From NCBI RefSeq assembly GCF_000243415.2, contig NZ_KI912270.1, positions 3,534,001-3,598,000 of the forward strand: a stretch of 64,000 bases of DNA. The letters run 5' to 3'. This document shows positions 1-64,000 of this stretch, one piece after another (position 1 is the first letter of the stretch; each line of letters opens with the position of its first letter). The DNA is from Mycolicibacterium tusciae JS617. Its GTDB lineage: Bacteria; Actinomycetota; Actinomycetes; Mycobacteriales; Mycobacteriaceae. The notes beneath the pieces were generated by a model. It saw only the letters and a list, made by a program, of their open reading frames with translations. It was not told the DNA's origin and did not search any database. Made by a program: the position numbers and the translations under genes.

Positions 1-2
1 TT

Positions 3-365
3 GCCGCAGCGGTCGCCATCCTGCTGTCGCTGTGCCCGAAGGTCGGCGCCGCGATCTCTGCCGTACCCCCCGGCGTACTCGGCGGGGCGACGGTCGTGCT
101 CTACGGATTGGTCGGTGTGCTCGGAGTACGGATCTGGCTGACCAACCGAGTGGATTTCGCAAAGCCCCTGAACCAGATGACCGCAGCCATCCCGCTGATC
201 ATCGGTATCGCCGACTTCACCTGGCATGCAGGAAATTTGACGTTCACCGGGATCGCACTGGGATCGATCGCCGCCCTGGTCGTATATCACGGTATGCGGC
301 TGCTGGGCTTTAGGCGGACTAGGGAGCGCTCCGATGCCGCTGATCCCGCAGCGGAACTCCGTTGA
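3..365 (+). CDS. Uracil/xanthine permease, C-terminal part (partial)
   Basis: The reading frame is open from the window edge and ends at a TGA at 363-365. The visible 120 residues contain the motif PPGVLGGATVVLYGL followed by VLGVRIWL, NRVDF, a GIADFTW segment and a final GIALGSIAALVVYH membrane helix. This pattern is typical of the last helices of nucleobase:cation symporter-2 (UraA/PyrP) permeases, which import uracil or xanthine across the inner membrane. The start and most of the transport core lie outside the window. The gene is convergent with the M28 peptidase gene and overlaps its 3' end by 47 bases, so no separate terminator fits between them. Family assignment is fairly sure; substrate is inferred. 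Confidence 0.75.
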   Translation, partial: AAAVAILLSLCPKVGAAISAVPPGVLGGATVVLYGLVGVLGVRIWLTNRVDFAKPLNQMTAAIPLIIGIADFTWHAGNLTFTGIALGSIAALVVYHGMRLLGFRRTRERSDAADPAAELR

Positions 366-1782
366 CGCCCTCGACCGACTGCGCGTAGGTGCCTACCGCA
401 AACGCCGCGGCAGCTCCCATCACCGACAGTGCGTTGCGGTCGATGTTGTCGACCGTATCGCGCGCGGTGCGGTAGTTGGGGTCATACGGCAGGCCGGCCC
501 GGCCACCCCAGAGTCTCGCCTGCACTTCGGTTTTCCGCTGTGATGCGCCCGCTGTCACGCCTCCTACCGGAACGCCTGCCGTCAGGAACGCGCTGTAGTC
601 GGTATAGCGAGTCAACGGCATGTCAGCGGGCCGCGCGCCTGCACTGTTGAGGTACGTCGCCAGCGTTCGTTCGATACCGGCTGAACCCTCGGGGATTGTG
701 TCCAATCCGATTTCGGGGTTCAGCTGGCCTGACTGGTCGCCGTCGTAGGTGAAATACCCGGCATTCGGCGAGCCGATCATCTCGACATTGAGATACAGCG
801 CGATCTCGTCGAGCGCACCGCGTGGGAGTCCGCGGATGTACTTCGTCGCACCTTGCAGCGAGTTTTCCTCCGAACCCCACAGCGCGAACCGCACGGCATT
901 CTTGATCTGCGGCGAAGCGCCGAGCGCCGCCGCGGTCTCCAGTACCGCCGCGACTCCGGAGCCGTCGTCGTTGATGCCTGGGCTGACAGCAGAGCTGTCG
1001 AGGTGCGCGCCGACCATCACCACGTTGTTAGTGTCGCCGGACTTGGTTTGGGCCAGCACGTTTCGCGCCTTCTTCATGACCGGTTTGTTGTCCAGTACCA
1101 GCTTCACCGGCGCCGTTGTGCGGCGCAGTGCCGCATTCGCGTCGTTGCCGATGACGCCCACCGGAACGGCGAGTTGCTGGTAGTAGCCCGGCGTGAAAAG
1201 GCCTGCCGGACTGCCAGCGCCGGGGGCGGGGGCACTGACAACGAGTAGGCCCACGGCTCCCCGATCCACTGCCGCGTTCTGCTTGTCGACGATCGAGCAG
1301 CCCGTGTCGTCGACGATGGCGATCGCGCCCTTCATCGACGCCGTGCCGTAGTCGGCGGCCCGGCATCCCGCAGCGGTCTTCTGTGGCCGCAGGGTCACAG
1401 CGCTCAGCCCGTTCCGCGGCGTGGTGATCAGAAGTGATGCTTGGTCCACGCTGTAGTTGCGACCGCCGATCGTCAGCTGCGGTTTCCCGCCCCCCGAGCG
1501 TTCGAGGATCTCGAATTCTGGAGTCTGTACATCGAAACCCTTGTCCTCAAGGAACTTTGCGACATAGTCCACGCTGGCGTCGTATCCGGGCGTCCCGTTG
1601 GCCCGGTTTCCGCCGTTCGCGTCGGCGATCCTCTGCAGTTCGTTGAGGTGCGAATACATTCCGTCCGCACCGACCTTGCCCGCCAGTTCGGCTGCCAGAT
1701 CCGGCGACGGGCCCGCCGAGTCCGGTGACGAGCACGACGTCAGCACCGCAATGGCCGCAATGACCGCCGCCCAGCGCATCAT
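319..1782 (-). CDS. M28-family lipoprotein peptidase homologue lacking two zinc ligands
   Basis: The 487-residue protein has a lipoprotein signal peptide with lipobox LTSC (Cys17), a PA-domain insertion (about 125-235) and an M28 zinc-aminopeptidase domain (about 240-470). It resembles LpqL-type mycobacterial lipoproteins, which would be anchored outside the membrane. Compared with Streptomyces griseus aminopeptidase, the ligand positions His260, Asp272 and the Glu305-Glu306 pair are present. The Asp of the usual NFDMI motif is Glu334 (NVEMI), and the His of the NYH motif is Arg438 (NYR). The neighbouring paralogue keeps both residues. The protein may therefore be inactive or changed in metal use. 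Its start overlaps the stop of the upstream paralogue as ATGA, so the two are translationally coupled. Confidence 0.85.
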   Translation of the reverse strand: MMRWAAVIAAIAVLTSCSSPDSAGPSPDLAAELAGKVGADGMYSHLNELQRIADANGGNRANGTPGYDASVDYVAKFLEDKGFDVQTPEFEILERSGGGKPQLTIGGRNYSVDQASLLITTPRNGLSAVTLRPQKTAAGCRAADYGTASMKGAIAIVDDTGCSIVDKQNAAVDRGAVGLLVVSAPAPGAGSPAGLFTPGYYQQLAVPVGVIGNDANAALRRTTAPVKLVLDNKPVMKKARNVLAQTKSGDTNNVVMVGAHLDSSAVSPGINDDGSGVAAVLETAAALGASPQIKNAVRFALWGSEENSLQGATKYIRGLPRGALDEIALYLNVEMIGSPNAGYFTYDGDQSGQLNPEIGLDTIPEGSAGIERTLATYLNSAGARPADMPLTRYTDYSAFLTAGVPVGGVTAGASQRKTEVQARLWGGRAGLPYDPNYRTARDTVDNIDRNALSVMGAAAAFAVGTYAQSVEGVNGVPLRDQRHRSAP

Positions 1783-3311
1783 GATTCGAGGACGTGGCGG
1801 GTTCGGTCGTCACGGATCGGCACGCCGTTGCGCCCACCTTGGTCCTGCGCGTAGAGCGCGACGGCGTATGCCGCACCGCGACCGTTGATCCCAAGCGCGG
1901 TGGGGTCGACGTTCTCGATCGTGTCGCCTTCTTTGTGATAGTTCGGATCGAACGGCCGGCCCGCCTCGCCGCCCCATCGCTCGGCCTGCTCGGGGGTCAT
2001 CTTCTCCTCGGCGCCGGTGAACAGACCACCCGCGGCGACGCCGGCGAGTGTGAAGCTGCTGAAGTCTGAACGGCCCTCGAATTGAACGTCTTCAGGGTTC
2101 TTTCCGGCGCTCTTGAGATAGGCCACGAGCGTGCGCTCGATCCCCGCCGAGCCTTCCGGAATGCGTGGTGCCTGCTGTTGGGGGTCCGGCGGCGATGATT
2201 GATCTCCGTCGATGGTGAAGTAGCCGGGGTTGGGCGAGGCGATCATGTCGAAGTTCAGATAGAGCGAGAGGTCCATGAGCGCGTCGTGGTCAAGGGAAGC
2301 GACGTAGTCGTTGGAGCCGAGCAGGCCGAGTTCCTCGGCGCCCCAGAATCCGAAACGCACCGCGTATTTCACGTCGGGCGAGCTGCCCAGCTGCAGCGCC
2401 GTTTCCAAGACCGCCGCCACCCCGGAGCCGTTGTCGTTGATCCCCGGCCCCTCCGCGACGCTGTCGAGGTGGGCACCGGCCATCACGACATCCGAGTCAG
2501 ACCCCGTCTTGGTCTGGGCGATCACGTTGCGGGTGCGATCGACGCGCACGCCGGCGTTGAGTTTGATGCTGGTCTGCCCCGGGCCGGCGCGGAGCTTCTC
2601 GCCGGTCGCCTTTGTGACTCCGATGACCGGGATCTTCACGTCGGTGTCGGGCCCGAGCGTGGCTCCCATCTCGTCGCCGTCGACATTGTTGGCGACGATG
2701 AGCGCGACCGCACCGCGTTCGGCGGCCGCGGCCTGTTTGTCGCCGAACGGGCACTTTCCGCGGTCGACGAGCACGACCGCGCCCTTGACCGGCAGACCGT
2801 CGTAATCGGACGCGGTGCAGCCCGGCGAGTCCTCGACGCGGGCCCCCACCAGCTCACCCGCCACACCGTCGGGCCCGGTGCCGATGGTGAACTCCAGCGG
2901 AAAGGCCTCGACTTTGGCGCCTGAAACGGTCACGGCCGGCGCATCGGAGTAGGGCAGGCGTACTTCGAACTCGGGGGTCTGCACATCGAAACCCTTGTCG
3001 CGCAGAGTTTTCGCCACATAGTCGACGCTGGCGTCATACCCCGGACTACCGAGCGCCCGATTACCCCCGTGCTCGTCGGCGATCTCCTGGAGCTTGGTGA
3101 CGTGCGCCATCATCGCGTCTTTCGTCACGGCCTCTGACACCTTCTGCGCGAAGGCCGTGGCGGCTGTGGTGGGACCCGCGGGGGTCGGCGGCGGCTCGGT
3201 CGGCTGCTGCGGGCGCATTTCGCGTCCGCATCCGGCCAGCACCAGCACGGCGGCCATCAACAGTGCGGCCATTCTCAACAACATCAATTTCGACAACCCT
3301 GTGTGCCCCAT
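1779..3311 (-). CDS. M28-family lipoprotein aminopeptidase (LpqL-like), complete active site
   Basis: This 510-residue paralogue has a lipobox LAGC (Cys28), a PA domain (about 145-265) and an M28 catalytic domain. All five dinuclear zinc ligands can be read: His281 and Asp293 (in GAHLDSVAEGPGIND), Glu326/327 (WGAEE), Asp355 (NFDMI) and His459 (NYH). It should be an exported, lipid-anchored aminopeptidase. The frame stays open further upstream, but the start at 3311 is chosen because it gives a short n-region before the signal helix and sits 11 bases after the stop of the SGNH gene. The chain SGNH-M28-M28 follows thiG on the same strand, with small gaps suggesting one long transcript. M. tuberculosis has a single lpqL at this place. 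Confidence 0.88.
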   Translation of the reverse strand: MGHTGLSKLMLLRMAALLMAAVLVLAGCGREMRPQQPTEPPPTPAGPTTAATAFAQKVSEAVTKDAMMAHVTKLQEIADEHGGNRALGSPGYDASVDYVAKTLRDKGFDVQTPEFEVRLPYSDAPAVTVSGAKVEAFPLEFTIGTGPDGVAGELVGARVEDSPGCTASDYDGLPVKGAVVLVDRGKCPFGDKQAAAAERGAVALIVANNVDGDEMGATLGPDTDVKIPVIGVTKATGEKLRAGPGQTSIKLNAGVRVDRTRNVIAQTKTGSDSDVVMAGAHLDSVAEGPGINDNGSGVAAVLETALQLGSSPDVKYAVRFGFWGAEELGLLGSNDYVASLDHDALMDLSLYLNFDMIASPNPGYFTIDGDQSSPPDPQQQAPRIPEGSAGIERTLVAYLKSAGKNPEDVQFEGRSDFSSFTLAGVAAGGLFTGAEEKMTPEQAERWGGEAGRPFDPNYHKEGDTIENVDPTALGINGRGAAYAVALYAQDQGGRNGVPIRDDRTRHVLES

Positions 3312-3322
3312 CGCCCACCACG

Positions 3323-4108
3323 TTATCCCGCCCCGGCGCCACCACGACTGCATACCTGCGCGACAACGAGATCGGCGACCGCCCGCATACCTTCCGCGTT
3401 GGGGTGCAGCGGTGCGGGACGACCGGGCACAGGCAGACCCATTCCCGTTGTCCATGGATCGGCGGACCATGCATGGTGGGCGATGCTGTGCTCGGCGACG
3501 CGCACCAACTCACAGCCCGTGTCGGCCGCGGCCTCGGCGGTGGCCCTCGCCAACCCGGCCGCCACGTGACGCCCGGTCGTGGCGTCGGCGTCGGCCAGGG
3601 GCGGCGCGGCAGTACCGGGTGGGGGCAGCAGCGTCAGGTAGTCCACGAACAAAACCCTTGCTTCGGGTGAGCGTCGTCGCAGCGTTCGCCCGACCTCCTT
3701 CAGCGACTCGGCGACCACCTCCAGCGCGCGATCGCGGGCCACGGGGTCGAGTTGCGCACGCAACTGACGACCCAGCAGCGGCAGCTTACGAATCAGCCGC
3801 GGCACGCCGGCTGCGAACAACAGCGGCACATAGCCGACGTTGTTGCCGCCGATGGTCACGGTGATCAGATCCTCTGTCCCATCGAGCGCCTCGATCTGCG
3901 GCGGTGCGCCGAACTGCCGCTCGGTGAGCACATTCGCGGTAGTCGCACCGGAGTACGTCACATCGACGAGGTCGAAGCCCAGCCTGTCGGCGACCAGATG
4001 TGGATAGTTGCGCGCCGAGCGGCCCGCTGTCAGCGGTGCACCGTCGGCCGTGGGCCGGATACCCGGCCCGGCAGCCATCGAACTGCCCAGTGCCACATAC
4101 CTTCTCAT
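3323..4108 (-). CDS. SGNH/GDSL-type hydrolase (lipase/esterase)
   Basis: The 261-residue product begins with block I as LGSSMAAGPG (the usual GDS is GSS), carries the oxyanion block VTIGGNNVGY, and ends with block V as PLHPNAEGM, supplying the catalytic His. This is the SGNH hydrolase fold, which cleaves ester bonds of lipids or acylated sugars. No signal peptide is evident, so it may be cytoplasmic. The gene lies 14 bases after thiG and 11 before an M28 lipoprotein gene, and so looks like part of the thiO-S-G transcript. The M. tuberculosis locus goes straight from thiG to lpqL, so this gene is an insertion relative to it. The substrate is unknown. Confidence 0.82.
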   Translation of the reverse strand: MRRYVALGSSMAAGPGIRPTADGAPLTAGRSARNYPHLVADRLGFDLVDVTYSGATTANVLTERQFGAPPQIEALDGTEDLITVTIGGNNVGYVPLLFAAGVPRLIRKLPLLGRQLRAQLDPVARDRALEVVAESLKEVGRTLRRRSPEARVLFVDYLTLLPPPGTAAPPLADADATTGRHVAAGLARATAEAAADTGCELVRVAEHSIAHHAWSADPWTTGMGLPVPGRPAPLHPNAEGMRAVADLVVAQVCSRGGAGAG

Positions 4109-4122
4109 GAGGGCTCGAGGGC

Positions 4123-5067
<945 letters not shown>

Positions 5068-5071
<4 letters not shown>

Positions 5072-6117
5072 TGGTTCCTCATCGCACTTCCCACCAAATC
5101 AGCTTCGAGCAACGGAGCACCGTTCAGCTCCCCTAGTATCGCCTCGGCCGTCCACGGCGCCAGCAGAAATCCGTTGCGACCGTGTCCACCCGCTACCAGC
5201 GTGCGCTCGTCGAGGCGGCCGACGACAGGCAGCCCGTCAGGCGTCATCGGTCGCAGACCGGCACAGCATTCGGCGAGTTCATACTCCCCGAGCGAAGGCA
5301 TCACCGCACAGGCGTCGTCGAGCAGCTCCCGCACACCGGTGACGGCGGGTGCGGTGTCCCGGCCGTGTTCGTACTGGGTGGCGCCGACGACCACGCCGTC
5401 GTGCCGCGGCACGAGGTACACCTGGCGCCCGTGCACGCGGGCGCGGATCACGCGCTGCGGCACCGGCATACATCCCCGGCGCCAGCGCAGCCGAAGCACT
5501 TCACCCTTCACCGGGCGGATCGGCAATCCGGGCCACAGCGACGGCGCGTCGATACCGTTCGCGATCACCACGGTGTCCGCCCACGCCTCGGTCAGCGCGC
5601 CGACCGGCGGCGCCCACTGCACCCCGAGCCGTTCGCAGTGCGCGGCGAGGCCATGGACAACCGCCCGATTGTCCACGGCCAGTTCGGTTTCAGCGCGAAA
5701 GCCGTGACGGATGCCCTGCGCGAGCATCGGTTCGATGTCGCGCGCAGCCGACGTGGGCGTGACCGGAAAGCCCTGTGCTGCCAACCACTCGGCGACCGTC
5801 TTCACATCGGCGGCGTCGGCGCGGTCGACGGCGACCACCAGCGACTCCCGCGCGGTGACGACATCCGCGGGTAGGCCGTCGAGGAAACCGTCGCGCCCCT
5901 CGGTGTTCCACATGGCCAGCGACGCCAGCCCCAGCCGCAGCAGCCGATCCTCGCCGGGCCAGCCCTCACTGTGCGGGGCGAGCATTCCGCCCGCCACCCA
6001 GGATGCGCCGTACTCGTCGCTGCGGTGGACATGCACGGCATGGCCGTCGAGTGCGGCCCGTCGCGCCACTGACAGCCCGATGACGCCGCCGCCGATGACG
6101 GCTACTGATCCCTTCAT
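5068..6117 (-). CDS. thiO: Glycine oxidase ThiO
   Basis: ThiO is an FAD amine oxidase that converts glycine to dehydroglycine (iminoacetate) for thiazole synthesis. The N-terminus has the Rossmann dinucleotide motif VAVIGGGVIGLSVA. A substrate/FAD region with WVAGGMLAPHSEG follows, and the C-terminal family signature GLRPMTPDGLPVVG precedes GHGRNGFLLAPWTA. A longer reading frame exists up to 6168, but that extension lies inside the TPP riboswitch aptamer. The ATG at 6117, with a GGGAGGGG ribosome site just upstream, is therefore the start; the protein is 349 residues. It is the first gene of the thiOSG operon. Confidence 0.94.
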
Positions 6118-6120
6118 TAC

Positions 6121-6212
6121 CCCTCCCTTCGCCGGCATGACCCGGATCAGGTGTGACGGTAAGGGCAAGGCGCGCCCACTCTCAGTCCGCGGTCCCCGGA
6201 CTCCCGTGTCAA
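6121..6212 (-). promoter_or_regulatory. TPP riboswitch (THI element) controlling thiOSG
   Basis: Read on the minus strand, the region has the THI-box hallmarks in order: ACGGGAG, then CGGACTGAGAGTGGG (the CTGAGA core), then ACCTGATCCGGGTCATGCC and finally GCGAAGGGAGG. The 3' closing strand runs directly into the thiO ribosome site, and the ATG follows within a few bases. TPP binding would therefore hide the ribosome site, which implies translational control rather than a separate terminator. The aptamer identity is sure; the mechanism is inferred from position. Confidence 0.93.
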
Positions 6213-6229
6213 CTCGTCACGGTAGTCGC

Positions 6230-6235
6230 TAGCGT
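6230..6235 (+). promoter_or_regulatory. -10 box of leaderless thiE promoter
   Basis: TAGCGT (TANNNT) ends exactly six bases before the GTG at 6242, so the transcript would begin on the start codon. It lies about 20 bases from the 5' end of the thiO riboswitch, on the opposite strand. Confidence 0.6.
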
Positions 6236-6241
6236 CGCGGT

Positions 6242-6925
6242 GTGCACAAACCTTCAGATCGTCCACGCTCACGTCTAGCCGAAGCGCAGCTGTACCTGTG
6301 CACCGACGCCAGGCGTGAGCGCGGCGACCTGGCCGAATTCGCCGACGCGGCGCTGGCAGGCGGCGTCGACATCATCCAGTTGCGGGACAAGGGCTCGCCG
6401 GGTGAGCAACAGTTCGGGCCGCTGGAGGCGCGGGAAGAACTCGAGGTGCTGGCCGTCCTCGCCGATGCCGCACGCCGCCACGACGCGCTGCTGGCGGTCA
6501 ACGATCGGGCCGACATCGCGGTGGCCGCGGGTGCGGATGTACTACACCTGGGCCAAGACGACCTGCCGCTGGCCGTCGCACGCAGCATCATCGGCAGCGG
6601 TCCGCTGATCGGCCGATCCACCCATGACAACGCCCAGGTGGCCGCTGCGACGTCAGAAGATGTCGACTACTTCTGTGTGGGGCCGTGCTGGCCTACGCCG
6701 ACAAAACCGGGCCGCGCCGCCCCGGGCCTTGACCTGGTGCGCACCGCGGCGCAGAACCGAACTTCCAAACCGTGGTTCGCCATCGGCGGGATCGATTCGG
6801 CGCGGCTGGATGAGGTCATCGCCGCGGGGGCACGCCGCGTCGTCGTGGTGCGCGCAATCACCGCGGCTGACGATCCCCGCGCGGCGGCGCGACTACTGAA
6901 AGACCAGCTCAGACTTGCTTGTTGA
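6242..6925 (+). CDS. thiE: Thiamine-phosphate synthase ThiE
   Basis: ThiE joins the hydroxymethylpyrimidine pyrophosphate and thiazole phosphate moieties to make thiamine monophosphate. The 227-residue TIM barrel shows [35 protein letters not shown], the loop [12 protein letters not shown] and the phosphate-binding AIGGI. The GTG start has no ribosome site, but a -10 box lies six bases upstream, so it is probably leaderless. It is divergent from the riboswitch-controlled thiOSG and so seems to escape that control. Its 3' end overlaps the convergent Nudix gene by 17 bases. The arrangement matches Rv0413-Rv0417 of M. tuberculosis. Confidence 0.95.
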
Positions 6926-7415
6926 CGAGCAATGGGATGGCTGCGGACTCGGTGCGCAACTGCGCCCAGCTGGCGGCGAAGCCGGGGTGCAGCGGTAAGT
7001 CGGCGACCTCGTCCTCGGCAACCCAACGAAGTTCGGCACTCTCCCGATTGGGTGTGGTTGCCAGCTGCTGCGGCGCGTCGGCGATGACGGTCGTGTAGCT
7101 CCAGTAGCAGTCGTTGTCGCCGAACACCTCTTTGGTGATGACCTTGGTACGGACGGTGAGCTGGTCTTCGGACAGCCCGGCCTCTTCGTGTGCTTCTCTG
7201 ATGGCGGCCTGCTCGACGGTTTCGTGGCTGTCCCGTGCACCGCCTGGCAGACCCCACGTTCCGCCCTGGTGACTCCATGCCGCACGGTGTTGCAACAGCA
7301 CGGCCGCAGAACCGTCGTGGTGCGGCGCCCGTAGCATCAGGCCGGCCGCGCCGTGCCGACCCCAAAACCACGCGCCGGAGTCGGACACCACCCAGCCATC
7401 ACCATCGCCGCGCAC
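6909..7415 (-). CDS. mutT3: Nudix hydrolase (MutT3-like)
   Basis: The 168-residue protein carries a full Nudix box: [20 protein letters not shown] followed by AHEEAGL, fitting GX5EX7REUXEEXGU. Such enzymes hydrolyse nucleoside diphosphates linked to another moiety, for example oxidised dNTPs. Position next to thiE and glnX matches Rv0413 (mutT3), on which the symbol rests; the substrate is not evident from the sequence. The GTG start has a TATTCT hexamer six bases upstream. It converges on thiE with a short overlap and is divergent from glnX. Confidence 0.88.
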
Positions 7416-7421
7416 GCGTTC

Positions 7422-7427
7422 AGAATA
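7422..7427 (-). promoter_or_regulatory. -10 box of leaderless Nudix gene promoter
   Basis: Minus-strand TATTCT ends six bases before the GTG at 7415. No Shine-Dalgarno sequence is present, consistent with a leaderless transcript. Confidence 0.55.
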
Positions 7428-7517
7428 CGGACGCGCGTCTTCGATGAAGCTCTTAGGATTTTTTTATAGAGTGGGGGCGGTCGGGAATCGCACTAATTGG
7501 ATGAGGTCCACGCACAC

Positions 7518-8836
7518 GTGACTGTGGAGTTGGCGCACCCGTCGACGGAGCCTCTCGCGTCGCGGTCGCCCACAACACCAGCGCACCCACGCTGGTGGTT
7601 CCTCTGGACCACCCCGGGCCGGATTCTGAGTATCGGTGTCGTGCTGTCCGCGTTGGTGATCGCCAGCGCCTTTGCCACCTCGACGACGATCAACGACCGG
7701 CAAGCCGCACTGACGACCGTTCTCAACCACACCGAACCATTGGCGTTCGCCGCCGGACAGCTCTACACGACGCTGTCGGTTGCCGACGCCGCGGCGGCCA
7801 CGGCGTTCATCGCCGGCGCCGAACCGCGTGACGTCCGGCAGCGCTACGAGCAGGCAATCACCGATGCCTCGGTGGCGGTCACTCGGGCGTCGAGCGGGCT
7901 GACTGACGAGCCGATGGTGCAGTTGCTAGGCCGGGTCAACGCCGAACTCTCGATGTACACCGGGCTGGTCGAGACGGCGCGCACCAACAACCGGGCCGGA
8001 AATCCCGTCGGTTCCTCGTACCTGTCCGAGGCGTCGGCGTTGATGCAGACCAAGATCCTGCCCGACGCGCAGCGGCTCTACGAGGAGACCTCGCTCCGGG
8101 TGGACGCCGAGACGACGGCCTCGACGAGGATTCCCGGGCCGGTGATCCTCGTCGTACTCGCGACGCTGTTGTTCGGTGTCTTCGCCAATCGGTGGCTGGC
8201 CCGCCGGACCCGTCGGCGAATCAACATCGGCTTCATCGCGGGCGGGCTGGCGGTGCTGATCATGCTGGTGTGGGTAGGAACGGCGCTGATCATCTCGACC
8301 GCCGACAGCCGCAGCGCGAAAGACACTGCGGCCGAATCGCTGAAGACCGTCACCAATCTCGCGATCACCGCGCAGCAGGCCCGAGCCGACGAGACCCTTT
8401 CGCTGATTCGCCGTGGCGACGAGGACGTCCGCAAGCAGTCCTATTACCAGCGCATCGATGTCATGCAGCAGCAGCTCTCGGACTATCTCGCCCGCGATGA
8501 CGTCATCGACAAGACCGATTTGGCCGATGCCGAGGCGCTGCTCAAGCGGTGGCGTGCGGCCGACGACCGGATCAACGCATACATCGCGGTCGGTAACTAC
8601 CAGGCCGCGACACAGGTGGCACTCGGCACCGGTGAAGACGACTCCACCCCCGCGTTCAACAAGCTCGACGACGCGCTCGGCAAGGGCATCGAGGAAAGTC
8701 GCAGTCAGCTCCGCAGCGACATCCTCAACGCCCACCGCGTGCTGTCCGGCGCGACCGTCGGTGCCGCGGTGCTGTCGGTCGTGGCGGCGTTGGCGGTGGC
8801 GCTGGGGTTGTGGCCACGGTTGAGTGAGTACCGGTG

Positions 8837-8837
<1 letters not shown>
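7518..8837 (+). CDS. glnX: GlnX-like membrane sensor protein
   Basis: The product of about 439 residues has membrane helices near 30-52, 200-222, 236-262 and 407-430, with two mainly helical extracytoplasmic segments between helices 1-2 and 3-4. It is the Rv0412c (GlnX) homologue by position and architecture. In M. tuberculosis GlnX works with the amino-acid-binding lipoprotein GlnH to activate the kinase PknG in response to aspartate and glutamate. The start is uncertain: a TTG at 7497 is also in frame, while the GTG at 7518 follows a GATGAGG that could bind ribosomes. It overlaps glnH by one base (TGATG), and the three genes form one operon. Confidence 0.88.
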
Positions 8838-12102
<3,265 letters not shown>

Positions 12103-12239
12103 AACTCCGAGGTACGAAATCCGTTGCGTTTTGCCGACGGGAAATGCCTGGTCAGCAAGAAATCCCTCATCAAGCTGCCATAGTCATTCGACGAATTCCG
12201 TAGTAGCGTCTACTTCAGGTTGAGTTTCCAGCCCAGTGC
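12103..12239. other. Intergenic region after pknG
   Basis: No gene or stable terminator is evident between pknG and the repeat. A TAGCGT preceded by GTAG and followed by CTAC near 12201-12211 forms a small palindrome that could be a promoter element for the STAS gene. I found no convincing -35, so no promoter is called. Confidence 0.3.
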
Positions 12240-12270
12240 GGCGGCCTTAAGACACGGCGGCTTTAAGACA
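12240..12270. repeat. Tandem 15-bp direct repeat upstream of STAS gene
   Basis: GGCGGCCTTAAGACA (12240-12254) and GGCGGCTTTAAGACA (12256-12270) are separated by one base and differ at one position. They lie about 65 bases before the STAS start, inside the presumed leader. Confidence 0.7.
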
Positions 12271-12332
12271 AAGGGCCCCATCCCCCTGACGGAATCCATA
12301 GCGAGACCCCTTCGCTTCAGGAGGCCCCCATC

Positions 12333-12734
12333 GTGACGATAAGTACTTCCCGGGTTTTTCGACCCGATCCCGAATCTGTCGGCAGACGCGAAGTTCACCA
12401 CCGTGCGGTGTTCACGGCTCACCGTGACGCACCGGCGACGGTCACCGTCGTTGTCGAGGGCGAGATCGACGCGTCCAACAGCCGTGAACTCGCCGGCTAC
12501 GTCCAGCGCCATATCGTAGGCGCGGAGCATGTCATCCTCGACCTGAGGCTGGTGGATTTTCTGGCCACCGCCGGTTTCGCCGCACTGCACAACATCAACG
12601 TGATCTGTTGCGGAAGCGACGCCACGTGGGTGTTGCAGGCGGGCAGACAGGTCCGTCGTCTCCTGGCGATCTGCGATCCGGACGCTGCCCTGCCGCTCGA
12701 GAAGGCGCCGCCACTGCTCACCGCAGTTCAGTAA
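12333..12734 (+). CDS. STAS-domain (anti-anti-sigma-like) protein
   Basis: The 133-residue protein is a single STAS domain: VTVVVEGEIDASNSRELAGY, then HVILDLRLVDFLATAGFAAL. This fold is used by anti-sigma-factor antagonists such as SpoIIAA or RsbV. In SpoIIAA the regulated serine is the second Ser of DSSGLG. Here the aligned segment reads ATAG, so that serine is replaced by Ala and a Thr sits one place earlier; phosphoregulation may differ or be absent. The GTG start follows a CAGGAGG ribosome site. No anti-sigma kinase gene is adjacent. It is not part of the Rv0409-Rv0410 neighbourhood as I know it, so it may be a lineage-specific insertion. Confidence 0.8.
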   Translation: MTISTSRVFRPDPESVGRREVHHRAVFTAHRDAPATVTVVVEGEIDASNSRELAGYVQRHIVGAEHVILDLRLVDFLATAGFAALHNINVICCGSDATWVLQAGRQVRRLLAICDPDAALPLEKAPPLLTAVQ

Positions 12735-12780
12735 CCACCAAGACCACGCCGAGGTAACGGAAGAACCGCCGCACCAATGT

Positions 12781-12804
12781 GCGCTATAGCGCTAAAGTAG
12801 CGCT
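12781..12804 (+). promoter_or_regulatory. vapBC promoter-operator with nested palindromes
   Basis: GCGCTATAGCGC (12781-12792) is a perfect palindrome. It overlaps a second perfect inverted repeat, AGCGCTA-AAG-TAGCGCT (12788-12804), which ends at the ATG. The -10 box TAAAGT (12793-12798) ends six bases before the ATG at 12805, so the transcript is probably leaderless. Binding of a VapB-VapC complex here would cover the promoter; autoregulation is inferred. Confidence 0.75.
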
Positions 12805-13041
12805 ATGCCGACAATTCAGGTCCGGGAGATCCCCGAAGACGTGTACGAGGTGATTCGTAAGCGTGCTCGCACCGCCGGCCGGTCGATCCAGTCCTACATG
12901 CGGGACTGGATCATTGACTTCGCAGTCAGTCCGACGACCGAAGAGGCGCTCGCAGCGATGGAGGCCGCGCTGGAGGCGAGCGACACAAACGGGGCAACAA
13001 GGCAGTCGATCCTGGCCGACCTTGCTGCGGACCGGCGGTGA
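12805..13041 (+). CDS. vapB: VapB-type antitoxin (ribbon-helix-helix, FitA-like)
   Basis: The 78-residue protein begins MPTIQVREIPEDVYEVIRKR and continues AGRSIQSYMRDWI, the N-terminal ribbon-helix-helix of FitA-type antitoxins. The C-terminal tail (ATRQSILADLAADRR) would neutralise the PIN toxin. It is the first gene of a two-gene operon with a 4-base overlap to vapC, and a palindromic operator sits directly in front of it. Confidence 0.88.
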   Translation: MPTIQVREIPEDVYEVIRKRARTAGRSIQSYMRDWIIDFAVSPTTEEALAAMEAALEASDTNGATRQSILADLAADRR

Positions 13042-13436
13042 CTGACCACGTCATCGACGCGTCCGCCCTCGTGTTCGCGCTGATCGGCAAGTCGGCGCCC
13101 GCCGCTACCCTGCGGGCTCAACTGGCAGGCATGCGCCGGCACGCCCCACATCTGATCGACGCCGAGATGGGCAATGTGTTGCGCCGCCACGAACGGGCCG
13201 GCCATATCAGCGGTACCGAAGCCGACACCGCGCTGCGGGTAGCGGGGCGCCTCGTCGACCATCGCTATGCCCACGTTGGTCCGCTCGCGAAAGGGGCGTG
13301 GAGCCTGCGGCATAGCCTCAGCTTTTACGACGCGCTCTACGTCGCTCTTGCCAGCAACCTCGGCGTTCCCTTGCTTACCGCCGACATCCGGCTCAGCCGA
13401 GCACCCGATCTCCCATGCCGGACCGAACTCGTCTGA
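13038..13436 (+). CDS. vapC: VapC-type PIN-domain ribonuclease toxin
   Basis: The 132-residue PIN domain has all four expected acidic metal ligands: Asp7 (HVIDASAL), Glu43 (LIDAEMGNVL), Asp98 (SFYDALYVAL) and Asp116 (LLTADIRLS). VapC toxins cut specific RNAs, often tRNAs, when not held by VapB. The GTG start overlaps the vapB stop. The target RNA cannot be told from the sequence. The gene ends six bases from the convergent ackA stop. Confidence 0.9.
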   Translation: MTDHVIDASALVFALIGKSAPAATLRAQLAGMRRHAPHLIDAEMGNVLRRHERAGHISGTEADTALRVAGRLVDHRYAHVGPLAKGAWSLRHSLSFYDALYVALASNLGVPLLTADIRLSRAPDLPCRTELV

Positions 13437-13442
13437 CACGTC

Positions 13443-14567
13443 CTAGGAACTCAGCACCGTCATGCAATCGCGAGCGATCGCCAGTTCCTCGTCGGTGGGT
13501 ATCACCAAGACGGTCGTTGCCGAGTTGTCCGCCGAGATTCGTCGCGCCACGTTGCTCCGCTCGGCGTTGAGCTGCTCGTCGAGTTCGATTCCCAGCGCGG
13601 ACATCCCGCTCAGCGCGTCGCGGCGGACAACGGCGTCGTTCTCTCCGACACCCGCGGTGAAGGTGATGACATCGGCCGACCCGAGCACGGCCAGGTACGC
13701 CCCGATGTACTTGCGCAACCGGTGGATGTAGACGTCATAGGCCAATTGCGCTGCTGTGTCACCGGATTCGATGCGCTGGCGGACCACCCGGAAGTCGATC
13801 TCGCCACCGAGGCCGAGCATTCCGGCGCGACGGTTAAGCATCGACTCGATGTCCTCGACGCCCATTTTGGCGGTACGCCAGAGGTAGGTGATGACGCCCG
13901 GGTCGATATCGCCGGAACGGGTGCCCATCACCAGGCCCTCCATCGGCGTCAGACCCATCGACGTATCCACCGGCCGCCCACCCGCGATCGCCGACGCCGA
14001 GGCCCCGTTGCCGAGATGCAGCACGATCTGGCGCAGCGAATCCAGAGGTGCATCGAGGAATAGGGCGGCCTGCTCGCTGACGTACTGGTGCGATGTGCCG
14101 TGGAATCCGTACCGTCGGATCTTCCATTGTGCGGCGATGTCGCGATCGATGGCGTAGGTCGCCGCGGCGGGAGGCAGGTCGTGGAAGAAGGCGGTGTCGA
14201 ACACCGCGATGTGCGGAAGATCGGGAAGCGCCTTGCGGGCCACCTCGATACCCAGCAGCGCAGGCGGATTATGTAGCGGCGCAAGAGAAGAAAGCTCGTC
14301 GAGCTTGGCGATGAGCGCGTCGTCGACGAGCGTGGGCTCGTACAGGTCGGGCCCGCCGTGCACCACCCGGTGCCCGACGGCAACCAGTCCGGCCATGTCG
14401 TCGGCCAACTCGTCGAACACCACCTGCAACGCCGCGGCGTGGTCGGGAATCTCGCCTTCCCCGATCCGCTCGACGATGCCATCAGCCATCGTGTCACCCG
14501 AATCCGCTTCCACCACGGCGTATTTCAACGAGGACGAACCCGAGTTCACCACCAAAACGCGACTCAT
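13443..14567 (-). CDS. ackA: Acetate kinase AckA
   Basis: AckA interconverts acetyl phosphate plus ADP and acetate plus ATP. The 374-residue sequence has [15 protein letters not shown] at the N-terminus, GHRVVHGG, the catalytic Asp in [58 protein letters not shown] and FTAGVGEN near the end. It overlaps pta by four bases, so the pair is a coupled operon. The order pknG-ackA-pta is that of M. tuberculosis Rv0410c-Rv0408, with the STAS and VapBC genes inserted here. Confidence 0.97.
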
Positions 14568-16636
14568 AGCGACTGCGCCTGGATCGCCGTGATCGCGACG
14601 GTGTTGACGATGTCCTCGACCAGAGCGCCCCTCGACAGATCGTTCACCGGCTTCTTGAGGCCCTGCAGGACGGGGCCGATCGCGATCGCGCCTGCGCTTC
14701 GCTGGACCGCCTTGTAGGTGTTGTTGCCGGTGTTGAGGTCGGGGAAGATCAACACGGTGGCGTGTCCGGCGACTTTCGAGTCGGGCATCTTCGTCTCGGC
14801 CACTGACGGCTCGACCGCCGCATCGTATTGGATCGGTCCGTCGACCAGCAGATCGGGCTCCCGCTCGCGCACGAGTTCGGTTGCGGTCCTGACCTTCTCG
14901 ACGTCGGCACCGGAGCCGCTGGTCCCGGTCGAATACGACAGCATGGCCACCCGCGGATCGATGCCGAACCTGGCAGCGGTGCGCGCAGACGACACGGCGA
15001 TGTCGGCGAGTTGTTCCGATGTCGGGTCCGGCACGATGGCGCAGTCACCGTAAGCGAGCACCCGATCGGCGAGACACATCAGGAAGATGCTCGACACCGT
15101 GGAGACGTCGGGCAGCGTCTTGATGATCTCGAACGAGGGCCGCACGGTGTGGGCGGTGGTGTGGCGAGCGCCCGACACCATGCCGTCGACCATGTCGTTG
15201 TGCACCAGCATGGTGCCGAAATACGACACGTCGTGGATGATCTCGCGGGCCTGCTCCACGGTGACGCCCTTGTGCTTGCGCAACTCGGCGTACTGTTCGG
15301 CGAATTTGTCAGACAGCTGGCTGGTCTTCGGATTGATTACCGCAGCCGCCGACAGGTCGAGGCCAAGTTCGGCCGCACGCGCCCGGATCTGAGCTTCCTC
15401 GCCGAGGATCGTCAGATCGGCGACGCCGCGCTGTAGCAGGCGTCCCGCCGCGGTGAGGATGCGATCGTCCTCGCCCTCAGGCAGCACGATGTGCTTGCGG
15501 TCCGAGCGCGCCCAGTCCAGCAGCTGGTAGGTGAACATCTGCGGAGTGACCACCGACGGGATCGCAATGGTCAACTGCGCCAGCAGATCCGCCGTATCGA
15601 CGTGCTCGTCCATCAGCGTAAGTGCGGTGTCGATCTTGCGCAGTGAGGTTGTGGTGACCCGGCCCCGCGCAGAGGCCACTCGGCTGGCGGTTTCGAACGT
15701 GCCGAATCTCGTGGTGATGATCGGCAGCCGCAGGCGCAGCCCGGACACCAGCGACGCGATGGACGGGTGCAGCTCGTGACCGCCGTTGAGAATGAGGCAT
15801 GACAGCGATGGAAAGTTCTCCGCGGCATGGGCACTCACGACTGCCAGCACCACATCGGAGCGGTCACCCGCCGTGATGACGGCAACGCCTTCCTTCAGCC
15901 GCTCCAGCACATGCTCGGCAGTCATTCCCGCCACCAGCACGTCCATCGCCTCGCGTGACAACAGCGCGGGATCGCCCGCGATCACGGTGCCCTCGACAGC
16001 TGTCTGCAATTCGGCGACCGAAGGTGCGACCAGCAGCGGCTCCTCGGGCACCACGTAGCACTTCGGGCCAAATGGCTCGAGCGCAGCGGCCATGGCGCCC
16101 ATGCCGCCGGGATCGCAGCGGTTGGCCACCACCGCCGCGGTGTGTGCGTGCTGGGTGCGGATCTCGGCCAGACACACGTCGACGATCTGGGCGACCTGTT
16201 CGGGGCTGCGGTCCTTGGCCTTCACGGCGAGCACGACGGGCGCACCGAGGTTGGCCGCGATGCGCGCATTCGTCGACAACTCGCTCGGCGCGGCGACGTC
16301 GGTGTAATCGCTGCCGACGATCATCACCGCATCGCACTGGTCGGCCACTCGGTGGTACCGGTCGACGATGTCACCGATGGCGGCGTCGGGGTCCTCGTGC
16401 AGCTGTTGGTAGCTGACGCCAACGCACTCCTCGTAGGGCAGGCCCGCGGTGGCCTGCGAGAGCAGGAGCTCCAGGATGTAGTCGCGGTCCTCACCGAGGC
16501 GGGTAATGGGACGGAACACGCCGACCTTCGCGACGCTCGTGGCCAGCCGATGGAGGATGCCGAGGGCGATTGTGGACTTGCCCGTGTCGCCTTCTGGTGA
16601 AGCGATGTAGATCCCCGAAGTTGGCTCAGCGGGCAC
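14564..16636 (-). CDS. pta: Phosphate acetyltransferase Pta
   Basis: The 690-residue long-form Pta makes acetyl phosphate from acetyl-CoA. It has an N-terminal BioD-like P-loop domain ([18 protein letters not shown]), a central DRTGG domain (about 215-325) and a C-terminal PTA domain. The PTA domain includes [47 protein letters not shown] and a [20 protein letters not shown] region near the end. The GTG start has TAGGCT six bases upstream on the same strand and no ribosome site, so it is probably leaderless. It is the first gene of pta-ackA. Confidence 0.96.
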
Positions 16637-16642
16637 GGGACC

Positions 16643-16648
16643 AGCCTA
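16643..16648 (-). promoter_or_regulatory. -10 box of leaderless pta promoter
   Basis: Minus-strand TAGGCT ends six bases before the GTG at 16636, the same spacing as the other leaderless candidates in this window. Confidence 0.5.
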
Positions 16649-16974
16649 GGGCAAGCGCGAAACCGTTCGCTCAGCGCGCGTGGCTTGCGGGGCGGGGATG
16701 GCCGTTGACTCGACGTTGACGTGGCCGTCATCAAGATCGCGTACGCTCATGGGGACGGCCTCGGGGGCCCGGCGAGATAGCTCACACTGCGTGGAGTACC
16801 CGCTGTGAGTGTTTGCCAACTATTGACGGCCATGTGATTTGACTCATATGTCCCACTGAGTTACGGAATTTGCTGGTAGCTTGCGTTACAGCCTAAAAGC
16901 GTCCTCAGTCCCATGTTTGTCCTAGCAAATATCATAACTGGCAGCCTGATCCCGGGCCTTCACCGAGGTGAAAT
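16649..16974. other. AT-rich intergenic region between pta and the polysaccharide-type cluster
   Basis: The distal part (about 16815-16950) is visibly richer in A and T than its surroundings. It holds several TTGAC-like and TANNNT-like strings but no well-spaced pair that I would call a promoter. No RNA gene or coding region is supported. GAGGTG at 16964-16969 serves as a ribosome site for the TTG at 16975. Confidence 0.5.
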
Positions 16975-18525
16975 TTGGAACCGTCGACCGTCACTCACAC
17001 GCGCCCGATTCGTTTGGTAGACGCGCCACTTCACCTCGTAGACGCGCCACTTCGACTAATAGACGCGCCTCTTCACCTCGTGGACGCGCCACTTCGACTA
17101 GTGGACACGCCACGCACTCGTTCGACACCGGTTCATTCAATGCCGGTATCGCAGCGGCACTGGCTCCGACTTGCCGCCATCGGCCTCTTGTCCTGCGTCG
17201 CCTATGCCTTCGTAATCGCCGATGCCACTGAGAATCTGTTGGCAGGCTCTCGGGCCGTCGTCGTGGTCGTCCTTCCGGTGCTGACGGCGATCATCGCGAT
17301 GGGCTATCAGATCGCGCCGCGCGGCGTCAGTGATGCGGAATCGGATTGGGTCATCGCGATCATCTGCGCGGTCGCAGGACTCTCGTTCCTCTGGATGATC
17401 TCGAACCGGTATCCAACCCTCGCCGGTCTGTGGCACCTCGACCTCGTCGCGATCATCATCTGGGTCGCCGCATCGGCGGCGGTGATGTTCGGCGTCCGCT
17501 ATGTGGCGCAACTGTGGGACATGTGGCTTTTTGCCCTGGTGTGCGCAAGCCCGTTTCCATTCCTGCTCGGCGGCGCGATGTTAGGAGGTTCCGACCTGGC
17601 ACTGATCGCGGTGGCATCCGTCGGGGCCTCCGTGGCCGTGTTCCTGGCTGGACGAACTCGGGCTATCCAGTGGCGATTGGCCGCGGCGCTGACCACCTAC
17701 GGGCTCGGCTTCAGCGTCGCCGCCGTCGTGGTCACCGCCTCACACCACAGGCTGACGCTGTTGTTGGCGGTCGCCTTGGGCGCCGGGGCCGTTCCTGCCG
17801 TAATTACCGCGATCCTGCATCGACTGACCCGACCCACTCAGCGACGCCACGTCCAATCCGCCTTGCGAGCGAGATTCCCGCAGCGATCAAAGCTCTCGGT
17901 CAACGCGTTGTGCGTTTTCGCCGCGGTAGTCCTCGCGGTGAACACTCCGGTTCGTACGCCGCAGCCTCCACAGATCCAACCCCACTGGCTCGAAGCGAGC
18001 GGACTGAACGTCGAAGAGCAATTTCCCTTCATCGCGCGGTTCGTCGGTCCCGGTACTACCCTGACCCGCTATCGACTGGACCGCGACGGCATTTCGCCCG
18101 ACGTCGCGATCGACATCATCGAATCCACGAACCCGGGCGCACTTAACGACTTCGCCGATGCCATCTGGTATCCGAACAGCAAACCGATCAACTACAAATC
18201 GGCCGATGTCGCGGGCACATCGGTGCGGATTGCCCACACGGATGGCGACACGGCGGTGGCACCAGGAGCGTCCGACTGGTATTTACTGACGTGGGTCTGG
18301 CGATTGCCAGACCGGGTCCAGCAGATCAACGTCGTTGTGTCGCAACAAGACACAAGCGCGGTAAAGCCGGTGCCACTATCGCTGGCGCAAAGCATCCTCG
18401 CGCCCGCCGTCTGGATTGTCAGGCAGCAACCGGACCCGGACGAACGCGTCGACCAGAAGGTCGTCGACACGGCCCACATGGTGGCCCGCCAGCTCCTGAC
18501 GGCAGCGGGGGTCGGCCATTACTAG
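16975..18525 (+). CDS. Multi-helix membrane protein with N-terminal heptapeptide repeats, unknown function
   Basis: I do not recognise the family. The 516-residue protein starts with a repeat region (LVDAPLH/R heptapeptides, residues about 14-47). About eight or nine membrane helices lie between 62 and 325, and a C-terminal domain of about 190 residues, probably outside the membrane, follows. The TTG start has GAGGTG five bases upstream. An ATG at 17140 would remove the repeats, but codon changes among the repeats are mostly silent, which supports translation through them. It is the first gene of a run with the BcsA-like and BcsB-like genes, so a role in making or exporting a surface polymer is inferred only from context. 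Confidence 0.7.
   Translation: MEPSTVTHTRPIRLVDAPLHLVDAPLRLIDAPLHLVDAPLRLVDTPRTRSTPVHSMPVSQRHWLRLAAIGLLSCVAYAFVIADATENLLAGSRAVVVVVLPVLTAIIAMGYQIAPRGVSDAESDWVIAIICAVAGLSFLWMISNRYPTLAGLWHLDLVAIIIWVAASAAVMFGVRYVAQLWDMWLFALVCASPFPFLLGGAMLGGSDLALIAVASVGASVAVFLAGRTRAIQWRLAAALTTYGLGFSVAAVVVTASHHRLTLLLAVALGAGAVPAVITAILHRLTRPTQRRHVQSALRARFPQRSKLSVNALCVFAAVVLAVNTPVRTPQPPQIQPHWLEASGLNVEEQFPFIARFVGPGTTLTRYRLDRDGISPDVAIDIIESTNPGALNDFADAIWYPNSKPINYKSADVAGTSVRIAHTDGDTAVAPGASDWYLLTWVWRLPDRVQQINVVVSQQDTSAVKPVPLSLAQSILAPAVWIVRQQPDPDERVDQKVVDTAHMVARQLLTAAGVGHY
17017..17112 (+). repeat. 21-bp coding repeats in a 42-bp higher-order pattern
   Basis: Units start at 17017, 17038, 17059, 17080 and 17101 (the last partial). 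Odd units end in CTTCACCTC and even units in CTTCGACTA, so the basic period is a 42-bp dimer. Each 21-bp unit encodes a (L)(V/I)DAPL(H/R) heptapeptide, and most differences are at third codon positions. Confidence 0.85.
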
Positions 18526-18589
18526 CACCGCTGGTCTCCGCCAACTACCCGATCACCTGTCAGCACGTACGGCTCTCGACCGTCGGTCC

Positions 18590-19939
18590 GTGCTCCGAAT
18601 CTGTGCGGTCGTTGTGCCCATTCTCATCGCCGTGATCGTGTGGCCCCGGTACCTGCTCCCAGTGCTCGCCACAATCCTCGTCGCGATGCATCTTGCAACG
18701 ACCCTGGATCGCCACTGGTTGATGGTGCGGGGGCTCAGATACCGCTCGGCGGTCAACATCAGCGATGACGACGCGCTGGCGGTGCCCGATTTCGAGCTGC
18801 CGGTCTACACGGTGCTGCTCCCGGTGTACCAAGAACCGTCGATCGTCTCCGATCTGATCAACGGAGTCGGCAACCTCGAGTACCCGAAGGACAAGCTCGA
18901 GATTCTGTTGCTCCTCGAGGAAGACGACATCGCGACACAGCGCGCAGTCATCGGCCTCAAGATGGAGTCCGTCCGCACCGTTGTGGTGCCGGATAGCCTG
19001 CCGAAGACCAAGCCGAAGGCTTGCAACTACGGTATGTCGCTTCCAGACCTGCGTGGCGAGTTCGTCACCATCTACGACGCAGAGGACATCCCGGATCCGT
19101 TGCAATTACGGCGCGCGGTGGTCGCCTTTAGCCGCGTCGATCGCGATGTGGGCTGCTTCCAAGCTCGGCTTGGGTATTACAACGAGAATCAGAATCTGCT
19201 CACCCGCTGGTTCTCGCTGGAGTACGCACAGTGGTTCGGCCTCGTTCTGCCGGCCGTAGAGGCAGCGGGATGCGTCGTTCCCCTCGGCGGTACGTCGAAT
19301 CACATGCGGACCAGCGTTTGGCAAGAGATCGGTGGATGGGACGAGTTCAATGTCACGGAGGACGCCGACTTGGGCGTTCGTCTGGCCCGGCACGGGTTCC
19401 GTACACAGATCCTCGAATCAACGACGTTGGAGGAGGCCAACTCCGACGTAATCAATTGGATCAGGCAGCGGTCGCGGTGGTACAAGGGCTACATCCAAAC
19501 GATGGCAGTCGCCCTGCGCAATCCGCGTGAATTAGTCAACGAGATCGGGTTGAAGCAGACACTTCGACTCATCGGCTTGACAGGCGCGGTGCCATTCGCG
19601 AGCGCCTTCAATCTTGTCCTTAGTCTGATCCTCCTGATCTGGGTCGGCAGCCAGGCGAACTTCATCGCCCTGCTGTTTCCGCCGGTGACCTACTACGTAT
19701 GCCTAGCCATGTTCTTGGTGGGCGCACCCGCGTCGATCTATCTGGGGTTGATCAGCGCTCACGCTCTTGGAAAAGAGCATCTTTGGTGGGCGGTTCTACT
19801 GTCACCCATCTATTGGCTCTTGCAGTCGGTTGCGGCGTTGAAAGCGTTGTACCAGTTCGTATTCAGACCGTTCTATTGGGAGAAAACAGTGCACGGATTG
19901 TCCACCGGCCAGACAACCGAACCGAGGAGAGCGCAATGA
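18590..19939 (+). CDS. Family 2 glycosyltransferase, cellulose-synthase (BcsA)-like
   Basis: The 449-residue membrane enzyme has two N-terminal helices (about 2-37), a cytoplasmic GT-A domain and four or so C-terminal helices. Catalytic motifs are in order: LLEEDD, YDAED, TEDADLG and the processive signature QRSRW. GGTSNHMR lies between the second and third. This D,D,D,QxxRW set marks processive beta-glycan synthases. There is no PilZ domain, so direct c-di-GMP control like that of BcsA is not expected. The BcsB-like gene follows with a 4-base overlap (ATGA). The polymer is unknown; cellulose is only one option. Confidence 0.82.
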   Translation: MLRICAVVVPILIAVIVWPRYLLPVLATILVAMHLATTLDRHWLMVRGLRYRSAVNISDDDALAVPDFELPVYTVLLPVYQEPSIVSDLINGVGNLEYPKDKLEILLLLEEDDIATQRAVIGLKMESVRTVVVPDSLPKTKPKACNYGMSLPDLRGEFVTIYDAEDIPDPLQLRRAVVAFSRVDRDVGCFQARLGYYNENQNLLTRWFSLEYAQWFGLVLPAVEAAGCVVPLGGTSNHMRTSVWQEIGGWDEFNVTEDADLGVRLARHGFRTQILESTTLEEANSDVINWIRQRSRWYKGYIQTMAVALRNPRELVNEIGLKQTLRLIGLTGAVPFASAFNLVLSLILLIWVGSQANFIALLFPPVTYYVCLAMFLVGAPASIYLGLISAHALGKEHLWWAVLLSPIYWLLQSVAALKALYQFVFRPFYWEKTVHGLSTGQTTEPRRAQ

Positions 19940-21858
19940 CGACATTGTCGCGGGTTCTTCTCCCCGTTCTCCTTATTTGTGGGCTGGTAGCGGTACCGGT
20001 CGCGCACGCCCAACCGGCTGACGTCGTCGGTCCGGCCGAAGTTATCGCCCCGGTCACACCGATCAGCTGGGCGGAGTTGGGGCAGTCGAACGAGCTAGTC
20101 GTCAGCGGCTCAGACCGAGAATACGACGTCACAATCGCAACGCCCTACAGAGTGAGGCCGACGCTGTTGACTGGCCAGATCGGCTCTGTGCGTAATGCCA
20201 TCGCTGGCCGGATTGACGTGTACGACTCGCTGAACGTCTACCTAGGCACGATACCGGCGCCCATTGACCAATCCACGCAACCGTTCACCATCGACATTTC
20301 CGTTGCACACGTTGTCGACGACGAAATGACACTCACCTTCGTTCTGCGCAATGACAATCCGCCCGTCGACAGTTGCGCACCGCTGTCGTCTGCAAAGCTG
20401 AGTCAGTTGGCGACCACATTCGCCGGGCCATCACCATTTCCGATGACCCTGGCTGACTTTCTGCCTGGCTACCTCGACCGGATCCTGATCCGAGTCGGGG
20501 CGAACCCGCCCAAGGAGAGCCAGCAAGCTGCGTTGAGTTTGGTCGCCAATCTCACCAATCTCTATCGTCCGATCCCGGTAGACATCGCCGTCGACGCAAC
20601 GGATGACCCCGTCCCTGCAACATATCTCGATGGTTTGGCACGTGTCATCGTCATCAAGGCGGGCGGTCCCGCGGGGCTGTCGGTGATAAACGCCGGAATG
20701 CCAGAGGCGACGCTTTTGGTGACCGGGAACGGCGTCGATCTCATTCGACAGGTGGAATTATTCACCGACCGGCGTTACGAACTCGCACAGTCACCCGAAG
20801 CGGCGGTGACGGCCGCCTCCGAAAACTCGGTGTCATCGGCGACCGTTAAGACGTTCGCTGAGCTCGGCATGAGTGCGGAGTCCTCGGTGATCGGTGCAAC
20901 CACTCTCTATGTCGGCTTCGACGCCACCCAGTTCGGCGTCGGACCGATCGCGAAAGCAAAAATTCAACTGCGCGCGAATTACACGCCGGTAAGCGGCGGC
21001 GAAGGGTCGATACTCATTCGGTCGGGCTCCACGGTGGTCGCTTCGCATTTGCTCGACGATTCCGGCTTTGTAGAGATAAATGGTGACATCGCGCCCGAAG
21101 CGCTCTCCTCCACCGTCGGGCTCGGCATCGAATTGCGCTATACCCCAACGCAGCAGTGCGGACCGCTCAACGACAGCATCACTTTTGTGCTCGATGCCTC
21201 GTCGACGGTTTCGGTGACTCCGGGTAAGCCTCCGACGGGTGGTTTCCGCGCACTTCCCATGGCCTTCTCGCCGGAGTTCGACGTCGCGTTGTCGGATCCG
21301 ACCCAGCTGCATTACGCGGCGAGGACGGTGAACCTGCTCGGGCAGCAATCCTCGGTGGTGTTGCGACCAAGCCTCACTTCGCTCGACGATGGAATCGCTT
21401 CGAGTTCGGGGCTGCTCATCGTGGCTCCCGGCGACGAGCTGTCCAAGCGCGGTCTCACCGCGACGATCCTCGCCAAGGGGAAGGACAGCGCGACGGTGAA
21501 CGGCAGGCCAAGCACTGACCTGAAACTCAACGGGTCCATCGGTGTCATCCAGGCATTCACCGACAAGGGACGCATGGTCCTCGCCCTCAGCGGTGAAGGC
21601 GACTGGTCGCGCGTGGACCGCAGCTTCGACTACATCAACGCGCAGGAAAGCGGATGGCGTTCGCTGTCAGGCGATGTCGTGGCGACCGGCGCGGAGTACC
21701 AAACCGTGAATCTCACGGTCCGCGAGGGCAATACCTTCGCCGAGATCACGCCGCCTTCCGGCTGGCGCTGGTGGACGTGGACTTCCGGAGTGGCCACACT
21801 CGTCATCCTGCTCTCGGCGATCGTCGTGACGGTCGTTCGTCGCCGGCGCCACCGTTAG
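19936..21858 (+). CDS. BcsB-like exported, membrane-anchored protein
   Basis: The 640-residue product has a signal peptide (cleavage near AHAQPA) and a large beta-rich extracytoplasmic region. A single C-terminal helix (WWTWTSGVATLVILLSAIVVTVV) with an Arg-rich tail anchors it. Spaced segments such as NDNPPVDSCAPLSSAKL, DFLPGYLDRILIRVGAN and QQCGPLNDSITFVLDAS, and the position after a BcsA-like gene, match the BcsB partner that guides the growing glycan. The sequence is divergent, so the assignment is by architecture and context. The start is the ATG overlapping the glycosyltransferase stop; a frame that is open further upstream lies inside that gene. Confidence 0.7.
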   Translation: MTTLSRVLLPVLLICGLVAVPVAHAQPADVVGPAEVIAPVTPISWAELGQSNELVVSGSDREYDVTIATPYRVRPTLLTGQIGSVRNAIAGRIDVYDSLNVYLGTIPAPIDQSTQPFTIDISVAHVVDDEMTLTFVLRNDNPPVDSCAPLSSAKLSQLATTFAGPSPFPMTLADFLPGYLDRILIRVGANPPKESQQAALSLVANLTNLYRPIPVDIAVDATDDPVPATYLDGLARVIVIKAGGPAGLSVINAGMPEATLLVTGNGVDLIRQVELFTDRRYELAQSPEAAVTAASENSVSSATVKTFAELGMSAESSVIGATTLYVGFDATQFGVGPIAKAKIQLRANYTPVSGGEGSILIRSGSTVVASHLLDDSGFVEINGDIAPEALSSTVGLGIELRYTPTQQCGPLNDSITFVLDASSTVSVTPGKPPTGGFRALPMAFSPEFDVALSDPTQLHYAARTVNLLGQQSSVVLRPSLTSLDDGIASSSGLLIVAPGDELSKRGLTATILAKGKDSATVNGRPSTDLKLNGSIGVIQAFTDKGRMVLALSGEGDWSRVDRSFDYINAQESGWRSLSGDVVATGAEYQTVNLTVREGNTFAEITPPSGWRWWTWTSGVATLVILLSAIVVTVVRRRRHR

Positions 21859-21862
21859 CGTC

Positions 21863-22664
21863 GTGACCGCTTCCATCGCTGCGGAGCCGCCGCCGACACG
21901 CGTCGCGTCGTCGGATACGACGCCACCCGCAGAGCACAGCGATAAGCGGTCTCGACTGCCGGGGACCTGCCTTTTCGCCGCACTGGCGACGCTCTACTTC
22001 GCGTTCGGCTGCGTTATGGTGCTGCGCTACAACCTTTTCGATCCCGACGCACCTAGCCGAGTGGCCAACGCCGGGTACTCCTTTCTCAGCCGTCATCCCC
22101 ACCTGTCGGCAATCGGCTTCGTGTGGAACCCACTGCCGAGTATCGTCGAGATCCCCTTCGTCTGGCTTAGTCAGTGGTGGGCGCCCCTGAAGACCTATGG
22201 CTTGGCTGGGGCAGCCCAAAGCGCAATCTTCATGGCCGGGCTCGTGGTGATGGTTCGGGCAATCGCGATCGACAGAGGGGTTTCTCGTGCCTGGCGCTGG
22301 ATCGCGGTCGGCGGCTTCGCGCTCAACCCGTTGATCGTCGTCTACGGTGGATCCGGGATGAGCGAAGCCGCGCAGATGTTCTGCCTGGTGTGGTGTGCCC
22401 GTTACCTTTTGCGCTGGGTCGAGCGGAATCGCATCGGCGATCTCGGCTGGGCTGGGGTCGCCCTGGGCGTTTGCTATCTCGCGCGTTACGAGGCCGTACC
22501 GGCCGCGTGCGGAGCTGTGTTGTTGGTGGGCATTGTCGCCTTTGTTCGGGCACCAGCCGCACGTCGGTGGACGACGACGGTGTCGGCACTGCTCATCATC
22601 GGACTGCCCATCACCGTCGCGGTCGTGGTTTGGGCAGTCACTGGGTGGATCGTCGCTGACGAGT
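21863..22664 (+). pseudogene. GT39-like membrane protein, 5' part interrupted by IS256-family element
   Basis: This is the N-terminal half of a multi-helix protein resembling dolichyl-phosphate-mannose-dependent mannosyltransferases (GT39/GT83). After a polar 35-residue start come a helix and a LFDPDAPSRVANAGY loop with the acidic residues typical of the first loop of these enzymes. Several further helices follow, with FALNPLIVVYGGSGMSEAAQ. Reading enters the IS and stops at 22664-22666. Removing the IS and one copy of the 9-bp duplication joins it in frame to 24146-25071, giving a 575-residue protein (IVADE|FFAQFSS). The GTG start is 4 bases after the BcsB-like stop, in the same operon. Confidence 0.85.
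22656..22664. repeat. Target-site duplication, left copy
   Basis: CTGACGAGT is repeated exactly at 24137-24145, flanking the IS256-family element. Nine bases falls in the 8-9 bp range of this family. Confidence 0.93.
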
Positions 22665-24136
22665 GAGCAATGATCAGAACCTGTGGATGACCCTCGGTGG
22701 GGCGGCATGAAAGTGGGCGCACCTTCCCGGGGATGATCTGAAGTCCAAGGTTCTCTGATCAAGACCGGCGTTGACGCGCTGGTTGGGAAGGTACGCCCAT
22801 GCTCACCGTAGTTCACGACACCGATGAGGCCAACGCCAATGACGGCGGTGGTCGGTCGTTGTTGGATGAGATCGTGCGCGACGGCGCCCGGCAGATGCTG
22901 GCCGCGGCGCTGAAGGCTGAGGTGGCCGCCTACATCGATGCCCACGCCGGTGAGCTCGATGAGAGCGGTCGCCGGCTGGTGGTCCGCAACGGCTCCCACG
23001 CCGGGCGTGAGGTGTTGACCGCCGCGGGCGCGGTGGCGGTGACCGCGCCGCGGGTCAACGACAAGCGTATCGACGCCGATACCGGTGAGCGGCAGCGGTT
23101 TTCCTCGGCGATCCTGCCGGCGTGGGCGCGCAAGTCCCCGCAGATGACTGAGGTGCTGCCGCTGCTGTACCTGCACGGCCTGTCGACCAGTGACTTCGGG
23201 CCGGCCTTGGAGCAGTTCCTCGGGTCCAGTGCCGGGCTCTCGGCGACGACGATCACACGGCTGACCAGCCAGTGGCAGGAGGAGGCCAAGGCCTTCGGGG
23301 CCCGGGATCTGTCGGGCACTGACTTCGTCTACCTGTGGGTCGACGGCATTCACCTCAAGGTCCGCCTCGAGCAGGAGAAGCTGTGCCTGTTGGTGATGAT
23401 CGGGGTCCGCTCCGATGGCCGCAAGGAACTCGTCGCCCTGGCCGACGGGTATCGAGAATCGACCGAGTCGTGGGCCGATCTGCTGCGGTCGTGTCGCCGC
23501 CGCGGGATGATCGCCCCGGTGTTGGCCGTCGGTGACGGTGCACTGGGCTTTTGGAAGGCGATGCGCGAGGTGTTCCCGGCTACCCGCGAGCAGCGCTGCT
23601 GGTTTCACAAACAGGCCAATGTCCTTTCCTGCCTGCCCAAATCGGCGCAACCCGGTGCGGTCGCGGCGATGCGGGAGATCTACAACGCCGAGGACCTCGA
23701 CCACGCGCAGGTCGCGATCAAGGCCTTCGAGATCGACTACGGCGCCAAGTACCCCAAGGCGGTCGCCAAGATCGTCGACGACGCCGACGTGCTGTTGGAG
23801 TTCTACAAATACCCAGCCGAACACTGGATCCACTTGCGCACCACGAATCCGATCGAATCAACCTTCGCCACCGTGCGATTGCGGACGAAGGTCACCAAGG
23901 GGCCGGGATCCCGCGCGGCCGGAATTGCCATGGCCTACAAGCTTATCGACGCCGCACAAGCCCGGTGGCGGGCAGTCAACGCACCCCACCTGGTCGCCCT
24001 CGTCCGTGCCGGCGCCGTCTTCCACAAAGGCAAGCTACTCGAACGCCCCGCCGACATCACACCGCCCGAGCCGGCCGAATCAACCGAAACGGAGGTCGCC
24101 TGAAACACCCCGATCCACAGGTATTGACAATTCCTC
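22665..24136 (+). mobile_element. IS256-family insertion sequence (1472 bp)
   Basis: The element is bounded by imperfect terminal inverted repeats at 22665-22688 and 24113-24136. Both read GAG(C/G)AAT... inward and share a perfect ACCTGTGGAT core. A 9-bp direct duplication (CTGACGAGT) lies on both sides. It carries one apparently intact transposase gene. The element splits a GT39-like gene, and its removal restores that frame exactly, so both ends are well defined. Confidence 0.95.
22799..24103 (+). CDS. IS256-family (mutator-type) transposase
   Basis: The 434-residue DDE transposase shows the family's features: WVDGIHLKVR (first Asp), VGDGALGFWKAM (second Asp), RCWFHKQANVL, and NPIESTFATVRLRTK (Glu). 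Its length is normal and there is no frameshift, so the enzyme is probably active. The ATG follows GGGAAGG about 9 bases upstream. It cuts and pastes its own element, producing 8-9 bp duplications, which fits the flanks seen here. Confidence 0.96.
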   Translation: MLTVVHDTDEANANDGGGRSLLDEIVRDGARQMLAAALKAEVAAYIDAHAGELDESGRRLVVRNGSHAGREVLTAAGAVAVTAPRVNDKRIDADTGERQRFSSAILPAWARKSPQMTEVLPLLYLHGLSTSDFGPALEQFLGSSAGLSATTITRLTSQWQEEAKAFGARDLSGTDFVYLWVDGIHLKVRLEQEKLCLLVMIGVRSDGRKELVALADGYRESTESWADLLRSCRRRGMIAPVLAVGDGALGFWKAMREVFPATREQRCWFHKQANVLSCLPKSAQPGAVAAMREIYNAEDLDHAQVAIKAFEIDYGAKYPKAVAKIVDDADVLLEFYKYPAEHWIHLRTTNPIESTFATVRLRTKVTKGPGSRAAGIAMAYKLIDAAQARWRAVNAPHLVALVRAGAVFHKGKLLERPADITPPEPAESTETEVA

Positions 24137-24145
24137 CTGACGAGT
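24137..24145. repeat. Target-site duplication, right copy
   Basis: CTGACGAGT, identical to 22656-22664. Confidence 0.93.
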
Positions 24146-25071
24146 TCTTTGCGCAGTTCTCCTCGCTGTACGGCAACGAAAACCAGGTGACGGCATCGAT
24201 GGCCCGCGCAGGTGAGTCGTCGGGTTCGGTTTTCGCGAACTTGCCGCTCATCTTCGCAATGCTCTTGGCTGCTCAGCCCTTCGTGCTCATCGCATGTGGA
24301 TTCGCCGGCGCAGTCGCATTCCTGCACAGACGTTTTGATCCGCTGGTTCCGATCGCTGTCATCGGGCCCATCCTCGTTTTCTCGATCTACGGTCAGTACA
24401 CGTCGACGACGTTCGGGTGGTTCCGCTACTACATCACTGCGGTGCCACTGGTCGTGATCCTCGCACTGGCGTGTTGGCGTCCGGGCCCCGCAGACATCGC
24501 AAAGCGCCACCGTCGCGGAACGGCGACATGGACCCGGAAGGCTAGTGCAGCCTTGATCGCCGCCTCGACCTTCATCGCCGGTCCTTCGACGTTCTATGCG
24601 ACGCTAGACGCGCGAATTGGCAACCAGCAGCTCCAGTTCGGAATCAATTCGCTGCTGTCCCCGAACGAGTTCACTCAAGAGGAATTGTGGTTCCGCCGGC
24701 TCAATATGAACGAACGCACCATCGCCGACTATCTCGACCGCAAGCAGCTGCCGCCTGGCTCGGTACTGATGGACACGTTCAACACTTGGGCAATATGGTT
24801 GGCCTCCGATAGGCCGCAGCAGTTCGTCATCACCAGTGACTATGACTTCATCAGTGCTTTGAATCGGCCCTACGAATCTGGCGTTCAGTACATCATCGTG
24901 AGCAATCCGGACGTGACCGCGGCAGACGCTGTCACGCTGCGCTATCCGACGTTCTGGAAGGACGGCGCAGGCAAGGCCGTCTACGTGATGTCGATCGAAG
25001 GTCCCACTGGCGAAGAACGATTCCGGGTGTACAAGGTCGTCGAACCTACGCCGCCGCCACCCAGCCCCTAG
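24146..25071 (+). pseudogene. GT39-like membrane protein, 3' part after the IS
   Basis: This is the C-terminal half of the interrupted gene. It begins FFAQFSSLYGNENQV, has four or so further helices (NLPLIFAMLLAAQPFVLIACGF region, PIAVIGPILVF, FRYYITAVPLVVILALA) and an extracytoplasmic C-terminal domain. No ribosome site or good start is evident just inside it. The frame remains open back into the IS, but that is coincidental. Whether a truncated product is made is unknown. It meets the convergent EEP gene with a 4-base overlap. Confidence 0.85.
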
Positions 25072-26051
25072 ACCACTGGATAGCTGGCGGTCGGGTCGAC
25101 CGGAACCTCGATGATGGTGGCCAGTCCGCGATGGTCGGAGCCGGGCAGTTCGACGGTGCGCACCGCCGACGCGACGCTGTTGTAGACGAGCACGTGGTCG
25201 ATGCCGATCATCGGCTTGCGCCAGGGCTTACTCGGATACGTGCGGGTCAGACCCGCGCCCACCTGCTCCCCCGCGTCGCGATAGCCCTCCGCGAGGAACT
25301 TGCGGAACGGCTCCATGTCGATGGTCGAGTTGAGGTCACCCGCCACGATCACCGCGCCCGAGCCGGCATCGCGGGCTACCTCGCGCAAGGTGTCCGGGAA
25401 GCGGGCAAGGTCGTTGCGGAAGTAATGCAGCGGCTGCACCCACGGCGCGGCGAGGTGCACCGCCAGGATGGTCGTCGCGAACTTCACCCCCGGGACCTGG
25501 ATGTAAAGCCTCAGCATCGGCATCTGGTAACCCTCGATATGCGCGGAATCGAGGATCGGATACCGGCTCCACACCCCGATACCGAACGCTTTGTTCTCCG
25601 GGTTCAGCACACCGTGCGGAAACGTCTCGTCCAGCCCGGCTGAGGACAACCCCGCCGCGGCTTCCGGAGTCAGCTCCTGGATCACCAGCACATCGGCCGA
25701 CGAAAGCGCCAGCTCGGTGACTGCGCCCGGATCTGCCCGTCCGAAACCAAGATTGGCGGTCACCACCCTGACCGCCACGCTCGGAACCGCCGCCTTCTCA
25801 GGCCCGATGAACCTGGGCAGCTGGACGCCGACCATCACCACGCACAGCACCGCAGCGAGGATCGTCAGCATCCAGCGTTGTCCGAGGGCGAACAGGATCA
25901 TCGCGACCACGCCCGAGACCGTCAGGTACGGCGATGCCGCGGCGACGACGAGGATGACCTCGTTGTCGATAGGCAGATAGCGCGACACCAAGCCAGCGGC
26001 ACCGACAGCGAAAGCGAGCACGCCGAGGGCGGCCGCCAACACCCGAATCAT
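25068..26051 (-). CDS. Membrane-anchored endonuclease/exonuclease/phosphatase (EEP) family protein
   Basis: The 327-residue protein has three N-terminal helices (about 2-24, 31-55, 60-78), then an EEP domain. Domain motifs are VVTANLGFGRAD (Asn), VLVIQELTP (Glu), LAVHLAAPW, VIVAGDLNST (GDxN), GIDHVLVY and GSDHRGL (terminal His). The catalytic domain would lie outside the membrane and act on a phosphodiester, perhaps a phospholipid or nucleic acid. It lies between the polysaccharide-type cluster and fgd1. The exact substrate is unknown. Confidence 0.85.
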   Translation of the reverse strand: MIRVLAAALGVLAFAVGAAGLVSRYLPIDNEVILVVAAASPYLTVSGVVAMILFALGQRWMLTILAAVLCVVMVGVQLPRFIGPEKAAVPSVAVRVVTANLGFGRADPGAVTELALSSADVLVIQELTPEAAAGLSSAGLDETFPHGVLNPENKAFGIGVWSRYPILDSAHIEGYQMPMLRLYIQVPGVKFATTILAVHLAAPWVQPLHYFRNDLARFPDTLREVARDAGSGAVIVAGDLNSTIDMEPFRKFLAEGYRDAGEQVGAGLTRTYPSKPWRKPMIGIDHVLVYNSVASAVRTVELPGSDHRGLATIIEVPVDPTASYPVV

Positions 26052-26080
26052 GTTGTGCTGGTTCGATTCCGCGCGTCAGC

Positions 26081-27091
26081 TCAGCCGAGCTTGCGAAGCC
26101 GGGGCTCCAGGTCTTTCTGAAACAGCTCGAGGAAGCGGCGCTGGTCATGCCGCGGGTCGTGGAACACCAGGTGGTTCAGCCCCCACTTGACGTACTGGCC
26201 GACCATTTCGACCGCCTCGTCGGGATCCGATGCGACGATCCACCGCTTGGCGACCTGCTCGATGGGCAGTGCGTCTGCGGCCTTCTCCATCTCGATCGGA
26301 TCGTTGATGCTGTGCTTCTGCTCGGCGGTCAGCGACAGCGGAGCCCAGAACCGGGTGTTTTCCAGCGCCAGCTTCGGATCGGGGTCGTAGGAGATCTTGA
26401 TCTCGATCATCCGGTCGATGCTGTCGGGGTCGCGGTCGGCGGCCTCCGCACCCTCCTTCACCGCCGGGATCAGCTTGTCCTTGTAGAGTTCCTCACCCTT
26501 GCCGGACGTGCAGATGAACCCGTCGCCCGCGCGGCCCGCGTACTTGGCGACCTGCGGCCCGCCCGCGGCGATGTAGATCGGGATGCCACCCTCGGGCACG
26601 TCGTAGATCGATGCGCCCTTGGTGTTGTAGTACTCGCCCTCGAAGTCGACGCGGTCGCCGAGCCACAGCTCGCGCATCAGTCGGATGGACTCGCGCAGGC
26701 GGGCGTAGCGCTCCTTGAACTCGGGCCAGTCACCCTCGTAACCCGTCGCGATCTCGTTGAGGGCCTCACCGGTGCCCACGCCGAGGAAGATCCGGTCGGG
26801 GTAGAGGCAGCCCATGGTCGCGAAGGCCTGCGCGATGACGGCTGGGTTGTAGCGGAACGTCGGCGTCAGTACCGACGTGCCGAGAACCAGCCGCTGCGTG
26901 CGCTCGCCCACCGCCGTCATCCAGGCGAGCGAGAACGGCGCGTGGCCACCCTCGTGGCGCCACGGCTGAAAGTGGTCGCTGACGGTCGCGCTGTCCATGC
27001 CGTGCGCTTCGGCGGCCACGCCGAGCTCGACGAGTTCCCGCGGGGCGAATTGCTCCGCCGACGCCTTATATCCGAGTTTCAGTTCAGGCAC
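26081..27091 (-). CDS. fgd1: F420-dependent glucose-6-phosphate dehydrogenase Fgd1
   Basis: Fgd1 oxidises glucose-6-phosphate to 6-phosphogluconolactone and reduces coenzyme F420, the main F420H2 source in mycobacteria. The 336-residue luciferase-like barrel begins [20 protein letters not shown] and shows [51 protein letters not shown] and [19 protein letters not shown], all as in characterised Fgd1. The start is GTG. It is divergent from a metallo-beta-lactamase-fold gene across 35 bases, as Rv0407/Rv0406c are in M. tuberculosis. Confidence 0.96.
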
Positions 27092-27114
27092 GCTGTTATT
27101 TCTACCCTCCTGCC

Positions 27115-27120
27115 TACACT
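27115..27120 (+). promoter_or_regulatory. -10 box of leaderless MBL-fold gene promoter
   Basis: TACACT ends six bases before the ATG at 27127. A TAGAAA on the other strand (27099-27104) may serve fgd1 with a 7-base spacing but fits the consensus less well. Confidence 0.55.
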
Positions 27121-27126
27121 CGCGTC

Positions 27127-27873
27127 ATGGCAGCAGCGCTGGACGCCGTCACCGACCGCGTCCACTTCACCTACACCGATCTCGTCAACTGGACTCTGGT
27201 CGCCGACGGCGACGGCGTGATCCTCATCGACACGGGCTTCCCCGGCAATCGGGACGACGTGCTGGACTCACTGCGCCGGCTCGGCTTCGGCATCGACGAT
27301 CTCCGCGCGATCCTGTTGACACACGCCCACATCGATCACTTCGGATCTGCCATCTGGTTCGCGAAAACCCATGGCACACCGGTGTATTGCCACGCCGCCG
27401 AGGTCGCCCACTCCAAGCGGGAGTACCTGGAGCAGGTCTCGCCGGTCGATATCGCCAAACACATCTGGCAGCCGCGCTATCTCAAGTGGTCCGTGGCGAT
27501 CACCCGAAAGGGCGGGATGACCCACGACGGCATCCCGACCACGCAGGCGCTGACCGAAGAGGTCGCCGCCGGCCTCCCCGGCGCGCCGGTGGCGATTCCC
27601 ACCCCTGGACATACCGGCGGGCACTGCTCGTTCCTGGTGGACGGTGTATTGGTCGCCGGCGACGCCTTGGTCACCGGCCACCCGCTGGCATCGCATACCG
27701 GGCCGCAGCTGCTGCCGAAGCTGTTCAACCACGACGAGGACGGCTGCCTGCGCAGCCTGGCAGCGCTCGGACTGCTGGACACCGAGGTACTGCTTCCTGG
27801 CCACGGCCGGGTGTGGCGGGGTTCGATCCGGGAGGCCTCTGAAAAAGCCCTGTCTCAGGCTTCCGCCGATTGA
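27127..27873 (+). CDS. Metallo-beta-lactamase-fold hydrolase
   Basis: The 248-residue protein has the MBL signature THAHIDHFGSA (HxHxDH), GHTGGHCSF for the next His, VLVAGDAL for the bridging Asp and LPGHG near the end. It therefore binds two metals and hydrolyses an ester, thioester or lactam. It is the Rv0406c homologue by position next to fgd1. The gene is probably leaderless. Substrate unknown. Confidence 0.9.
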   Translation: MAAALDAVTDRVHFTYTDLVNWTLVADGDGVILIDTGFPGNRDDVLDSLRRLGFGIDDLRAILLTHAHIDHFGSAIWFAKTHGTPVYCHAAEVAHSKREYLEQVSPVDIAKHIWQPRYLKWSVAITRKGGMTHDGIPTTQALTEEVAAGLPGAPVAIPTPGHTGGHCSFLVDGVLVAGDALVTGHPLASHTGPQLLPKLFNHDEDGCLRSLAALGLLDTEVLLPGHGRVWRGSIREASEKALSQASAD

Positions 27874-27881
27874 GCCGGCAA

Positions 27882-28178
27882 TCAGGCGAGCGTGTTGTAG
27901 CCGAGCAGGAACAGCGACGTAAGACAGAACCCGCAGGTCACCACTACGGTGGGCATCAGGATCATGCTGTCCAGTTCGTCGTCGTCGAGCACGTCACTCT
28001 CGAAGCGGCCGAACAGCACCCGCGCGATCCCGGTCCTGCGGAACGTACGCACCATGGCCCGCACCGGCTTGGTGTCGCGCCTGCGACCGATGACTACCCG
28101 CGACGTCAAGCCGAAGACCGCCGTCAGCGCGGCGGCGGCGAGGAGCAGCCACCCGACCGCCGTCTGAGACAAGGACAT
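27882..28178 (-). CDS. Small two-helix membrane protein, unknown function
   Basis: The 98-residue product has one helix near the N-terminus (VGWLLLAAAALTAVFGL) and one at the C-terminus (MPTVVVTCGFCLTSLFLLGYN). A polar Arg-rich middle contains VLDDDELDS. The start at 28178 is favoured over an upstream GTG because GGGAG lies a few bases before it. No family is recognised. It ends 8 bases from the convergent MBL gene. Confidence 0.6.
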   Translation of the reverse strand: MSLSQTAVGWLLLAAAALTAVFGLTSRVVIGRRRDTKPVRAMVRTFRRTGIARVLFGRFESDVLDDDELDSMILMPTVVVTCGFCLTSLFLLGYNTLA

Positions 28179-28216
28179 TTCCACTCCCGGTGTCGCCACG
28201 ACACCTGCGGGCCAGC

Positions 28217-29551
28217 CTATATGTCGAGATGATCCCGCAGCGTATGCCCGGAATATCCGGTGCGGAAGGTGCCCCGCTCCTGAAGCAACGGCACCACGTC
28301 GTCGACGAATTCGTCGAGCCCTCGCGGCGTGAGGTGAGGCACCAGGATGAACCCGTCGCAGGCGTCCGACTGCACGTGCAGGTCGATCTGTTCGGCGACC
28401 TGCGCGGCGGTGCCGACGAACTGCTCGCGGCTGGTAACGGCGATGACAAGTTCGCGAATGGACAGGTTGCCTGCGTCAGCGCGTTCACGCCATGCGGCGG
28501 CCACGGCCTTGGGATCGCCGTGGCGCACCCGCCCCTGGGTGACGGTGGGATCGGCGGCTGGTTCGACAGCGGGCAGCGGACCGTCGGGGTCGTAGCCGGA
28601 CAGGTCGCGCTGCCATACCTGTTCGAGCATCGCGATCGCGGTCTGCGGCGTCACTTGTTGGTGCCTGATATGACGTGCCTTGTCTGCGGCCTCCTCGGCG
28701 GTGTGGCCGAGCACAAACGTGGCCGCCGGAAACACCTTGAGCCGATCGGGGTCTCGCCCGTACGACTCGGCGCGGCTCTTGACGTCGGAGTAGTAGGCCT
28801 GGCCGGCCTCCAAGGAGGAGTGCATGGTGAATGCCGCATCGGCGTATTTGGCCAGGAAGGCCCGGCCGTCGGCGGAGTCACCCGCCTGCAGCAGTACGGG
28901 GTGGCCTTGCGGTGCGGGCGGCAGGGTGGCGACACCTCGCACGTCGAACTGGGGTCCCCGGTGTTCGACGACACGAATGCGGCTGGGGTCGACGTAGATT
29001 CCGCTGTCGCGATCGGCCACGACGGCGTCGGGTGCCCAGCTGTCCCAGAACTCGTGGGCGACGGTGACGAACTCCTCGGCCCGCTTGTAGCGCTCGGAGT
29101 GGTCGAGGAACCCTCCGCGGCGGAAGTTCTCGCCGGTGAACGCGTCCGACGAGGTGACCATGTTCCAGCCGGCACGGCCGTCGGACAGGTGGTCGAGGGT
29201 AGCGAATTGTCGTGCGACTTCGAATGGTTCGTTGAAGGTCGTATTGATGGTCCCGGTCAGGCCGAGACGATCGGTGACCGCGGCCAGGGCGGCGAGCACC
29301 GTGAACGTGTCGGGCCGGCCGACGACATCGAGATCGTGGATGTGTCCGCGGTGTTCGCGCAGCCGAAGGCCTTCAGCGAGGAAGAAGAAGTCGAATAGAC
29401 CTCGCTCGGCAGTCTGGGCCAGGTGGATGAACGAGTCGAACTCGATCTGACTGCCCGATTCCGGACTGGACCAGACCGTGGTGTTGTTGACGCCGGGAAA
29501 ATGTGCGGCCAGATGAATCGGCTTGCGGTCCTTACCCTCTCGTCGGCTCAT
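28217..29551 (-). CDS. NtaA/DmoA-type FMN-dependent monooxygenase
   Basis: This 444-residue luciferase-like monooxygenase belongs to the NtaA/SnaA/DszA group, which uses FMNH2 and oxygen to cleave C-S or C-N bonds. Signatures are HFPGVNNTTVW, the LAQTAERGLFDFFFLAEGL segment, NTTFNEPFEVARQFATLDHLS, GRAGWNMVTSS and HPVLLQAGDS. The ATG at 29551 overlaps the previous stop (ATGA) and is preferred to 29560. It is the last gene of a coupled operon with two further monooxygenases and a GNAT gene. Use of an organosulfur or sulfone compound is plausible but not shown. Confidence 0.85.
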   Translation of the reverse strand: MSRREGKDRKPIHLAAHFPGVNNTTVWSSPESGSQIEFDSFIHLAQTAERGLFDFFFLAEGLRLREHRGHIHDLDVVGRPDTFTVLAALAAVTDRLGLTGTINTTFNEPFEVARQFATLDHLSDGRAGWNMVTSSDAFTGENFRRGGFLDHSERYKRAEEFVTVAHEFWDSWAPDAVVADRDSGIYVDPSRIRVVEHRGPQFDVRGVATLPPAPQGHPVLLQAGDSADGRAFLAKYADAAFTMHSSLEAGQAYYSDVKSRAESYGRDPDRLKVFPAATFVLGHTAEEAADKARHIRHQQVTPQTAIAMLEQVWQRDLSGYDPDGPLPAVEPAADPTVTQGRVRHGDPKAVAAAWRERADAGNLSIRELVIAVTSREQFVGTAAQVAEQIDLHVQSDACDGFILVPHLTPRGLDEFVDDVVPLLQERGTFRTGYSGHTLRDHLDI

Positions 29552-30678
29552 AGTCCCCACCTCTTCGCGAGTAGTTCGTGGCTGTGCAGCCGGTCGGAAT
29601 GGTCGTGCGTGACGGAGGTGATGACGAGTTCGTCGGCGGCGGTGACGCGTTGCAGGTTTTCGAGCTTGCTCACGACCTCATCGGGATCGCCGACGAATTG
29701 CGTTGCAGTGCGGTCTTTCACGATCTGCAGCTGTTCATCCGACAGCGGTTCGACGGAGCAGGGGTCCGGGTACGGGACGGCCCCGTCGCCAGCCCGGATC
29801 GAGTACACCCAGTGGCCGTAGCTCGACGCCAGATGACGCGCGGCCGCGGTATCGTCGGCGACCACGACGTCGGCCGACACCACCACGTAGGGCTCGGCCA
29901 ACGCCGCCGAAGGTCGGAAGGCTGCGCGATAGACGTCGATCGCGTCCAAGGCCGTCGCTGGTGTGATGTGGTAACTCGCCACGAAGGGAAGTCCGCGGGC
30001 GCCTGCGACCTGTGCGCTCTGACCCCTGCTGCTGCCGAACACCCACGGCGTCAACGCGGCCGCACCCTCCCCGGGGGTGGCGTGCGCATCGACTGTGCGG
30101 TCCGCAAGCACGATGCGGTAGCTTCCGCCGATCATCGCCAGGATGTCGCCGACCTGATCGGCGAAGTCCGGCGCAACCGCCTCGGGCTGCTGCAGGACCG
30201 AGAGCTTTGCACGCAACCGCGGGTTGCGCATCTGCGCGCTGATATCGAACGGCGGTGGTACGACGACACCACCGACGTCGCGCCATTCAGTGGGCGGCTC
30301 GGGCTTCGGCGTTGACGCGGCGTCATTCATCGCCTCCCTGCGCCGCTGTCCGGACCGCCCGACACCGAGATCGATGCGACCGGGGTGAAACGCGTCGAGG
30401 ATGCCGAAGCTCTCGACGACCGCAATGGCGGTCGTCTGGCCGAGTTGGACTGCGGCCGCGCCGACCCGAATCGTGTTGGTGGCGGCGGCGATCTGACCGA
30501 TGAGAACTGCGGGCTGCGCGGACGCGACCGCGGCGAAGTGGTGTTCGGCGACCCAGTAGCGCTGGTAGCCCCACTGCTCGGCGCGTTGGGCGAGGTCCAC
30601 CGAGTTACGCAATGCCGTTGCAGCATCGGCACCTTCGCTGATCGGTGAGAGGTCCAGTATCGAAAGCGGGACGGTCAT
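29548..30678 (-). CDS. MsnO8-type luciferase-like flavin oxidoreductase
   Basis: The 376-residue protein begins MTVPLSILDLSPISEG and has GYQRYWVAEHHF, the strand IRVGAAAVQLGQTTAIAVVE, ESFGILDAFHPGRIDLGVGRS and FGSSRGQSAQVAGARGLPFV, typical of the MsnO8 branch of the bacterial luciferase superfamily. The frame is open far upstream, but the ATG at 30678 overlaps the preceding stop and fits the family N-terminus. A flavin reductase partner gene is not adjacent. It sits in the middle of a four-gene coupled operon. Confidence 0.85.
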   Translation of the reverse strand: MTVPLSILDLSPISEGADAATALRNSVDLAQRAEQWGYQRYWVAEHHFAAVASAQPAVLIGQIAAATNTIRVGAAAVQLGQTTAIAVVESFGILDAFHPGRIDLGVGRSGQRRREAMNDAASTPKPEPPTEWRDVGGVVVPPPFDISAQMRNPRLRAKLSVLQQPEAVAPDFADQVGDILAMIGGSYRIVLADRTVDAHATPGEGAAALTPWVFGSSRGQSAQVAGARGLPFVASYHITPATALDAIDVYRAAFRPSAALAEPYVVVSADVVVADDTAAARHLASSYGHWVYSIRAGDGAVPYPDPCSVEPLSDEQLQIVKDRTATQFVGDPDEVVSKLENLQRVTAADELVITSVTHDHSDRLHSHELLAKRWGL

Positions 30679-31763
30679 GAGCGCTCCGCCTTGACGTAAC
30701 GATTCTCGGCGACCGGCAGGCCGAGACGTTCGCGCATGGTCTCGCCGTCGTCGTACGCCGTGCGGAACCGGCCCGCCCGCTGTAGAATCGGCACCACCTC
30801 GTCCACGATGATCGGCAGATCGATGGCGTTGACGGCGGGGCGCAGCCGGATTCCGTCGATGCCGGACCGCTGCCATCGGCCGAGCAACTCGACCAGTTCT
30901 GCGGGTGTGCCGTCGAAGACCAGCGCATCCGACCGCGTATCGGTGATACCGGAGAAGGATACGAACACGTCGGCATAGATTTTGAGTTCGCGCCCGCCCG
31001 CCTGCGTGACCCCCTCGATGATGGAGCGAAGCGAGTCGTCGTCTTGAGGAGTGATGAAGACCAGATCCGCGCTGCGCGCGGCGAATTCGTAGGCGGGATG
31101 GGCGTGCGCCAGGGCGGCTATCACCGGCTGTCCCTGTGGTGGGCGTGGGGTGATCGACGGACCCTTCACCGAGAAGTACCTGCCCTCGAAGTCGATGTAG
31201 TGCAGCTTGTCGCGGTCGATGAATCGCCCGCTGGCCACATCGCGGATGACGGCGTCGTCTTCCCAGCTGTCCCATAGCCGGCGGGCGACTTCGACGACGT
31301 CGGAGGCTTCGTCGAACAGGTCGACAGCGCTGACGTCGCGGCGACCGAACAGCTCTGCCTCATGTGGGCGGCCGCTGACCCTGACCTGCCAACCCGCCCG
31401 TCCATGGGAGACGAAATCAAGCGTGGCAATCGCTTTGGATACATGGAACGGTTCGGTGTGGGTCACGGTCGCGACCGGTATCAGTCCGATGTGGTTGGTC
31501 ACCGGGGCCACCCTGGATGCAATGAGGACGGCGTCGGGTCGTCCTGCGAGCCACCGCGGATCGATCTCGGCCCGGCGGCGCCGCTGTGGGGTGAGGGCGT
31601 CGTCGAAGGTGACGAAGTCCAGCAGCCCATGCTCGGCGGTGGCGGCCAGGTCGGACCAGTAGCGACCGCTGGTGACGGGCTGGCCGTCGGGTGTGTGGCG
31701 CCAGGCCTCCGGGTGCCAGCCGTAGCCGTCCAGCGCGACCCCGAGATGCAAAGGCCCGGACAT
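30675..31763 (-). CDS. Luciferase-like (LLM) flavin-dependent oxidoreductase
   Basis: This third LLM enzyme has about 362 residues. Visible features are LHLGVALDGYGWHPEAWR, TAEHGLLDFVTFDDAL, THTEPFHVSKAIATLDFVSHG, GRAGWQVRVSG and RLWDSWEDDAV. It is related to the NtaA-type enzyme downstream but shorter. The ATG at 31763 overlaps the GNAT stop by one base; a GTG three bases earlier is also possible. Substrate unknown; context suggests a shared pathway with the next two genes. Confidence 0.85.
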   Translation of the reverse strand: MSGPLHLGVALDGYGWHPEAWRHTPDGQPVTSGRYWSDLAATAEHGLLDFVTFDDALTPQRRRRAEIDPRWLAGRPDAVLIASRVAPVTNHIGLIPVATVTHTEPFHVSKAIATLDFVSHGRAGWQVRVSGRPHEAELFGRRDVSAVDLFDEASDVVEVARRLWDSWEDDAVIRDVASGRFIDRDKLHYIDFEGRYFSVKGPSITPRPPQGQPVIAALAHAHPAYEFAARSADLVFITPQDDDSLRSIIEGVTQAGGRELKIYADVFVSFSGITDTRSDALVFDGTPAELVELLGRWQRSGIDGIRLRPAVNAIDLPIIVDEVVPILQRAGRFRTAYDDGETMRERLGLPVAENRYVKAERS

Positions 31764-32251
31764 CACAGCTCCTTCTCGAAGGCAACCGGGTAGGCCTCAC
31801 CCGCGGCGGGGAGCGGGCCGGCAAGCCGGGTGTATCCCGACGACAGATAGAGCGCCTCGGCCTCTGGCTGACGGTTTCCGGTCGTGAGGTAGACGCGGCG
31901 ATAACCCCGCGCCGCTATCTCGCGTTCGAGTTCGGCCAGCACGGCCTTCGCGTAGCCGCGCTGCCGATACCTGCTGTCGGTCCAGACCCGCTTGAGTTCG
32001 GCCCTCGTGTCGTCGAATCGCCTGAACGCACCGCCGGTGACGGGAAGACCGTCGAGAAGACCGATCAGCAGAGCACCGTTCGGTGGGGTGAAATCTTCGG
32101 CGGGATACTCCTCGAGCAGCCATTTCATGACCCGCTGCTCGGTGCCGCCGTATCGGCCGGCGTACTCGACGGCCAACTCGGCGAGCAGCGGTGCGGCCAG
32201 CGGGTCGTGCTGGCTCACCGCCACGAAGCGGAGCTCATCGAGTGTCGTCAT
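31763..32251 (-). CDS. GNAT-family N-acetyltransferase
   Basis: The 162-residue protein has the acetyl-CoA-binding GNAT core: AELKRVWTDSRYRQRGYAKAVLAELE (motif A, QRGYAK) and YRRVYLTTGNRQPEAEALYLSSGY (motif B). It is the first gene of the operon with three flavin monooxygenases. It may acetylate the operon's amine substrate or serve detoxification; this is inference. GTG (32260) and ATG (32257) alternatives lie just upstream. Confidence 0.82.
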   Translation of the reverse strand: MTTLDELRFVAVSQHDPLAAPLLAELAVEYAGRYGGTEQRVMKWLLEEYPAEDFTPPNGALLIGLLDGLPVTGGAFRRFDDTRAELKRVWTDSRYRQRGYAKAVLAELEREIAARGYRRVYLTTGNRQPEAEALYLSSGYTRLAGPLPAAGEAYPVAFEKEL

Positions 32252-32355
32252 GCTCATCACTTAACTGTCCAACGCAGGACGCGTGCATGCATTCCGGAGC
32301 AGGGGATTCACTCACGCTGATCTGAACTGCGCGCATGTCGGCCACGACGAACGCC

Positions 32356-32361
32356 TATCCT
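32356..32361 (+). promoter_or_regulatory. -10 box of leaderless SDR promoter
   Basis: TATCCT ends six bases before the ATG at 32368, which decides this start over the in-frame start at 32335. Confidence 0.55.
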
Positions 32362-32367
32362 TTCGCA

Positions 32368-33210
32368 ATGCGATCGAGCGTTTCAGGACGGGTTGCTTTC
32401 GTCACTGGAGGCGCGTCGGGTATCGGAGCCGCGCTCAGTACCGAATTGTCGAATGGCGGCGCCCAGGTCTGGATCGCCGATCGTCAGATCGGCCGGGCAC
32501 AGGAGTTGGCGCAACGCCTTCGCGATGGCGGCGCCGAGGTGCATGCGATCGAACTCGATGTGCGCGACCCCGCCATGTTCGAAGGTGCGGTGGCCGCGGC
32601 AGTGCAGGAATCGGGGCGGATCGATTTCCTGTTTAACAACGCCGGCATCGGTGTGTCCGGTGAGATCGACTCGTACTCGCTCGACGATTGGAACGATGTC
32701 TTCGACGTGAACCTGCGCGGTGTGGTGCATGGAATTCAGGCCGTCTACCCGGTGATGATCCGTCAGGGCTCCGGCCACATCGTGAACACGGCGTCGATGG
32801 CCGGGCTGACCACCACGGTGGGCCAAGCGAGCTACACCGCCACCAAACATGCCGTCGTCGCGATCTCGAGATCGATGCGGCTTGAGGCCGAGCGACACGG
32901 CGTACGGGTCTCGGCCCTGTGTCCTGGCGTCATCCGGACCCCGATCCTCACTGGGGGCGAGTACGGGCGAATCAACGCGCCGGGCCTCACTCGTGAGGAG
33001 TTCCAGAAGTCCTGGGATCGGTTGCGGCCCATGGATGCCGGAAGGTTCGCCCAACGCGTCGTGCGCGCAGTGTTACGCAACGACGCCATGATCATCGTGC
33101 CCGGGTGGTGGAAGGGGTGGTGGTACCTGGAGCGGCTCTCGCCCGCGTTGGCGCTGCGAGTCTCGAAGGTATTGCTCAAGGAACTCCGCAAAATGGAGTC
33201 GGCGTCCTGA
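32368..33210 (+). CDS. Short-chain dehydrogenase/reductase
   Basis: This 280-residue classical SDR shows TGGASGIGAALS (cofactor motif), LDVRDPA, NNAGIGVSGEI, the catalytic Ser in VNTASMAGL and YTATKHA (YxxxK). It uses NAD(P) to reduce or oxidise a carbonyl/alcohol. The start at 32368 fits the family and a leaderless -10 box. The C-terminus has an amphipathic tail (PGWWKGWWYLERLSPALAL) common in mycobacterial SDRs that may touch the membrane. Substrate unknown. Confidence 0.88.
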   Translation: MRSSVSGRVAFVTGGASGIGAALSTELSNGGAQVWIADRQIGRAQELAQRLRDGGAEVHAIELDVRDPAMFEGAVAAAVQESGRIDFLFNNAGIGVSGEIDSYSLDDWNDVFDVNLRGVVHGIQAVYPVMIRQGSGHIVNTASMAGLTTTVGQASYTATKHAVVAISRSMRLEAERHGVRVSALCPGVIRTPILTGGEYGRINAPGLTREEFQKSWDRLRPMDAGRFAQRVVRAVLRNDAMIIVPGWWKGWWYLERLSPALALRVSKVLLKELRKMESAS

Positions 33211-33216
33211 CGGCGC

Positions 33217-34680
33217 TTAGAGCGGTGGCGGGTCCGGATCGTTTGGCGGGTCTGAATTGTTCTGTTCGCGTTCGGCTTTGATGCGTGCTTCGCGGTCTTT
33301 GGCGCGGGTTTGTTTGCGGTGGGGCATCATCACACCGCGCTCGGTACTGAATGTCTGAGGTATCGATGATGGTGGGAGTTCCCCGGTGTCGGTGTCCCAG
33401 TCAGGAAAGTAACTTCGACACCCCGGATGGGTGGTGTAGGTGCGCCCCGTCGGCGACGTCCACACCGCCGCACCATCAGGGAGAAGCTTGAGCTCCCAGT
33501 CGCCCGTCCAAAACGTCTTGAGGTGATGGTGTTTTCGGCACAAGCACGCCAGATTCGACGGATGTGTGGCTCCGAGCGGGTACGGAATCACATGATCGAT
33601 GTCGCAGAACTCTGCGGGCATGGTGCACCCCGGGAACCGGCACGTCATGTCCCGAGCTTGGACAAAACGCTTTACTTTCGCCGACGGCCGATAGCCAGGT
33701 TCCGGCTCTTCTTCGGGTGGTGTGCACAAGGGTTGCAGTTTGGCGCCGTTGCGTAACAGCTGCGCCAGCAGCGGGGTCGGGATCGCCTCGGTGCCCGACA
33801 GGATCGCCGTTCCCGCAGACGAGGGGGTCGAGGATGCCGGGGTCGTCGGCGCCGCCTGGGCTGTGGCGGCGGCCTGTGCACTGTCGAGGGTTTCCTGATC
33901 GGTGTAGACATTGACCACCACAGAGGATTTCGGCGCGGGCTGTTCAGCCCGTGCCGAACAAGTTGGTGATTCGCAGGCACAAGGGAGGTGGTGGTTGCCG
34001 TTGGCCAACGCCCCCAACGCATCAGCGCGGCGCTCACCCGCAGAGCGGGGGTCGTTGTCACACACCGTGGCCGCCATCGCCGCGACCTTCTTGTCCAGCA
34101 CCGCGGCATCAGCTGCCAGCAGCTTGCCCCACACCGACGCGACACCGGCCTCGTCATCGACATACCCGACAACGAAGTCCCGGGTACGCGCCTCGGCCTG
34201 ACTGTCGATCACCGCATGTCGATCGAACTCCAGTACCAGCGCATCGACCGCGGACTTGAGTTTGTCGTCGGAAAGCGGACCCCACTGCTCGGCGCGTTTG
34301 ACCAGCGCGGCGTCGATCAACGCCCACACCGCAGTGTCGGTTACCAGGCGCGTGCGCCAGGTAATCGCGCACACCACCCGAGTACTCAGCAGACCCAGTC
34401 GGTACAACTCGGCCACCAGCGGCAGGTGATCGCGCAATGCCTCAGCGATACGCATCTGCCCCGACGCTTTCCGATGGCTGATGTTCATCGCCGCCGCCAC
34501 CTCAGCGGCCGCCGAATCCCAGAAATCGCAGGCCCACAACGCCCGTTCGTCCTCATCATCGACGCGGCGGGCGGTCAACTCACCGATCGCGGCCAGCCGC
34601 AACGCACCGGCCGCAGCCTCCGCACGCGCGGCCTCCTCGACCGTGGCGACCAAACCCGCCTCATCGATTGACTCGAACAT
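33217..34680 (-). CDS. DUF222/13E12-repeat family HNH endonuclease-domain protein
   Basis: The 487-residue protein has an N-terminal DUF222 region (about 1-250) and a C-terminal HNH module: CRFPGC, CDIDHVIPYPLGATHPSNL, CLCRKHHHLKTF. This is the 13E12 (REP13E12) family, repeated in mycobacterial genomes and linked in M. tuberculosis to prophage integration sites. Its activity is uncertain. The start MFESIDEAG at 34680 is chosen over 81 upstream codons of open frame because it matches the family start and has TAAAAT seven bases before it. Confidence 0.88.
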   Translation of the reverse strand: MFESIDEAGLVATVEEAARAEAAAGALRLAAIGELTARRVDDEDERALWACDFWDSAAAEVAAAMNISHRKASGQMRIAEALRDHLPLVAELYRLGLLSTRVVCAITWRTRLVTDTAVWALIDAALVKRAEQWGPLSDDKLKSAVDALVLEFDRHAVIDSQAEARTRDFVVGYVDDEAGVASVWGKLLAADAAVLDKKVAAMAATVCDNDPRSAGERRADALGALANGNHHLPCACESPTCSARAEQPAPKSSVVVNVYTDQETLDSAQAAATAQAAPTTPASSTPSSAGTAILSGTEAIPTPLLAQLLRNGAKLQPLCTPPEEEPEPGYRPSAKVKRFVQARDMTCRFPGCTMPAEFCDIDHVIPYPLGATHPSNLACLCRKHHHLKTFWTGDWELKLLPDGAAVWTSPTGRTYTTHPGCRSYFPDWDTDTGELPPSSIPQTFSTERGVMMPHRKQTRAKDREARIKAEREQNNSDPPNDPDPPPL

Positions 34681-34687
34681 GTGTGCG

Positions 34688-34693
34688 ATTTTA
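34688..34693 (-). promoter_or_regulatory. -10 box of DUF222/HNH gene promoter
   Basis: Minus-strand TAAAAT ends seven bases before the ATG at 34680, consistent with a leaderless transcript. Confidence 0.5.
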
Positions 34694-34744
34694 TCCCGGC
34701 CTGCCGACAAATCGCGTGTCGATCGCGCCGCTTCGCACCAAAAA

Positions 34745-34760
34745 TTGACAGGTGTAAAGT
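34745..34760 (+). promoter_or_regulatory. Candidate operator/promoter of SDR gene
   Basis: TTGACA-GG-TGTAAA (34745-34758) is an imperfect palindrome. It overlaps a -10-like TAAAGT (34755-34760) that ends eight bases before the ATG at 34769. A repressor such as a TetR-type protein could bind here; no regulator gene is adjacent. Confidence 0.45.
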
Positions 34761-34768
34761 TCGGCCGC

Positions 34769-35632
34769 ATGGACAACATCCGCGGCAGAACCATCGCGAT
34801 TACCGGCGCTGCCCGCGGCATCGGGTATGCCACCGCCAAGGCGCTGCTCGAGCGGGGCGCACGCGTGGTCATCGGTGATCGCGAGGTGGCCCTGCAGGAA
34901 TCGGCCGTCGCCAAGCTGACCAACCTGGGGTCGGTCTCGGGCTATCCGCTGGACGTCACCGATCGCGAATCCTTCGCGGCATTCCTCGACAAGGCGCGTA
35001 CCGACGGCGGCGGCCACATCGACGTGTTGATCAACAATGCCGGCGTAATGCCGATCGGACCGTTCCTGGAGCAGTCGGAACAGACCATCCGCTCCACCAT
35101 CGAGGTGAACCTGTACGGCGTAATCACCGGATGCCAGTTGGTGTTGCCCGAGATGGTCGCCCGCCGCAGCGGCCACATCGTCAACATCGCCTCACTTGCA
35201 GGCATGCTGGCCGTGCCCGGACAGGTTGTCTACGCAGGCAGCAAGTTCGCGGTGGTCGGACTGTCGAGCGGACTGTCCGACGAGTTCGCGTCGCAGGGTG
35301 TCGAAGTCAGTTGCGTGATGCCCACATTCACCAACACCGAGTTGATCACCGGGACCCACACATCGGCGGCGCAGAAGCCGGTAGAGCCAGAGGACATCGC
35401 GGCCGCCGTGGTCAAGGTGCTCGACAAGCCCATCACGCTGGCATCGGTGCCGCCGTGGGGTCGGTTCTTCGCCGCGATCACCCCGGTGATGTCAGCGAAG
35501 CGTCGCCGGTGGCTTTCGCGCAAGATGGGCAACGACACGGTGTTCATGTCCTTCGACGCCAAGGCGCGGCAGGCCTACGAGCAGCGCGCGCAGCACGCCC
35601 AGGGCGTCATCGACGGCCCCGCGGAAATCTAG
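34769..35632 (+). CDS. Short-chain dehydrogenase/reductase
   Basis: The 287-residue SDR has TGAARGIGYATA, YPLDVTDRES, NNAGVMPIGP, the catalytic Ser in VNIASLAGM and YAGSKFA (YxxxK). The N-terminus MDNIRGRTIAITG fits the family, so the long upstream open frame, which runs antisense through the HNH gene, is rejected. It belongs to the group of mycobacterial SDRs with a C-terminal helical extension. Substrate unknown. It ends with a 4-base convergent overlap with the next gene. Confidence 0.88.
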   Translation: MDNIRGRTIAITGAARGIGYATAKALLERGARVVIGDREVALQESAVAKLTNLGSVSGYPLDVTDRESFAAFLDKARTDGGGHIDVLINNAGVMPIGPFLEQSEQTIRSTIEVNLYGVITGCQLVLPEMVARRSGHIVNIASLAGMLAVPGQVVYAGSKFAVVGLSSGLSDEFASQGVEVSCVMPTFTNTELITGTHTSAAQKPVEPEDIAAAVVKVLDKPITLASVPPWGRFFAAITPVMSAKRRRWLSRKMGNDTVFMSFDAKARQAYEQRAQHAQGVIDGPAEI

Positions 35633-36042
35633 CCGAACTCCGGGATCGGGTGCCCCATCCGGAAACTCTCGATCACGTCGAGATTCTCGAACAACTCCTC
35701 GAGCCCGAACTGGTAGTCGTCGGCGGTTCCCACGAACACGACGTGGACGACGTCAGCATCGTCGGGGGTCATCGCGATCGTGGTTACCGATACCACCTCC
35801 CCGTCATCGGACACCTCGGCCGTCGACGGAATGAAATACCAAAGCGCCGACTCGTCATCGGAGAGCTCTTCGTCGAAAACCCAACCGCGCTCGGTGATTC
35901 GCTCGTCGAGTCGTTCTAGGACCGCAGCGAGTTCGATGTCACCGGAGAGCCCGTCGAGAACGGTGTCGGGGAGCCATCGCGAGTTCTGGGCCGACTGCCG
36001 CTTTTTGCGGCGAGCCTGCTTTGCCTGGGACTTGCGCGACAC
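35629..36042 (-). CDS. Conserved acidic protein, unknown function
   Basis: The 137-residue protein has a basic N-terminal tail (SRKSQAKQARRKKRQ), then an acidic globular region (WVFDEELSDDESALWYFIPS, MTPDDADVVHVVFVG, FGLEELFENLDVIESFR). I do not recognise the family. It follows metZ on the same strand after nine bases and is probably co-transcribed with it. The start is GTG. Confidence 0.6.
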   Translation of the reverse strand: MSRKSQAKQARRKKRQSAQNSRWLPDTVLDGLSGDIELAAVLERLDERITERGWVFDEELSDDESALWYFIPSTAEVSDDGEVVSVTTIAMTPDDADVVHVVFVGTADDYQFGLEELFENLDVIESFRMGHPIPEFG

Positions 36043-36051
36043 CTAAGACAC

Positions 36052-37266
36052 CTAGGCCAGCGCTTGGTCGAGATCGCCGATGAGATCCTCGGTTCCCTCC
36101 AGCCCCACCGAGATTCGCACGACTCCGTCACCGAGCCCGATCGCGGCGCGACCCTCCGGACCCATGGCACGGTGCGTGGTGGTGGCCGGATGTGTGATCA
36201 ACGACTTGGAGTCGCCGAGGTTGTTGGAGATGTCGACGATTCGCAGCTTGTCGAGCACCTCGAACGCGCGTTCCTTACTGCCTCCGGCGAGTTCGAACGT
36301 GACAACCGTTCCGCCCCCGGTCATCTGGCGCTTCGCCAGGTCGTACTGCGGATGCGACTCCAGGAACGGATAACGCACCCAGCTCACCGCGGGATGGTTC
36401 TCGAGGAACTCTGCGACGCGATGCGCCGACGCGTTCTGGTGCTCCACCCGCAACGCGAGCGTCTCCAGACCCTTGAGCAACGTCCACGCGTTGAACGGAC
36501 TCAGCGCGGGGCCGGTGTGCCGCATCAGCTTCTGCACGGGCTCGTCGATGTACTGCTTGTCGCCGAGGATCGCACCACCGAGCACTCTGCCCTGCCCGTC
36601 GATGTGCTTGGTACCCGAATACACCACCACATCGGCCCCCAGCGGCATGCCCTGCTGCAGGATCGGTGTGGCAAACACATTGTCCAGCACCACTTTTGCA
36701 CCGGCAGCATGGGCCATCTCACACACCGCGGCGATGTCCACCAACTGCTGCATCGGATTCGAGGGCGTTTCGAAGAACACCGCCGCCGTGGGCACCGACA
36801 ACGCCTCCTCCCACTGCGAGAGGTCATCGCCGTCGACGAACACCGTCTCCACACCCCAGCGCGGCAGGATCTCGTTGCACACCACGAAGCACGACCCGAA
36901 AAGGCTGCGCGCAGCGACCAATCGGTCACCGGCGGCGAGCAGCGCACCCAGCGACGTGAAGACCGCCGCCATGCCCGTGGCTGTCGCGAAGCATGCCGGC
37001 GCGCCCTCGATCAGCCGGAGCCGCTCCTCGAACATCGAGATGGTCGGGTTTCCGTAGCGCGAGTAGACGTAGCGGTCGATGTCACCCGTGAACGCCTTCT
37101 CCGCCTCCGACGCCGAGGAGTAGACATACCCCGACGTGAGGTACATCGCCTCTGCGGTCTCCTCGAAATTGGACCGCAACAGGCCCCCGCGCACACCGAT
37201 GGTCGCCTGGCTCACGCCCTCGGGCAGCTCGGCGGGCTTGCGAACGGACGGCACATCAGGGCTCAT
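36052..37266 (-). CDS. metZ: O-succinylhomoserine sulfhydrylase MetZ
   Basis: MetZ is a PLP enzyme that makes homocysteine from O-succinylhomoserine and sulfide. The 404-residue sequence has YSRYGNPTISMFEERL, ATATGMAAVF, FFETPSNP, VVLDNVFATP and the PLP lysine Lys220 in YSGTKHIDGQGR, plus the GDSKSLITHPATTTH C-terminal signature. The ATG overlaps the rhodanese stop by four bases. The upstream open frame is an artefact inside that gene. Position matches Rv0391-Rv0390-Rv0389 (metZ-rhodanese-purT). Confidence 0.95.
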   Translation of the reverse strand: MSPDVPSVRKPAELPEGVSQATIGVRGGLLRSNFEETAEAMYLTSGYVYSSASEAEKAFTGDIDRYVYSRYGNPTISMFEERLRLIEGAPACFATATGMAAVFTSLGALLAAGDRLVAARSLFGSCFVVCNEILPRWGVETVFVDGDDLSQWEEALSVPTAAVFFETPSNPMQQLVDIAAVCEMAHAAGAKVVLDNVFATPILQQGMPLGADVVVYSGTKHIDGQGRVLGGAILGDKQYIDEPVQKLMRHTGPALSPFNAWTLLKGLETLALRVEHQNASAHRVAEFLENHPAVSWVRYPFLESHPQYDLAKRQMTGGGTVVTFELAGGSKERAFEVLDKLRIVDISNNLGDSKSLITHPATTTHRAMGPEGRAAIGLGDGVVRISVGLEGTEDLIGDLDQALA

Positions 37267-37676
37267 GACTGCCTCCACGGCAGGCCAACAGCCTTCCAGC
37301 CCGTGCCGCCACGGTGCCGGTGCTCGTCGAGGTTGCCTTCGAAGCCGTCCAGCACGTTGTAAGACGGTGCGATCCCCGCCTCGGTTGCGGCCTCGGCGGC
37401 GCCGATCGAGCGGTTGCCGGAGCGGCACAGGAACACCACGGGACGGTCACCGGGCGTGACGCCCGCAGCCTTGAGATCCTCGACGAAATCGTCGTTGTGC
37501 CTGCCGTCCGAACTGTTCCACTGGACGTAGACAACCTCGCGGTCGAGGCTGGACAGATCGGCCACCCCGACGAACCGCCATTCGGCGTCGGTACGACAGT
37601 CGACCAGCACGGCCTCGGGGTCATCGGACAGCAGTTTCCAGGCCTCCTCAGGCGTGATGTCTCCGGCATACGTCAC
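37263..37676 (-). CDS. Single-domain rhodanese-like sulfurtransferase
   Basis: The 137-residue protein shows ITPEEAWKLL, AVLVDCRTDAEW and the active-site loop VFLCRSGNRS with Cys84. It transfers sulfane sulfur. Coupling to metZ by a 4-base overlap suggests it feeds or handles sulfur for methionine synthesis. The GTG start at 37676 leaves 19 bases after the previous stop and fits the domain edge; the frame is open further upstream. It is the Rv0390 homologue. Confidence 0.9.
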   Translation of the reverse strand: MTYAGDITPEEAWKLLSDDPEAVLVDCRTDAEWRFVGVADLSSLDREVVYVQWNSSDGRHNDDFVEDLKAAGVTPGDRPVVFLCRSGNRSIGAAEAATEAGIAPSYNVLDGFEGNLDEHRHRGGTGWKAVGLPWRQS

Positions 37677-37695
37677 GGTCGTGAGTGTCCCACAG

Positions 37696-38136
37696 CTAGC
37701 TGGAGACCGGTGTACAGACCTTCCATGCCCCGTCCTCGCGCACGAATGTTGTTTCGACATCGGTTTTGGTGTCCGGCGTCTTGTCGAATTGGTAGGTCAC
37801 CTTGGCCGTCGCATCATCGCCGTTGACCACCACGTCGGTGACGTCGTCGATGAGTCGCCGACCCTGCCTCTCTTTCGAATCACGTTGAGCGGCAATGACT
37901 TCAGCCTCGGTACCCTGCTCCGACCGGCAGGTGTTAGTCCGGAAGTCGGCGTAGTTCTCCTTCTGCAGCGCATCGTTCTGCGCCACCGCGGCCCGCACGA
38001 CCTGCTGCTGCGGGGTCAGCTCGTCGTCGGAGAAGTAATTCACCAGTCCAATTGCGATCACGACAATTCCAATGATTGCCAGCGCGGCGAAAAACGGCAG
38101 CGCGGTGCGCCGGGCGGCAGGCTCAGGTTCAGTCAC
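37696..38136 (-). CDS. Single-helix membrane protein with small extracytoplasmic domain
   Basis: The 146-residue protein has one helix (PFFAALAIIGIVVIAIGLV, about 14-32), then an external domain with Cys72 in FRTNTCRSEQ and a terminal Cys in WKVCTPVSS that could form a disulfide. The layout (helix, helical segment, KVTYQF strand, W-K-V/I-C end) resembles the last domain of the Rv0361-like protein at 53590-54387, an NTF2/DUF4878-like pattern. Function unknown. GTG start; it sits between purT and the rhodanese gene on one transcript. Confidence 0.7.
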   Translation of the reverse strand: MTEPEPAARRTALPFFAALAIIGIVVIAIGLVNYFSDDELTPQQQVVRAAVAQNDALQKENYADFRTNTCRSEQGTEAEVIAAQRDSKERQGRRLIDDVTDVVVNGDDATAKVTYQFDKTPDTKTDVETTFVREDGAWKVCTPVSS

Positions 38137-38139
38137 GGG

Positions 38140-39453
38140 CTACCAGAGTTTGCGCAGCGTCGCGGATACGCGGCGGGCGCGATCCCGGGCGATGATCGGG
38201 TCCGGCGCCGTCGCGAGCGCTACGCCGAGCCGGCGGCGCCCCTCGGTCTCGTCCGGCCGGCCGAACAGGTGGACATCGCTTTCCGCGACCGTGAGCGCCT
38301 CGGCGAGCACGGCGTTGCGGTCGGCGGCGCCGCTTTCCGTCGCGTCGGCCCCGGCGTAGCTGAGCTCCGCGGCGGCCGGCGAAACCATGATGGTGTCCAC
38401 CGACAATCCGAGGATCGCGCGCGCGTGCAGTTCGAACTGCGACAGTCGTTGCGAGCGCAGTGTCACCAGACCGCTGTCGTACGGCCGCGGCCGGACGTTG
38501 TCGAAGTAGACCTCATCGCCACGTACCAGCACCTCGACGCCGAACACGCCTCGCCCACCCAGCGAGTTGACGATCCGCGCGCCGATCGACTTCGCGGCAT
38601 CCAGGGCGGCGGGTGACAACTGCTGAGGCTGCCACGACTCGAGCACATCGCCGTCGAGCTGCCGGTGGCCGATCGGCTCGCAGAACTGAACCACCGGACC
38701 GGTCGGTCCGACGGTGCGGATGGTCAGCAGCGTCACCTCGAAGTCGACCTCGACGACCGTCTCGGCGATCACCCGGTTGTGCGGGATCCGGCCCGCGGCA
38801 ATCGCACGTTGCCAGGCCGGCGCCACGTCTTCGTGGCGCAGCAGCACCGACTCACCCTCACCGGGTGCCGCCGAGACCGGCTTGACGACCAGTGGGAAAC
38901 CGGCGTGCTTGGCGACGGCGGTCAGCTCCTCGGCCGAACCGGCGAACCAGAACGGAGCCGTGGGCAGGCCCAGCTCGTCGGCCGCAAGCCGCCGCAACCC
39001 TTCGCGGTCCAGCGAGAGCCGGGTGCTGCGCGGAGTCGGGAACACCTCGATGTCGCCGCGCTCGGCAACCGCGATCAGCGCGTCCGCGGCGATCAGGTTC
39101 GCCTCGGCCACCACGTAACGCGGGCGCTCCTTCTCGATCACGGCGGTCAGCGCCTCGGCGTCGTTCAGCTTGACGACCGCCGATCGATCGGCCACACCGT
39201 GAGCGGGCGCATCGGCGTAGCGGTCCACCGCGATGACCGAGGCTCCGAGGCGCTGGAACGCCAGCGTCAACTCACGGCTCAACTCACCGGAACCGAGCAA
39301 CATCACCGTGGCACCCGCGGGGGTGGCAGGTTCGGTTGCAACCGTGGGTTCCAGACTGGGTTCGAGACTGGGTTCTGGCCCCGTCTCAGGCTCGTCGGAG
39401 TCGACTTGGGCTTCTAGCTCGCGCGGGTCGTCGCTGTCGGTCGTTTCACTCAT
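38140..39453 (-). CDS. purT: Formate-dependent phosphoribosylglycinamide formyltransferase PurT
   Basis: PurT adds formate to GAR using ATP in purine synthesis and is an ATP-grasp enzyme. The sequence shows VMLLGSGELSRELTLAFQRLG, VIAVDRYADAPAHGVAD, FPLVVKPVSAAPGEGES, CEPIGHRQLDGDVLESWQPQ and FFD/NVRPRPYDSGLVTL-type motifs. From the ATG at 39453 it has 437 residues, with a disordered acidic Pro-rich N-terminus (EPSLEPSLEPT) before the fold; a shorter start inside cannot be excluded. It lies upstream of the rhodanese-metZ genes. Confidence 0.93.
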   Translation of the reverse strand: MSETTDSDDPRELEAQVDSDEPETGPEPSLEPSLEPTVATEPATPAGATVMLLGSGELSRELTLAFQRLGASVIAVDRYADAPAHGVADRSAVVKLNDAEALTAVIEKERPRYVVAEANLIAADALIAVAERGDIEVFPTPRSTRLSLDREGLRRLAADELGLPTAPFWFAGSAEELTAVAKHAGFPLVVKPVSAAPGEGESVLLRHEDVAPAWQRAIAAGRIPHNRVIAETVVEVDFEVTLLTIRTVGPTGPVVQFCEPIGHRQLDGDVLESWQPQQLSPAALDAAKSIGARIVNSLGGRGVFGVEVLVRGDEVYFDNVRPRPYDSGLVTLRSQRLSQFELHARAILGLSVDTIMVSPAAAELSYAGADATESGAADRNAVLAEALTVAESDVHLFGRPDETEGRRRLGVALATAPDPIIARDRARRVSATLRKLW

Positions 39454-39475
39454 CGCGCGTCCAGCCTGCCAGATG

Positions 39476-39805
39476 TCAGCCCACGCGGGCGTCGATGTAG
39501 CACCACCGCCAGTTCTCACCGGGTTCGATGGACCGCATCAGCGGATGACCGGTCTGTTGGAAGTGTTCGTTGGCGTGCTGGTGCGGGCTGGAATCACAGC
39601 ATCCGACGTGCCCACACGTCAGGCACATGCGCAGGTGCGCCCATGCGTCCTTACCGTCCTGGGTGCAGTCCTGGCAATGTGCCTGCGTAGGCGGATTCGG
39701 CTCGGCGGCATCAATTGCGGCTTCGAGGTGTTCGCATGTTCCGGTGGCCTTCGTGTTGGGGACCGTGGCGGGTTTCGCCTCACGCTCGCGTGATCTCCTC
39801 AGCAT
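39476..39805 (-). CDS. UBP-type zinc-finger protein
   Basis: The 109-residue protein is essentially one ZnF-UBP domain: CEHLEAAID, HCQDCTQDGKDAWAHLRMCLTCGHVGCCD, SSPHQHANEHFQQTGHPLMRSI, GENWRWCYID. In eukaryotes this fold binds ubiquitin C-termini; in actinobacteria such stand-alone domains are common and their role is unknown. The start at 39805 has TATCGT seven bases upstream. It precedes purT by 22 bases and is divergent from the antiporter gene. Confidence 0.85.
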   Translation of the reverse strand: MLRRSREREAKPATVPNTKATGTCEHLEAAIDAAEPNPPTQAHCQDCTQDGKDAWAHLRMCLTCGHVGCCDSSPHQHANEHFQQTGHPLMRSIEPGENWRWCYIDARVG

Positions 39806-39812
39806 GGGAATC

Positions 39813-39818
39813 ACGATA
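39813..39818 (-). promoter_or_regulatory. -10 box upstream of the UBP-zinc-finger gene
   Basis: Minus-strand TATCGT ends seven bases before the ATG at 39805, a leaderless arrangement. Confidence 0.45.
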
Positions 39819-39846
39819 CGGATCACGACACAGGAGGCTTGGCGAC

Positions 39847-41439
39847 GTGGGTGCATCACTGCTGGCGGTTCTGATGGTGTCGATCCTGCTGGCCGCCGTG
39901 GCACGCCGCTTTGATGTCTCCGCGCCGCTGGCCCTTGTCATCGCGGGACTACTGGCCAGCAACCTGCCCGGACTGCACGACGTCGTGCTCGAACCCGAGC
40001 TGGTCCTGTATGTGATTCTGCCGCCGCTGCTGTGGTCGGCGGGCACCGAGAGCAGCTACGTCGCGCTGAGGAAGAACCTTCGGCCCATCAGCCTTTTGGC
40101 GGTTGGACTTCCGCTGGCCACGACGTTCGCGGTCGGGTTCGTGGCGTACAAGACGGTTCCCGAGCTGACTGCCGCCGCGGCGCTGACCCTCGGTGCGGTC
40201 GTGGCGCCGCCCGACGCGGTATCGGCGACGGCGATCGGCAGGAGGCTGGGCCTACCCCGACGAACCATGGTTCTGCTCGGTGGTGAGAGCCTGCTCAACG
40301 ACGCGACGGCGCTGACCGCCTACAAGGTGGCGCTCGCGGCCGCCATCGGGACGGCGGCGACGTGGGGCTCCGCGATCGGCACCTTCGCGCTGGCCGCGGT
40401 CGGCGGCGTGGCCGTCGGCATCGCGTTCGGCGTCCTGATCTCATACGTCCGCTCCCGGCTCGACGACCCGGTGGTGGAGAGCGCGATCGGATTGATCGCC
40501 CCGTTCGTCATCTACCTCGTCGCGGAGCTGATCCACGGCTCCGGCGTGATCGCCGTGGTGGTAGCCGCCTTGATCCTGGGGCAGCGCTCGGCGCACGCCG
40601 GCTACGCGACGCGACTGCAGGATTTCGCGCTGTGGCAATCCGTTGTGCTGATCCTGGAGTCGTTCGCGTTCCTGTTGATCGGGTTGCAATTGCCCGAGGT
40701 CATCAGCGAGCTGGAGGGCATCCGGGCCTCGGTGCTGATCTGGTCGTCCGTCGCGGTGTTCGCCACCGTCATCGGAGTCAGGATCGCGTGGGTGTTCATG
40801 TTCGCGTACCTACCTCCCCTGTTGTCCCGACGCATACGGGAACGCGAGCCCACACCGCCGCCGGCCCAGGTGTTCGTCGTGGCATGGGCGGGCATGCGCG
40901 GGGTGGTCTCGCTGGCCGCCGCGGCCGGCGTCCCGCTGGTGACCCTGTCGGGCGATCCGTTCCCGGGCCGGCCGCATCTCGTGTTCCTCACGTTCGTGGT
41001 CGTCGTCGGCACGCTGCTACTCCACGGACTGACCCTGCCGTGGGTCATTCGGCTGCTACACGTGCAGGGCGACGACCCCCAACAGGACCGGCTCGCTGCG
41101 GTTCAGGCGCAGGACCGGGCGGCCCGCGCCGCGGCCGACCGACTCGATGAGCTGCTGGCCGACTCCCGGGTCAGCAGCGACACACCCGAGCGTGCCGCCG
41201 AGGTGCTTCGGCACTGGAACACGCGGCGCCTCAACGCAGCATGGGAGCGGCTTGGGCGCACGGACGAGGAGATCGGCGAGAGTCCAGCAGCCGCGTTTCG
41301 CCGGCTGCGACTGGAAATGCTTGCCGCCGAGCGTAAGACGTTCATCGAGGAACGCGACGCGGGGCGCATCAACGACGAGGTCTTGCGCGCGATGCTGTAC
41401 GGGCTCGATCTCGAAGAGGCGACACTCAACCGGACGTAG
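39847..41439 (+). CDS. Na+/H+ antiporter, CPA1 family
   Basis: The 530-residue protein has about twelve membrane helices and a cytoplasmic C-terminal helical tail (about 400-530). CPA1 motifs are present: LPPLLWSAGTESS, GAVVAPPDAVSATAIGRRLGLP (Asp in the ion-binding helix), GESLLNDATAL and AWAGMRGVVSLAAA. It exchanges Na+ (or K+) for H+ at the inner membrane. The GTG start is preceded by AGGAGG at 39832-39837, which rules out the longer upstream frame. The 3' end overlaps the convergent MarR gene by 14 bases. Confidence 0.92.
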   Translation: MGASLLAVLMVSILLAAVARRFDVSAPLALVIAGLLASNLPGLHDVVLEPELVLYVILPPLLWSAGTESSYVALRKNLRPISLLAVGLPLATTFAVGFVAYKTVPELTAAAALTLGAVVAPPDAVSATAIGRRLGLPRRTMVLLGGESLLNDATALTAYKVALAAAIGTAATWGSAIGTFALAAVGGVAVGIAFGVLISYVRSRLDDPVVESAIGLIAPFVIYLVAELIHGSGVIAVVVAALILGQRSAHAGYATRLQDFALWQSVVLILESFAFLLIGLQLPEVISELEGIRASVLIWSSVAVFATVIGVRIAWVFMFAYLPPLLSRRIREREPTPPPAQVFVVAWAGMRGVVSLAAAAGVPLVTLSGDPFPGRPHLVFLTFVVVVGTLLLHGLTLPWVIRLLHVQGDDPQQDRLAAVQAQDRAARAAADRLDELLADSRVSSDTPERAAEVLRHWNTRRLNAAWERLGRTDEEIGESPAAAFRRLRLEMLAAERKTFIEERDAGRINDEVLRAMLYGLDLEEATLNRT

Positions 41440-41905
41440 CGTCGAGTTGGGTACGGAATGCGTCCATCGCGTCGATGAGTGCGGTGAAGGTGCGGTGCGC
41501 GGCGCGCAGTTCAGCGTCGGATAACTCCGCCAAGGCGATTCGGTTCTGCTCGGCCAGGGGCGTGAAAAACCCGCGCGCGACCCGCATTCCGTGATCGGCG
41601 ACGCGCAAGATCACCTTGCGCCGGTCGGTGGGATCAGATTCCCGCAGCAGATGATCGGATGCGATCATCCGCTCGACGAGGTAGGTGATCGCCGCGCCGG
41701 ACATGCCCATCCGTTTTCGGAGTTCGCCCGCGGTCAACGGAGTTCCGGCGGTTTCGGCGACCATGATGTGCAGTAGGGCACGAAAGTCGTTGGCCGCGAC
41801 ATCGTGTCGGCTCGCGAAGTATCTCCCGATCTGGTCGGATTCGGCGTTCATCGCCCGCACGTCGGCCGCGATCATCCACTCAAGGGTTTCGCGGTCTTCG
41901 GCCAC
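41426..41905 (-). CDS. MarR-family transcriptional regulator
   Basis: The 159-residue winged-helix regulator shows FRALLHIMVAE, LTAGELRKRMGMSGAAITYLVERM (recognition helix) and SDPTDRRKVILRVADHG (wing). MarR proteins repress drug-efflux and catabolic genes until they bind a small ligand. It is divergent from the MMPL transporter gene across 64 bases, so that gene and its own promoter are the likely targets. The GTG start has TATGCT six bases upstream. Confidence 0.9.
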   Translation of the reverse strand: MAEDRETLEWMIAADVRAMNAESDQIGRYFASRHDVAANDFRALLHIMVAETAGTPLTAGELRKRMGMSGAAITYLVERMIASDHLLRESDPTDRRKVILRVADHGMRVARGFFTPLAEQNRIALAELSDAELRAAHRTFTALIDAMDAFRTQLDATSG

Positions 41906-41969
41906 GGGTAGAGCATAAGGCGCGAAGGTTCATTTGGTTAAAGGTTAAGTATCTGAAATATTAGGAATC
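41906..41969. promoter_or_regulatory. marR-mmpL divergent control region
   Basis: On the minus strand TATGCT (41912-41917) is the leaderless -10 box of the MarR gene. A direct repeat GGTTAA-A-GGTTAA (41936-41948), which also contains the inverted repeat TTAA-AGG-TTAA, sits between the two genes. It is the best candidate MarR-binding site. Confidence 0.55.
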
Positions 41970-44015
41970 ATGTCGCGACGCATCTCCTGGTTTCTGGCAT
42001 TGGTGGTCGTAGCCGTGTCCGGCGCGCTCATGGTGCTTCTCGGTGGTGGCGACTCAAGCCAGCGATCTCCGGTTCCCGTGCCCGACACCGCCGAATCCGC
42101 CCGCGCCGCCGAAGTGAGTGCGCAGTTCCCCGGCGGTGACGAGGTCCCGGCGATCATCGTCGTCACCCGAGACGACGGCGCGCGCCTGGATCCCGCCGAT
42201 CTCGCCGCCGTCCAGGGCAAATGGTGCGCGCAGGTGTCCGACGACGGTGAAGCCGCACTGACAGTGGCCCCGCTGAGCGGCGACCTCACCGGTTTCGCAC
42301 TCAACGACGCAATCAATGACCTCCGGAAGTCGGCCGCCGACGGGCTACCCGATGATCTGCGCACCGAGGTCACCGGCGGGCCCGCGTTCGGGGCCGACAT
42401 CGCGGACTCGTTCTCCGGAGCCAACTTCACCCTGCTCGCGGTCACCGCGGCGGTGGTGGCGTTGTTGCTGATCGTCACCTACCGGTCCCCGGTCCTTTGG
42501 CTGGTGCCGCTGGCCGTCATCGGCTTCGCCGACCGGGTGGCCGCGGTGGTGGGTACCGCGGTCGCCAGTGGGCTCGGCATGAATCCCGACGGCTCGACAT
42601 CCGGTATCACCAGCGTGCTGGTATTCGGCGCCGGTACAAACTATGCGCTACTGCTGATCTCCCGCTATCGGGAGGAGTTGGGGCGCAATCAGAGTCACCG
42701 TGACGCACTGGATATCGCGGTCCGACGCGCCGGGCCCGCGATCCTCGCGAGCAATGCGACGGTGGTGCTGGCTCTGCTGACGCTGCTCTTCGCATCGTCT
42801 CCGAGCGTGCGCAGTCTGGGTGTGCAGGCCGCCGCGGGTCTGGCCGTTGCCGCGGTGTTCGTCCTGCTGGTACTTCCGCCGCTGCTCGCCTTGTTCGGTA
42901 AGCGATTGTTCTGGCCCTTCATCCCGCAGACGGGTGCGAAACCCCTTACCGACAGCGGAATCTGGCACCGCATCGCCGAATCGGTGGCGCGGCGGCCGGG
43001 CCGGGTCGCGATCGTATCCATCGCGGGCCTGGCGCTGTTGTGTACGGGTCTGCTGAGCACACCCATCGGTCTATCGCAGACCGAACAGTTCCGGGTGCAA
43101 GCCGAATCCGTCAGCGGCTACGAGACTTTGGCGACGCATTTCCCGAGCGGACTCACCGATCCGACGCGAGTCATCGCGCCGACCAACCGGGCCGCCGACA
43201 TCCAAAAAGCGATCACCGATACCCGCGGCGTCCTATCCGCCACCCCTGCCGGACAGAGCCCCGGTGGCCTGTCGCAATGGTCGGTCGTGCTCAACGCCGA
43301 GCCCGCGTCCGAACAGGCCTTCGAAACCATTGACGCCCTGCGCGATTCGGTTCATTCTGTCGATCCTGGCGCTTTGGTCGGTGGGTCCGACGCGTCGGCG
43401 CGCGATGCGGGCGCGGCCGCCGAACGTGACCGCCTCATCGTGATCCCCGCGATTCTGATCGTCGTGCTCGCGGTCCTCTATGTGCTGCTGCGCTCGGCTC
43501 TCGCGCCGCTGGTCCTTGTCGCGGTGACGGTGCTCAGTGCGTTGGCGGCGCTGGGGCTTGGCGGCTGGGCCAGTGTGCACCTCTTCGGCTTCCCGGCATT
43601 GGACAACACCGCCCCGCTGTTCGCATTCCTGTTCCTGGTGGCACTCGGGGTGGACTACACGATCTTCCTGGTGACCCGCGCCCGCGAGGAGACCCCCGAC
43701 CACGGGACCCGCGACGGCATCGTCCGCGCCGTCTCGGCGACCGGCGCCGTCATCACCAGTGCGGGCATCGTGCTGGCCGCGGTGTTCTGCGTCCTGGGCG
43801 TGCTTCCGCTGATCGTCCTCACCCAGGTGGGCATCATCGTCGGCCTCGGCATCCTGCTGGACACCTTCGTCGTGCGGACGGTGATCATTCCGGCGCTGTT
43901 CACGTTGATCGGCCCAGCAATCTGGTGGCCCGCTCTCAGGACCGGCGACTACCGTTCACCGGGTGGAGGAACAGGCGGTCGACACCGTGCTCGGGAAGGT
44001 GCGGATCCGCACTAG
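41970..44015 (+). CDS. MMPL-family (RND) transporter
   Basis: The 681-residue protein has twelve predicted helices in the RND pattern: helix 1, a porter domain, five helices, a second porter domain, then helix 7 onward. The proton-relay motifs are GAGTNYALLLISRYREE in the first half and ALGVDYTIFLVTRAREE in the second. The usual Asp of the first motif (DY) is Asn here, while the second keeps Asp-Tyr. It is shorter than MmpL3-type lipid exporters and closer to YdfJ/ActII-3-like efflux pumps. The divergent marR supports a drug or metabolite efflux role. Confidence 0.9.
   Translation: MSRRISWFLALVVVAVSGALMVLLGGGDSSQRSPVPVPDTAESARAAEVSAQFPGGDEVPAIIVVTRDDGARLDPADLAAVQGKWCAQVSDDGEAALTVAPLSGDLTGFALNDAINDLRKSAADGLPDDLRTEVTGGPAFGADIADSFSGANFTLLAVTAAVVALLLIVTYRSPVLWLVPLAVIGFADRVAAVVGTAVASGLGMNPDGSTSGITSVLVFGAGTNYALLLISRYREELGRNQSHRDALDIAVRRAGPAILASNATVVLALLTLLFASSPSVRSLGVQAAAGLAVAAVFVLLVLPPLLALFGKRLFWPFIPQTGAKPLTDSGIWHRIAESVARRPGRVAIVSIAGLALLCTGLLSTPIGLSQTEQFRVQAESVSGYETLATHFPSGLTDPTRVIAPTNRAADIQKAITDTRGVLSATPAGQSPGGLSQWSVVLNAEPASEQAFETIDALRDSVHSVDPGALVGGSDASARDAGAAAERDRLIVIPAILIVVLAVLYVLLRSALAPLVLVAVTVLSALAALGLGGWASVHLFGFPALDNTAPLFAFLFLVALGVDYTIFLVTRAREETPDHGTRDGIVRAVSATGAVITSAGIVLAAVFCVLGVLPLIVLTQVGIIVGLGILLDTFVVRTVIIPALFTLIGPAIWWPALRTGDYRSPGGGTGGRHRAREGADPH
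43950..43955 (+). promoter_or_regulatory. -10 box of alpha/beta-hydrolase promoter inside the MMPL gene
   Basis: TACCGT ends seven bases before the GTG at 43963. It lies within the last codons of the MMPL gene. Confidence 0.45.
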
Positions 44016-44769
44016 CGGAACCGGGCCGGCCATCATGTTCTGGCCGAGCCTGCTGATGACCGGCGACATGTGGTCCGCCGCGGCCGATCACTTCAGCGCA
44101 ACGCACCGGGTCATCCTCGTGGACCCACCCGGTCACGGCGGCAGCGAAAAGCTCACGGCCCCCTTTACGTTCGACGACTGCGCACGCGTGATCGTCGACA
44201 TCATGGACAGCCTGGGTCTGCAGCGCACACACTTCGTCGGCAACTCATGGGGCGGGATGATCGGCGGCACCTTCGCCGCGACGTATCCCGACCGCATCGG
44301 CCACGCCGTGCTGATGAACTGCACCGGGTCGGCCGCGGGCGCTCGTCAGAAGCTGGAGTACGGCTTCCTGCTGCGCCTGGCCAAGCTCCTCGGCGGAGTC
44401 CGACCCCCACTGACCCGGTCGGTACTCAAGGCGTTCCTCGGCCCGACGACGTTTCGGACCCGCCCCGACGTCGTCGCTTACGTGCGGGACACCGTGCAGG
44501 CGGTCGACATCCGGTCCGGATCCTGGGCGGTGCACAGCGTGGTGCCCATCCGGCCGGACCAGCGTTCGCTGTTCGCGAAAATCTCGACACCGGTACTGGT
44601 GGTGGCCGGCGCCGAGGATGCGACGTTCGGACTGCAGGAGACGGCCGCCATGGCCGAGGCCATCCCGGATGCGCAGTTGGCCGTGCTGGACGGGGTGGCG
44701 CACCTTGCCGGGCTGGAAAACCCGTCTCTGGTCAACAAGCTGATCGAGGACTTCGTCCGTCGCGGGTAG
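43963..44769 (+). CDS. Alpha/beta-fold hydrolase
   Basis: The 268-residue hydrolase has the nucleophile elbow GNSWGG (Ser95), acid Asp219 (GAEDATFG) and His247 (DGVAHLAG), with the oxyanion region VDPPGHGGS. It would cleave an ester, lactone or similar bond. The GTG start overlaps the MMPL gene by 53 bases and has its own -10 box, so it may be transcribed both with the transporter and alone. The P450 gene follows closely. Substrate unknown. Confidence 0.88.
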   Translation: MEEQAVDTVLGKVRIRTSGTGPAIMFWPSLLMTGDMWSAAADHFSATHRVILVDPPGHGGSEKLTAPFTFDDCARVIVDIMDSLGLQRTHFVGNSWGGMIGGTFAATYPDRIGHAVLMNCTGSAAGARQKLEYGFLLRLAKLLGGVRPPLTRSVLKAFLGPTTFRTRPDVVAYVRDTVQAVDIRSGSWAVHSVVPIRPDQRSLFAKISTPVLVVAGAEDATFGLQETAAMAEAIPDAQLAVLDGVAHLAGLENPSLVNKLIEDFVRRG

Positions 44770-44772
44770 CGT
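44767..44772 (+). promoter_or_regulatory. -10 box of leaderless P450 promoter, overlapping a stop codon
   Basis: TAGCGT ends six bases before the ATG at 44779. Its TAG is the stop codon of the alpha/beta-hydrolase gene. Confidence 0.55.
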
Positions 44773-44778
44773 CGAGAG

Positions 44779-46002
44779 ATGACCGGCACCTCCGGCACCA
44801 CCCAAGCCCCGCAGCTGCCGCTGCACATGCGGCGCAACGCGTTCGATCCAACTCCGGAACTACGGGAGATTCGTGAGACGGCCGGGGTCCGCACGGCGAC
44901 CAACTCTTTCGGTATGACGGTGTATCTCGTCACCAGATACGAGGACGCCAAAGCGGTGCTGTCCGACCACGAGCGGTTTTCCAACGCCCGCCCGCCGGGG
45001 TTTGTCATGCCCGGGGCTCCGACCCTCACCGACGAGGAGCTGGCAAGTGCGCGTGCGGGCAATCTGCTCGGCCTCGACCCGCCGGAACATCAACGGCTGC
45101 GCCGCATGCTCACCCCCGAATTCACCATCCGCCGGATGAAGCGGCTTGAACCGCGCATCGTCGAGATCGTCCATCAGCACCTCGATGCGATGGAAAGTGC
45201 CGGTCCGCCGGTTGATTTGGTGGAGAGCTTCGCGCTGCCGATTCCGTCGCTGGTGATCTGTGAGTTGCTCGGAGTGCCTTACGACGACCGCGACGACTTC
45301 CAACGGCGCAGCGCACGCCAGTTGGATCTCTCCCTTCCGATCGCCGAACGCATGGACCTGCAGCGGGACGGCCGCGCCTACATGCAGACGTTGGTCGAGC
45401 GAGCGCGCAGGCACCCCGGCGACGACATTCTCGGGATGCTGGTCCGCGAGCACGGCACCGAGTGCACCGATGACGAGCTCATCGGCGTCGCTGGCCTGCT
45501 GCTGCTCGCCGGGCACGAGACCACGTCGAACATGCTGGGTCTTGGCACCTTGGCCTTACTGCGGAACCCCGAACAACTCGCAGCGGTCCGCGACGATCCC
45601 GACGCGGTTGGGCCGGCCGTCGAGGAACTGCTGCGCTGGCTGTCGATCGTGCACAGCGCGATCCCGCGGATCACCACCACCGACGTGGAGATCGCAGGCG
45701 TGAGGATTCCGGCGGGGCAACTCGTTTTCGTGTCGATGCCGGCGGGCAATCGCGACCCTAAGTTCATCGAGTCCCCCGAGATACTCGATATCCGCCGCGG
45801 CGCACCGGGACATCTCGCGTTCGGCCACGGAGTGCACCACTGCCTCGGTGCCCCGCTGGCGCGTATGGAGATGCGGATCGCGTTCCCCGCGTTGTTGCGC
45901 CGCTTCCCTACCCTGGCGCTGGCCGAGGACTTCGACGATGTGCAGTTCAGGTCGTTCCATTTCATCTACGGCCTGAGGTCATTGGCGGTGACATGGAGGT
46001 GA
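44779..46002 (+). CDS. Cytochrome P450
   Basis: The 407-residue soluble class I P450 shows the I-helix AGHETT (244-249), the ExxR motif (Glu283-Arg286 in EELLRW) and the haem loop FGHGVHHCLG with Cys355. It hydroxylates a small or lipid substrate with electrons from a ferredoxin; a [3Fe-4S] ferredoxin gene follows after ten bases. The pair is a typical mycobacterial CYP-Fdx unit. The CYP family number cannot be given by eye. Confidence 0.94.
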   Translation: MTGTSGTTQAPQLPLHMRRNAFDPTPELREIRETAGVRTATNSFGMTVYLVTRYEDAKAVLSDHERFSNARPPGFVMPGAPTLTDEELASARAGNLLGLDPPEHQRLRRMLTPEFTIRRMKRLEPRIVEIVHQHLDAMESAGPPVDLVESFALPIPSLVICELLGVPYDDRDDFQRRSARQLDLSLPIAERMDLQRDGRAYMQTLVERARRHPGDDILGMLVREHGTECTDDELIGVAGLLLLAGHETTSNMLGLGTLALLRNPEQLAAVRDDPDAVGPAVEELLRWLSIVHSAIPRITTTDVEIAGVRIPAGQLVFVSMPAGNRDPKFIESPEILDIRRGAPGHLAFGHGVHHCLGAPLARMEMRIAFPALLRRFPTLALAEDFDDVQFRSFHFIYGLRSLAVTWR

Positions 46003-46012
46003 GGGAGACGCC

Positions 46013-46204
46013 ATGAAAGCGCAAGCCGATCGCGACGTGTGTATTCAAGCAGGTAACTGCGTCATGGCTGCCGACGCGGTGTTCGATCAGGACGACGACG
46101 GTGTCGTGGTGGTGCTCGTCGAGGAGGTTCCAGACGACGAGCTCGACCATGCGCGCGAGGCCGTCAAGCTCTGCCCGTCACAGGCTTTGCGGTTGATTGA
46201 CTAG
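46013..46204 (+). CDS. [3Fe-4S] ferredoxin
   Basis: The 63-residue ferredoxin has Cys10 and Cys16 in VCIQAGNCVMAA (CX5C) and Cys54 in LCPSQAL, giving three cluster cysteines as in single [3Fe-4S] ferredoxins that feed P450s. The ATG follows a clear GAGGGAG ribosome site. It is the electron donor candidate for the P450 just upstream; the ferredoxin reductase must be elsewhere. Confidence 0.93.
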   Translation: MKAQADRDVCIQAGNCVMAADAVFDQDDDGVVVVLVEEVPDDELDHAREAVKLCPSQALRLID

Positions 46205-46845
46205 AGCTCGTCGCGCTTCAGATCGATGACGCCGGCCCGGCTCAGCAACAGCACGCTGACAACCAGCACCCAGGTGGGAAAGGCCATCGTCAACCACATG
46301 GTGAGGTCGGCGGACAACAAAAGCCCAACGGCGACAACGTAAGTGACTCCGACCAACCATTTCGGCATCAGGCCGGTCTTCAGCCAGATGGTTGCCAGCG
46401 AGATCATGAAGACAGCGCCCATCCGCAGGGCATACGTCTTGCTCAGTGCCAGCAGCAGCGCCTGCCCGAACACGGCACCGTCGGGCCCGCTGTGGGTGAG
46501 CGCCACGCCTACCGCCGAGGAGACAAAAATCATTGCCAAAAACAGCAATCCGCTGCCGATGAAAACCGATGAGAAGAACTTGTCCTCAAAGCCGCCGAAG
46601 CCGTCGCGAACGACGCCGATGAACCAGAGGAAGGCGATGCCCGCGAAGGGAATCAGAACCGCTGATGTCCTGATGCCGTGGCCGCCGTCCACCCACTGCG
46701 AGCCGGGTTCGGCCCCCTCGGGCAGCGACATGCGGATCATCACGAGCGCGGTGCCGAACAACAGCGCGAACAACACTCCAGCGACCGCGGCCGCCCGCGG
46801 GGTCGACAACATGTGCAGCTGACGGTCGATTGGTTGGGTGCTCAC
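46201..46845 (-). CDS. Six-helix membrane protein, unknown function
   Basis: The 214-residue protein has about six membrane helices: AAAVAGVLFALLFGTALVMI, TSAVLIPFAGIAFLWFIGVV, SSVFIGSGLLFLAMIFVSSA, a segment near YALRMGAVFMISLATIWL, WLVGVTYVVAVGLLLSA and WVLVVSVLLLSRAG. No catalytic motif is seen and no family is recognised. GTG start. It overlaps the ferredoxin gene convergently by four bases. Confidence 0.7.
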   Translation of the reverse strand: MSTQPIDRQLHMLSTPRAAAVAGVLFALLFGTALVMIRMSLPEGAEPGSQWVDGGHGIRTSAVLIPFAGIAFLWFIGVVRDGFGGFEDKFFSSVFIGSGLLFLAMIFVSSAVGVALTHSGPDGAVFGQALLLALSKTYALRMGAVFMISLATIWLKTGLMPKWLVGVTYVVAVGLLLSADLTMWLTMAFPTWVLVVSVLLLSRAGVIDLKRDEL

Positions 46846-46863
46846 GCCGTCATCGTGACACTT

Positions 46864-49010
<2,147 letters not shown>

Positions 49011-49016
49011 TACGGT
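49011..49016 (+). promoter_or_regulatory. -10 box of leaderless tnpB-like gene promoter
   Basis: TACGGT ends six bases before the GTG at 49023, which decides this start over the open frame beginning at 48975. Confidence 0.5.
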
Positions 49017-49022
49017 TGTGGT

Positions 49023-50687
49023 GTGGGCAAGACCTACCGCACGGCACCGTCACCGGCCGCAGGGCCGGCGCGAAGGCCGCGTGCGCGCAAGCGACCCAAG
49101 GGTGCGCCCACCCATGTTCGGTCGTGGCCGCTACGGCCGGATGTAGGCCAGTGTCGCGAGATCGGGATCCGGTTCTTTACCGGTGTGCGGATGTACAACG
49201 CGGTGCTGGGCGAGTTCATCGCGCGTAGTCGCGCCGTAAAGGCCGATCCGGGGTGGCAGACGGCACGAGAATTACCGCGGGGCACTGCGGCCCAGAACAC
49301 CCATCGGGGTGCGGCGTTTCGTGCGGTGGAGCAGAGGCACGGGCTGACCGCGGATGCCGCACAGTCCTATGCGTCCTCGCTACGCAAAACCTGGGTGCGT
49401 GAGCATCTGCGCGCCCAGGAAGCCCAGAACCTTGGGGCACGGGCGTTTGATGCGGTGCGTCAGTGGCATGTGGGCGGTAAAGGTAGACCACGGTTCAAGT
49501 CCGCGAAGCGGGGATTACGTTCGTTGGCGGCCAAAGATCGCATAGGTGCGTTGCGGCCCAAGACCGACGAGGCAGGAAGACTGGTCGGATTGCAGTGGGG
49601 CGCGAACTTTGTCATCCCGATCGCTTCTGCGGCCACGTCCGGTCGCCGCGGTCGCGAGCAACGAGCCGAACTCTCCGAGATTGAGGCGCTCGTCGCAGCG
49701 GGAAAGGTGTTGTCGACGAGGATCGTGCGCGCGGTAATCGATGGTCGCGACACCTACCGCATGCAGTTGGTCTGTGATGGGCTATCTACCCAGCGTCACC
49801 GGGTGGGTGAGGGCAAGGTGTCCTTTGATCTGGGACCGAGCCAGATCGCGGTGGCCGTGCAGCACGTCGACGGAAGCTGGTCAGGCTGGGTCCAGCCCCT
49901 GGCCGATGGCATCCGGTTGGACACGATCCGGCTGCGCCGAGTGCAGCGGCGGCTGGATCGTCAGCATCGGGCTGGTTCATCGGTCTGTTTCGGCCGTGAT
50001 GGCACGCGCACAAGGGGCCGGTGCGTGTGGAAGCGTTCGGCCGCCGCGCTGCGGACCACGACGGGAGTGGCGGAGTTGCATCGACGCGTGGCTGAGCACC
50101 GAAAGACCTTGCATGGGGCGCTGGCCAATCGCCTGGTGGGCTATGGCGCTGAAGTGGCGTGCGAGCAACTCGATTATGTGTCGTGGCAGAAGAACTACTC
50201 GCGCAGTGTGCGCGACCGGGCGCCTGGGTTACTGGTGCAGATGCTGGGCCGCAAGGCTGAAAGCGCCGGCGGCCGGCAGCTGTACCAGTACAACCCGAGA
50301 ACGACGGCCTTGTCGCAAACGTGCCTGTGCGGGAGCCGGAAGAAAAAGCCGCTCTGGCAACGGGTCCACCGTTGCGAGTGCGGCGTCACCCGGGATCGAG
50401 ACCTGTTCTCGGCCTACCTCGGACTGCACGTCCGAACCGGGGCCGACGGGGTCGATCGGCTGGACTTGCAGACAGCCAACACCGGCTGGCTGCACCGTCA
50501 GGACGTCGACGGGTCGCCGAAGTCCAGCCGTAGTGCGACAGCACACAAGCGGCGAGGCCGTAGGCATCCGCCCTCGCGGAGGTCCGTGGCGCGCATCAAA
50601 GCCGGGCGTACAGCCAGAGCAGTGATGCGACAGAGCCGTTCGGCGCGAACCTCCACTACCGACCAGCCCACGGCGATTGCTGCATGA
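49023..50687 (+). CDS. TnpB-like RNA-guided nuclease (IS605 OrfB family), no TnpA partner
   Basis: The protein of about 554 residues has a basic N-terminus, a helical middle and a split RuvC nuclease. Asp269 lies in FDLGPSQIAVA, Glu381 in VACEQLDY, and a final Asp (458 or 460) in VTRDRDLFSAYLG. The zinc ribbon sits between the last two: Cys434-x-Cys436 and Cys451-x-Cys453, so both pairs are CxC rather than the usual CxxC. TnpB proteins use a right-end-derived RNA to cut DNA and are ancestors of Cas12. All three acidic residues are present, so it may be active. It is longer than typical 400-residue TnpB. No transposase TnpA or CRISPR array is nearby. A right-end hairpin follows. Confidence 0.85.
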   Translation: MGKTYRTAPSPAAGPARRPRARKRPKGAPTHVRSWPLRPDVGQCREIGIRFFTGVRMYNAVLGEFIARSRAVKADPGWQTARELPRGTAAQNTHRGAAFRAVEQRHGLTADAAQSYASSLRKTWVREHLRAQEAQNLGARAFDAVRQWHVGGKGRPRFKSAKRGLRSLAAKDRIGALRPKTDEAGRLVGLQWGANFVIPIASAATSGRRGREQRAELSEIEALVAAGKVLSTRIVRAVIDGRDTYRMQLVCDGLSTQRHRVGEGKVSFDLGPSQIAVAVQHVDGSWSGWVQPLADGIRLDTIRLRRVQRRLDRQHRAGSSVCFGRDGTRTRGRCVWKRSAAALRTTTGVAELHRRVAEHRKTLHGALANRLVGYGAEVACEQLDYVSWQKNYSRSVRDRAPGLLVQMLGRKAESAGGRQLYQYNPRTTALSQTCLCGSRKKKPLWQRVHRCECGVTRDRDLFSAYLGLHVRTGADGVDRLDLQTANTGWLHRQDVDGSPKSSRSATAHKRRGRRHPPSRRSVARIKAGRTARAVMRQSRSARTSTTDQPTAIAA

Positions 50688-51337
50688 GCGGCCATCGAGA
50701 CAGCCGGCCGGAACGAGGAATCCCCGCAATTCACCGTGGGGAGGACGTCAACGCAGCTGACGTTGTGGTGTTGCTCTTCGGCGGTCGGCAAATGCCGCGA
50801 TCGCTGCGAGGGCTGGCCACGATCTCCGCAGATGCGGTCACCGAATTCCGCCGCGTTGTCGTGGTGGGTTCGCACGCCGACCTGGCTGCCGTTCTGACGC
50901 GGTTGATGCGCGCCGACCGGCTGGACGTGGAGGTCGCTCACGTGCGCCGGCCATGGCACGCCCGGCGGGCCCGCACCGGCGTCGCCACACGAATTCCGCT
51001 GATCAGGGACGAGACCGGGGCCGTGATCACCAACGCCGCGCACTGGCTGCCGCCAAACGAAACCGCCACCACGGTCCGCGGGGAGGCCACCGTCGACGAC
51101 ATCGCGCTGTTCGGTGGCGAGGTGACCGGGGTGCGGATCGAGCCGACCGAGACCATGCCGGGCCTGAAGGCCACCGCGTTGTCGTCGCGCATGCGCCCAA
51201 CACGCTGGGTCGCGGGTCGCGCCGCGCAGCTGGGCACCGACGCCGCGCTCGTGGTCCGGGACGGAGTGCCGGGACCACGACCCGTTCGCCGGTCGACGTT
51301 CTATCGACACACGCAGGGCTGGCTGTCGGTTCGGTAG
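50684..51337 (+). CDS. Rv0358-like conserved protein, N-terminus altered by TnpB element
   Basis: The 217-codon frame starts at an ATG overlapping the tnpB-like stop. Its first 22 or so codons run through the element's right end. The conserved protein probably begins around ADVVVLLFGGRQMPRSL; GTG codons at 50765 and 50768 could be its native start. The rest contains RRVVVVGSHADLAAVLTRL and LIRDETGAVITNAAHWLPP but no motif I can link to a function. Position between purA and an M50 protease matches Rv0358. After insertion it may be translated by coupling to the nuclease gene. Confidence 0.7.
   Translation: MSGHRDSRPERGIPAIHRGEDVNAADVVVLLFGGRQMPRSLRGLATISADAVTEFRRVVVVGSHADLAAVLTRLMRADRLDVEVAHVRRPWHARRARTGVATRIPLIRDETGAVITNAAHWLPPNETATTVRGEATVDDIALFGGEVTGVRIEPTETMPGLKATALSSRMRPTRWVAGRAAQLGTDAALVVRDGVPGPRPVRRSTFYRHTQGWLSVR
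50721..50751 (+). ncRNA. Right-end hairpin of TnpB element, probable 3' end of omega/reRNA scaffold
   Basis: TCCCCGC (50721-50727), loop AATTCACC and GTGGGGA (50736-50742) form a 7-bp stem with one G-U pair, followed by GGACGTCAA. This matches the right-end pattern of IS605-type elements, where the guide RNA scaffold ends and the flanking host sequence serves as guide. By that model the guide would start at about 50752 with CGCAGCTGACGTTG. The element edge and the RNA are inferred. Confidence 0.6.
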
Positions 51338-51340
51338 CGT
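51335..51340 (+). promoter_or_regulatory. -10 box of leaderless M50 gene promoter, overlapping a stop codon
   Basis: TAGCGT ends six bases before the GTG at 51347. Its TAG is the stop codon of the Rv0358-like gene. Confidence 0.55.
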
Positions 51341-51346
51341 CAAACC

Positions 51347-52135
51347 GTGAACGTCCGTCCGCTGCACCCGCAGGCCTCGGTGCGCCCCAGCCCCGTCTTC
51401 CTGGCGATCATCGCGGTGACCGCCGTCGGCGGCTGGCTGGCCTGGATAGCGGCCGCCGAGTTCCGCGCGCCGCTGGCCTACGCCGGCGTGTTCATCCTCG
51501 TCATCGCCGGCTGGATCGTGTCCCTGAGTTTGCATGAATTCGGGCACGCGTTCACCGCCTGGCGGTTCGGCGACCATGACATCGCGGTGCGCGGCTATCT
51601 CACGCTCAACCCCTTCAAGTACGCCAACCCGCTGCTGTCGCTCGGCTTGCCTGTGCTGATCACGCTGTTCGGCGGTATCGGGCTACCCGGCGGCGCGGTA
51701 TGGGTGCGCACCTCGTTCATGACCGTGCGGCAGAAGTCGATCGTCAGCCTCGCCGGACCCACGATGAATGTGGGACTCGCGGTGCTGTTGCTGGTGGCGA
51801 CGCGGCTGTTCTACGACCCGCAGCACCTGGTGTTCTGGGCCGGGGTGGCTTTCCTGGGATTCCTGCAGATCACCGGCGCGGTGCTCAACCTGCTGCCAAT
51901 TCCGGGGCTGGACGGCTACGGCGCCCTGGAGCCGCACCTGAGCCCGGAGACGCAGCGCGCACTCGAGCCCGCCAAGCCGTGGGCCTTTTTCGTCTTCCTG
52001 CTGCTGTTGATCGCCACACCGCTGAACCAGTACTTCTTTGCGATGGTCGGCTGGTTCTTCGATCTCTCTGGGGTGAACAGCGGGTTGATCGGTGCCGGTT
52101 TCAATCTGACGCGCTTCTGGTCCGCCTGGTTCTGA
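51347..52135 (+). CDS. M50-family (site-2 protease-like) membrane metalloprotease
   Basis: The 262-residue membrane protein has the zinc motif HEFGH (His63, Glu64, His67) within a helix and the second motif NLLPIPGLDGYG with Asp189, both hallmarks of S2P/M50 intramembrane proteases. It has about five or six helices and no PDZ domain. M50 enzymes release membrane-bound regulators. This is the Rv0359 homologue, one of the shorter group of unknown target. Probably leaderless. Confidence 0.9.
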   Translation: MNVRPLHPQASVRPSPVFLAIIAVTAVGGWLAWIAAAEFRAPLAYAGVFILVIAGWIVSLSLHEFGHAFTAWRFGDHDIAVRGYLTLNPFKYANPLLSLGLPVLITLFGGIGLPGGAVWVRTSFMTVRQKSIVSLAGPTMNVGLAVLLLVATRLFYDPQHLVFWAGVAFLGFLQITGAVLNLLPIPGLDGYGALEPHLSPETQRALEPAKPWAFFVFLLLLIATPLNQYFFAMVGWFFDLSGVNSGLIGAGFNLTRFWSAWF

Positions 52136-52153
52136 GCGGGTCTCTTGCAACAC

Positions 52154-52174
52154 ATGCGTGTTTACGCATAGATT
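52154..52174 (+). promoter_or_regulatory. Inverted repeat overlapping the CDF exporter promoter
   Basis: ATGCGT-GTTT-ACGCAT (52154-52169) is a perfect 6-bp inverted repeat. Its last base is the first base of the -10 box TAGATT (52169-52174), which ends six bases before the ATG at 52181. A metal-sensing repressor could bind here; this is inference. Confidence 0.55.
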
Positions 52175-52180
52175 GCCGGT

Positions 52181-53074
52181 ATGGGTGCTGGCCACGATCA
52201 CGGCTCGCGGGACACGCGAGTCAGCCGGATGGTCATCGCTGCCGCGATCCTGACGGCGTTCTTCGTGATCGAGCTGACCACCGCGCTGTGGATCAACTCG
52301 ATCGCCCTGCTGGCCGATGCCGGCCACATGCTGACCGACCTGGTCGCGATGTTCATGGGCCTGACCGCGGTCCTGCTCGCCAAACGCGGCAGCGCGTCAC
52401 CGGCGCGTACGTATGGCTGGCACCGCGCCGAGGTGTTCACCGCCGTCGCCAACGCGGTGCTGCTGCTCGGGGTGGCGGCGTTCATCCTCTACGAGGCCTT
52501 CGAACGCCTCGGTGACGCACCCGAGGTCCCCGGCGTGCCGATGATCGTGGTCGCGCTGGCCGGCCTGCTCGCCAACGCGGTCGTGGTGTTGCTGTTGCGG
52601 TCGCACTCCGAGAGCAGCCTTGCCGTCAAGGGCGCTTACATGGAGGTCGTCGCCGACACGGTCGGCAGCATCGGCGTGTTGATCGCGGGCATCGTGACGG
52701 TCACGACGCGATGGCCCTATGCCGATGTGGTGGTCGCGGTCTTCGTCGCAGTGTGGGTGTTGCCACGCGCCTTCGCGTTGGCCCGCGCAGCGTTGCGGAT
52801 CCTGTCCGAGACGTCACCGGCCCACATCGACGTCGACGAATTACGCACCGCGTTGTGCGCGGTTGACGGTGTGACCGAAGTCCACGACCTGCACGTATGG
52901 ACGTTGGTGCCGGGCAAAGACATGGTGACCGCGCACCTGACCAGCACGCGGGACGCGGCGTCGGTTCTCGACGACGCGCGCGTGGTGCTCACTGCCCGTG
53001 GGCTCGACCACGCCACCGTTCAGGTGGAACCGCCCGAAGGCGCCGCCGACTGCAAATGCGAAGCCGAGTCGTGA
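52181..53074 (+). CDS. Cation diffusion facilitator (zinc-type) exporter
   Basis: The 297-residue exporter has six helices and a C-terminal cytoplasmic domain (VDGVTEVHDLHVWTL). The helix-2 metal site is ADAGHMLTD (Asp46, His49, Asp53). In helix 5 the usual HxxxD is Glu155-x3-Asp159 (YMEVVAD). His residues near the N-terminus (GHDHG) and Cys residues at the C-terminus (DCKCEAES) could bind metal. Proton-driven efflux of Zn2+ or a related ion is expected; the helix-5 change may alter choice of metal. A palindromic element overlaps its promoter. Confidence 0.92.
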   Translation: MGAGHDHGSRDTRVSRMVIAAAILTAFFVIELTTALWINSIALLADAGHMLTDLVAMFMGLTAVLLAKRGSASPARTYGWHRAEVFTAVANAVLLLGVAAFILYEAFERLGDAPEVPGVPMIVVALAGLLANAVVVLLLRSHSESSLAVKGAYMEVVADTVGSIGVLIAGIVTVTTRWPYADVVVAVFVAVWVLPRAFALARAALRILSETSPAHIDVDELRTALCAVDGVTEVHDLHVWTLVPGKDMVTAHLTSTRDAASVLDDARVVLTARGLDHATVQVEPPEGAADCKCEAES

Positions 53075-53081
53075 AGCGGGG

Positions 53082-53498
53082 TCAACCCAGCCCGAGCGCC
53101 GGTCGAGCCTGGGGATCGCAGTCGTCGAGCAGATCCACGCAGCGCTGATACTCATCGGTTTCGCCGATCTGACCTGCGGCCTGGGCCAGCGCGGCCACGC
53201 AGCGCAGGAACCCGCGGTTGGGTTCGTGACTGTATGGAACCGGCCCGAAACCCTTCCAGCCGTTGCGGCGCAGCTGGTCGAGGCCACGGTGATAGCCCGT
53301 TCGTGCGTAGGCATAGGCCGTGATGGCCTTGTCGTCGGCGAGAGCATCCTCGGCGAGCGTGGCCCATGCGATCGAAGCCGACGGATGCGCTGCGGCGACG
53401 ATGGCCGGTTTTTCGGCGGCGGCCAGCTCGGCCTCCGCCGCCGGGTCGCCGGGAAGAAGGACCGGATCCGGCCCGAGAAGGTCACCCATCGGAGTCAT
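53082..53498 (-). CDS. DUF3151 family protein (Rv0360c homologue)
   Basis: The 138-residue soluble protein reads MTPMGDLLGPDPVLLPGD, then an alanine-rich helical stretch with AHPSASIAWATLAEDAL, ITAYAYARTGYHRGLDQLRRNGWKGFGPVPYSHEPNRGFLRCV and a C-terminal CVDLLDDCDPQARPALGLG. The family is conserved in actinobacteria with no known role. The upstream frame is open, but the start at 53498 fits the family N-terminus. It is divergent from the Rv0361-like gene and nearly touches the CDF gene. Confidence 0.8.
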   Translation of the reverse strand: MTPMGDLLGPDPVLLPGDPAAEAELAAAEKPAIVAAAHPSASIAWATLAEDALADDKAITAYAYARTGYHRGLDQLRRNGWKGFGPVPYSHEPNRGFLRCVAALAQAAGQIGETDEYQRCVDLLDDCDPQARPALGLG

Positions 53499-53589
53499 GG
53501 ACCCATTGTGCCGTGCGGCTCCCGGCGGCAGTCCCGCCGGATGGCTAAGCTTTGCGGCCGAAGCGTTGTAACGGAGGGCTGCAGCAGCG

Positions 53590-54387
53590 ATGTCGAATCC
53601 ACAGGGGCCAGAGCAGCCGGATGAGGTCACCGACGAGATGACCGAAGCCGGAGACGACGAGGCGGCAGACGGGGTCGAGCCCGCCACCGAAGTGATGGAG
53701 CCCGAGCACGAACCGGCGACCGAGGTGTTCTCGGCCGAGGCGCTGCCGAACGAGACGCCCGAAGAGCCCGAACGGCGGTACACGGCTCCCTCCGCCTTCG
53801 ATGCGGGGACGACGACAAGGATCGACACACCGTCCGAGCCGGCGACCGAGGTGATGGCCACGGCGCCCGCACAGGCAGTGAAACCCGTTTCACCACAAGT
53901 CATTCCGCCGCGTGGTGAGGCGCCCAAGCCGCCGGCGACGAAACGCCGCAGTTGGGGCTGGGTGATCGCGCTGGTGCTGGTGATCGCGGCGCTGGTGGCC
54001 GTGGCGGTGCTTGGCACGCTGCTGCTGACCCGCGACTCGGAACCCAGCGTTTCCCAGGAGGACCGGGTCCGCACGACAATCGAGGACTACGACGCCGCGA
54101 TCGCGAAGGGCGACCTGGCCACCCTGCGCACCATCACCTGCGGCAAAGCCCGGGACGACTACGTCACCTACAACGACCGCGTGTGGTCCGAGACGCACTC
54201 ACGGATAGCTGCCGCCAAGCGGTATCCGGTGATCGCCAGCATCGACCAGGTGGTCGTCAACGGCGATCATGCCGAGGCCAACGTCACGACCTTCATGGCC
54301 TACGCACCGCAAACCCGGTCGACGCGGAGCCTGGACCTGGAATTCCGCGACGATCAGTGGAAAATCTGCCAAGCGCCGACCAGCTAG
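53590..54387 (+). CDS. Rv0361-like membrane protein with acidic Thr-rich N-terminal repeats
   Basis: The 265-residue protein has a long disordered acidic N-terminus (1-120) with three EPATEV repeats (30-35, 41-46, 83-88) and a TTTRID string. One helix follows (about 123-147), then an extracytoplasmic domain resembling NTF2-like/DUF4878 folds, with Cys in TITCGKA and WKICQAP. Thr-rich acidic tails of this kind are common targets of mycobacterial Ser/Thr kinases; that is inference. GGAGGG lies 11 bases before the ATG. Function unknown. Confidence 0.8.
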   Translation: MSNPQGPEQPDEVTDEMTEAGDDEAADGVEPATEVMEPEHEPATEVFSAEALPNETPEEPERRYTAPSAFDAGTTTRIDTPSEPATEVMATAPAQAVKPVSPQVIPPRGEAPKPPATKRRSWGWVIALVLVIAALVAVAVLGTLLLTRDSEPSVSQEDRVRTTIEDYDAAIAKGDLATLRTITCGKARDDYVTYNDRVWSETHSRIAAAKRYPVIASIDQVVVNGDHAEANVTTFMAYAPQTRSTRSLDLEFRDDQWKICQAPTS

Positions 54388-54406
54388 TCGGGTGTCGAGT
54401 GTCGGC

Positions 54407-57400
54407 TTAGTTCGTGGCACTCGTACGACGCGCCGCTTCCGCAAAGCGCGGCGCCATGTCCTCCATCTGCTCGATGACGAGCTTGATGGCGGCAGGCTGC
54501 CTGTCAGGCGGGTACTTGTACTTCACCAAGAGCCGCTTGATCGAAGAACGCAGCTTGGCACGCACGTCGTCCCGCACCGTCCAGTCCGTCTTGGTGTCCC
54601 GCTGCATGACCCCGACCAGTTCGCGGGCGATCTGCGCCAGCACGTCTTCCCCCTGGAACTCGACCGCGGATTCGTTCTGCGCGACGGCGTCGTAGAAGGC
54701 CAGCTCGTCATGCGTGAGCGGCGGGGTGAACGCCGTGCCGCGGTTGCCTTCCGCGGCCACTTCCTTGGCCATCTCAACGAGCTCGGCGATAACCTCGGCC
54801 GAGGTCAGCTGCTGGTTGGTATAGCGCCGCATCAGTTCGGAAACGCGCTCCGAAAACGCCCGCTGCCGCACCAGGTTGTTCTTCGTCGCGCGGGCCGCCT
54901 CCTCGGTGATCACCGCCCTCAGGGCCTCGATGGCCAGATGCGGGTTGTTCGACGAGGTTGCCTTCGCCTCGAACTCCGGGCCGAGTTCCGACAGCGACGG
55001 CTTGGGCAGCCCGGCAGCGTCGTAGATGTCGACGATGCCATCGGAGGCGGTCGAGTCGTAGACGAGTGCGGCGAGCATCCGCTTGATCTCTTCGGGGACG
55101 GGCTTACCGGACGCCTGACGCTCCTGGGCATCGAACTTGGCCATCCACACCCGGACCTCTTCGTAGAACTTCACGGTGGGGCGCAGCTTGTCGAGCGTCT
55201 GGCCGCCGGCGCACAGCGCCCAAGCGCGCGACAGCTGATTGGCCAGCGTGCGGAAGCGCTCGCCGAGGGTGACCTCGTCTTCACCGACCTGGTTGCCGGG
55301 CGTCGCAGGCGACCGCAGATGGTCCGTCAAACCCACTGCCGCCTTCATCCAGCCGTGCGGCAGAGCAACTTTGGAGCGCCAGTCGAAGCCTTCGCACAGG
55401 TTGTCCAGCTGGGCAACGAGCGTCTCGGTGAGCGCGACGGCTTCGCCGATGTTCTTGCCGACCGGCTTGGTGTCGCGGTCGGACTGGGTGTACTCGGCGA
55501 GCGCTTTGTTGAGGTTCTCGACCAACGGCGCATACGCGACCAACAGGCCGTTGGGCTTCTGTCGGAAGGTGCGGTTCACGCGCGCCAGCGTCTGCATCAG
55601 CAGGGCGCCCTTGAGTGGGCGGTCGAGGTAGAGGGTATGCAGCGGTGGCGCGTCGAACCCCGTCAGCATCATGTCCTTCACGAGCACGATCTGCAGTTCG
55701 TCGTCGGGGTCGCGCAGCCGCTTCTGGATCACCTTGTTCTGAGCGTCGCGGCGCACGTGGTTGGCCACCCGTCCTTGATCCTGTGCGGTGCCCGAGTAGA
55801 CGACCTTGACGACGCCCTTGTCGACGGCGCCGTCGTGCCATTCCGGCCGCAGCTTGATGAGTTCCTCGTAGAGGTTGGCGCAGATCTCGCGGGTGGCCCC
55901 GACGATGAACGCCTTGCCGGGCGTCGAGATGAACTTGCGCATCTCCTTCGAGCGACGCTCCCAGTGTTCGACGATGTTGCTGGCCAACGCGGCCAGTCGG
56001 TCCGGCGCACCGTAGACCGCGTTGATGACGGCGACGGACTTCTCGATCTGGTCCCGTTCGGTGTCGTCGAGCCCGGAGGTGGCCTCGTCGGCGGCCTTGT
56101 CGAGGTCGTCCTCGGTGACCCCGTGCGCCAACGTCACCTTGATCAGCCGCGGCTCGAAATAGACCGGCACCGTGGCCTTGTCATCCACGGCGCGGGTGAG
56201 GTCGTAGACGTCGATGTCGGGGCCGAAGACGTCGCGGGTGTCGCGGTCGGCCTCGGAGATTGGGGTGCCGGTGAACGCGATGAATGTGGCGTTCGGCAGT
56301 GCGTCGCGGAGGTGGCGGGCGTAGCCGTCGAGGTCGTCGTAGTGGCTGCGGTGGGCTTCGTCGACGATGACAATGACGCTGCGCCGGTCGGTCACCAGCG
56401 GATGGTCGGCGCCGGATTTCCGTTCGGCCTCGGTGAGGCTGAACTTCTGCAGCGTCGTGAAGTAGATGCCACCGGTGGTGCGGTTGGACAGTTCGTCGCG
56501 CAGTTTCGCCCGCGTGGTCACCTTCACCGGGGACTCCTTAAGCAGCAGCGACCTGTTGAACGTCTCGTACAGTTGGCCGTCGAGGTCCTTGCGGTCAGTA
56601 ACGACGACGATGGTCGGGTTCTTCAACTTCGGCTGCTGTGCAACGAGGTTGGTGTAGAGCTCCATCTCCATCGACTTGCCCGAGCCCTGGGTGTGCCAGA
56701 CGACGCCGGCCTTGCCGTTGCGCTCGGCGGCGATCACGGTGGAGCCGACGGCCTTGGTGACCGCAAAGTACTGGTGTGGCTTGGCGATTCGCTTGGTCAG
56801 CCCATCGTCGGAGTCGAACGCGGTGAAGTTGCGCAGCAGTTGCAGGAAGCGCTCCGGGTTGAACAGCCCCTCGATCAGGAACTCGAGTTCGGTGCCCAGA
56901 TGCACGTCGTCGAGCGGCTTTCCGAACGTGACGGGTTTGCCGTCGTCATCGACGTTCCAGGGCGCAAAGTGTTCCAGCGGAGTGAATGGGGTGCCGTACC
57001 GCGCGGTGATGCCGTCGCTGATGACGTTGAGTACGGCGAAGCGGAACGCCAACGGGAACTCGCGCAGATAAGTGGCGAACTGCGCATGCGCGCTGGGCAA
57101 GTCGGCGTTCTTGGAGCCGGCCTGCTTCAGTTCGAAGAAGGCGACCGGCAGGCCGTTGAGGTAAAGCACGATGTCGAATCGGCGGTCGTGTTCGCTCGAA
57201 CGGATGGTGACCTGCTGAACTGCCAGCAGCTCGTTCTCCTCCGGCCGGTGCCCGATGAGGCGGATTGTGGGCGTCTGCTCGATACCGTCAGAGTCGATGT
57301 AGCTGAGGCCGCGGTAGCCGTCGACCAGATAGTCGTGCATGCGGTGGTTCTCGGTGAGTGCGTCTTGGGAGGACGGTTGCAGGATCGCCGCGCGTGCCTG

Positions 57401-57601
57401 GTCGATGTATTCGGCTGGCACGTCGGGGTTGAGTTCGCGCATCTTGGCCAGCATTCGGTCCGGAAGTTCCAGTTCGCCCCAGGAGGTGCGTCCGCGCTGG
57501 ACGCCGGGCGCGATCGCAGAACCGTTGAGCGGCAACCACTCTTGTTCGGCAAGTGCTTCGAGTGCGATCTGTTCCCATTCGGCTTCGCTGAATTCGCTCA
57601 C
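54407..57601 (-). CDS. hsdR: Type I restriction endonuclease subunit R (HsdR)
   Basis: The 1064-residue motor/nuclease subunit has a PD-(D/E)xK nuclease near the N-terminus (Asp143, Glu157, Lys159 in RRFDIVLY...FFELK), Walker A TQGSGKS (304-310), DEAH (414-417), FTGTPI and the motif-VI-like QTLARVNRTF. A long C-terminal helical domain would bind the methylase core. With HsdM and HsdS it cuts unmodified DNA after ATP-driven translocation. Its ATG overlaps the YhcG-type stop by four bases. It is the last gene of the defence operon. Confidence 0.95.
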   Translation of the reverse strand: MSEFSEAEWEQIALEALAEQEWLPLNGSAIAPGVQRGRTSWGELELPDRMLAKMRELNPDVPAEYIDQARAAILQPSSQDALTENHRMHDYLVDGYRGLSYIDSDGIEQTPTIRLIGHRPEENELLAVQQVTIRSSEHDRRFDIVLYLNGLPVAFFELKQAGSKNADLPSAHAQFATYLREFPLAFRFAVLNVISDGITARYGTPFTPLEHFAPWNVDDDGKPVTFGKPLDDVHLGTELEFLIEGLFNPERFLQLLRNFTAFDSDDGLTKRIAKPHQYFAVTKAVGSTVIAAERNGKAGVVWHTQGSGKSMEMELYTNLVAQQPKLKNPTIVVVTDRKDLDGQLYETFNRSLLLKESPVKVTTRAKLRDELSNRTTGGIYFTTLQKFSLTEAERKSGADHPLVTDRRSVIVIVDEAHRSHYDDLDGYARHLRDALPNATFIAFTGTPISEADRDTRDVFGPDIDVYDLTRAVDDKATVPVYFEPRLIKVTLAHGVTEDDLDKAADEATSGLDDTERDQIEKSVAVINAVYGAPDRLAALASNIVEHWERRSKEMRKFISTPGKAFIVGATREICANLYEELIKLRPEWHDGAVDKGVVKVVYSGTAQDQGRVANHVRRDAQNKVIQKRLRDPDDELQIVLVKDMMLTGFDAPPLHTLYLDRPLKGALLMQTLARVNRTFRQKPNGLLVAYAPLVENLNKALAEYTQSDRDTKPVGKNIGEAVALTETLVAQLDNLCEGFDWRSKVALPHGWMKAAVGLTDHLRSPATPGNQVGEDEVTLGERFRTLANQLSRAWALCAGGQTLDKLRPTVKFYEEVRVWMAKFDAQERQASGKPVPEEIKRMLAALVYDSTASDGIVDIYDAAGLPKPSLSELGPEFEAKATSSNNPHLAIEALRAVITEEAARATKNNLVRQRAFSERVSELMRRYTNQQLTSAEVIAELVEMAKEVAAEGNRGTAFTPPLTHDELAFYDAVAQNESAVEFQGEDVLAQIARELVGVMQRDTKTDWTVRDDVRAKLRSSIKRLLVKYKYPPDRQPAAIKLVIEQMEDMAPRFAEAARRTSATN

Positions 57602-58710
57602 GATTTCCCCTCATTGCCTGGTTCGTCGGCGAGTTCGGCTTCCAGTTCCTCGACGGTCGGCAGACTGGATTCGAGTTCGGCGGGCAGGCTTTCCGTGATA
57701 GCGGTCTTCCACTCCGCGACGCCAATCGGCGCGGTGTAGCCGCGCAGCGCGTACTCGGCTACGACGTTGTTCTTCGTCTTGCACAGCAACAGGCCGATGG
57801 TCGGGCCGTCGTCGGCGTGGCGCAGCACATCGTCTGCGGCGGCCATGTAGGTGCCGAGCTGTCCGAGGTAGCTCGGGTCGAAATCCCCGACCTTGAGCTC
57901 GATCACCACGAAGCAGCGCAGGCGGAGGTGGTAGAACAGCAGGTCAGCGTAGAAGTCGGCAGCTCCGATTTCCAGGTGCACCTGCCTGCCGACGAACGCG
58001 AAGCCCTGGCCGAGTTCGAGCAGAAACTTCTCGACGTGCACGGTCAAGGCGAGTTCGAGATCGCGCTCGCGCCGGATGTCGGCGTTGCCGACGAAGTCGA
58101 ACAGATACGGGTCGCGAGTGGACTGCTGGGCGAGATCCGAATCCGGCGGCGGCAACGTCCGCGCGAAGTTGGTGATGGCCTTCCCGGCCCGTTGGTGGAA
58201 CCGACCTTCGATGTGATGGACCAAAACATCGCGGCTCCAGCCGTGCTCCACTGACGCTTGGGCATACCAGAGGCGCAGGTCAGCATCACCCAGCTTGTCG
58301 AGTAGCGCGACGTTATGACGCCAGGGTAATTGTGCAACGCTGCGTTGCACAATTTCGGCGTCGGGCCACGCTGCGGCAAATGCGCGCATGTACTTGAGGT
58401 TGCGCGGCGAGAATCCCGACGTCCCCGGAAACCGCTTCCGCAGATCTGCCGACAGTCGGTCGATGACGCGCGCGCCCCAGCCCTCCGCATCCTGGCGCGC
58501 CAGGATCTCCTTGCCCACCGCCCAATAGGTGGCGACGAGTTCCTGGTTGGCTGCCGTGATCGCGCGCTGGCGACCTGTGTGGACGCAATCGGAGATGGCG
58601 TCGAGGAGGTCGGGATACCATTCTGGCGTGGAAGCCCGCGCGAGCGCGGTCGGGAACGCGATTTCGGCGCCCTCTCGATTCACCGGACGCTTGGAATCAT
58701 CCTGACTCAT
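57598..58710 (-). CDS. YhcG/DUF1016-type PDDEXK nuclease
   Basis: The 370-residue protein has an N-terminal helical DUF1016 region (about 30-180: AANQELVATYWAVGKEIL, FSPRNLKYMRAF, LPWRHNVALLDKL, WSRDVLVHHIEGRFH) and a C-terminal PD-(D/E)xK nuclease (Asp256 in ADFYADLLFY, Glu271 and Lys273 in VVIELK). YhcG-like genes are frequent companions of type I restriction systems. It is coupled to hsdR by a 4-base overlap and overlaps the nucleotidase gene by 14 bases, so it belongs to the same unit. Confidence 0.9.
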   Translation of the reverse strand: MSQDDSKRPVNREGAEIAFPTALARASTPEWYPDLLDAISDCVHTGRQRAITAANQELVATYWAVGKEILARQDAEGWGARVIDRLSADLRKRFPGTSGFSPRNLKYMRAFAAAWPDAEIVQRSVAQLPWRHNVALLDKLGDADLRLWYAQASVEHGWSRDVLVHHIEGRFHQRAGKAITNFARTLPPPDSDLAQQSTRDPYLFDFVGNADIRRERDLELALTVHVEKFLLELGQGFAFVGRQVHLEIGAADFYADLLFYHLRLRCFVVIELKVGDFDPSYLGQLGTYMAAADDVLRHADDGPTIGLLLCKTKNNVVAEYALRGYTAPIGVAEWKTAITESLPAELESSLPTVEELEAELADEPGNEGKS

Positions 58711-59740
58711 CGTCTATCCCGTTCGAGGGTTCGCCTGGCACCAGGACGTCGGCAACGTCTCCGCCCGGCGCGAATCCAATATCAACCACACCTGTTGCGC
58801 CGACATTTGGCCTCATCTCATTCGCAACGCCATACGGAATATGCACTCCTGCAATGTATTCGATCGCATCATCAAGATGGGCTTGTTGGTCGTCGAAGAA
58901 GATGTGAGGGCGCAAGACTTCGAGCACCGTCACCTTCTCGATGCCACCGAGGAAGAACGCATCATTCACATTCACTCCCCATTCCCGTAGCGAGCGCACC
59001 GCGCGTTCATGGGCTGGCGCATTTCGCGCCGTGATCAAGGAAATCCTTAGCCGCGGTTCGTAGGACGGATCGTCCGACTTGCGTTGGTCTTCGATCGTTT
59101 GAATGCGATTGAGATCTTCAAGCAACGGCTTGAGCAGGCCCGGGGCGAGCGGTACCTTCCTGTTAGAAGCCTCATGTTCGAGATACTGCGCTAACTCTTC
59201 GGACTCGTTGTAAACACGCTCCGACTCATCGCTTGCTAGTACACCGTCGAAGTCAAACGCGACCCGGAGCGAAAGATCACCGGAATCATACGAAGCCGAC
59301 GACGGCAAGACGTGCCCCGCGGGTAGTCCTACAGCAATGGCCGCGTCGACATCTGACCGGTTACCCGATAGAAACAACGACATGCTGAATGCGCGGATGT
59401 AGTCGTAGGGAGCCTGCCCCTGCGTAAACACGGCTCGACTGATCGGCAACTTATGGGCCTGTATCGAGCGCATCACCCTGAGTCCGGTCATTGGGTCGTT
59501 GTGCGACAACACGATCACCTCCACCAACGGATCAGCGGGCCTGAGATCGTTGAGGCTGAGCAAGCGATGAATGAACGGAAAAGCTACACCAGCGCTCAAG
59601 GTTTCGTCGATGCGCTCGTCTTGGTACGTCCTATACATCGCCTCTCCGTGCGTGCGGAAGTACGCATCGGATTCTCCAAGATCGAATAGTGCGCTCGAAG
59701 CAACGCCGACCACCAGACGGTCGTCGAGCCGGTAGGCCAT
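58697..59740 (-). CDS. Cytosolic 5'-nucleotidase (NT5C1/PF06189-like) within the restriction operon
   Basis: The 347-residue protein fits the NT5C1-type 5'-nucleotidase family. It shows VGVASSALFDLGESD, VEVIVLSHNDPMTGLRVMRS, SRAVFTQGQAPYDYIRAFSMSLFLS, DVDAAIAVGLPAGHVL and the HAD-like AFDFDGVLASDESE, with FFDDQQAHLD later. Such enzymes dephosphorylate nucleoside monophosphates. It is adjacent to hsdS with no gap and overlaps the YhcG-type gene by 14 bases, so it is made with the restriction system. A role in lowering nucleotides during phage infection is an inference. Confidence 0.85.
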   Translation of the reverse strand: MAYRLDDRLVVGVASSALFDLGESDAYFRTHGEAMYRTYQDERIDETLSAGVAFPFIHRLLSLNDLRPADPLVEVIVLSHNDPMTGLRVMRSIQAHKLPISRAVFTQGQAPYDYIRAFSMSLFLSGNRSDVDAAIAVGLPAGHVLPSSASYDSGDLSLRVAFDFDGVLASDESERVYNESEELAQYLEHEASNRKVPLAPGLLKPLLEDLNRIQTIEDQRKSDDPSYEPRLRISLITARNAPAHERAVRSLREWGVNVNDAFFLGGIEKVTVLEVLRPHIFFDDQQAHLDDAIEYIAGVHIPYGVANEMRPNVGATGVVDIGFAPGGDVADVLVPGEPSNGIDDESG

Positions 59741-60991
59741 CTAGACCACGCTCCGAATGACATCTTCCGCTTCTCCAACAACGATCTTTCCGGACATGAG
59801 AAGGGGCAGAAGTTCATCACGGGTACGGACCAAACGCTCGTTCTCGACACGGCTGGCTTCGAACGCAGCGCGCAGGTTCCACTGCACCTTCCCCTGGCGG
59901 CGCTGCTCTTCGATCGACGGCAACGGAATTACGAGGGATCGGATGTCGCGAAGGCTTATGTAGGGCGCCATGTCGCTCTTGTACATGAGGGTGGACGTCT
60001 GCCGCTGAAGGTCGCTGCCCCGAAACCAGGCACCCAGGTAGTCGCGGTCTACTTGCCCATCATCCTTCACCCGGAAAAAGCACACTTGCGGGCTGTAGAC
60101 AACACGCTCTACGGCGTCCGCGACGACGGCCACTCGTCCGACGCTGCCCTTGGTAGTCAGCACGACGTCCCCAGGCATCGACGCCTTTGACCCGATCTGG
60201 CGTGAATAGTCCAGTGACACATAGTCCTGCCCGGCCGGGAACAGGTACGAGTCGCGTACATCGCCCGCGCGCAGAATCCGCAAACCCGGCTGCCCATGCT
60301 CTGACTTCTTAGTGCGATAGCCATCGCTGAACTCAATTGCTGAGCTGTCCGCAAGCTCCCCAATCGTTGTTGCAGCGCCCTCGATTCGGGCGGCAGCGTG
60401 CACAAACAGTTGATCGCCGAGTTCCAGCGCAGCGTCCGCGACGCGCTCATTCGAGGCGATCTGGTCGTCAAGGGAACCGAGGAGCTTGGCAATGGCACGC
60501 TGACTACCAATCCGGGGAACGCTCAGCGGTACCGCCGCCAGGATCGCCGTGTTGAGGTTCAACATCGTTGCACCAACGGCGTGCCTGGATATCCAGCGAC
60601 GGACTGGCCGAGCGCCGAGCGCGTACGAAACGAACGCAGCGTCATACTTCGTCGCGTCCGGGATTCGGACTCGTAGACAACCCGTTCCACAGAGCCAGCC
60701 TTGGTTCTCGGCTCGAACAAGTGCACGCCGTTCAACGTCCCCACGCCGGGAGTAGACAATGTCGCCTTCACGTAGCGTGTACCGCGACAGCCGCTTGACG
60801 TCCTTGTCAGAGACCCGCGCAATTCCGTCGATGACAATTCGATTGTCGCCGATGTTCTGTGGCATGACGCTTGGTACGCCCTGCGCAACGTAGTCACTGG
60901 CATGTAACTGAGAACCAAATGGACCTGTTTGAATGTCGCCTCCAGACTCTCTACAGATGGCGCCGAGAGTCGTAGCGCTCCACTCACCCAT
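59741..60991 (-). CDS. hsdS: Type I restriction specificity subunit HsdS
   Basis: HsdS recognises the DNA target for both methylation and cleavage. The 416-residue protein has two target-recognition domains, each followed by a helical conserved region: TRD1 (about 1-165) ends in GSQRAIAKLLGSLDDQIASNERV, and TRD2 (about 195-370) ends in SIEEQRRQGKVQWNLRAAFEASRVENERL. The start at 60991 overlaps hsdM by 8 bases. Recognition sequence cannot be read by eye. Confidence 0.92.
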   Translation of the reverse strand: MGEWSATTLGAICRESGGDIQTGPFGSQLHASDYVAQGVPSVMPQNIGDNRIVIDGIARVSDKDVKRLSRYTLREGDIVYSRRGDVERRALVRAENQGWLCGTGCLRVRIPDATKYDAAFVSYALGARPVRRWISRHAVGATMLNLNTAILAAVPLSVPRIGSQRAIAKLLGSLDDQIASNERVADAALELGDQLFVHAAARIEGAATTIGELADSSAIEFSDGYRTKKSEHGQPGLRILRAGDVRDSYLFPAGQDYVSLDYSRQIGSKASMPGDVVLTTKGSVGRVAVVADAVERVVYSPQVCFFRVKDDGQVDRDYLGAWFRGSDLQRQTSTLMYKSDMAPYISLRDIRSLVIPLPSIEEQRRQGKVQWNLRAAFEASRVENERLVRTRDELLPLLMSGKIVVGEAEDVIRSVV

Positions 60992-62609
60992 CGATCCGCT
61001 CCAACTGCTCCCGAACCACTTTCTCCAGCCGCGCCGACTCATCGAACGCCGCAAGCAGTTCCACCTTCAACCGAGCGATCTTCTCGTCGATCGGCTCGGC
61101 GTCGTCCTCGACGGCCGCAGCTCCGACGTACCGCCCTGGCGTCAGCGCGTAGTCGGCTGCCTTGATCTCCGCCAGTGTGGACGACTTGCAGAAGCCCGGA
61201 ACATCCTCGTAGACAAGGCCCTTTGCCTCCGCCGATTTGGACCCCCGCCAGGCGTGGAAAGTGTCCCCGATCTTGACGACGTCCTCGTTTGTTAGGGCCC
61301 GCTCGGCCCGGTCCACCATGTAGCCGAGATCGCGGGCGTCGATGAAGAGCACCTGACCCGAGCGGTCGACCGACCCGTGCTTGCCCGCCGTCTTGTCCTT
61401 GGCGAAGAACCACACGCACACCGGGATCCCGGTGCTGCGGAACAGCTGAGTCGGCAAGGCGATCATGCACGACACCAGGTCGGCCTCGACAATCTGACCG
61501 CGAATCTGGCCCTCCCCGTTGGAGTTCGACGACATCGACCCATTGGCCATCACCACGCCTGCCCGACCACCCGGCGCCAGCTTGTACAGGATGTGTTGTA
61601 TCCAGGCGTAGTTCGCGTTGTTGGCCGGCGGCACACCGAACCGCCACCGTGGGTCCTCCTCGTTGCGCGACCAGTCCTTGATGTTGAACGGCGGGTTGGC
61701 CAGCACGTAATCCATTTGCACGTCGGCGTGCTGGTCGCGGGCGAATGTGTCGCCCCACCGCGCGCCGAGTCCCTTGTTGTCGATGCCGTGGATGGCCAAG
61801 TTCATCTTGGCCATCCGCCAGGTCTCCTCGATGCTCTCCTGGCCGTACACGGCGATGTCCTTGGGATCGCCGGCGTGCTCGTGGATGAATTTCTCGGTCT
61901 GCACGAACATGCCGCCCGATCCGCAGCACGGGTCGTACACCCGGCCGCGGGAAGGCTCGAGAACCTCGACGATCACCCTGACCACGCTTGGCGGAGTGAA
62001 GAACTCGCCGCCCCGCTTACCCTCCGCGCGTGCGAAGTTCCCCAGGAAGTACTCGTACACCTCACCCATCAGGTCGCGCGCCCGGCCGTCGCCTTGGCGA
62101 CTGAACCGCGCACTGTTGAACAAGTCGAGCAGTTCGCCAAGTCGGCGTTGGTCGATGTTGTCCTTGTTGTACAACCGCGGCAGCGTGGCCTGCAGCGTGG
62201 GGTTGGCCTTCATCACGGCGTCCATCGCCTCGTCGATGAGCTGGCCGACGTTCTTGGCCGGTTCCCCGCCGACGGCCGGGCGCCCCTTCGCGTTCTCCGC
62301 CAGGAACTTCCATCGTGCCTCCGGCGGCACGACGAAGACGCCGTAGCCCTGATACTCCTCAGGATCCTCGATCAGGTCCTCGATCTGGCCCTCGTCGAGA
62401 CCGTCCCCCTGGAGCTCGGCGCGGATCGCGGCGCGGCGCTCGTCGTAGGCGTCTGAGACGTACTTCAGGAAGACCAGGCCAAGGATGACGTCCTTGTACT
62501 GATTCGCCGACAAGGACCCGCGTAGCTTGTCGGCGGCCTTCCACAACGTGTCCTTGAGCTCCTTCATCGTCGAAGGCGCCTGCGGTTCGAGCTTCTTCCT
62601 CGGTGGCAT
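60984..62609 (-). CDS. hsdM: Type I restriction DNA adenine methylase HsdM
   Basis: HsdM methylates adenine at the HsdS-defined site. The 541-residue enzyme has the N-terminal helical HsdM_N domain (MKELKDTLWKAADKLRGSL, DVILGLVFLKYVSDAYDER), GEFFTP (201-206), the SAM motif DPCCGSGG (226-233) and the catalytic NPPF (305-308), with a C-terminal helical tail. It starts with ATG at 62609, 11 bases after the methylase-like gene, and overlaps hsdS. Confidence 0.96.
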   Translation of the reverse strand: MPPRKKLEPQAPSTMKELKDTLWKAADKLRGSLSANQYKDVILGLVFLKYVSDAYDERRAAIRAELQGDGLDEGQIEDLIEDPEEYQGYGVFVVPPEARWKFLAENAKGRPAVGGEPAKNVGQLIDEAMDAVMKANPTLQATLPRLYNKDNIDQRRLGELLDLFNSARFSRQGDGRARDLMGEVYEYFLGNFARAEGKRGGEFFTPPSVVRVIVEVLEPSRGRVYDPCCGSGGMFVQTEKFIHEHAGDPKDIAVYGQESIEETWRMAKMNLAIHGIDNKGLGARWGDTFARDQHADVQMDYVLANPPFNIKDWSRNEEDPRWRFGVPPANNANYAWIQHILYKLAPGGRAGVVMANGSMSSNSNGEGQIRGQIVEADLVSCMIALPTQLFRSTGIPVCVWFFAKDKTAGKHGSVDRSGQVLFIDARDLGYMVDRAERALTNEDVVKIGDTFHAWRGSKSAEAKGLVYEDVPGFCKSSTLAEIKAADYALTPGRYVGAAAVEDDAEPIDEKIARLKVELLAAFDESARLEKVVREQLERIDG

Positions 62610-62620
62610 CGATGCCCTCT

Positions 62621-64000
62621 CTATCGTGGCGCCGCGGCGACGCCGGGCGTGGTCGGCTGCGCGTCGAGCGTCAGGGCACCCGCGGCCACCCCGTCGATCA
62701 ACGCCTTCTTCAAGTCCTTGGCGGCCTCGGCACGTCGCAGCGCTTCGGCTTCGTACCGTTCGACGTCATCGAGCGCGACCTCCAACCGTCCGGACTCCTC
62801 GCGCGTCATCACGGGCACGCTCCAGGTATGCCATTCGGAGCCGGCCGCGCTCGCGTCGTTGATGACGGTGGCCAACAGACGCGGCCCGAAATCTGCAGTA
62901 GCGGTGAGCCGTAGCACTCGCGCTGGCGACGCGACCATCGCTCCGCCCTCGGCGTCGACCCACGCGCGGGGTTGAGGCTTCTCCACAAAGACGACGTCGC
63001 CCGGGTCGGTGCGCACCGCGCGCGGGTACCATCGTTCGGCATCGAACGGGTCCAGGACGATGTCGCCGGCGACCTCGATCGGCAGCACCCGCACGGTCCC
63101 GTCCGGCGATGCATGTACGGGATCGATCCGGCGGCCCCGCATCACAACCACGTGCTTCTGGTCGTGCAGTTCACCAAGTGAACGGCTGCGCAGACGAACC
63201 CGACCCGGCGAAGTGTCCACCAGGACGTCCAAAGGCTCCAGCAGTGCGGTCGTCGTCAGCGTCGCCGAATGCACTCGGTGCAGGTGACCTGCCGGATCTG
63301 AGGAACGCAGCACCGCTGCCTGGACTCCTCGCGGCACGACAGGTCCCGACGCCAGGACACTGGCCAGCTCGATCCGGCGCATGTACCGATACGCCCGGCC
63401 CTCGCTCTGCGACAGCGCGCCCGCAACATCGGCGGCCAGATCGCGGAGCTCGGGCGGGCCAGCGGCGGCGAGGTCGGCCACCCAGGGGCGTTGCGCCTCT
63501 GCCCCACCCAGGCACACCCACACCGCCAGGTTCTGGCGGTGGGCCTCCCGCCACATCCCGCGCGGAAGTCGAATCGCCGCAACGACATTACCGACGCGCA
63601 GTACGTCGGCCCGACGGCCCTGCAGCTCGCCCGCCAGTGTGTCGGTGAGCGCCGCTGCCGGCCCGACGAGCACTGCGGCGTCACCGGGTTCCAGCCGGAC
63701 CACCAGGTCGTCGGCGCGGTCGAGCACGTCGGCGTGGGCGAGTCCGATCGCCGAGGCGAACTCGGCGGCGCGGCTTCGGCGATCGCCGATGCCGACGCCC
63801 ATGACGATGCCGCGCCTCAACACCGCCCGGTCAGCCGACACGAGCGACAGCCCTGATGCCGCCGCCACCTCCAGCGACACCGAGGTGCCGTCGGTGCGCA
63901 ACCCGAGGCCGTCGGAGCCCATGAACACCACACACGCGGCGGTGACGTCGCTCAAGAGCTTCACCGCGTCCGCGGTGAGTTCACGCTGCGCCAGCTCGCG
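62621..64000 (-). CDS. N-6 DNA methylase-like protein, C-terminal part (partial)
   Basis: The frame is open to the window edge; an internal GTG at 63964 is not needed as a start. The visible 459 or so residues include VVAAIRLPRGMWREAHRQNLAVWVCLGGAE, which resembles the post-NPPF part of actinobacterial N-6 methylase-like proteins. A region that could bind DNA and a charged C-terminal helix (EALRRAEAAKDLKKALIDG) follow. No NPPF or SAM motif is inside the window, so catalytic status is unknown. It lies 11 bases before hsdM on the same strand and so looks like an added first gene of the defence operon. Family call is tentative. Confidence 0.5.
   Translation of the reverse strand, partial: RELAQRELTADAVKLLSDVTAACVVFMGSDGLGLRTDGTSVSLEVAAASGLSLVSADRAVLRRGIVMGVGIGDRRSRAAEFASAIGLAHADVLDRADDLVVRLEPGDAAVLVGPAAALTDTLAGELQGRRADVLRVGNVVAAIRLPRGMWREAHRQNLAVWVCLGGAEAQRPWVADLAAAGPPELRDLAADVAGALSQSEGRAYRYMRRIELASVLASGPVVPRGVQAAVLRSSDPAGHLHRVHSATLTTTALLEPLDVLVDTSPGRVRLRSRSLGELHDQKHVVVMRGRRIDPVHASPDGTVRVLPIEVAGDIVLDPFDAERWYPRAVRTDPGDVVFVEKPQPRAWVDAEGGAMVASPARVLRLTATADFGPRLLATVINDASAAGSEWHTWSVPVMTREESGRLEVALDDVERYEAEALRRAEAAKDLKKALIDGVAAGALTLDAQPTTPGVAAAPR

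Follow-up and report, generated by a model that had tools for sequence, protein, structure and literature searches.

We found that a gene for a PF06189 5'-nucleotidase (hereafter NT5) lies between hsdS and hsdR of a type I restriction-modification (RM) operon of Mycolicibacterium tusciae JS617, that its relatives recur beside defence genes, and that it is patchily gained and lost among the close relatives of this operon. Judging from these sequences, NT5 is most likely a mobile gene that would serve as an optional extra anti-phage weapon in the restriction operon. On how it would work our judgement is evenly balanced: NT5 may be an optional, translationally coupled accessory nucleotidase in the hsdS-hsdR gap that drains (deoxy)nucleoside monophosphates ((d)NMPs) during infection.

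A nucleotidase gene inside a type I RM operon

The window (the whole stretch of 64,000 nucleotides that was analysed, in whose positions all coordinates are given) carries the operon on its minus strand. In order of transcription, the genes are:

62621..64000, minus strand: 3' part of a first gene encoding 624 aa, which runs past the window end; HTH-like N-terminus
60984..62609, minus strand: hsdM, type I modification subunit, 541 aa; Pfam HsdM_N and N6_Mtase
59741..60991, minus strand: hsdS, specificity subunit, 416 aa; Methylase_S; 8-base overlap with hsdM
58697..59740, minus strand: NT5, PF06189 5'-nucleotidase, 347 aa; Pfam 395 bits; start abuts the hsdS stop
57598..58710, minus strand: DUF1016/YhcG PDDEXK nuclease, 370 aa; 14-base overlap with NT5
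54407..57601, minus strand: hsdR, restriction/translocase subunit, 1064 aa; GTG start; 4-base overlap with the YhcG gene

By domain content, the locus is a type I RM system with HsdM, a two-region HsdS and HsdR. HsdM scored 391 bits for N6_Mtase and 90 bits for HsdM_N, and its translation contains DPCCGSGG and NPPF motifs (read by eye). HsdS has two Methylase_S stretches in Pfam, i.e., two target-recognition regions; its start was taken as the ATG at 60991, where the mechanical ORF list instead reaches a TTG at 61054. HsdR combines HSDR_N (the N-terminal nuclease), SWI2_SNF2 and T1RH-like_C, and matches TIGR00348 (475 bits, above the cut-off) and PADLOC REase_I (796 bits). The YhcG protein matches DUF1016_N (143 bits), YhcG_C (197 bits) and the PADLOC entry PDC-S02 (478 bits). 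Pfam and PADLOC thus bear out the five gene identities, all on one strand, given in the original prediction, and its junctions of -8, 0, -14 and -4 (hsdM/hsdS, hsdS/NT5, NT5/YhcG and YhcG/hsdR) are exact to the base. GC3 in the window is 64% for NT5, 67% for hsdS and 87% for both hsdM and hsdR.

The first gene is complete at locus L007 (10621-12495, equivalent to window position 62621 to about 64495). Its stop lies 11 bases ahead of hsdM, and the operon is one gene longer than first noted. The 624-aa protein matched no Pfam family in a profile scan, and in PHROGs it hit a DNA-binding protein only weakly (E 4.5e-4). In the loci of relatives, the gene accompanies the hsdM lineage whether NT5 is present or absent.

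Predicted activity and catalogue entry of NT5

NT5 matches PF06189 far above the cut-off (395 against 28.2 bits), over residues 1-308 of 347 and profile positions 1-302 of 302. This is its one Pfam domain: no sensor domain is visible, and the scan placed neither a deaminase nor an HD dGTPase domain in the protein. The residues of HAD motifs I-IV are conserved in aligned relatives:

59246..59254, minus strand: HAD motif I, D163-F164-D165; D163 and D165 in 82/82 aligned relatives
59030..59032, minus strand: HAD motif II, T237; 82/82 aligned relatives
58934..58936, minus strand: HAD motif III, K269; 82/82 aligned relatives
58889..58894, minus strand: HAD motif IV, D283-D284; D284 in 82/82; at position 283, 78 relatives have D and the other 4 have E

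The catalytic residues are intact, and NT5 probably functions in the cytosol as a HAD 5'-nucleotidase that hydrolyses (d)NMPs. The HAD-related cytosolic 5'-nucleotidase I, NT5C1A (EC 3.1.3.5), has PF06189 in common with NT5 (PMC5098729); the likeness to the human enzyme is one of Pfam family membership. Searched by sequence, the PDB gave no convincing chain for NT5 (best E 0.32), and no NT5 family was found in PHROGs. A 927-aa NT5 fusion (L017/L092) was set aside; judged by eye, its extra part looks like an out-of-frame high-GC reading.

A nucleotidase in this setting had been put forward as not previously described. PADLOC-DB v2 in fact lists the family as PDC-S08, whose single listed model matches NT5 with 437 bits over residues 1-308; E. 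coli relatives (444 and 417 bits) and a BREX-linked relative (457 bits) match as well. Phage defence candidates (PDCs) were proposed via 'guilt-by-embedding' (PMC10855318), and NT5 is embedded in this sense inside hsdMS-R. The source of PDC-S08 is a preprint, Payne et al. 2024, cited in PMC12255303. The family is therefore already catalogued as a defence candidate, and in this operon its role is that of a candidate only. We found no functional test of PDC-S08 in the literature searched; in P. aeruginosa, phage-resistant strains are reported to account for half of the PDC-S08 occurrences and susceptible strains for the other half (PMC10855318).

Patchy occurrence and conserved placement

We searched an even sample of 396 genomes of the genus both by NT5 and by HsdR. 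Twelve NT5 genes were recovered, nine of them directly upstream of an hsdR of the window lineage. When loci were sampled by HsdR first, NT5 occupied the hsdS-hsdR gap at 9 of 23 assessable lineage loci and was absent from 14, and its presence was unclustered on the HsdR tree (7 changes, a number equally low in 150 of 500 shuffles). The nucleotidase is accordingly scattered among these loci and not 'fixed' inside the type I system as originally proposed. For the same reason we rejected fixation of NT5 within its HsdR clade, along with the idea that NT5 persists longer than YhcG, which is the commoner gene in the lineage (intact in 14 of 24 loci, with remnants in 6). An earlier HsdR clade of six NT5 loci was misleading, because five of the six (all but the window) had been gathered by the NT5 search. 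Since 14 of the 23 loci lack NT5 and its presence is unclustered, restriction appears to be independent of it, and the lineage amounts to a natural experiment, with close operon relatives that carry NT5 and others that do not.

The tight coupling claimed for the window extends to other loci, the hsdS/NT5 junction being 0 or -1 in 8 of 8 complete loci checked. This abutment is kept even though the NT5 proteins of these loci share 75-99.7% pairwise identity, which argues that the placement is not due to chance. The -14 overlap of NT5 with YhcG is found in three loci (the window, L011 and L027), and in L026 NT5 overlaps hsdR by 4 bases. In the eight loci, GC3 is 65-72% for NT5 versus 77-88% for hsdM/hsdR, which fits acquisition of NT5. 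A second gain, again in the hsdS-hsdR gap, was found in Micrococcaceae (L036).

Other defence-type genes (SLFN_AlbA_2, GmrSD, AbiEii and YhcG) occupy the same gap in relatives. The hsdS-hsdR site has been termed a potential recombination hotspot (PMC12255303), and DarTG2 in the RRDM island (PMC12255303) and PrrC in EcoprrI (PMC12707154) are, like NT5, accessories carried in the hsdS-hsdR interval or elsewhere inside an hsd locus. DarTG2 is an ADP-ribosylating toxin and PrrC an anticodon nuclease, whereas the accessory in the window is a nucleotidase with no antitoxin or sensor domain visible there. Pfam and PADLOC detected no toxin or antitoxin domain of the RM-guard kind (PrrC, RloC, DarTG) in the five complete operon proteins.

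Relatives of NT5 in other lineages

In E. coli, annotated type I hsd genes or fragments lie within 9 kb of the NT5 relative in 13/13 contexts viewed (13 of 40 rows, from 96 matching genomes). The hsd genes are largely degraded to fragments in two of these contexts (H56 and H58), and E. coli W (NC_017635) has the relative, ECW_RS23705, beside hsdRMS. The contexts sit at leuX-, pheV/U-, selC- and thrW-type tRNA sites or elsewhere. Together with the genus data, they support a non-random association of PF06189 nucleotidases with type I RM. The neighbourhood with hsd genes that the original prediction proposed to look for was therefore present in the genus (9/12) and in the E. coli contexts viewed, but failed to generalise: among 76 loci of homologues elsewhere, just 9 had any hsd match.

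Specificity for type I RM was likewise rejected, since NT5 also occurs in other defence loci, and defence genes are missing from the vicinity of many homologues. One NT5 is the leading gene of a complete BREX type 2 locus, where it overlaps pglW by 4 bases; another overlaps a GmrSD gene by 4 bases and follows a type IIG-like methyltransferase gene. PADLOC was run on 17 of 51 flanking genes, from 16 loci: four loci were clearly defence-like (L008, L010, L071 and, weakest, L091), three were ambiguous (L009, L047, L054) and nine had no match. Many homologues, among them those of Demequina and Streptomyces, lack an adjacent hsd gene, and ordinary neighbours of many homologues include hydrogenase, arabinofuranosidase, T2SS F and MFS genes. 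On viral contigs we found three loci with NT5, each at the contig start.

These ordinary settings are what would be expected if NT5 were a general salvage or house-cleaning nucleotidase that takes no part in defence and hitch-hikes in a mobile operon, at a gap of variable content. Many homologues are solitary or flanked by ordinary genes, NT5 is both gained and lost within the HsdR lineage, and variable gaps gather genes: several relatives hold 4-8 kb of mostly unassigned ORFs in the hsdS-hsdR gap (gap ORFs, like part of the homologues' gene neighbours, were called with a greedy ORF picker, which can err). We nevertheless consider a passenger rather unlikely. Drift would hardly put nine of twelve genus NT5 genes in one slot with kept junctions, or account for a separate gain in that same slot (L036), for the ties to BREX type 2 and, in E. 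coli, for those to type I RM; PADLOC, moreover, proposed the family independently.

The clearest partners (type I RM, BREX type 2 and the type IIG-like methyltransferase/GmrSD locus) have in common that they either require phage DNA to be unmodified or recognise its modification, and the phosphorothioate-dependent endonuclease held by E. coli islands with NT5 fits the same pattern. T4-like, SPO1-like and Z-genome phages make modified nucleotides at the dNMP stage. NT5 might therefore prefer modified dNMPs (e.g., hydroxymethyl-dCMP or 2-amino-dAMP) and keep phage DNA cleavable by the linked systems, an idea that we regard as improbable. A known example is YjjG, a HAD nucleotidase whose in vivo substrates include non-canonical nucleotides (PMC12715507); relatives beside ordinary genes, or adjoining an ATPase gene (L091), give no special fit. 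In its general form this would make PF06189 nucleotidases portable partners of methylation-based defences, hydrolysing the modified dNMPs from which phages make DNA that resists restriction, and so leaving the phage open to type I RM, BREX or type IIG systems. That is a long shot, which if true would describe an anti-anti-restriction enzyme operating on the nucleotide pool.

Proposed mechanism and precedents

Under the accessory nucleotidase reading, NT5 would be translated in step with hsdS and controlled through its expression together with the RM genes. The dNMPs freed by degradation of host or restricted phage DNA would be feedstock for phage dNTPs; NT5 would convert them to nucleosides, and phage DNA synthesis would be slowed while HsdR cuts unmodified DNA. 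Activation of NT5 by HsdR is a trigger for which this explanation has no need. Should NT5 prove to be active in this partnership, type I RM would count among the defences that hit phage nucleotide supply besides phage DNA, and PDC-S08, so far an uncharacterised catalogue entry, would acquire a mechanism open to testing.

A HAD phosphatase is already known in defence from the CARF-HAD phosphatase effectors (Chp) of type III CRISPR-Cas (PMC12715507). Chp dephosphorylates dATP, ATP and IMP, depletes ATP and IMP, and protects against phage; it contains CARF and transmembrane regions and responds to cA4, in contrast to the sensorless NT5, and substitutions at its conserved HAD residues left toxicity in place (PMC12715507). 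Defences that use dCTP deaminases or dGTPases would be alike in lowering phage DNA precursors, if NT5 so acts, and belong to different enzyme families.

We favour accessory defence because of the hsdS/NT5 coupling, the linkage in the genus and in E. coli, the BREX and GmrSD overlaps, the L036 gain, the defence genes in the gap, the invariant catalytic residues, the GC3 contrast, the PADLOC entries and the Chp precedent. Weighing against it are the lineage loci that lack NT5, the ordinary neighbours, the scarcity of hsd matches among the 76 loci, the even split in P. aeruginosa and the Chp toxicity that survives HAD substitutions.

In the window, L011, L027, L222 and L225, NT5 occurs with both YhcG and HsdR, and the nucleotidase (with YhcG) might instead dispose of the products of restricted DNA, sparing the host a dNMP imbalance and not starving the phage. 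We find such a clean-up role highly doubtful: most lineage loci have the restriction genes without NT5, and NT5 also accompanies BREX, a system reported to act without cleavage. In its favour, NT5 is co-translated with the nuclease and HsdR in these five loci, and mammalian cytosolic nucleotidases keep dNTP pools balanced (PMC5098729). That NT5 degrades a signalling nucleotide, or the product of one, and thereby holds a partner such as YhcG silent, is suggested by the 14-base overlap in three loci and is barely plausible, since the Pfam scan found no signal-making enzyme in the operon, NT5 occurs without YhcG (L224/L084) or with a remnant of it (L212, L214/L026), and full YhcG occurs without NT5 in at least seven assessable loci.

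The operon and its nucleotidase

The original prediction placed five genes in a compact minus-strand operon with junctions of -8, 0, -14 and -4 bases. The open reading frames bore this out, and Pfam matches agreed with all five gene identities. The operon and its divergent neighbor, partly read from L007 (a longer fetch of the same locus), are as follows.

L007 12538-14073, plus strand: 511-aa gene just outside the window, divergent from the operon
62621-64000 (complete at L007 10621-12495), minus strand: sixth operon gene, 624 aa, HTH-like start, leaving the window
60984-62609, minus strand: hsdM
59741-60991, minus strand: hsdS
58697-59740, minus strand: PF06189 5'-nucleotidase (NT5), 347 aa
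57598-58710, minus strand: DUF1016/YhcG
54407-57601, minus strand: hsdR

The 624-aa gene comes first, 11 bases from hsdM, and is conserved alongside the window's hsdM lineage whether NT5 is present or absent. No Pfam family matched it or the 511-aa gene. The latter is possibly a further component of this restriction-modification (RM) lineage: it adjoins copies with and without NT5 (loci L011, L026, L027, L084, L143, L144 and L146), and L143, L144 and L146 are the relatives that keep it without NT5.

NT5 matches PF06189 over the full profile length (395 bits). Among 82 aligned relatives, after removal of fragments <250 aa, D163, D165, T237, K269 and D284, which with D283 we take to be HAD motifs I-IV, are kept in 82 of 82; D283 is E in four. 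Human NT5C1A, HAD-related and classed as EC 3.1.3.5, is assigned PF06189 in PMC5098729. Given this listing and the kept catalytic residues, NT5 is likely active as a nucleotidase.

The original prediction knew of no described 5'-nucleotidase fixed inside a type I system, but the family was listed earlier as defense candidate PDC-S08 in PADLOC-DB v2 (437 bits); DUF1016 is PDC-S02 (478 bits). PMC10855318 describes PDCs as putative systems found by "guilt-by-embedding", without experimental validation, and reports that strains with PDC-S08 divided 50/50 into phage-resistant and susceptible ones. We found no functional study of the PF06189/PDC-S08 nucleotidase in RM in the literature searched, which mostly excluded subscription papers.

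A variable slot between hsdS and hsdR

The hsdS/NT5 junction is 0 in the window, L011, L212, L214/L026 and L219/L027, and -1 in L222, L224/L084 and L225; the window, L011 and L027 share an NT5/YhcG junction of -14. In L026, a YhcG C-terminal tail closes the NT5 frame and overlaps hsdR by 4. We surveyed 20 HsdR relatives from the family sample, 13 with hsdS visible. None of the 20 carried NT5, and the interval contained:

L146, L148, L149: nearly nothing
L162: YhcG
L144: a YhcG remnant
L143: SLFN_AlbA_2
L145: GmrSD and Transposase_31
L153: DUF6508 and AbiEii
L151, L154, L155, L156, L159: 5-8 kb of ORFs, mostly without family assignment

These differing contents identify the hsdS-hsdR gap as a variable slot. 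PMC12255303 describes the gap as likewise variable for DarTG2 and another pair. GC at third codon positions (GC3) in the window is 67% for hsdS and 64% for NT5 versus 87% for hsdM and hsdR, and this shared low GC3 may reflect joint exchange of hsdS and NT5. Across eight loci, GC3 is 65-72% for NT5 versus 77-88% for hsdM and hsdR.

NT5 is an optional accessory

PF06189 matches are present in 6 of 301 family genomes (one a fragment), 11 of 396 phylum genomes (9 above the cut-off) and 12 of 396 genus genomes. NT5 also occupies position 1 of three viral (prophage-like) contigs (L169, L170, L171). A search for a conserved neighborhood with hsdMSR, as the original prediction proposed, bore out the association with RM within the genus, where 9 of the 12 genes immediately precede an hsdR belonging to the window's lineage (G000, G224, G692, where a contig end truncates NT5, G699, G788, G814, G861, G953 and G985). 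For the other three (G844, G927, G940), no hsd gene of that lineage occurs within the fetched stretch. In a wider set, tblastn with the window and E. coli Hsd proteins found any hsd match in only 9 of 76 loci (63 fetched and 13 from whole genomes, with a few genomes possibly counted in both). Most other contexts there have nothing to do with hsd genes; some clearly consist of ordinary genes.

Counting from HsdR (identity ≥72%) in the same 396-genome genus sample gave 24 loci. L179 ends before the NT5 position and was excluded; NT5 is present in 9 of the remaining 23 and absent from 14, so it is not fixed in the type I system as had been proposed. It is an optional accessory with a real link to RM. 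An essential subunit was judged unlikely once this count replaced the biased one collected from NT5. The odds of a defense accessory are unchanged, because that same test gave strong linkage when counted from NT5 (9 of 12). In the family sample, NT5 accompanies just two of the 30 best HsdR loci.

On the HsdR tree NT5 presence is not clustered: it needs 7 changes, the mean over shuffles being 7.8, and 150 of 500 shuffles needed no more. YhcG is commoner (14 intact, 6 remnants and 4 absences in the 24 loci); it thus looks like the longer-established tenant, with NT5 as the optional one. Over 28 non-independent pairs from eight loci, identities correlate moderately between NT5 and HsdR (Spearman 0.52) versus 0.76 between HsdM and HsdR, which fits inheritance with losses and some exchange.

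Other defense contexts and proposed function

A scan of 17 of 51 flanking genes yielded examples, not rates, of NT5 beside other systems.

L010 9525-18297 and L172 54-15518: NT5 as first gene of a complete BREX type 2 operon, overlapping pglW by 4 bases
L071 3050-14374: type IIG/DISARM-like locus that includes NT5 and GmrSD

In L010, from the window's family, pglW is followed by pglX, pglY/brxC, pglZ, brxD and brxHI, with strong PADLOC matches throughout. In L071 (Propionibacteriaceae), consecutive genes encode an SNF2-type helicase, a type IIG/DrmMI-like methyltransferase read in two ORFs in different frames, NT5, a GmrSD protein (4-base overlap with the NT5 gene) and a DruE-like helicase. 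In L091, NT5 overlaps by 4 an AAA/OLD-like ATPase gene, itself a weaker match.

NT5 looks like an intact HAD nucleotidase; it is co-translated with hsdS and present in only some copies of the operon. The other operon products recognize and cut unmodified DNA; NT5, presumably expressed with them, would hydrolyze dNMPs and thereby lower the feedstock for phage DNA synthesis. There are two family precedents. CARF-HAD phosphatases draw down ATP and IMP, though the effector's toxicity survived substitutions of conserved HAD residues (PMC12715507); Clover is a nucleotide-depleting system (PMC12265719). A preference for modified dNMPs seems improbable; it would merit testing because NT5 is found with systems that phages evade by DNA modification.

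Independent gains and E. coli islands

Placement in the 82-row NT5 tree suggests independent gains. One clade (100/96) comprises five RM-embedded proteins from mycobacteria; a Micrococcaceae protein that occupies the same slot in L036 pairs with an Arthrobacter protein from outside RM (99/98). Among the cargo genes of the L036 gap are two HsdR N-terminus-like fragments, as if relics of past insertions. The L130-type NT5 of E. coli sits far off on this tree, yet annotated type I hsd genes lie ≤9 kb away in 13 of 13 contexts viewed, largely as fragments in H56 and H58. NT5 is found there in integrase islands beside tRNA genes, or close to HsdR.

L136, L142, L163, L165, L166, L168: E. coli islands at various tRNA sites, running hsdR-M-S, a changing cargo gene, NT5, integrase

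In several islands, hsdR-hsdM-hsdS comes first, followed by a variable gene, NT5, the gene of a phosphorothioate-dependent endonuclease, integrase and tRNA. The variable gene may encode Dsr1, a SIR2 protein, an ATPase plus HNH, or a hypothetical protein. The five genes immediately 5' of NT5 in L136 (6852-8859), L139 (6156-7898), L140 (6967-7944) and L142 (6236-7600) had no Pfam match; PADLOC scans extended to four of the five and gave no match in L136, L140 and L142. On plasmids (10 of 46 records viewed), hsd genes adjoin NT5 in H17 only; NT5 is flanked by Hhe and AbiH genes in H22 and, in H10, from another NT5 clade, lies near fosA10.
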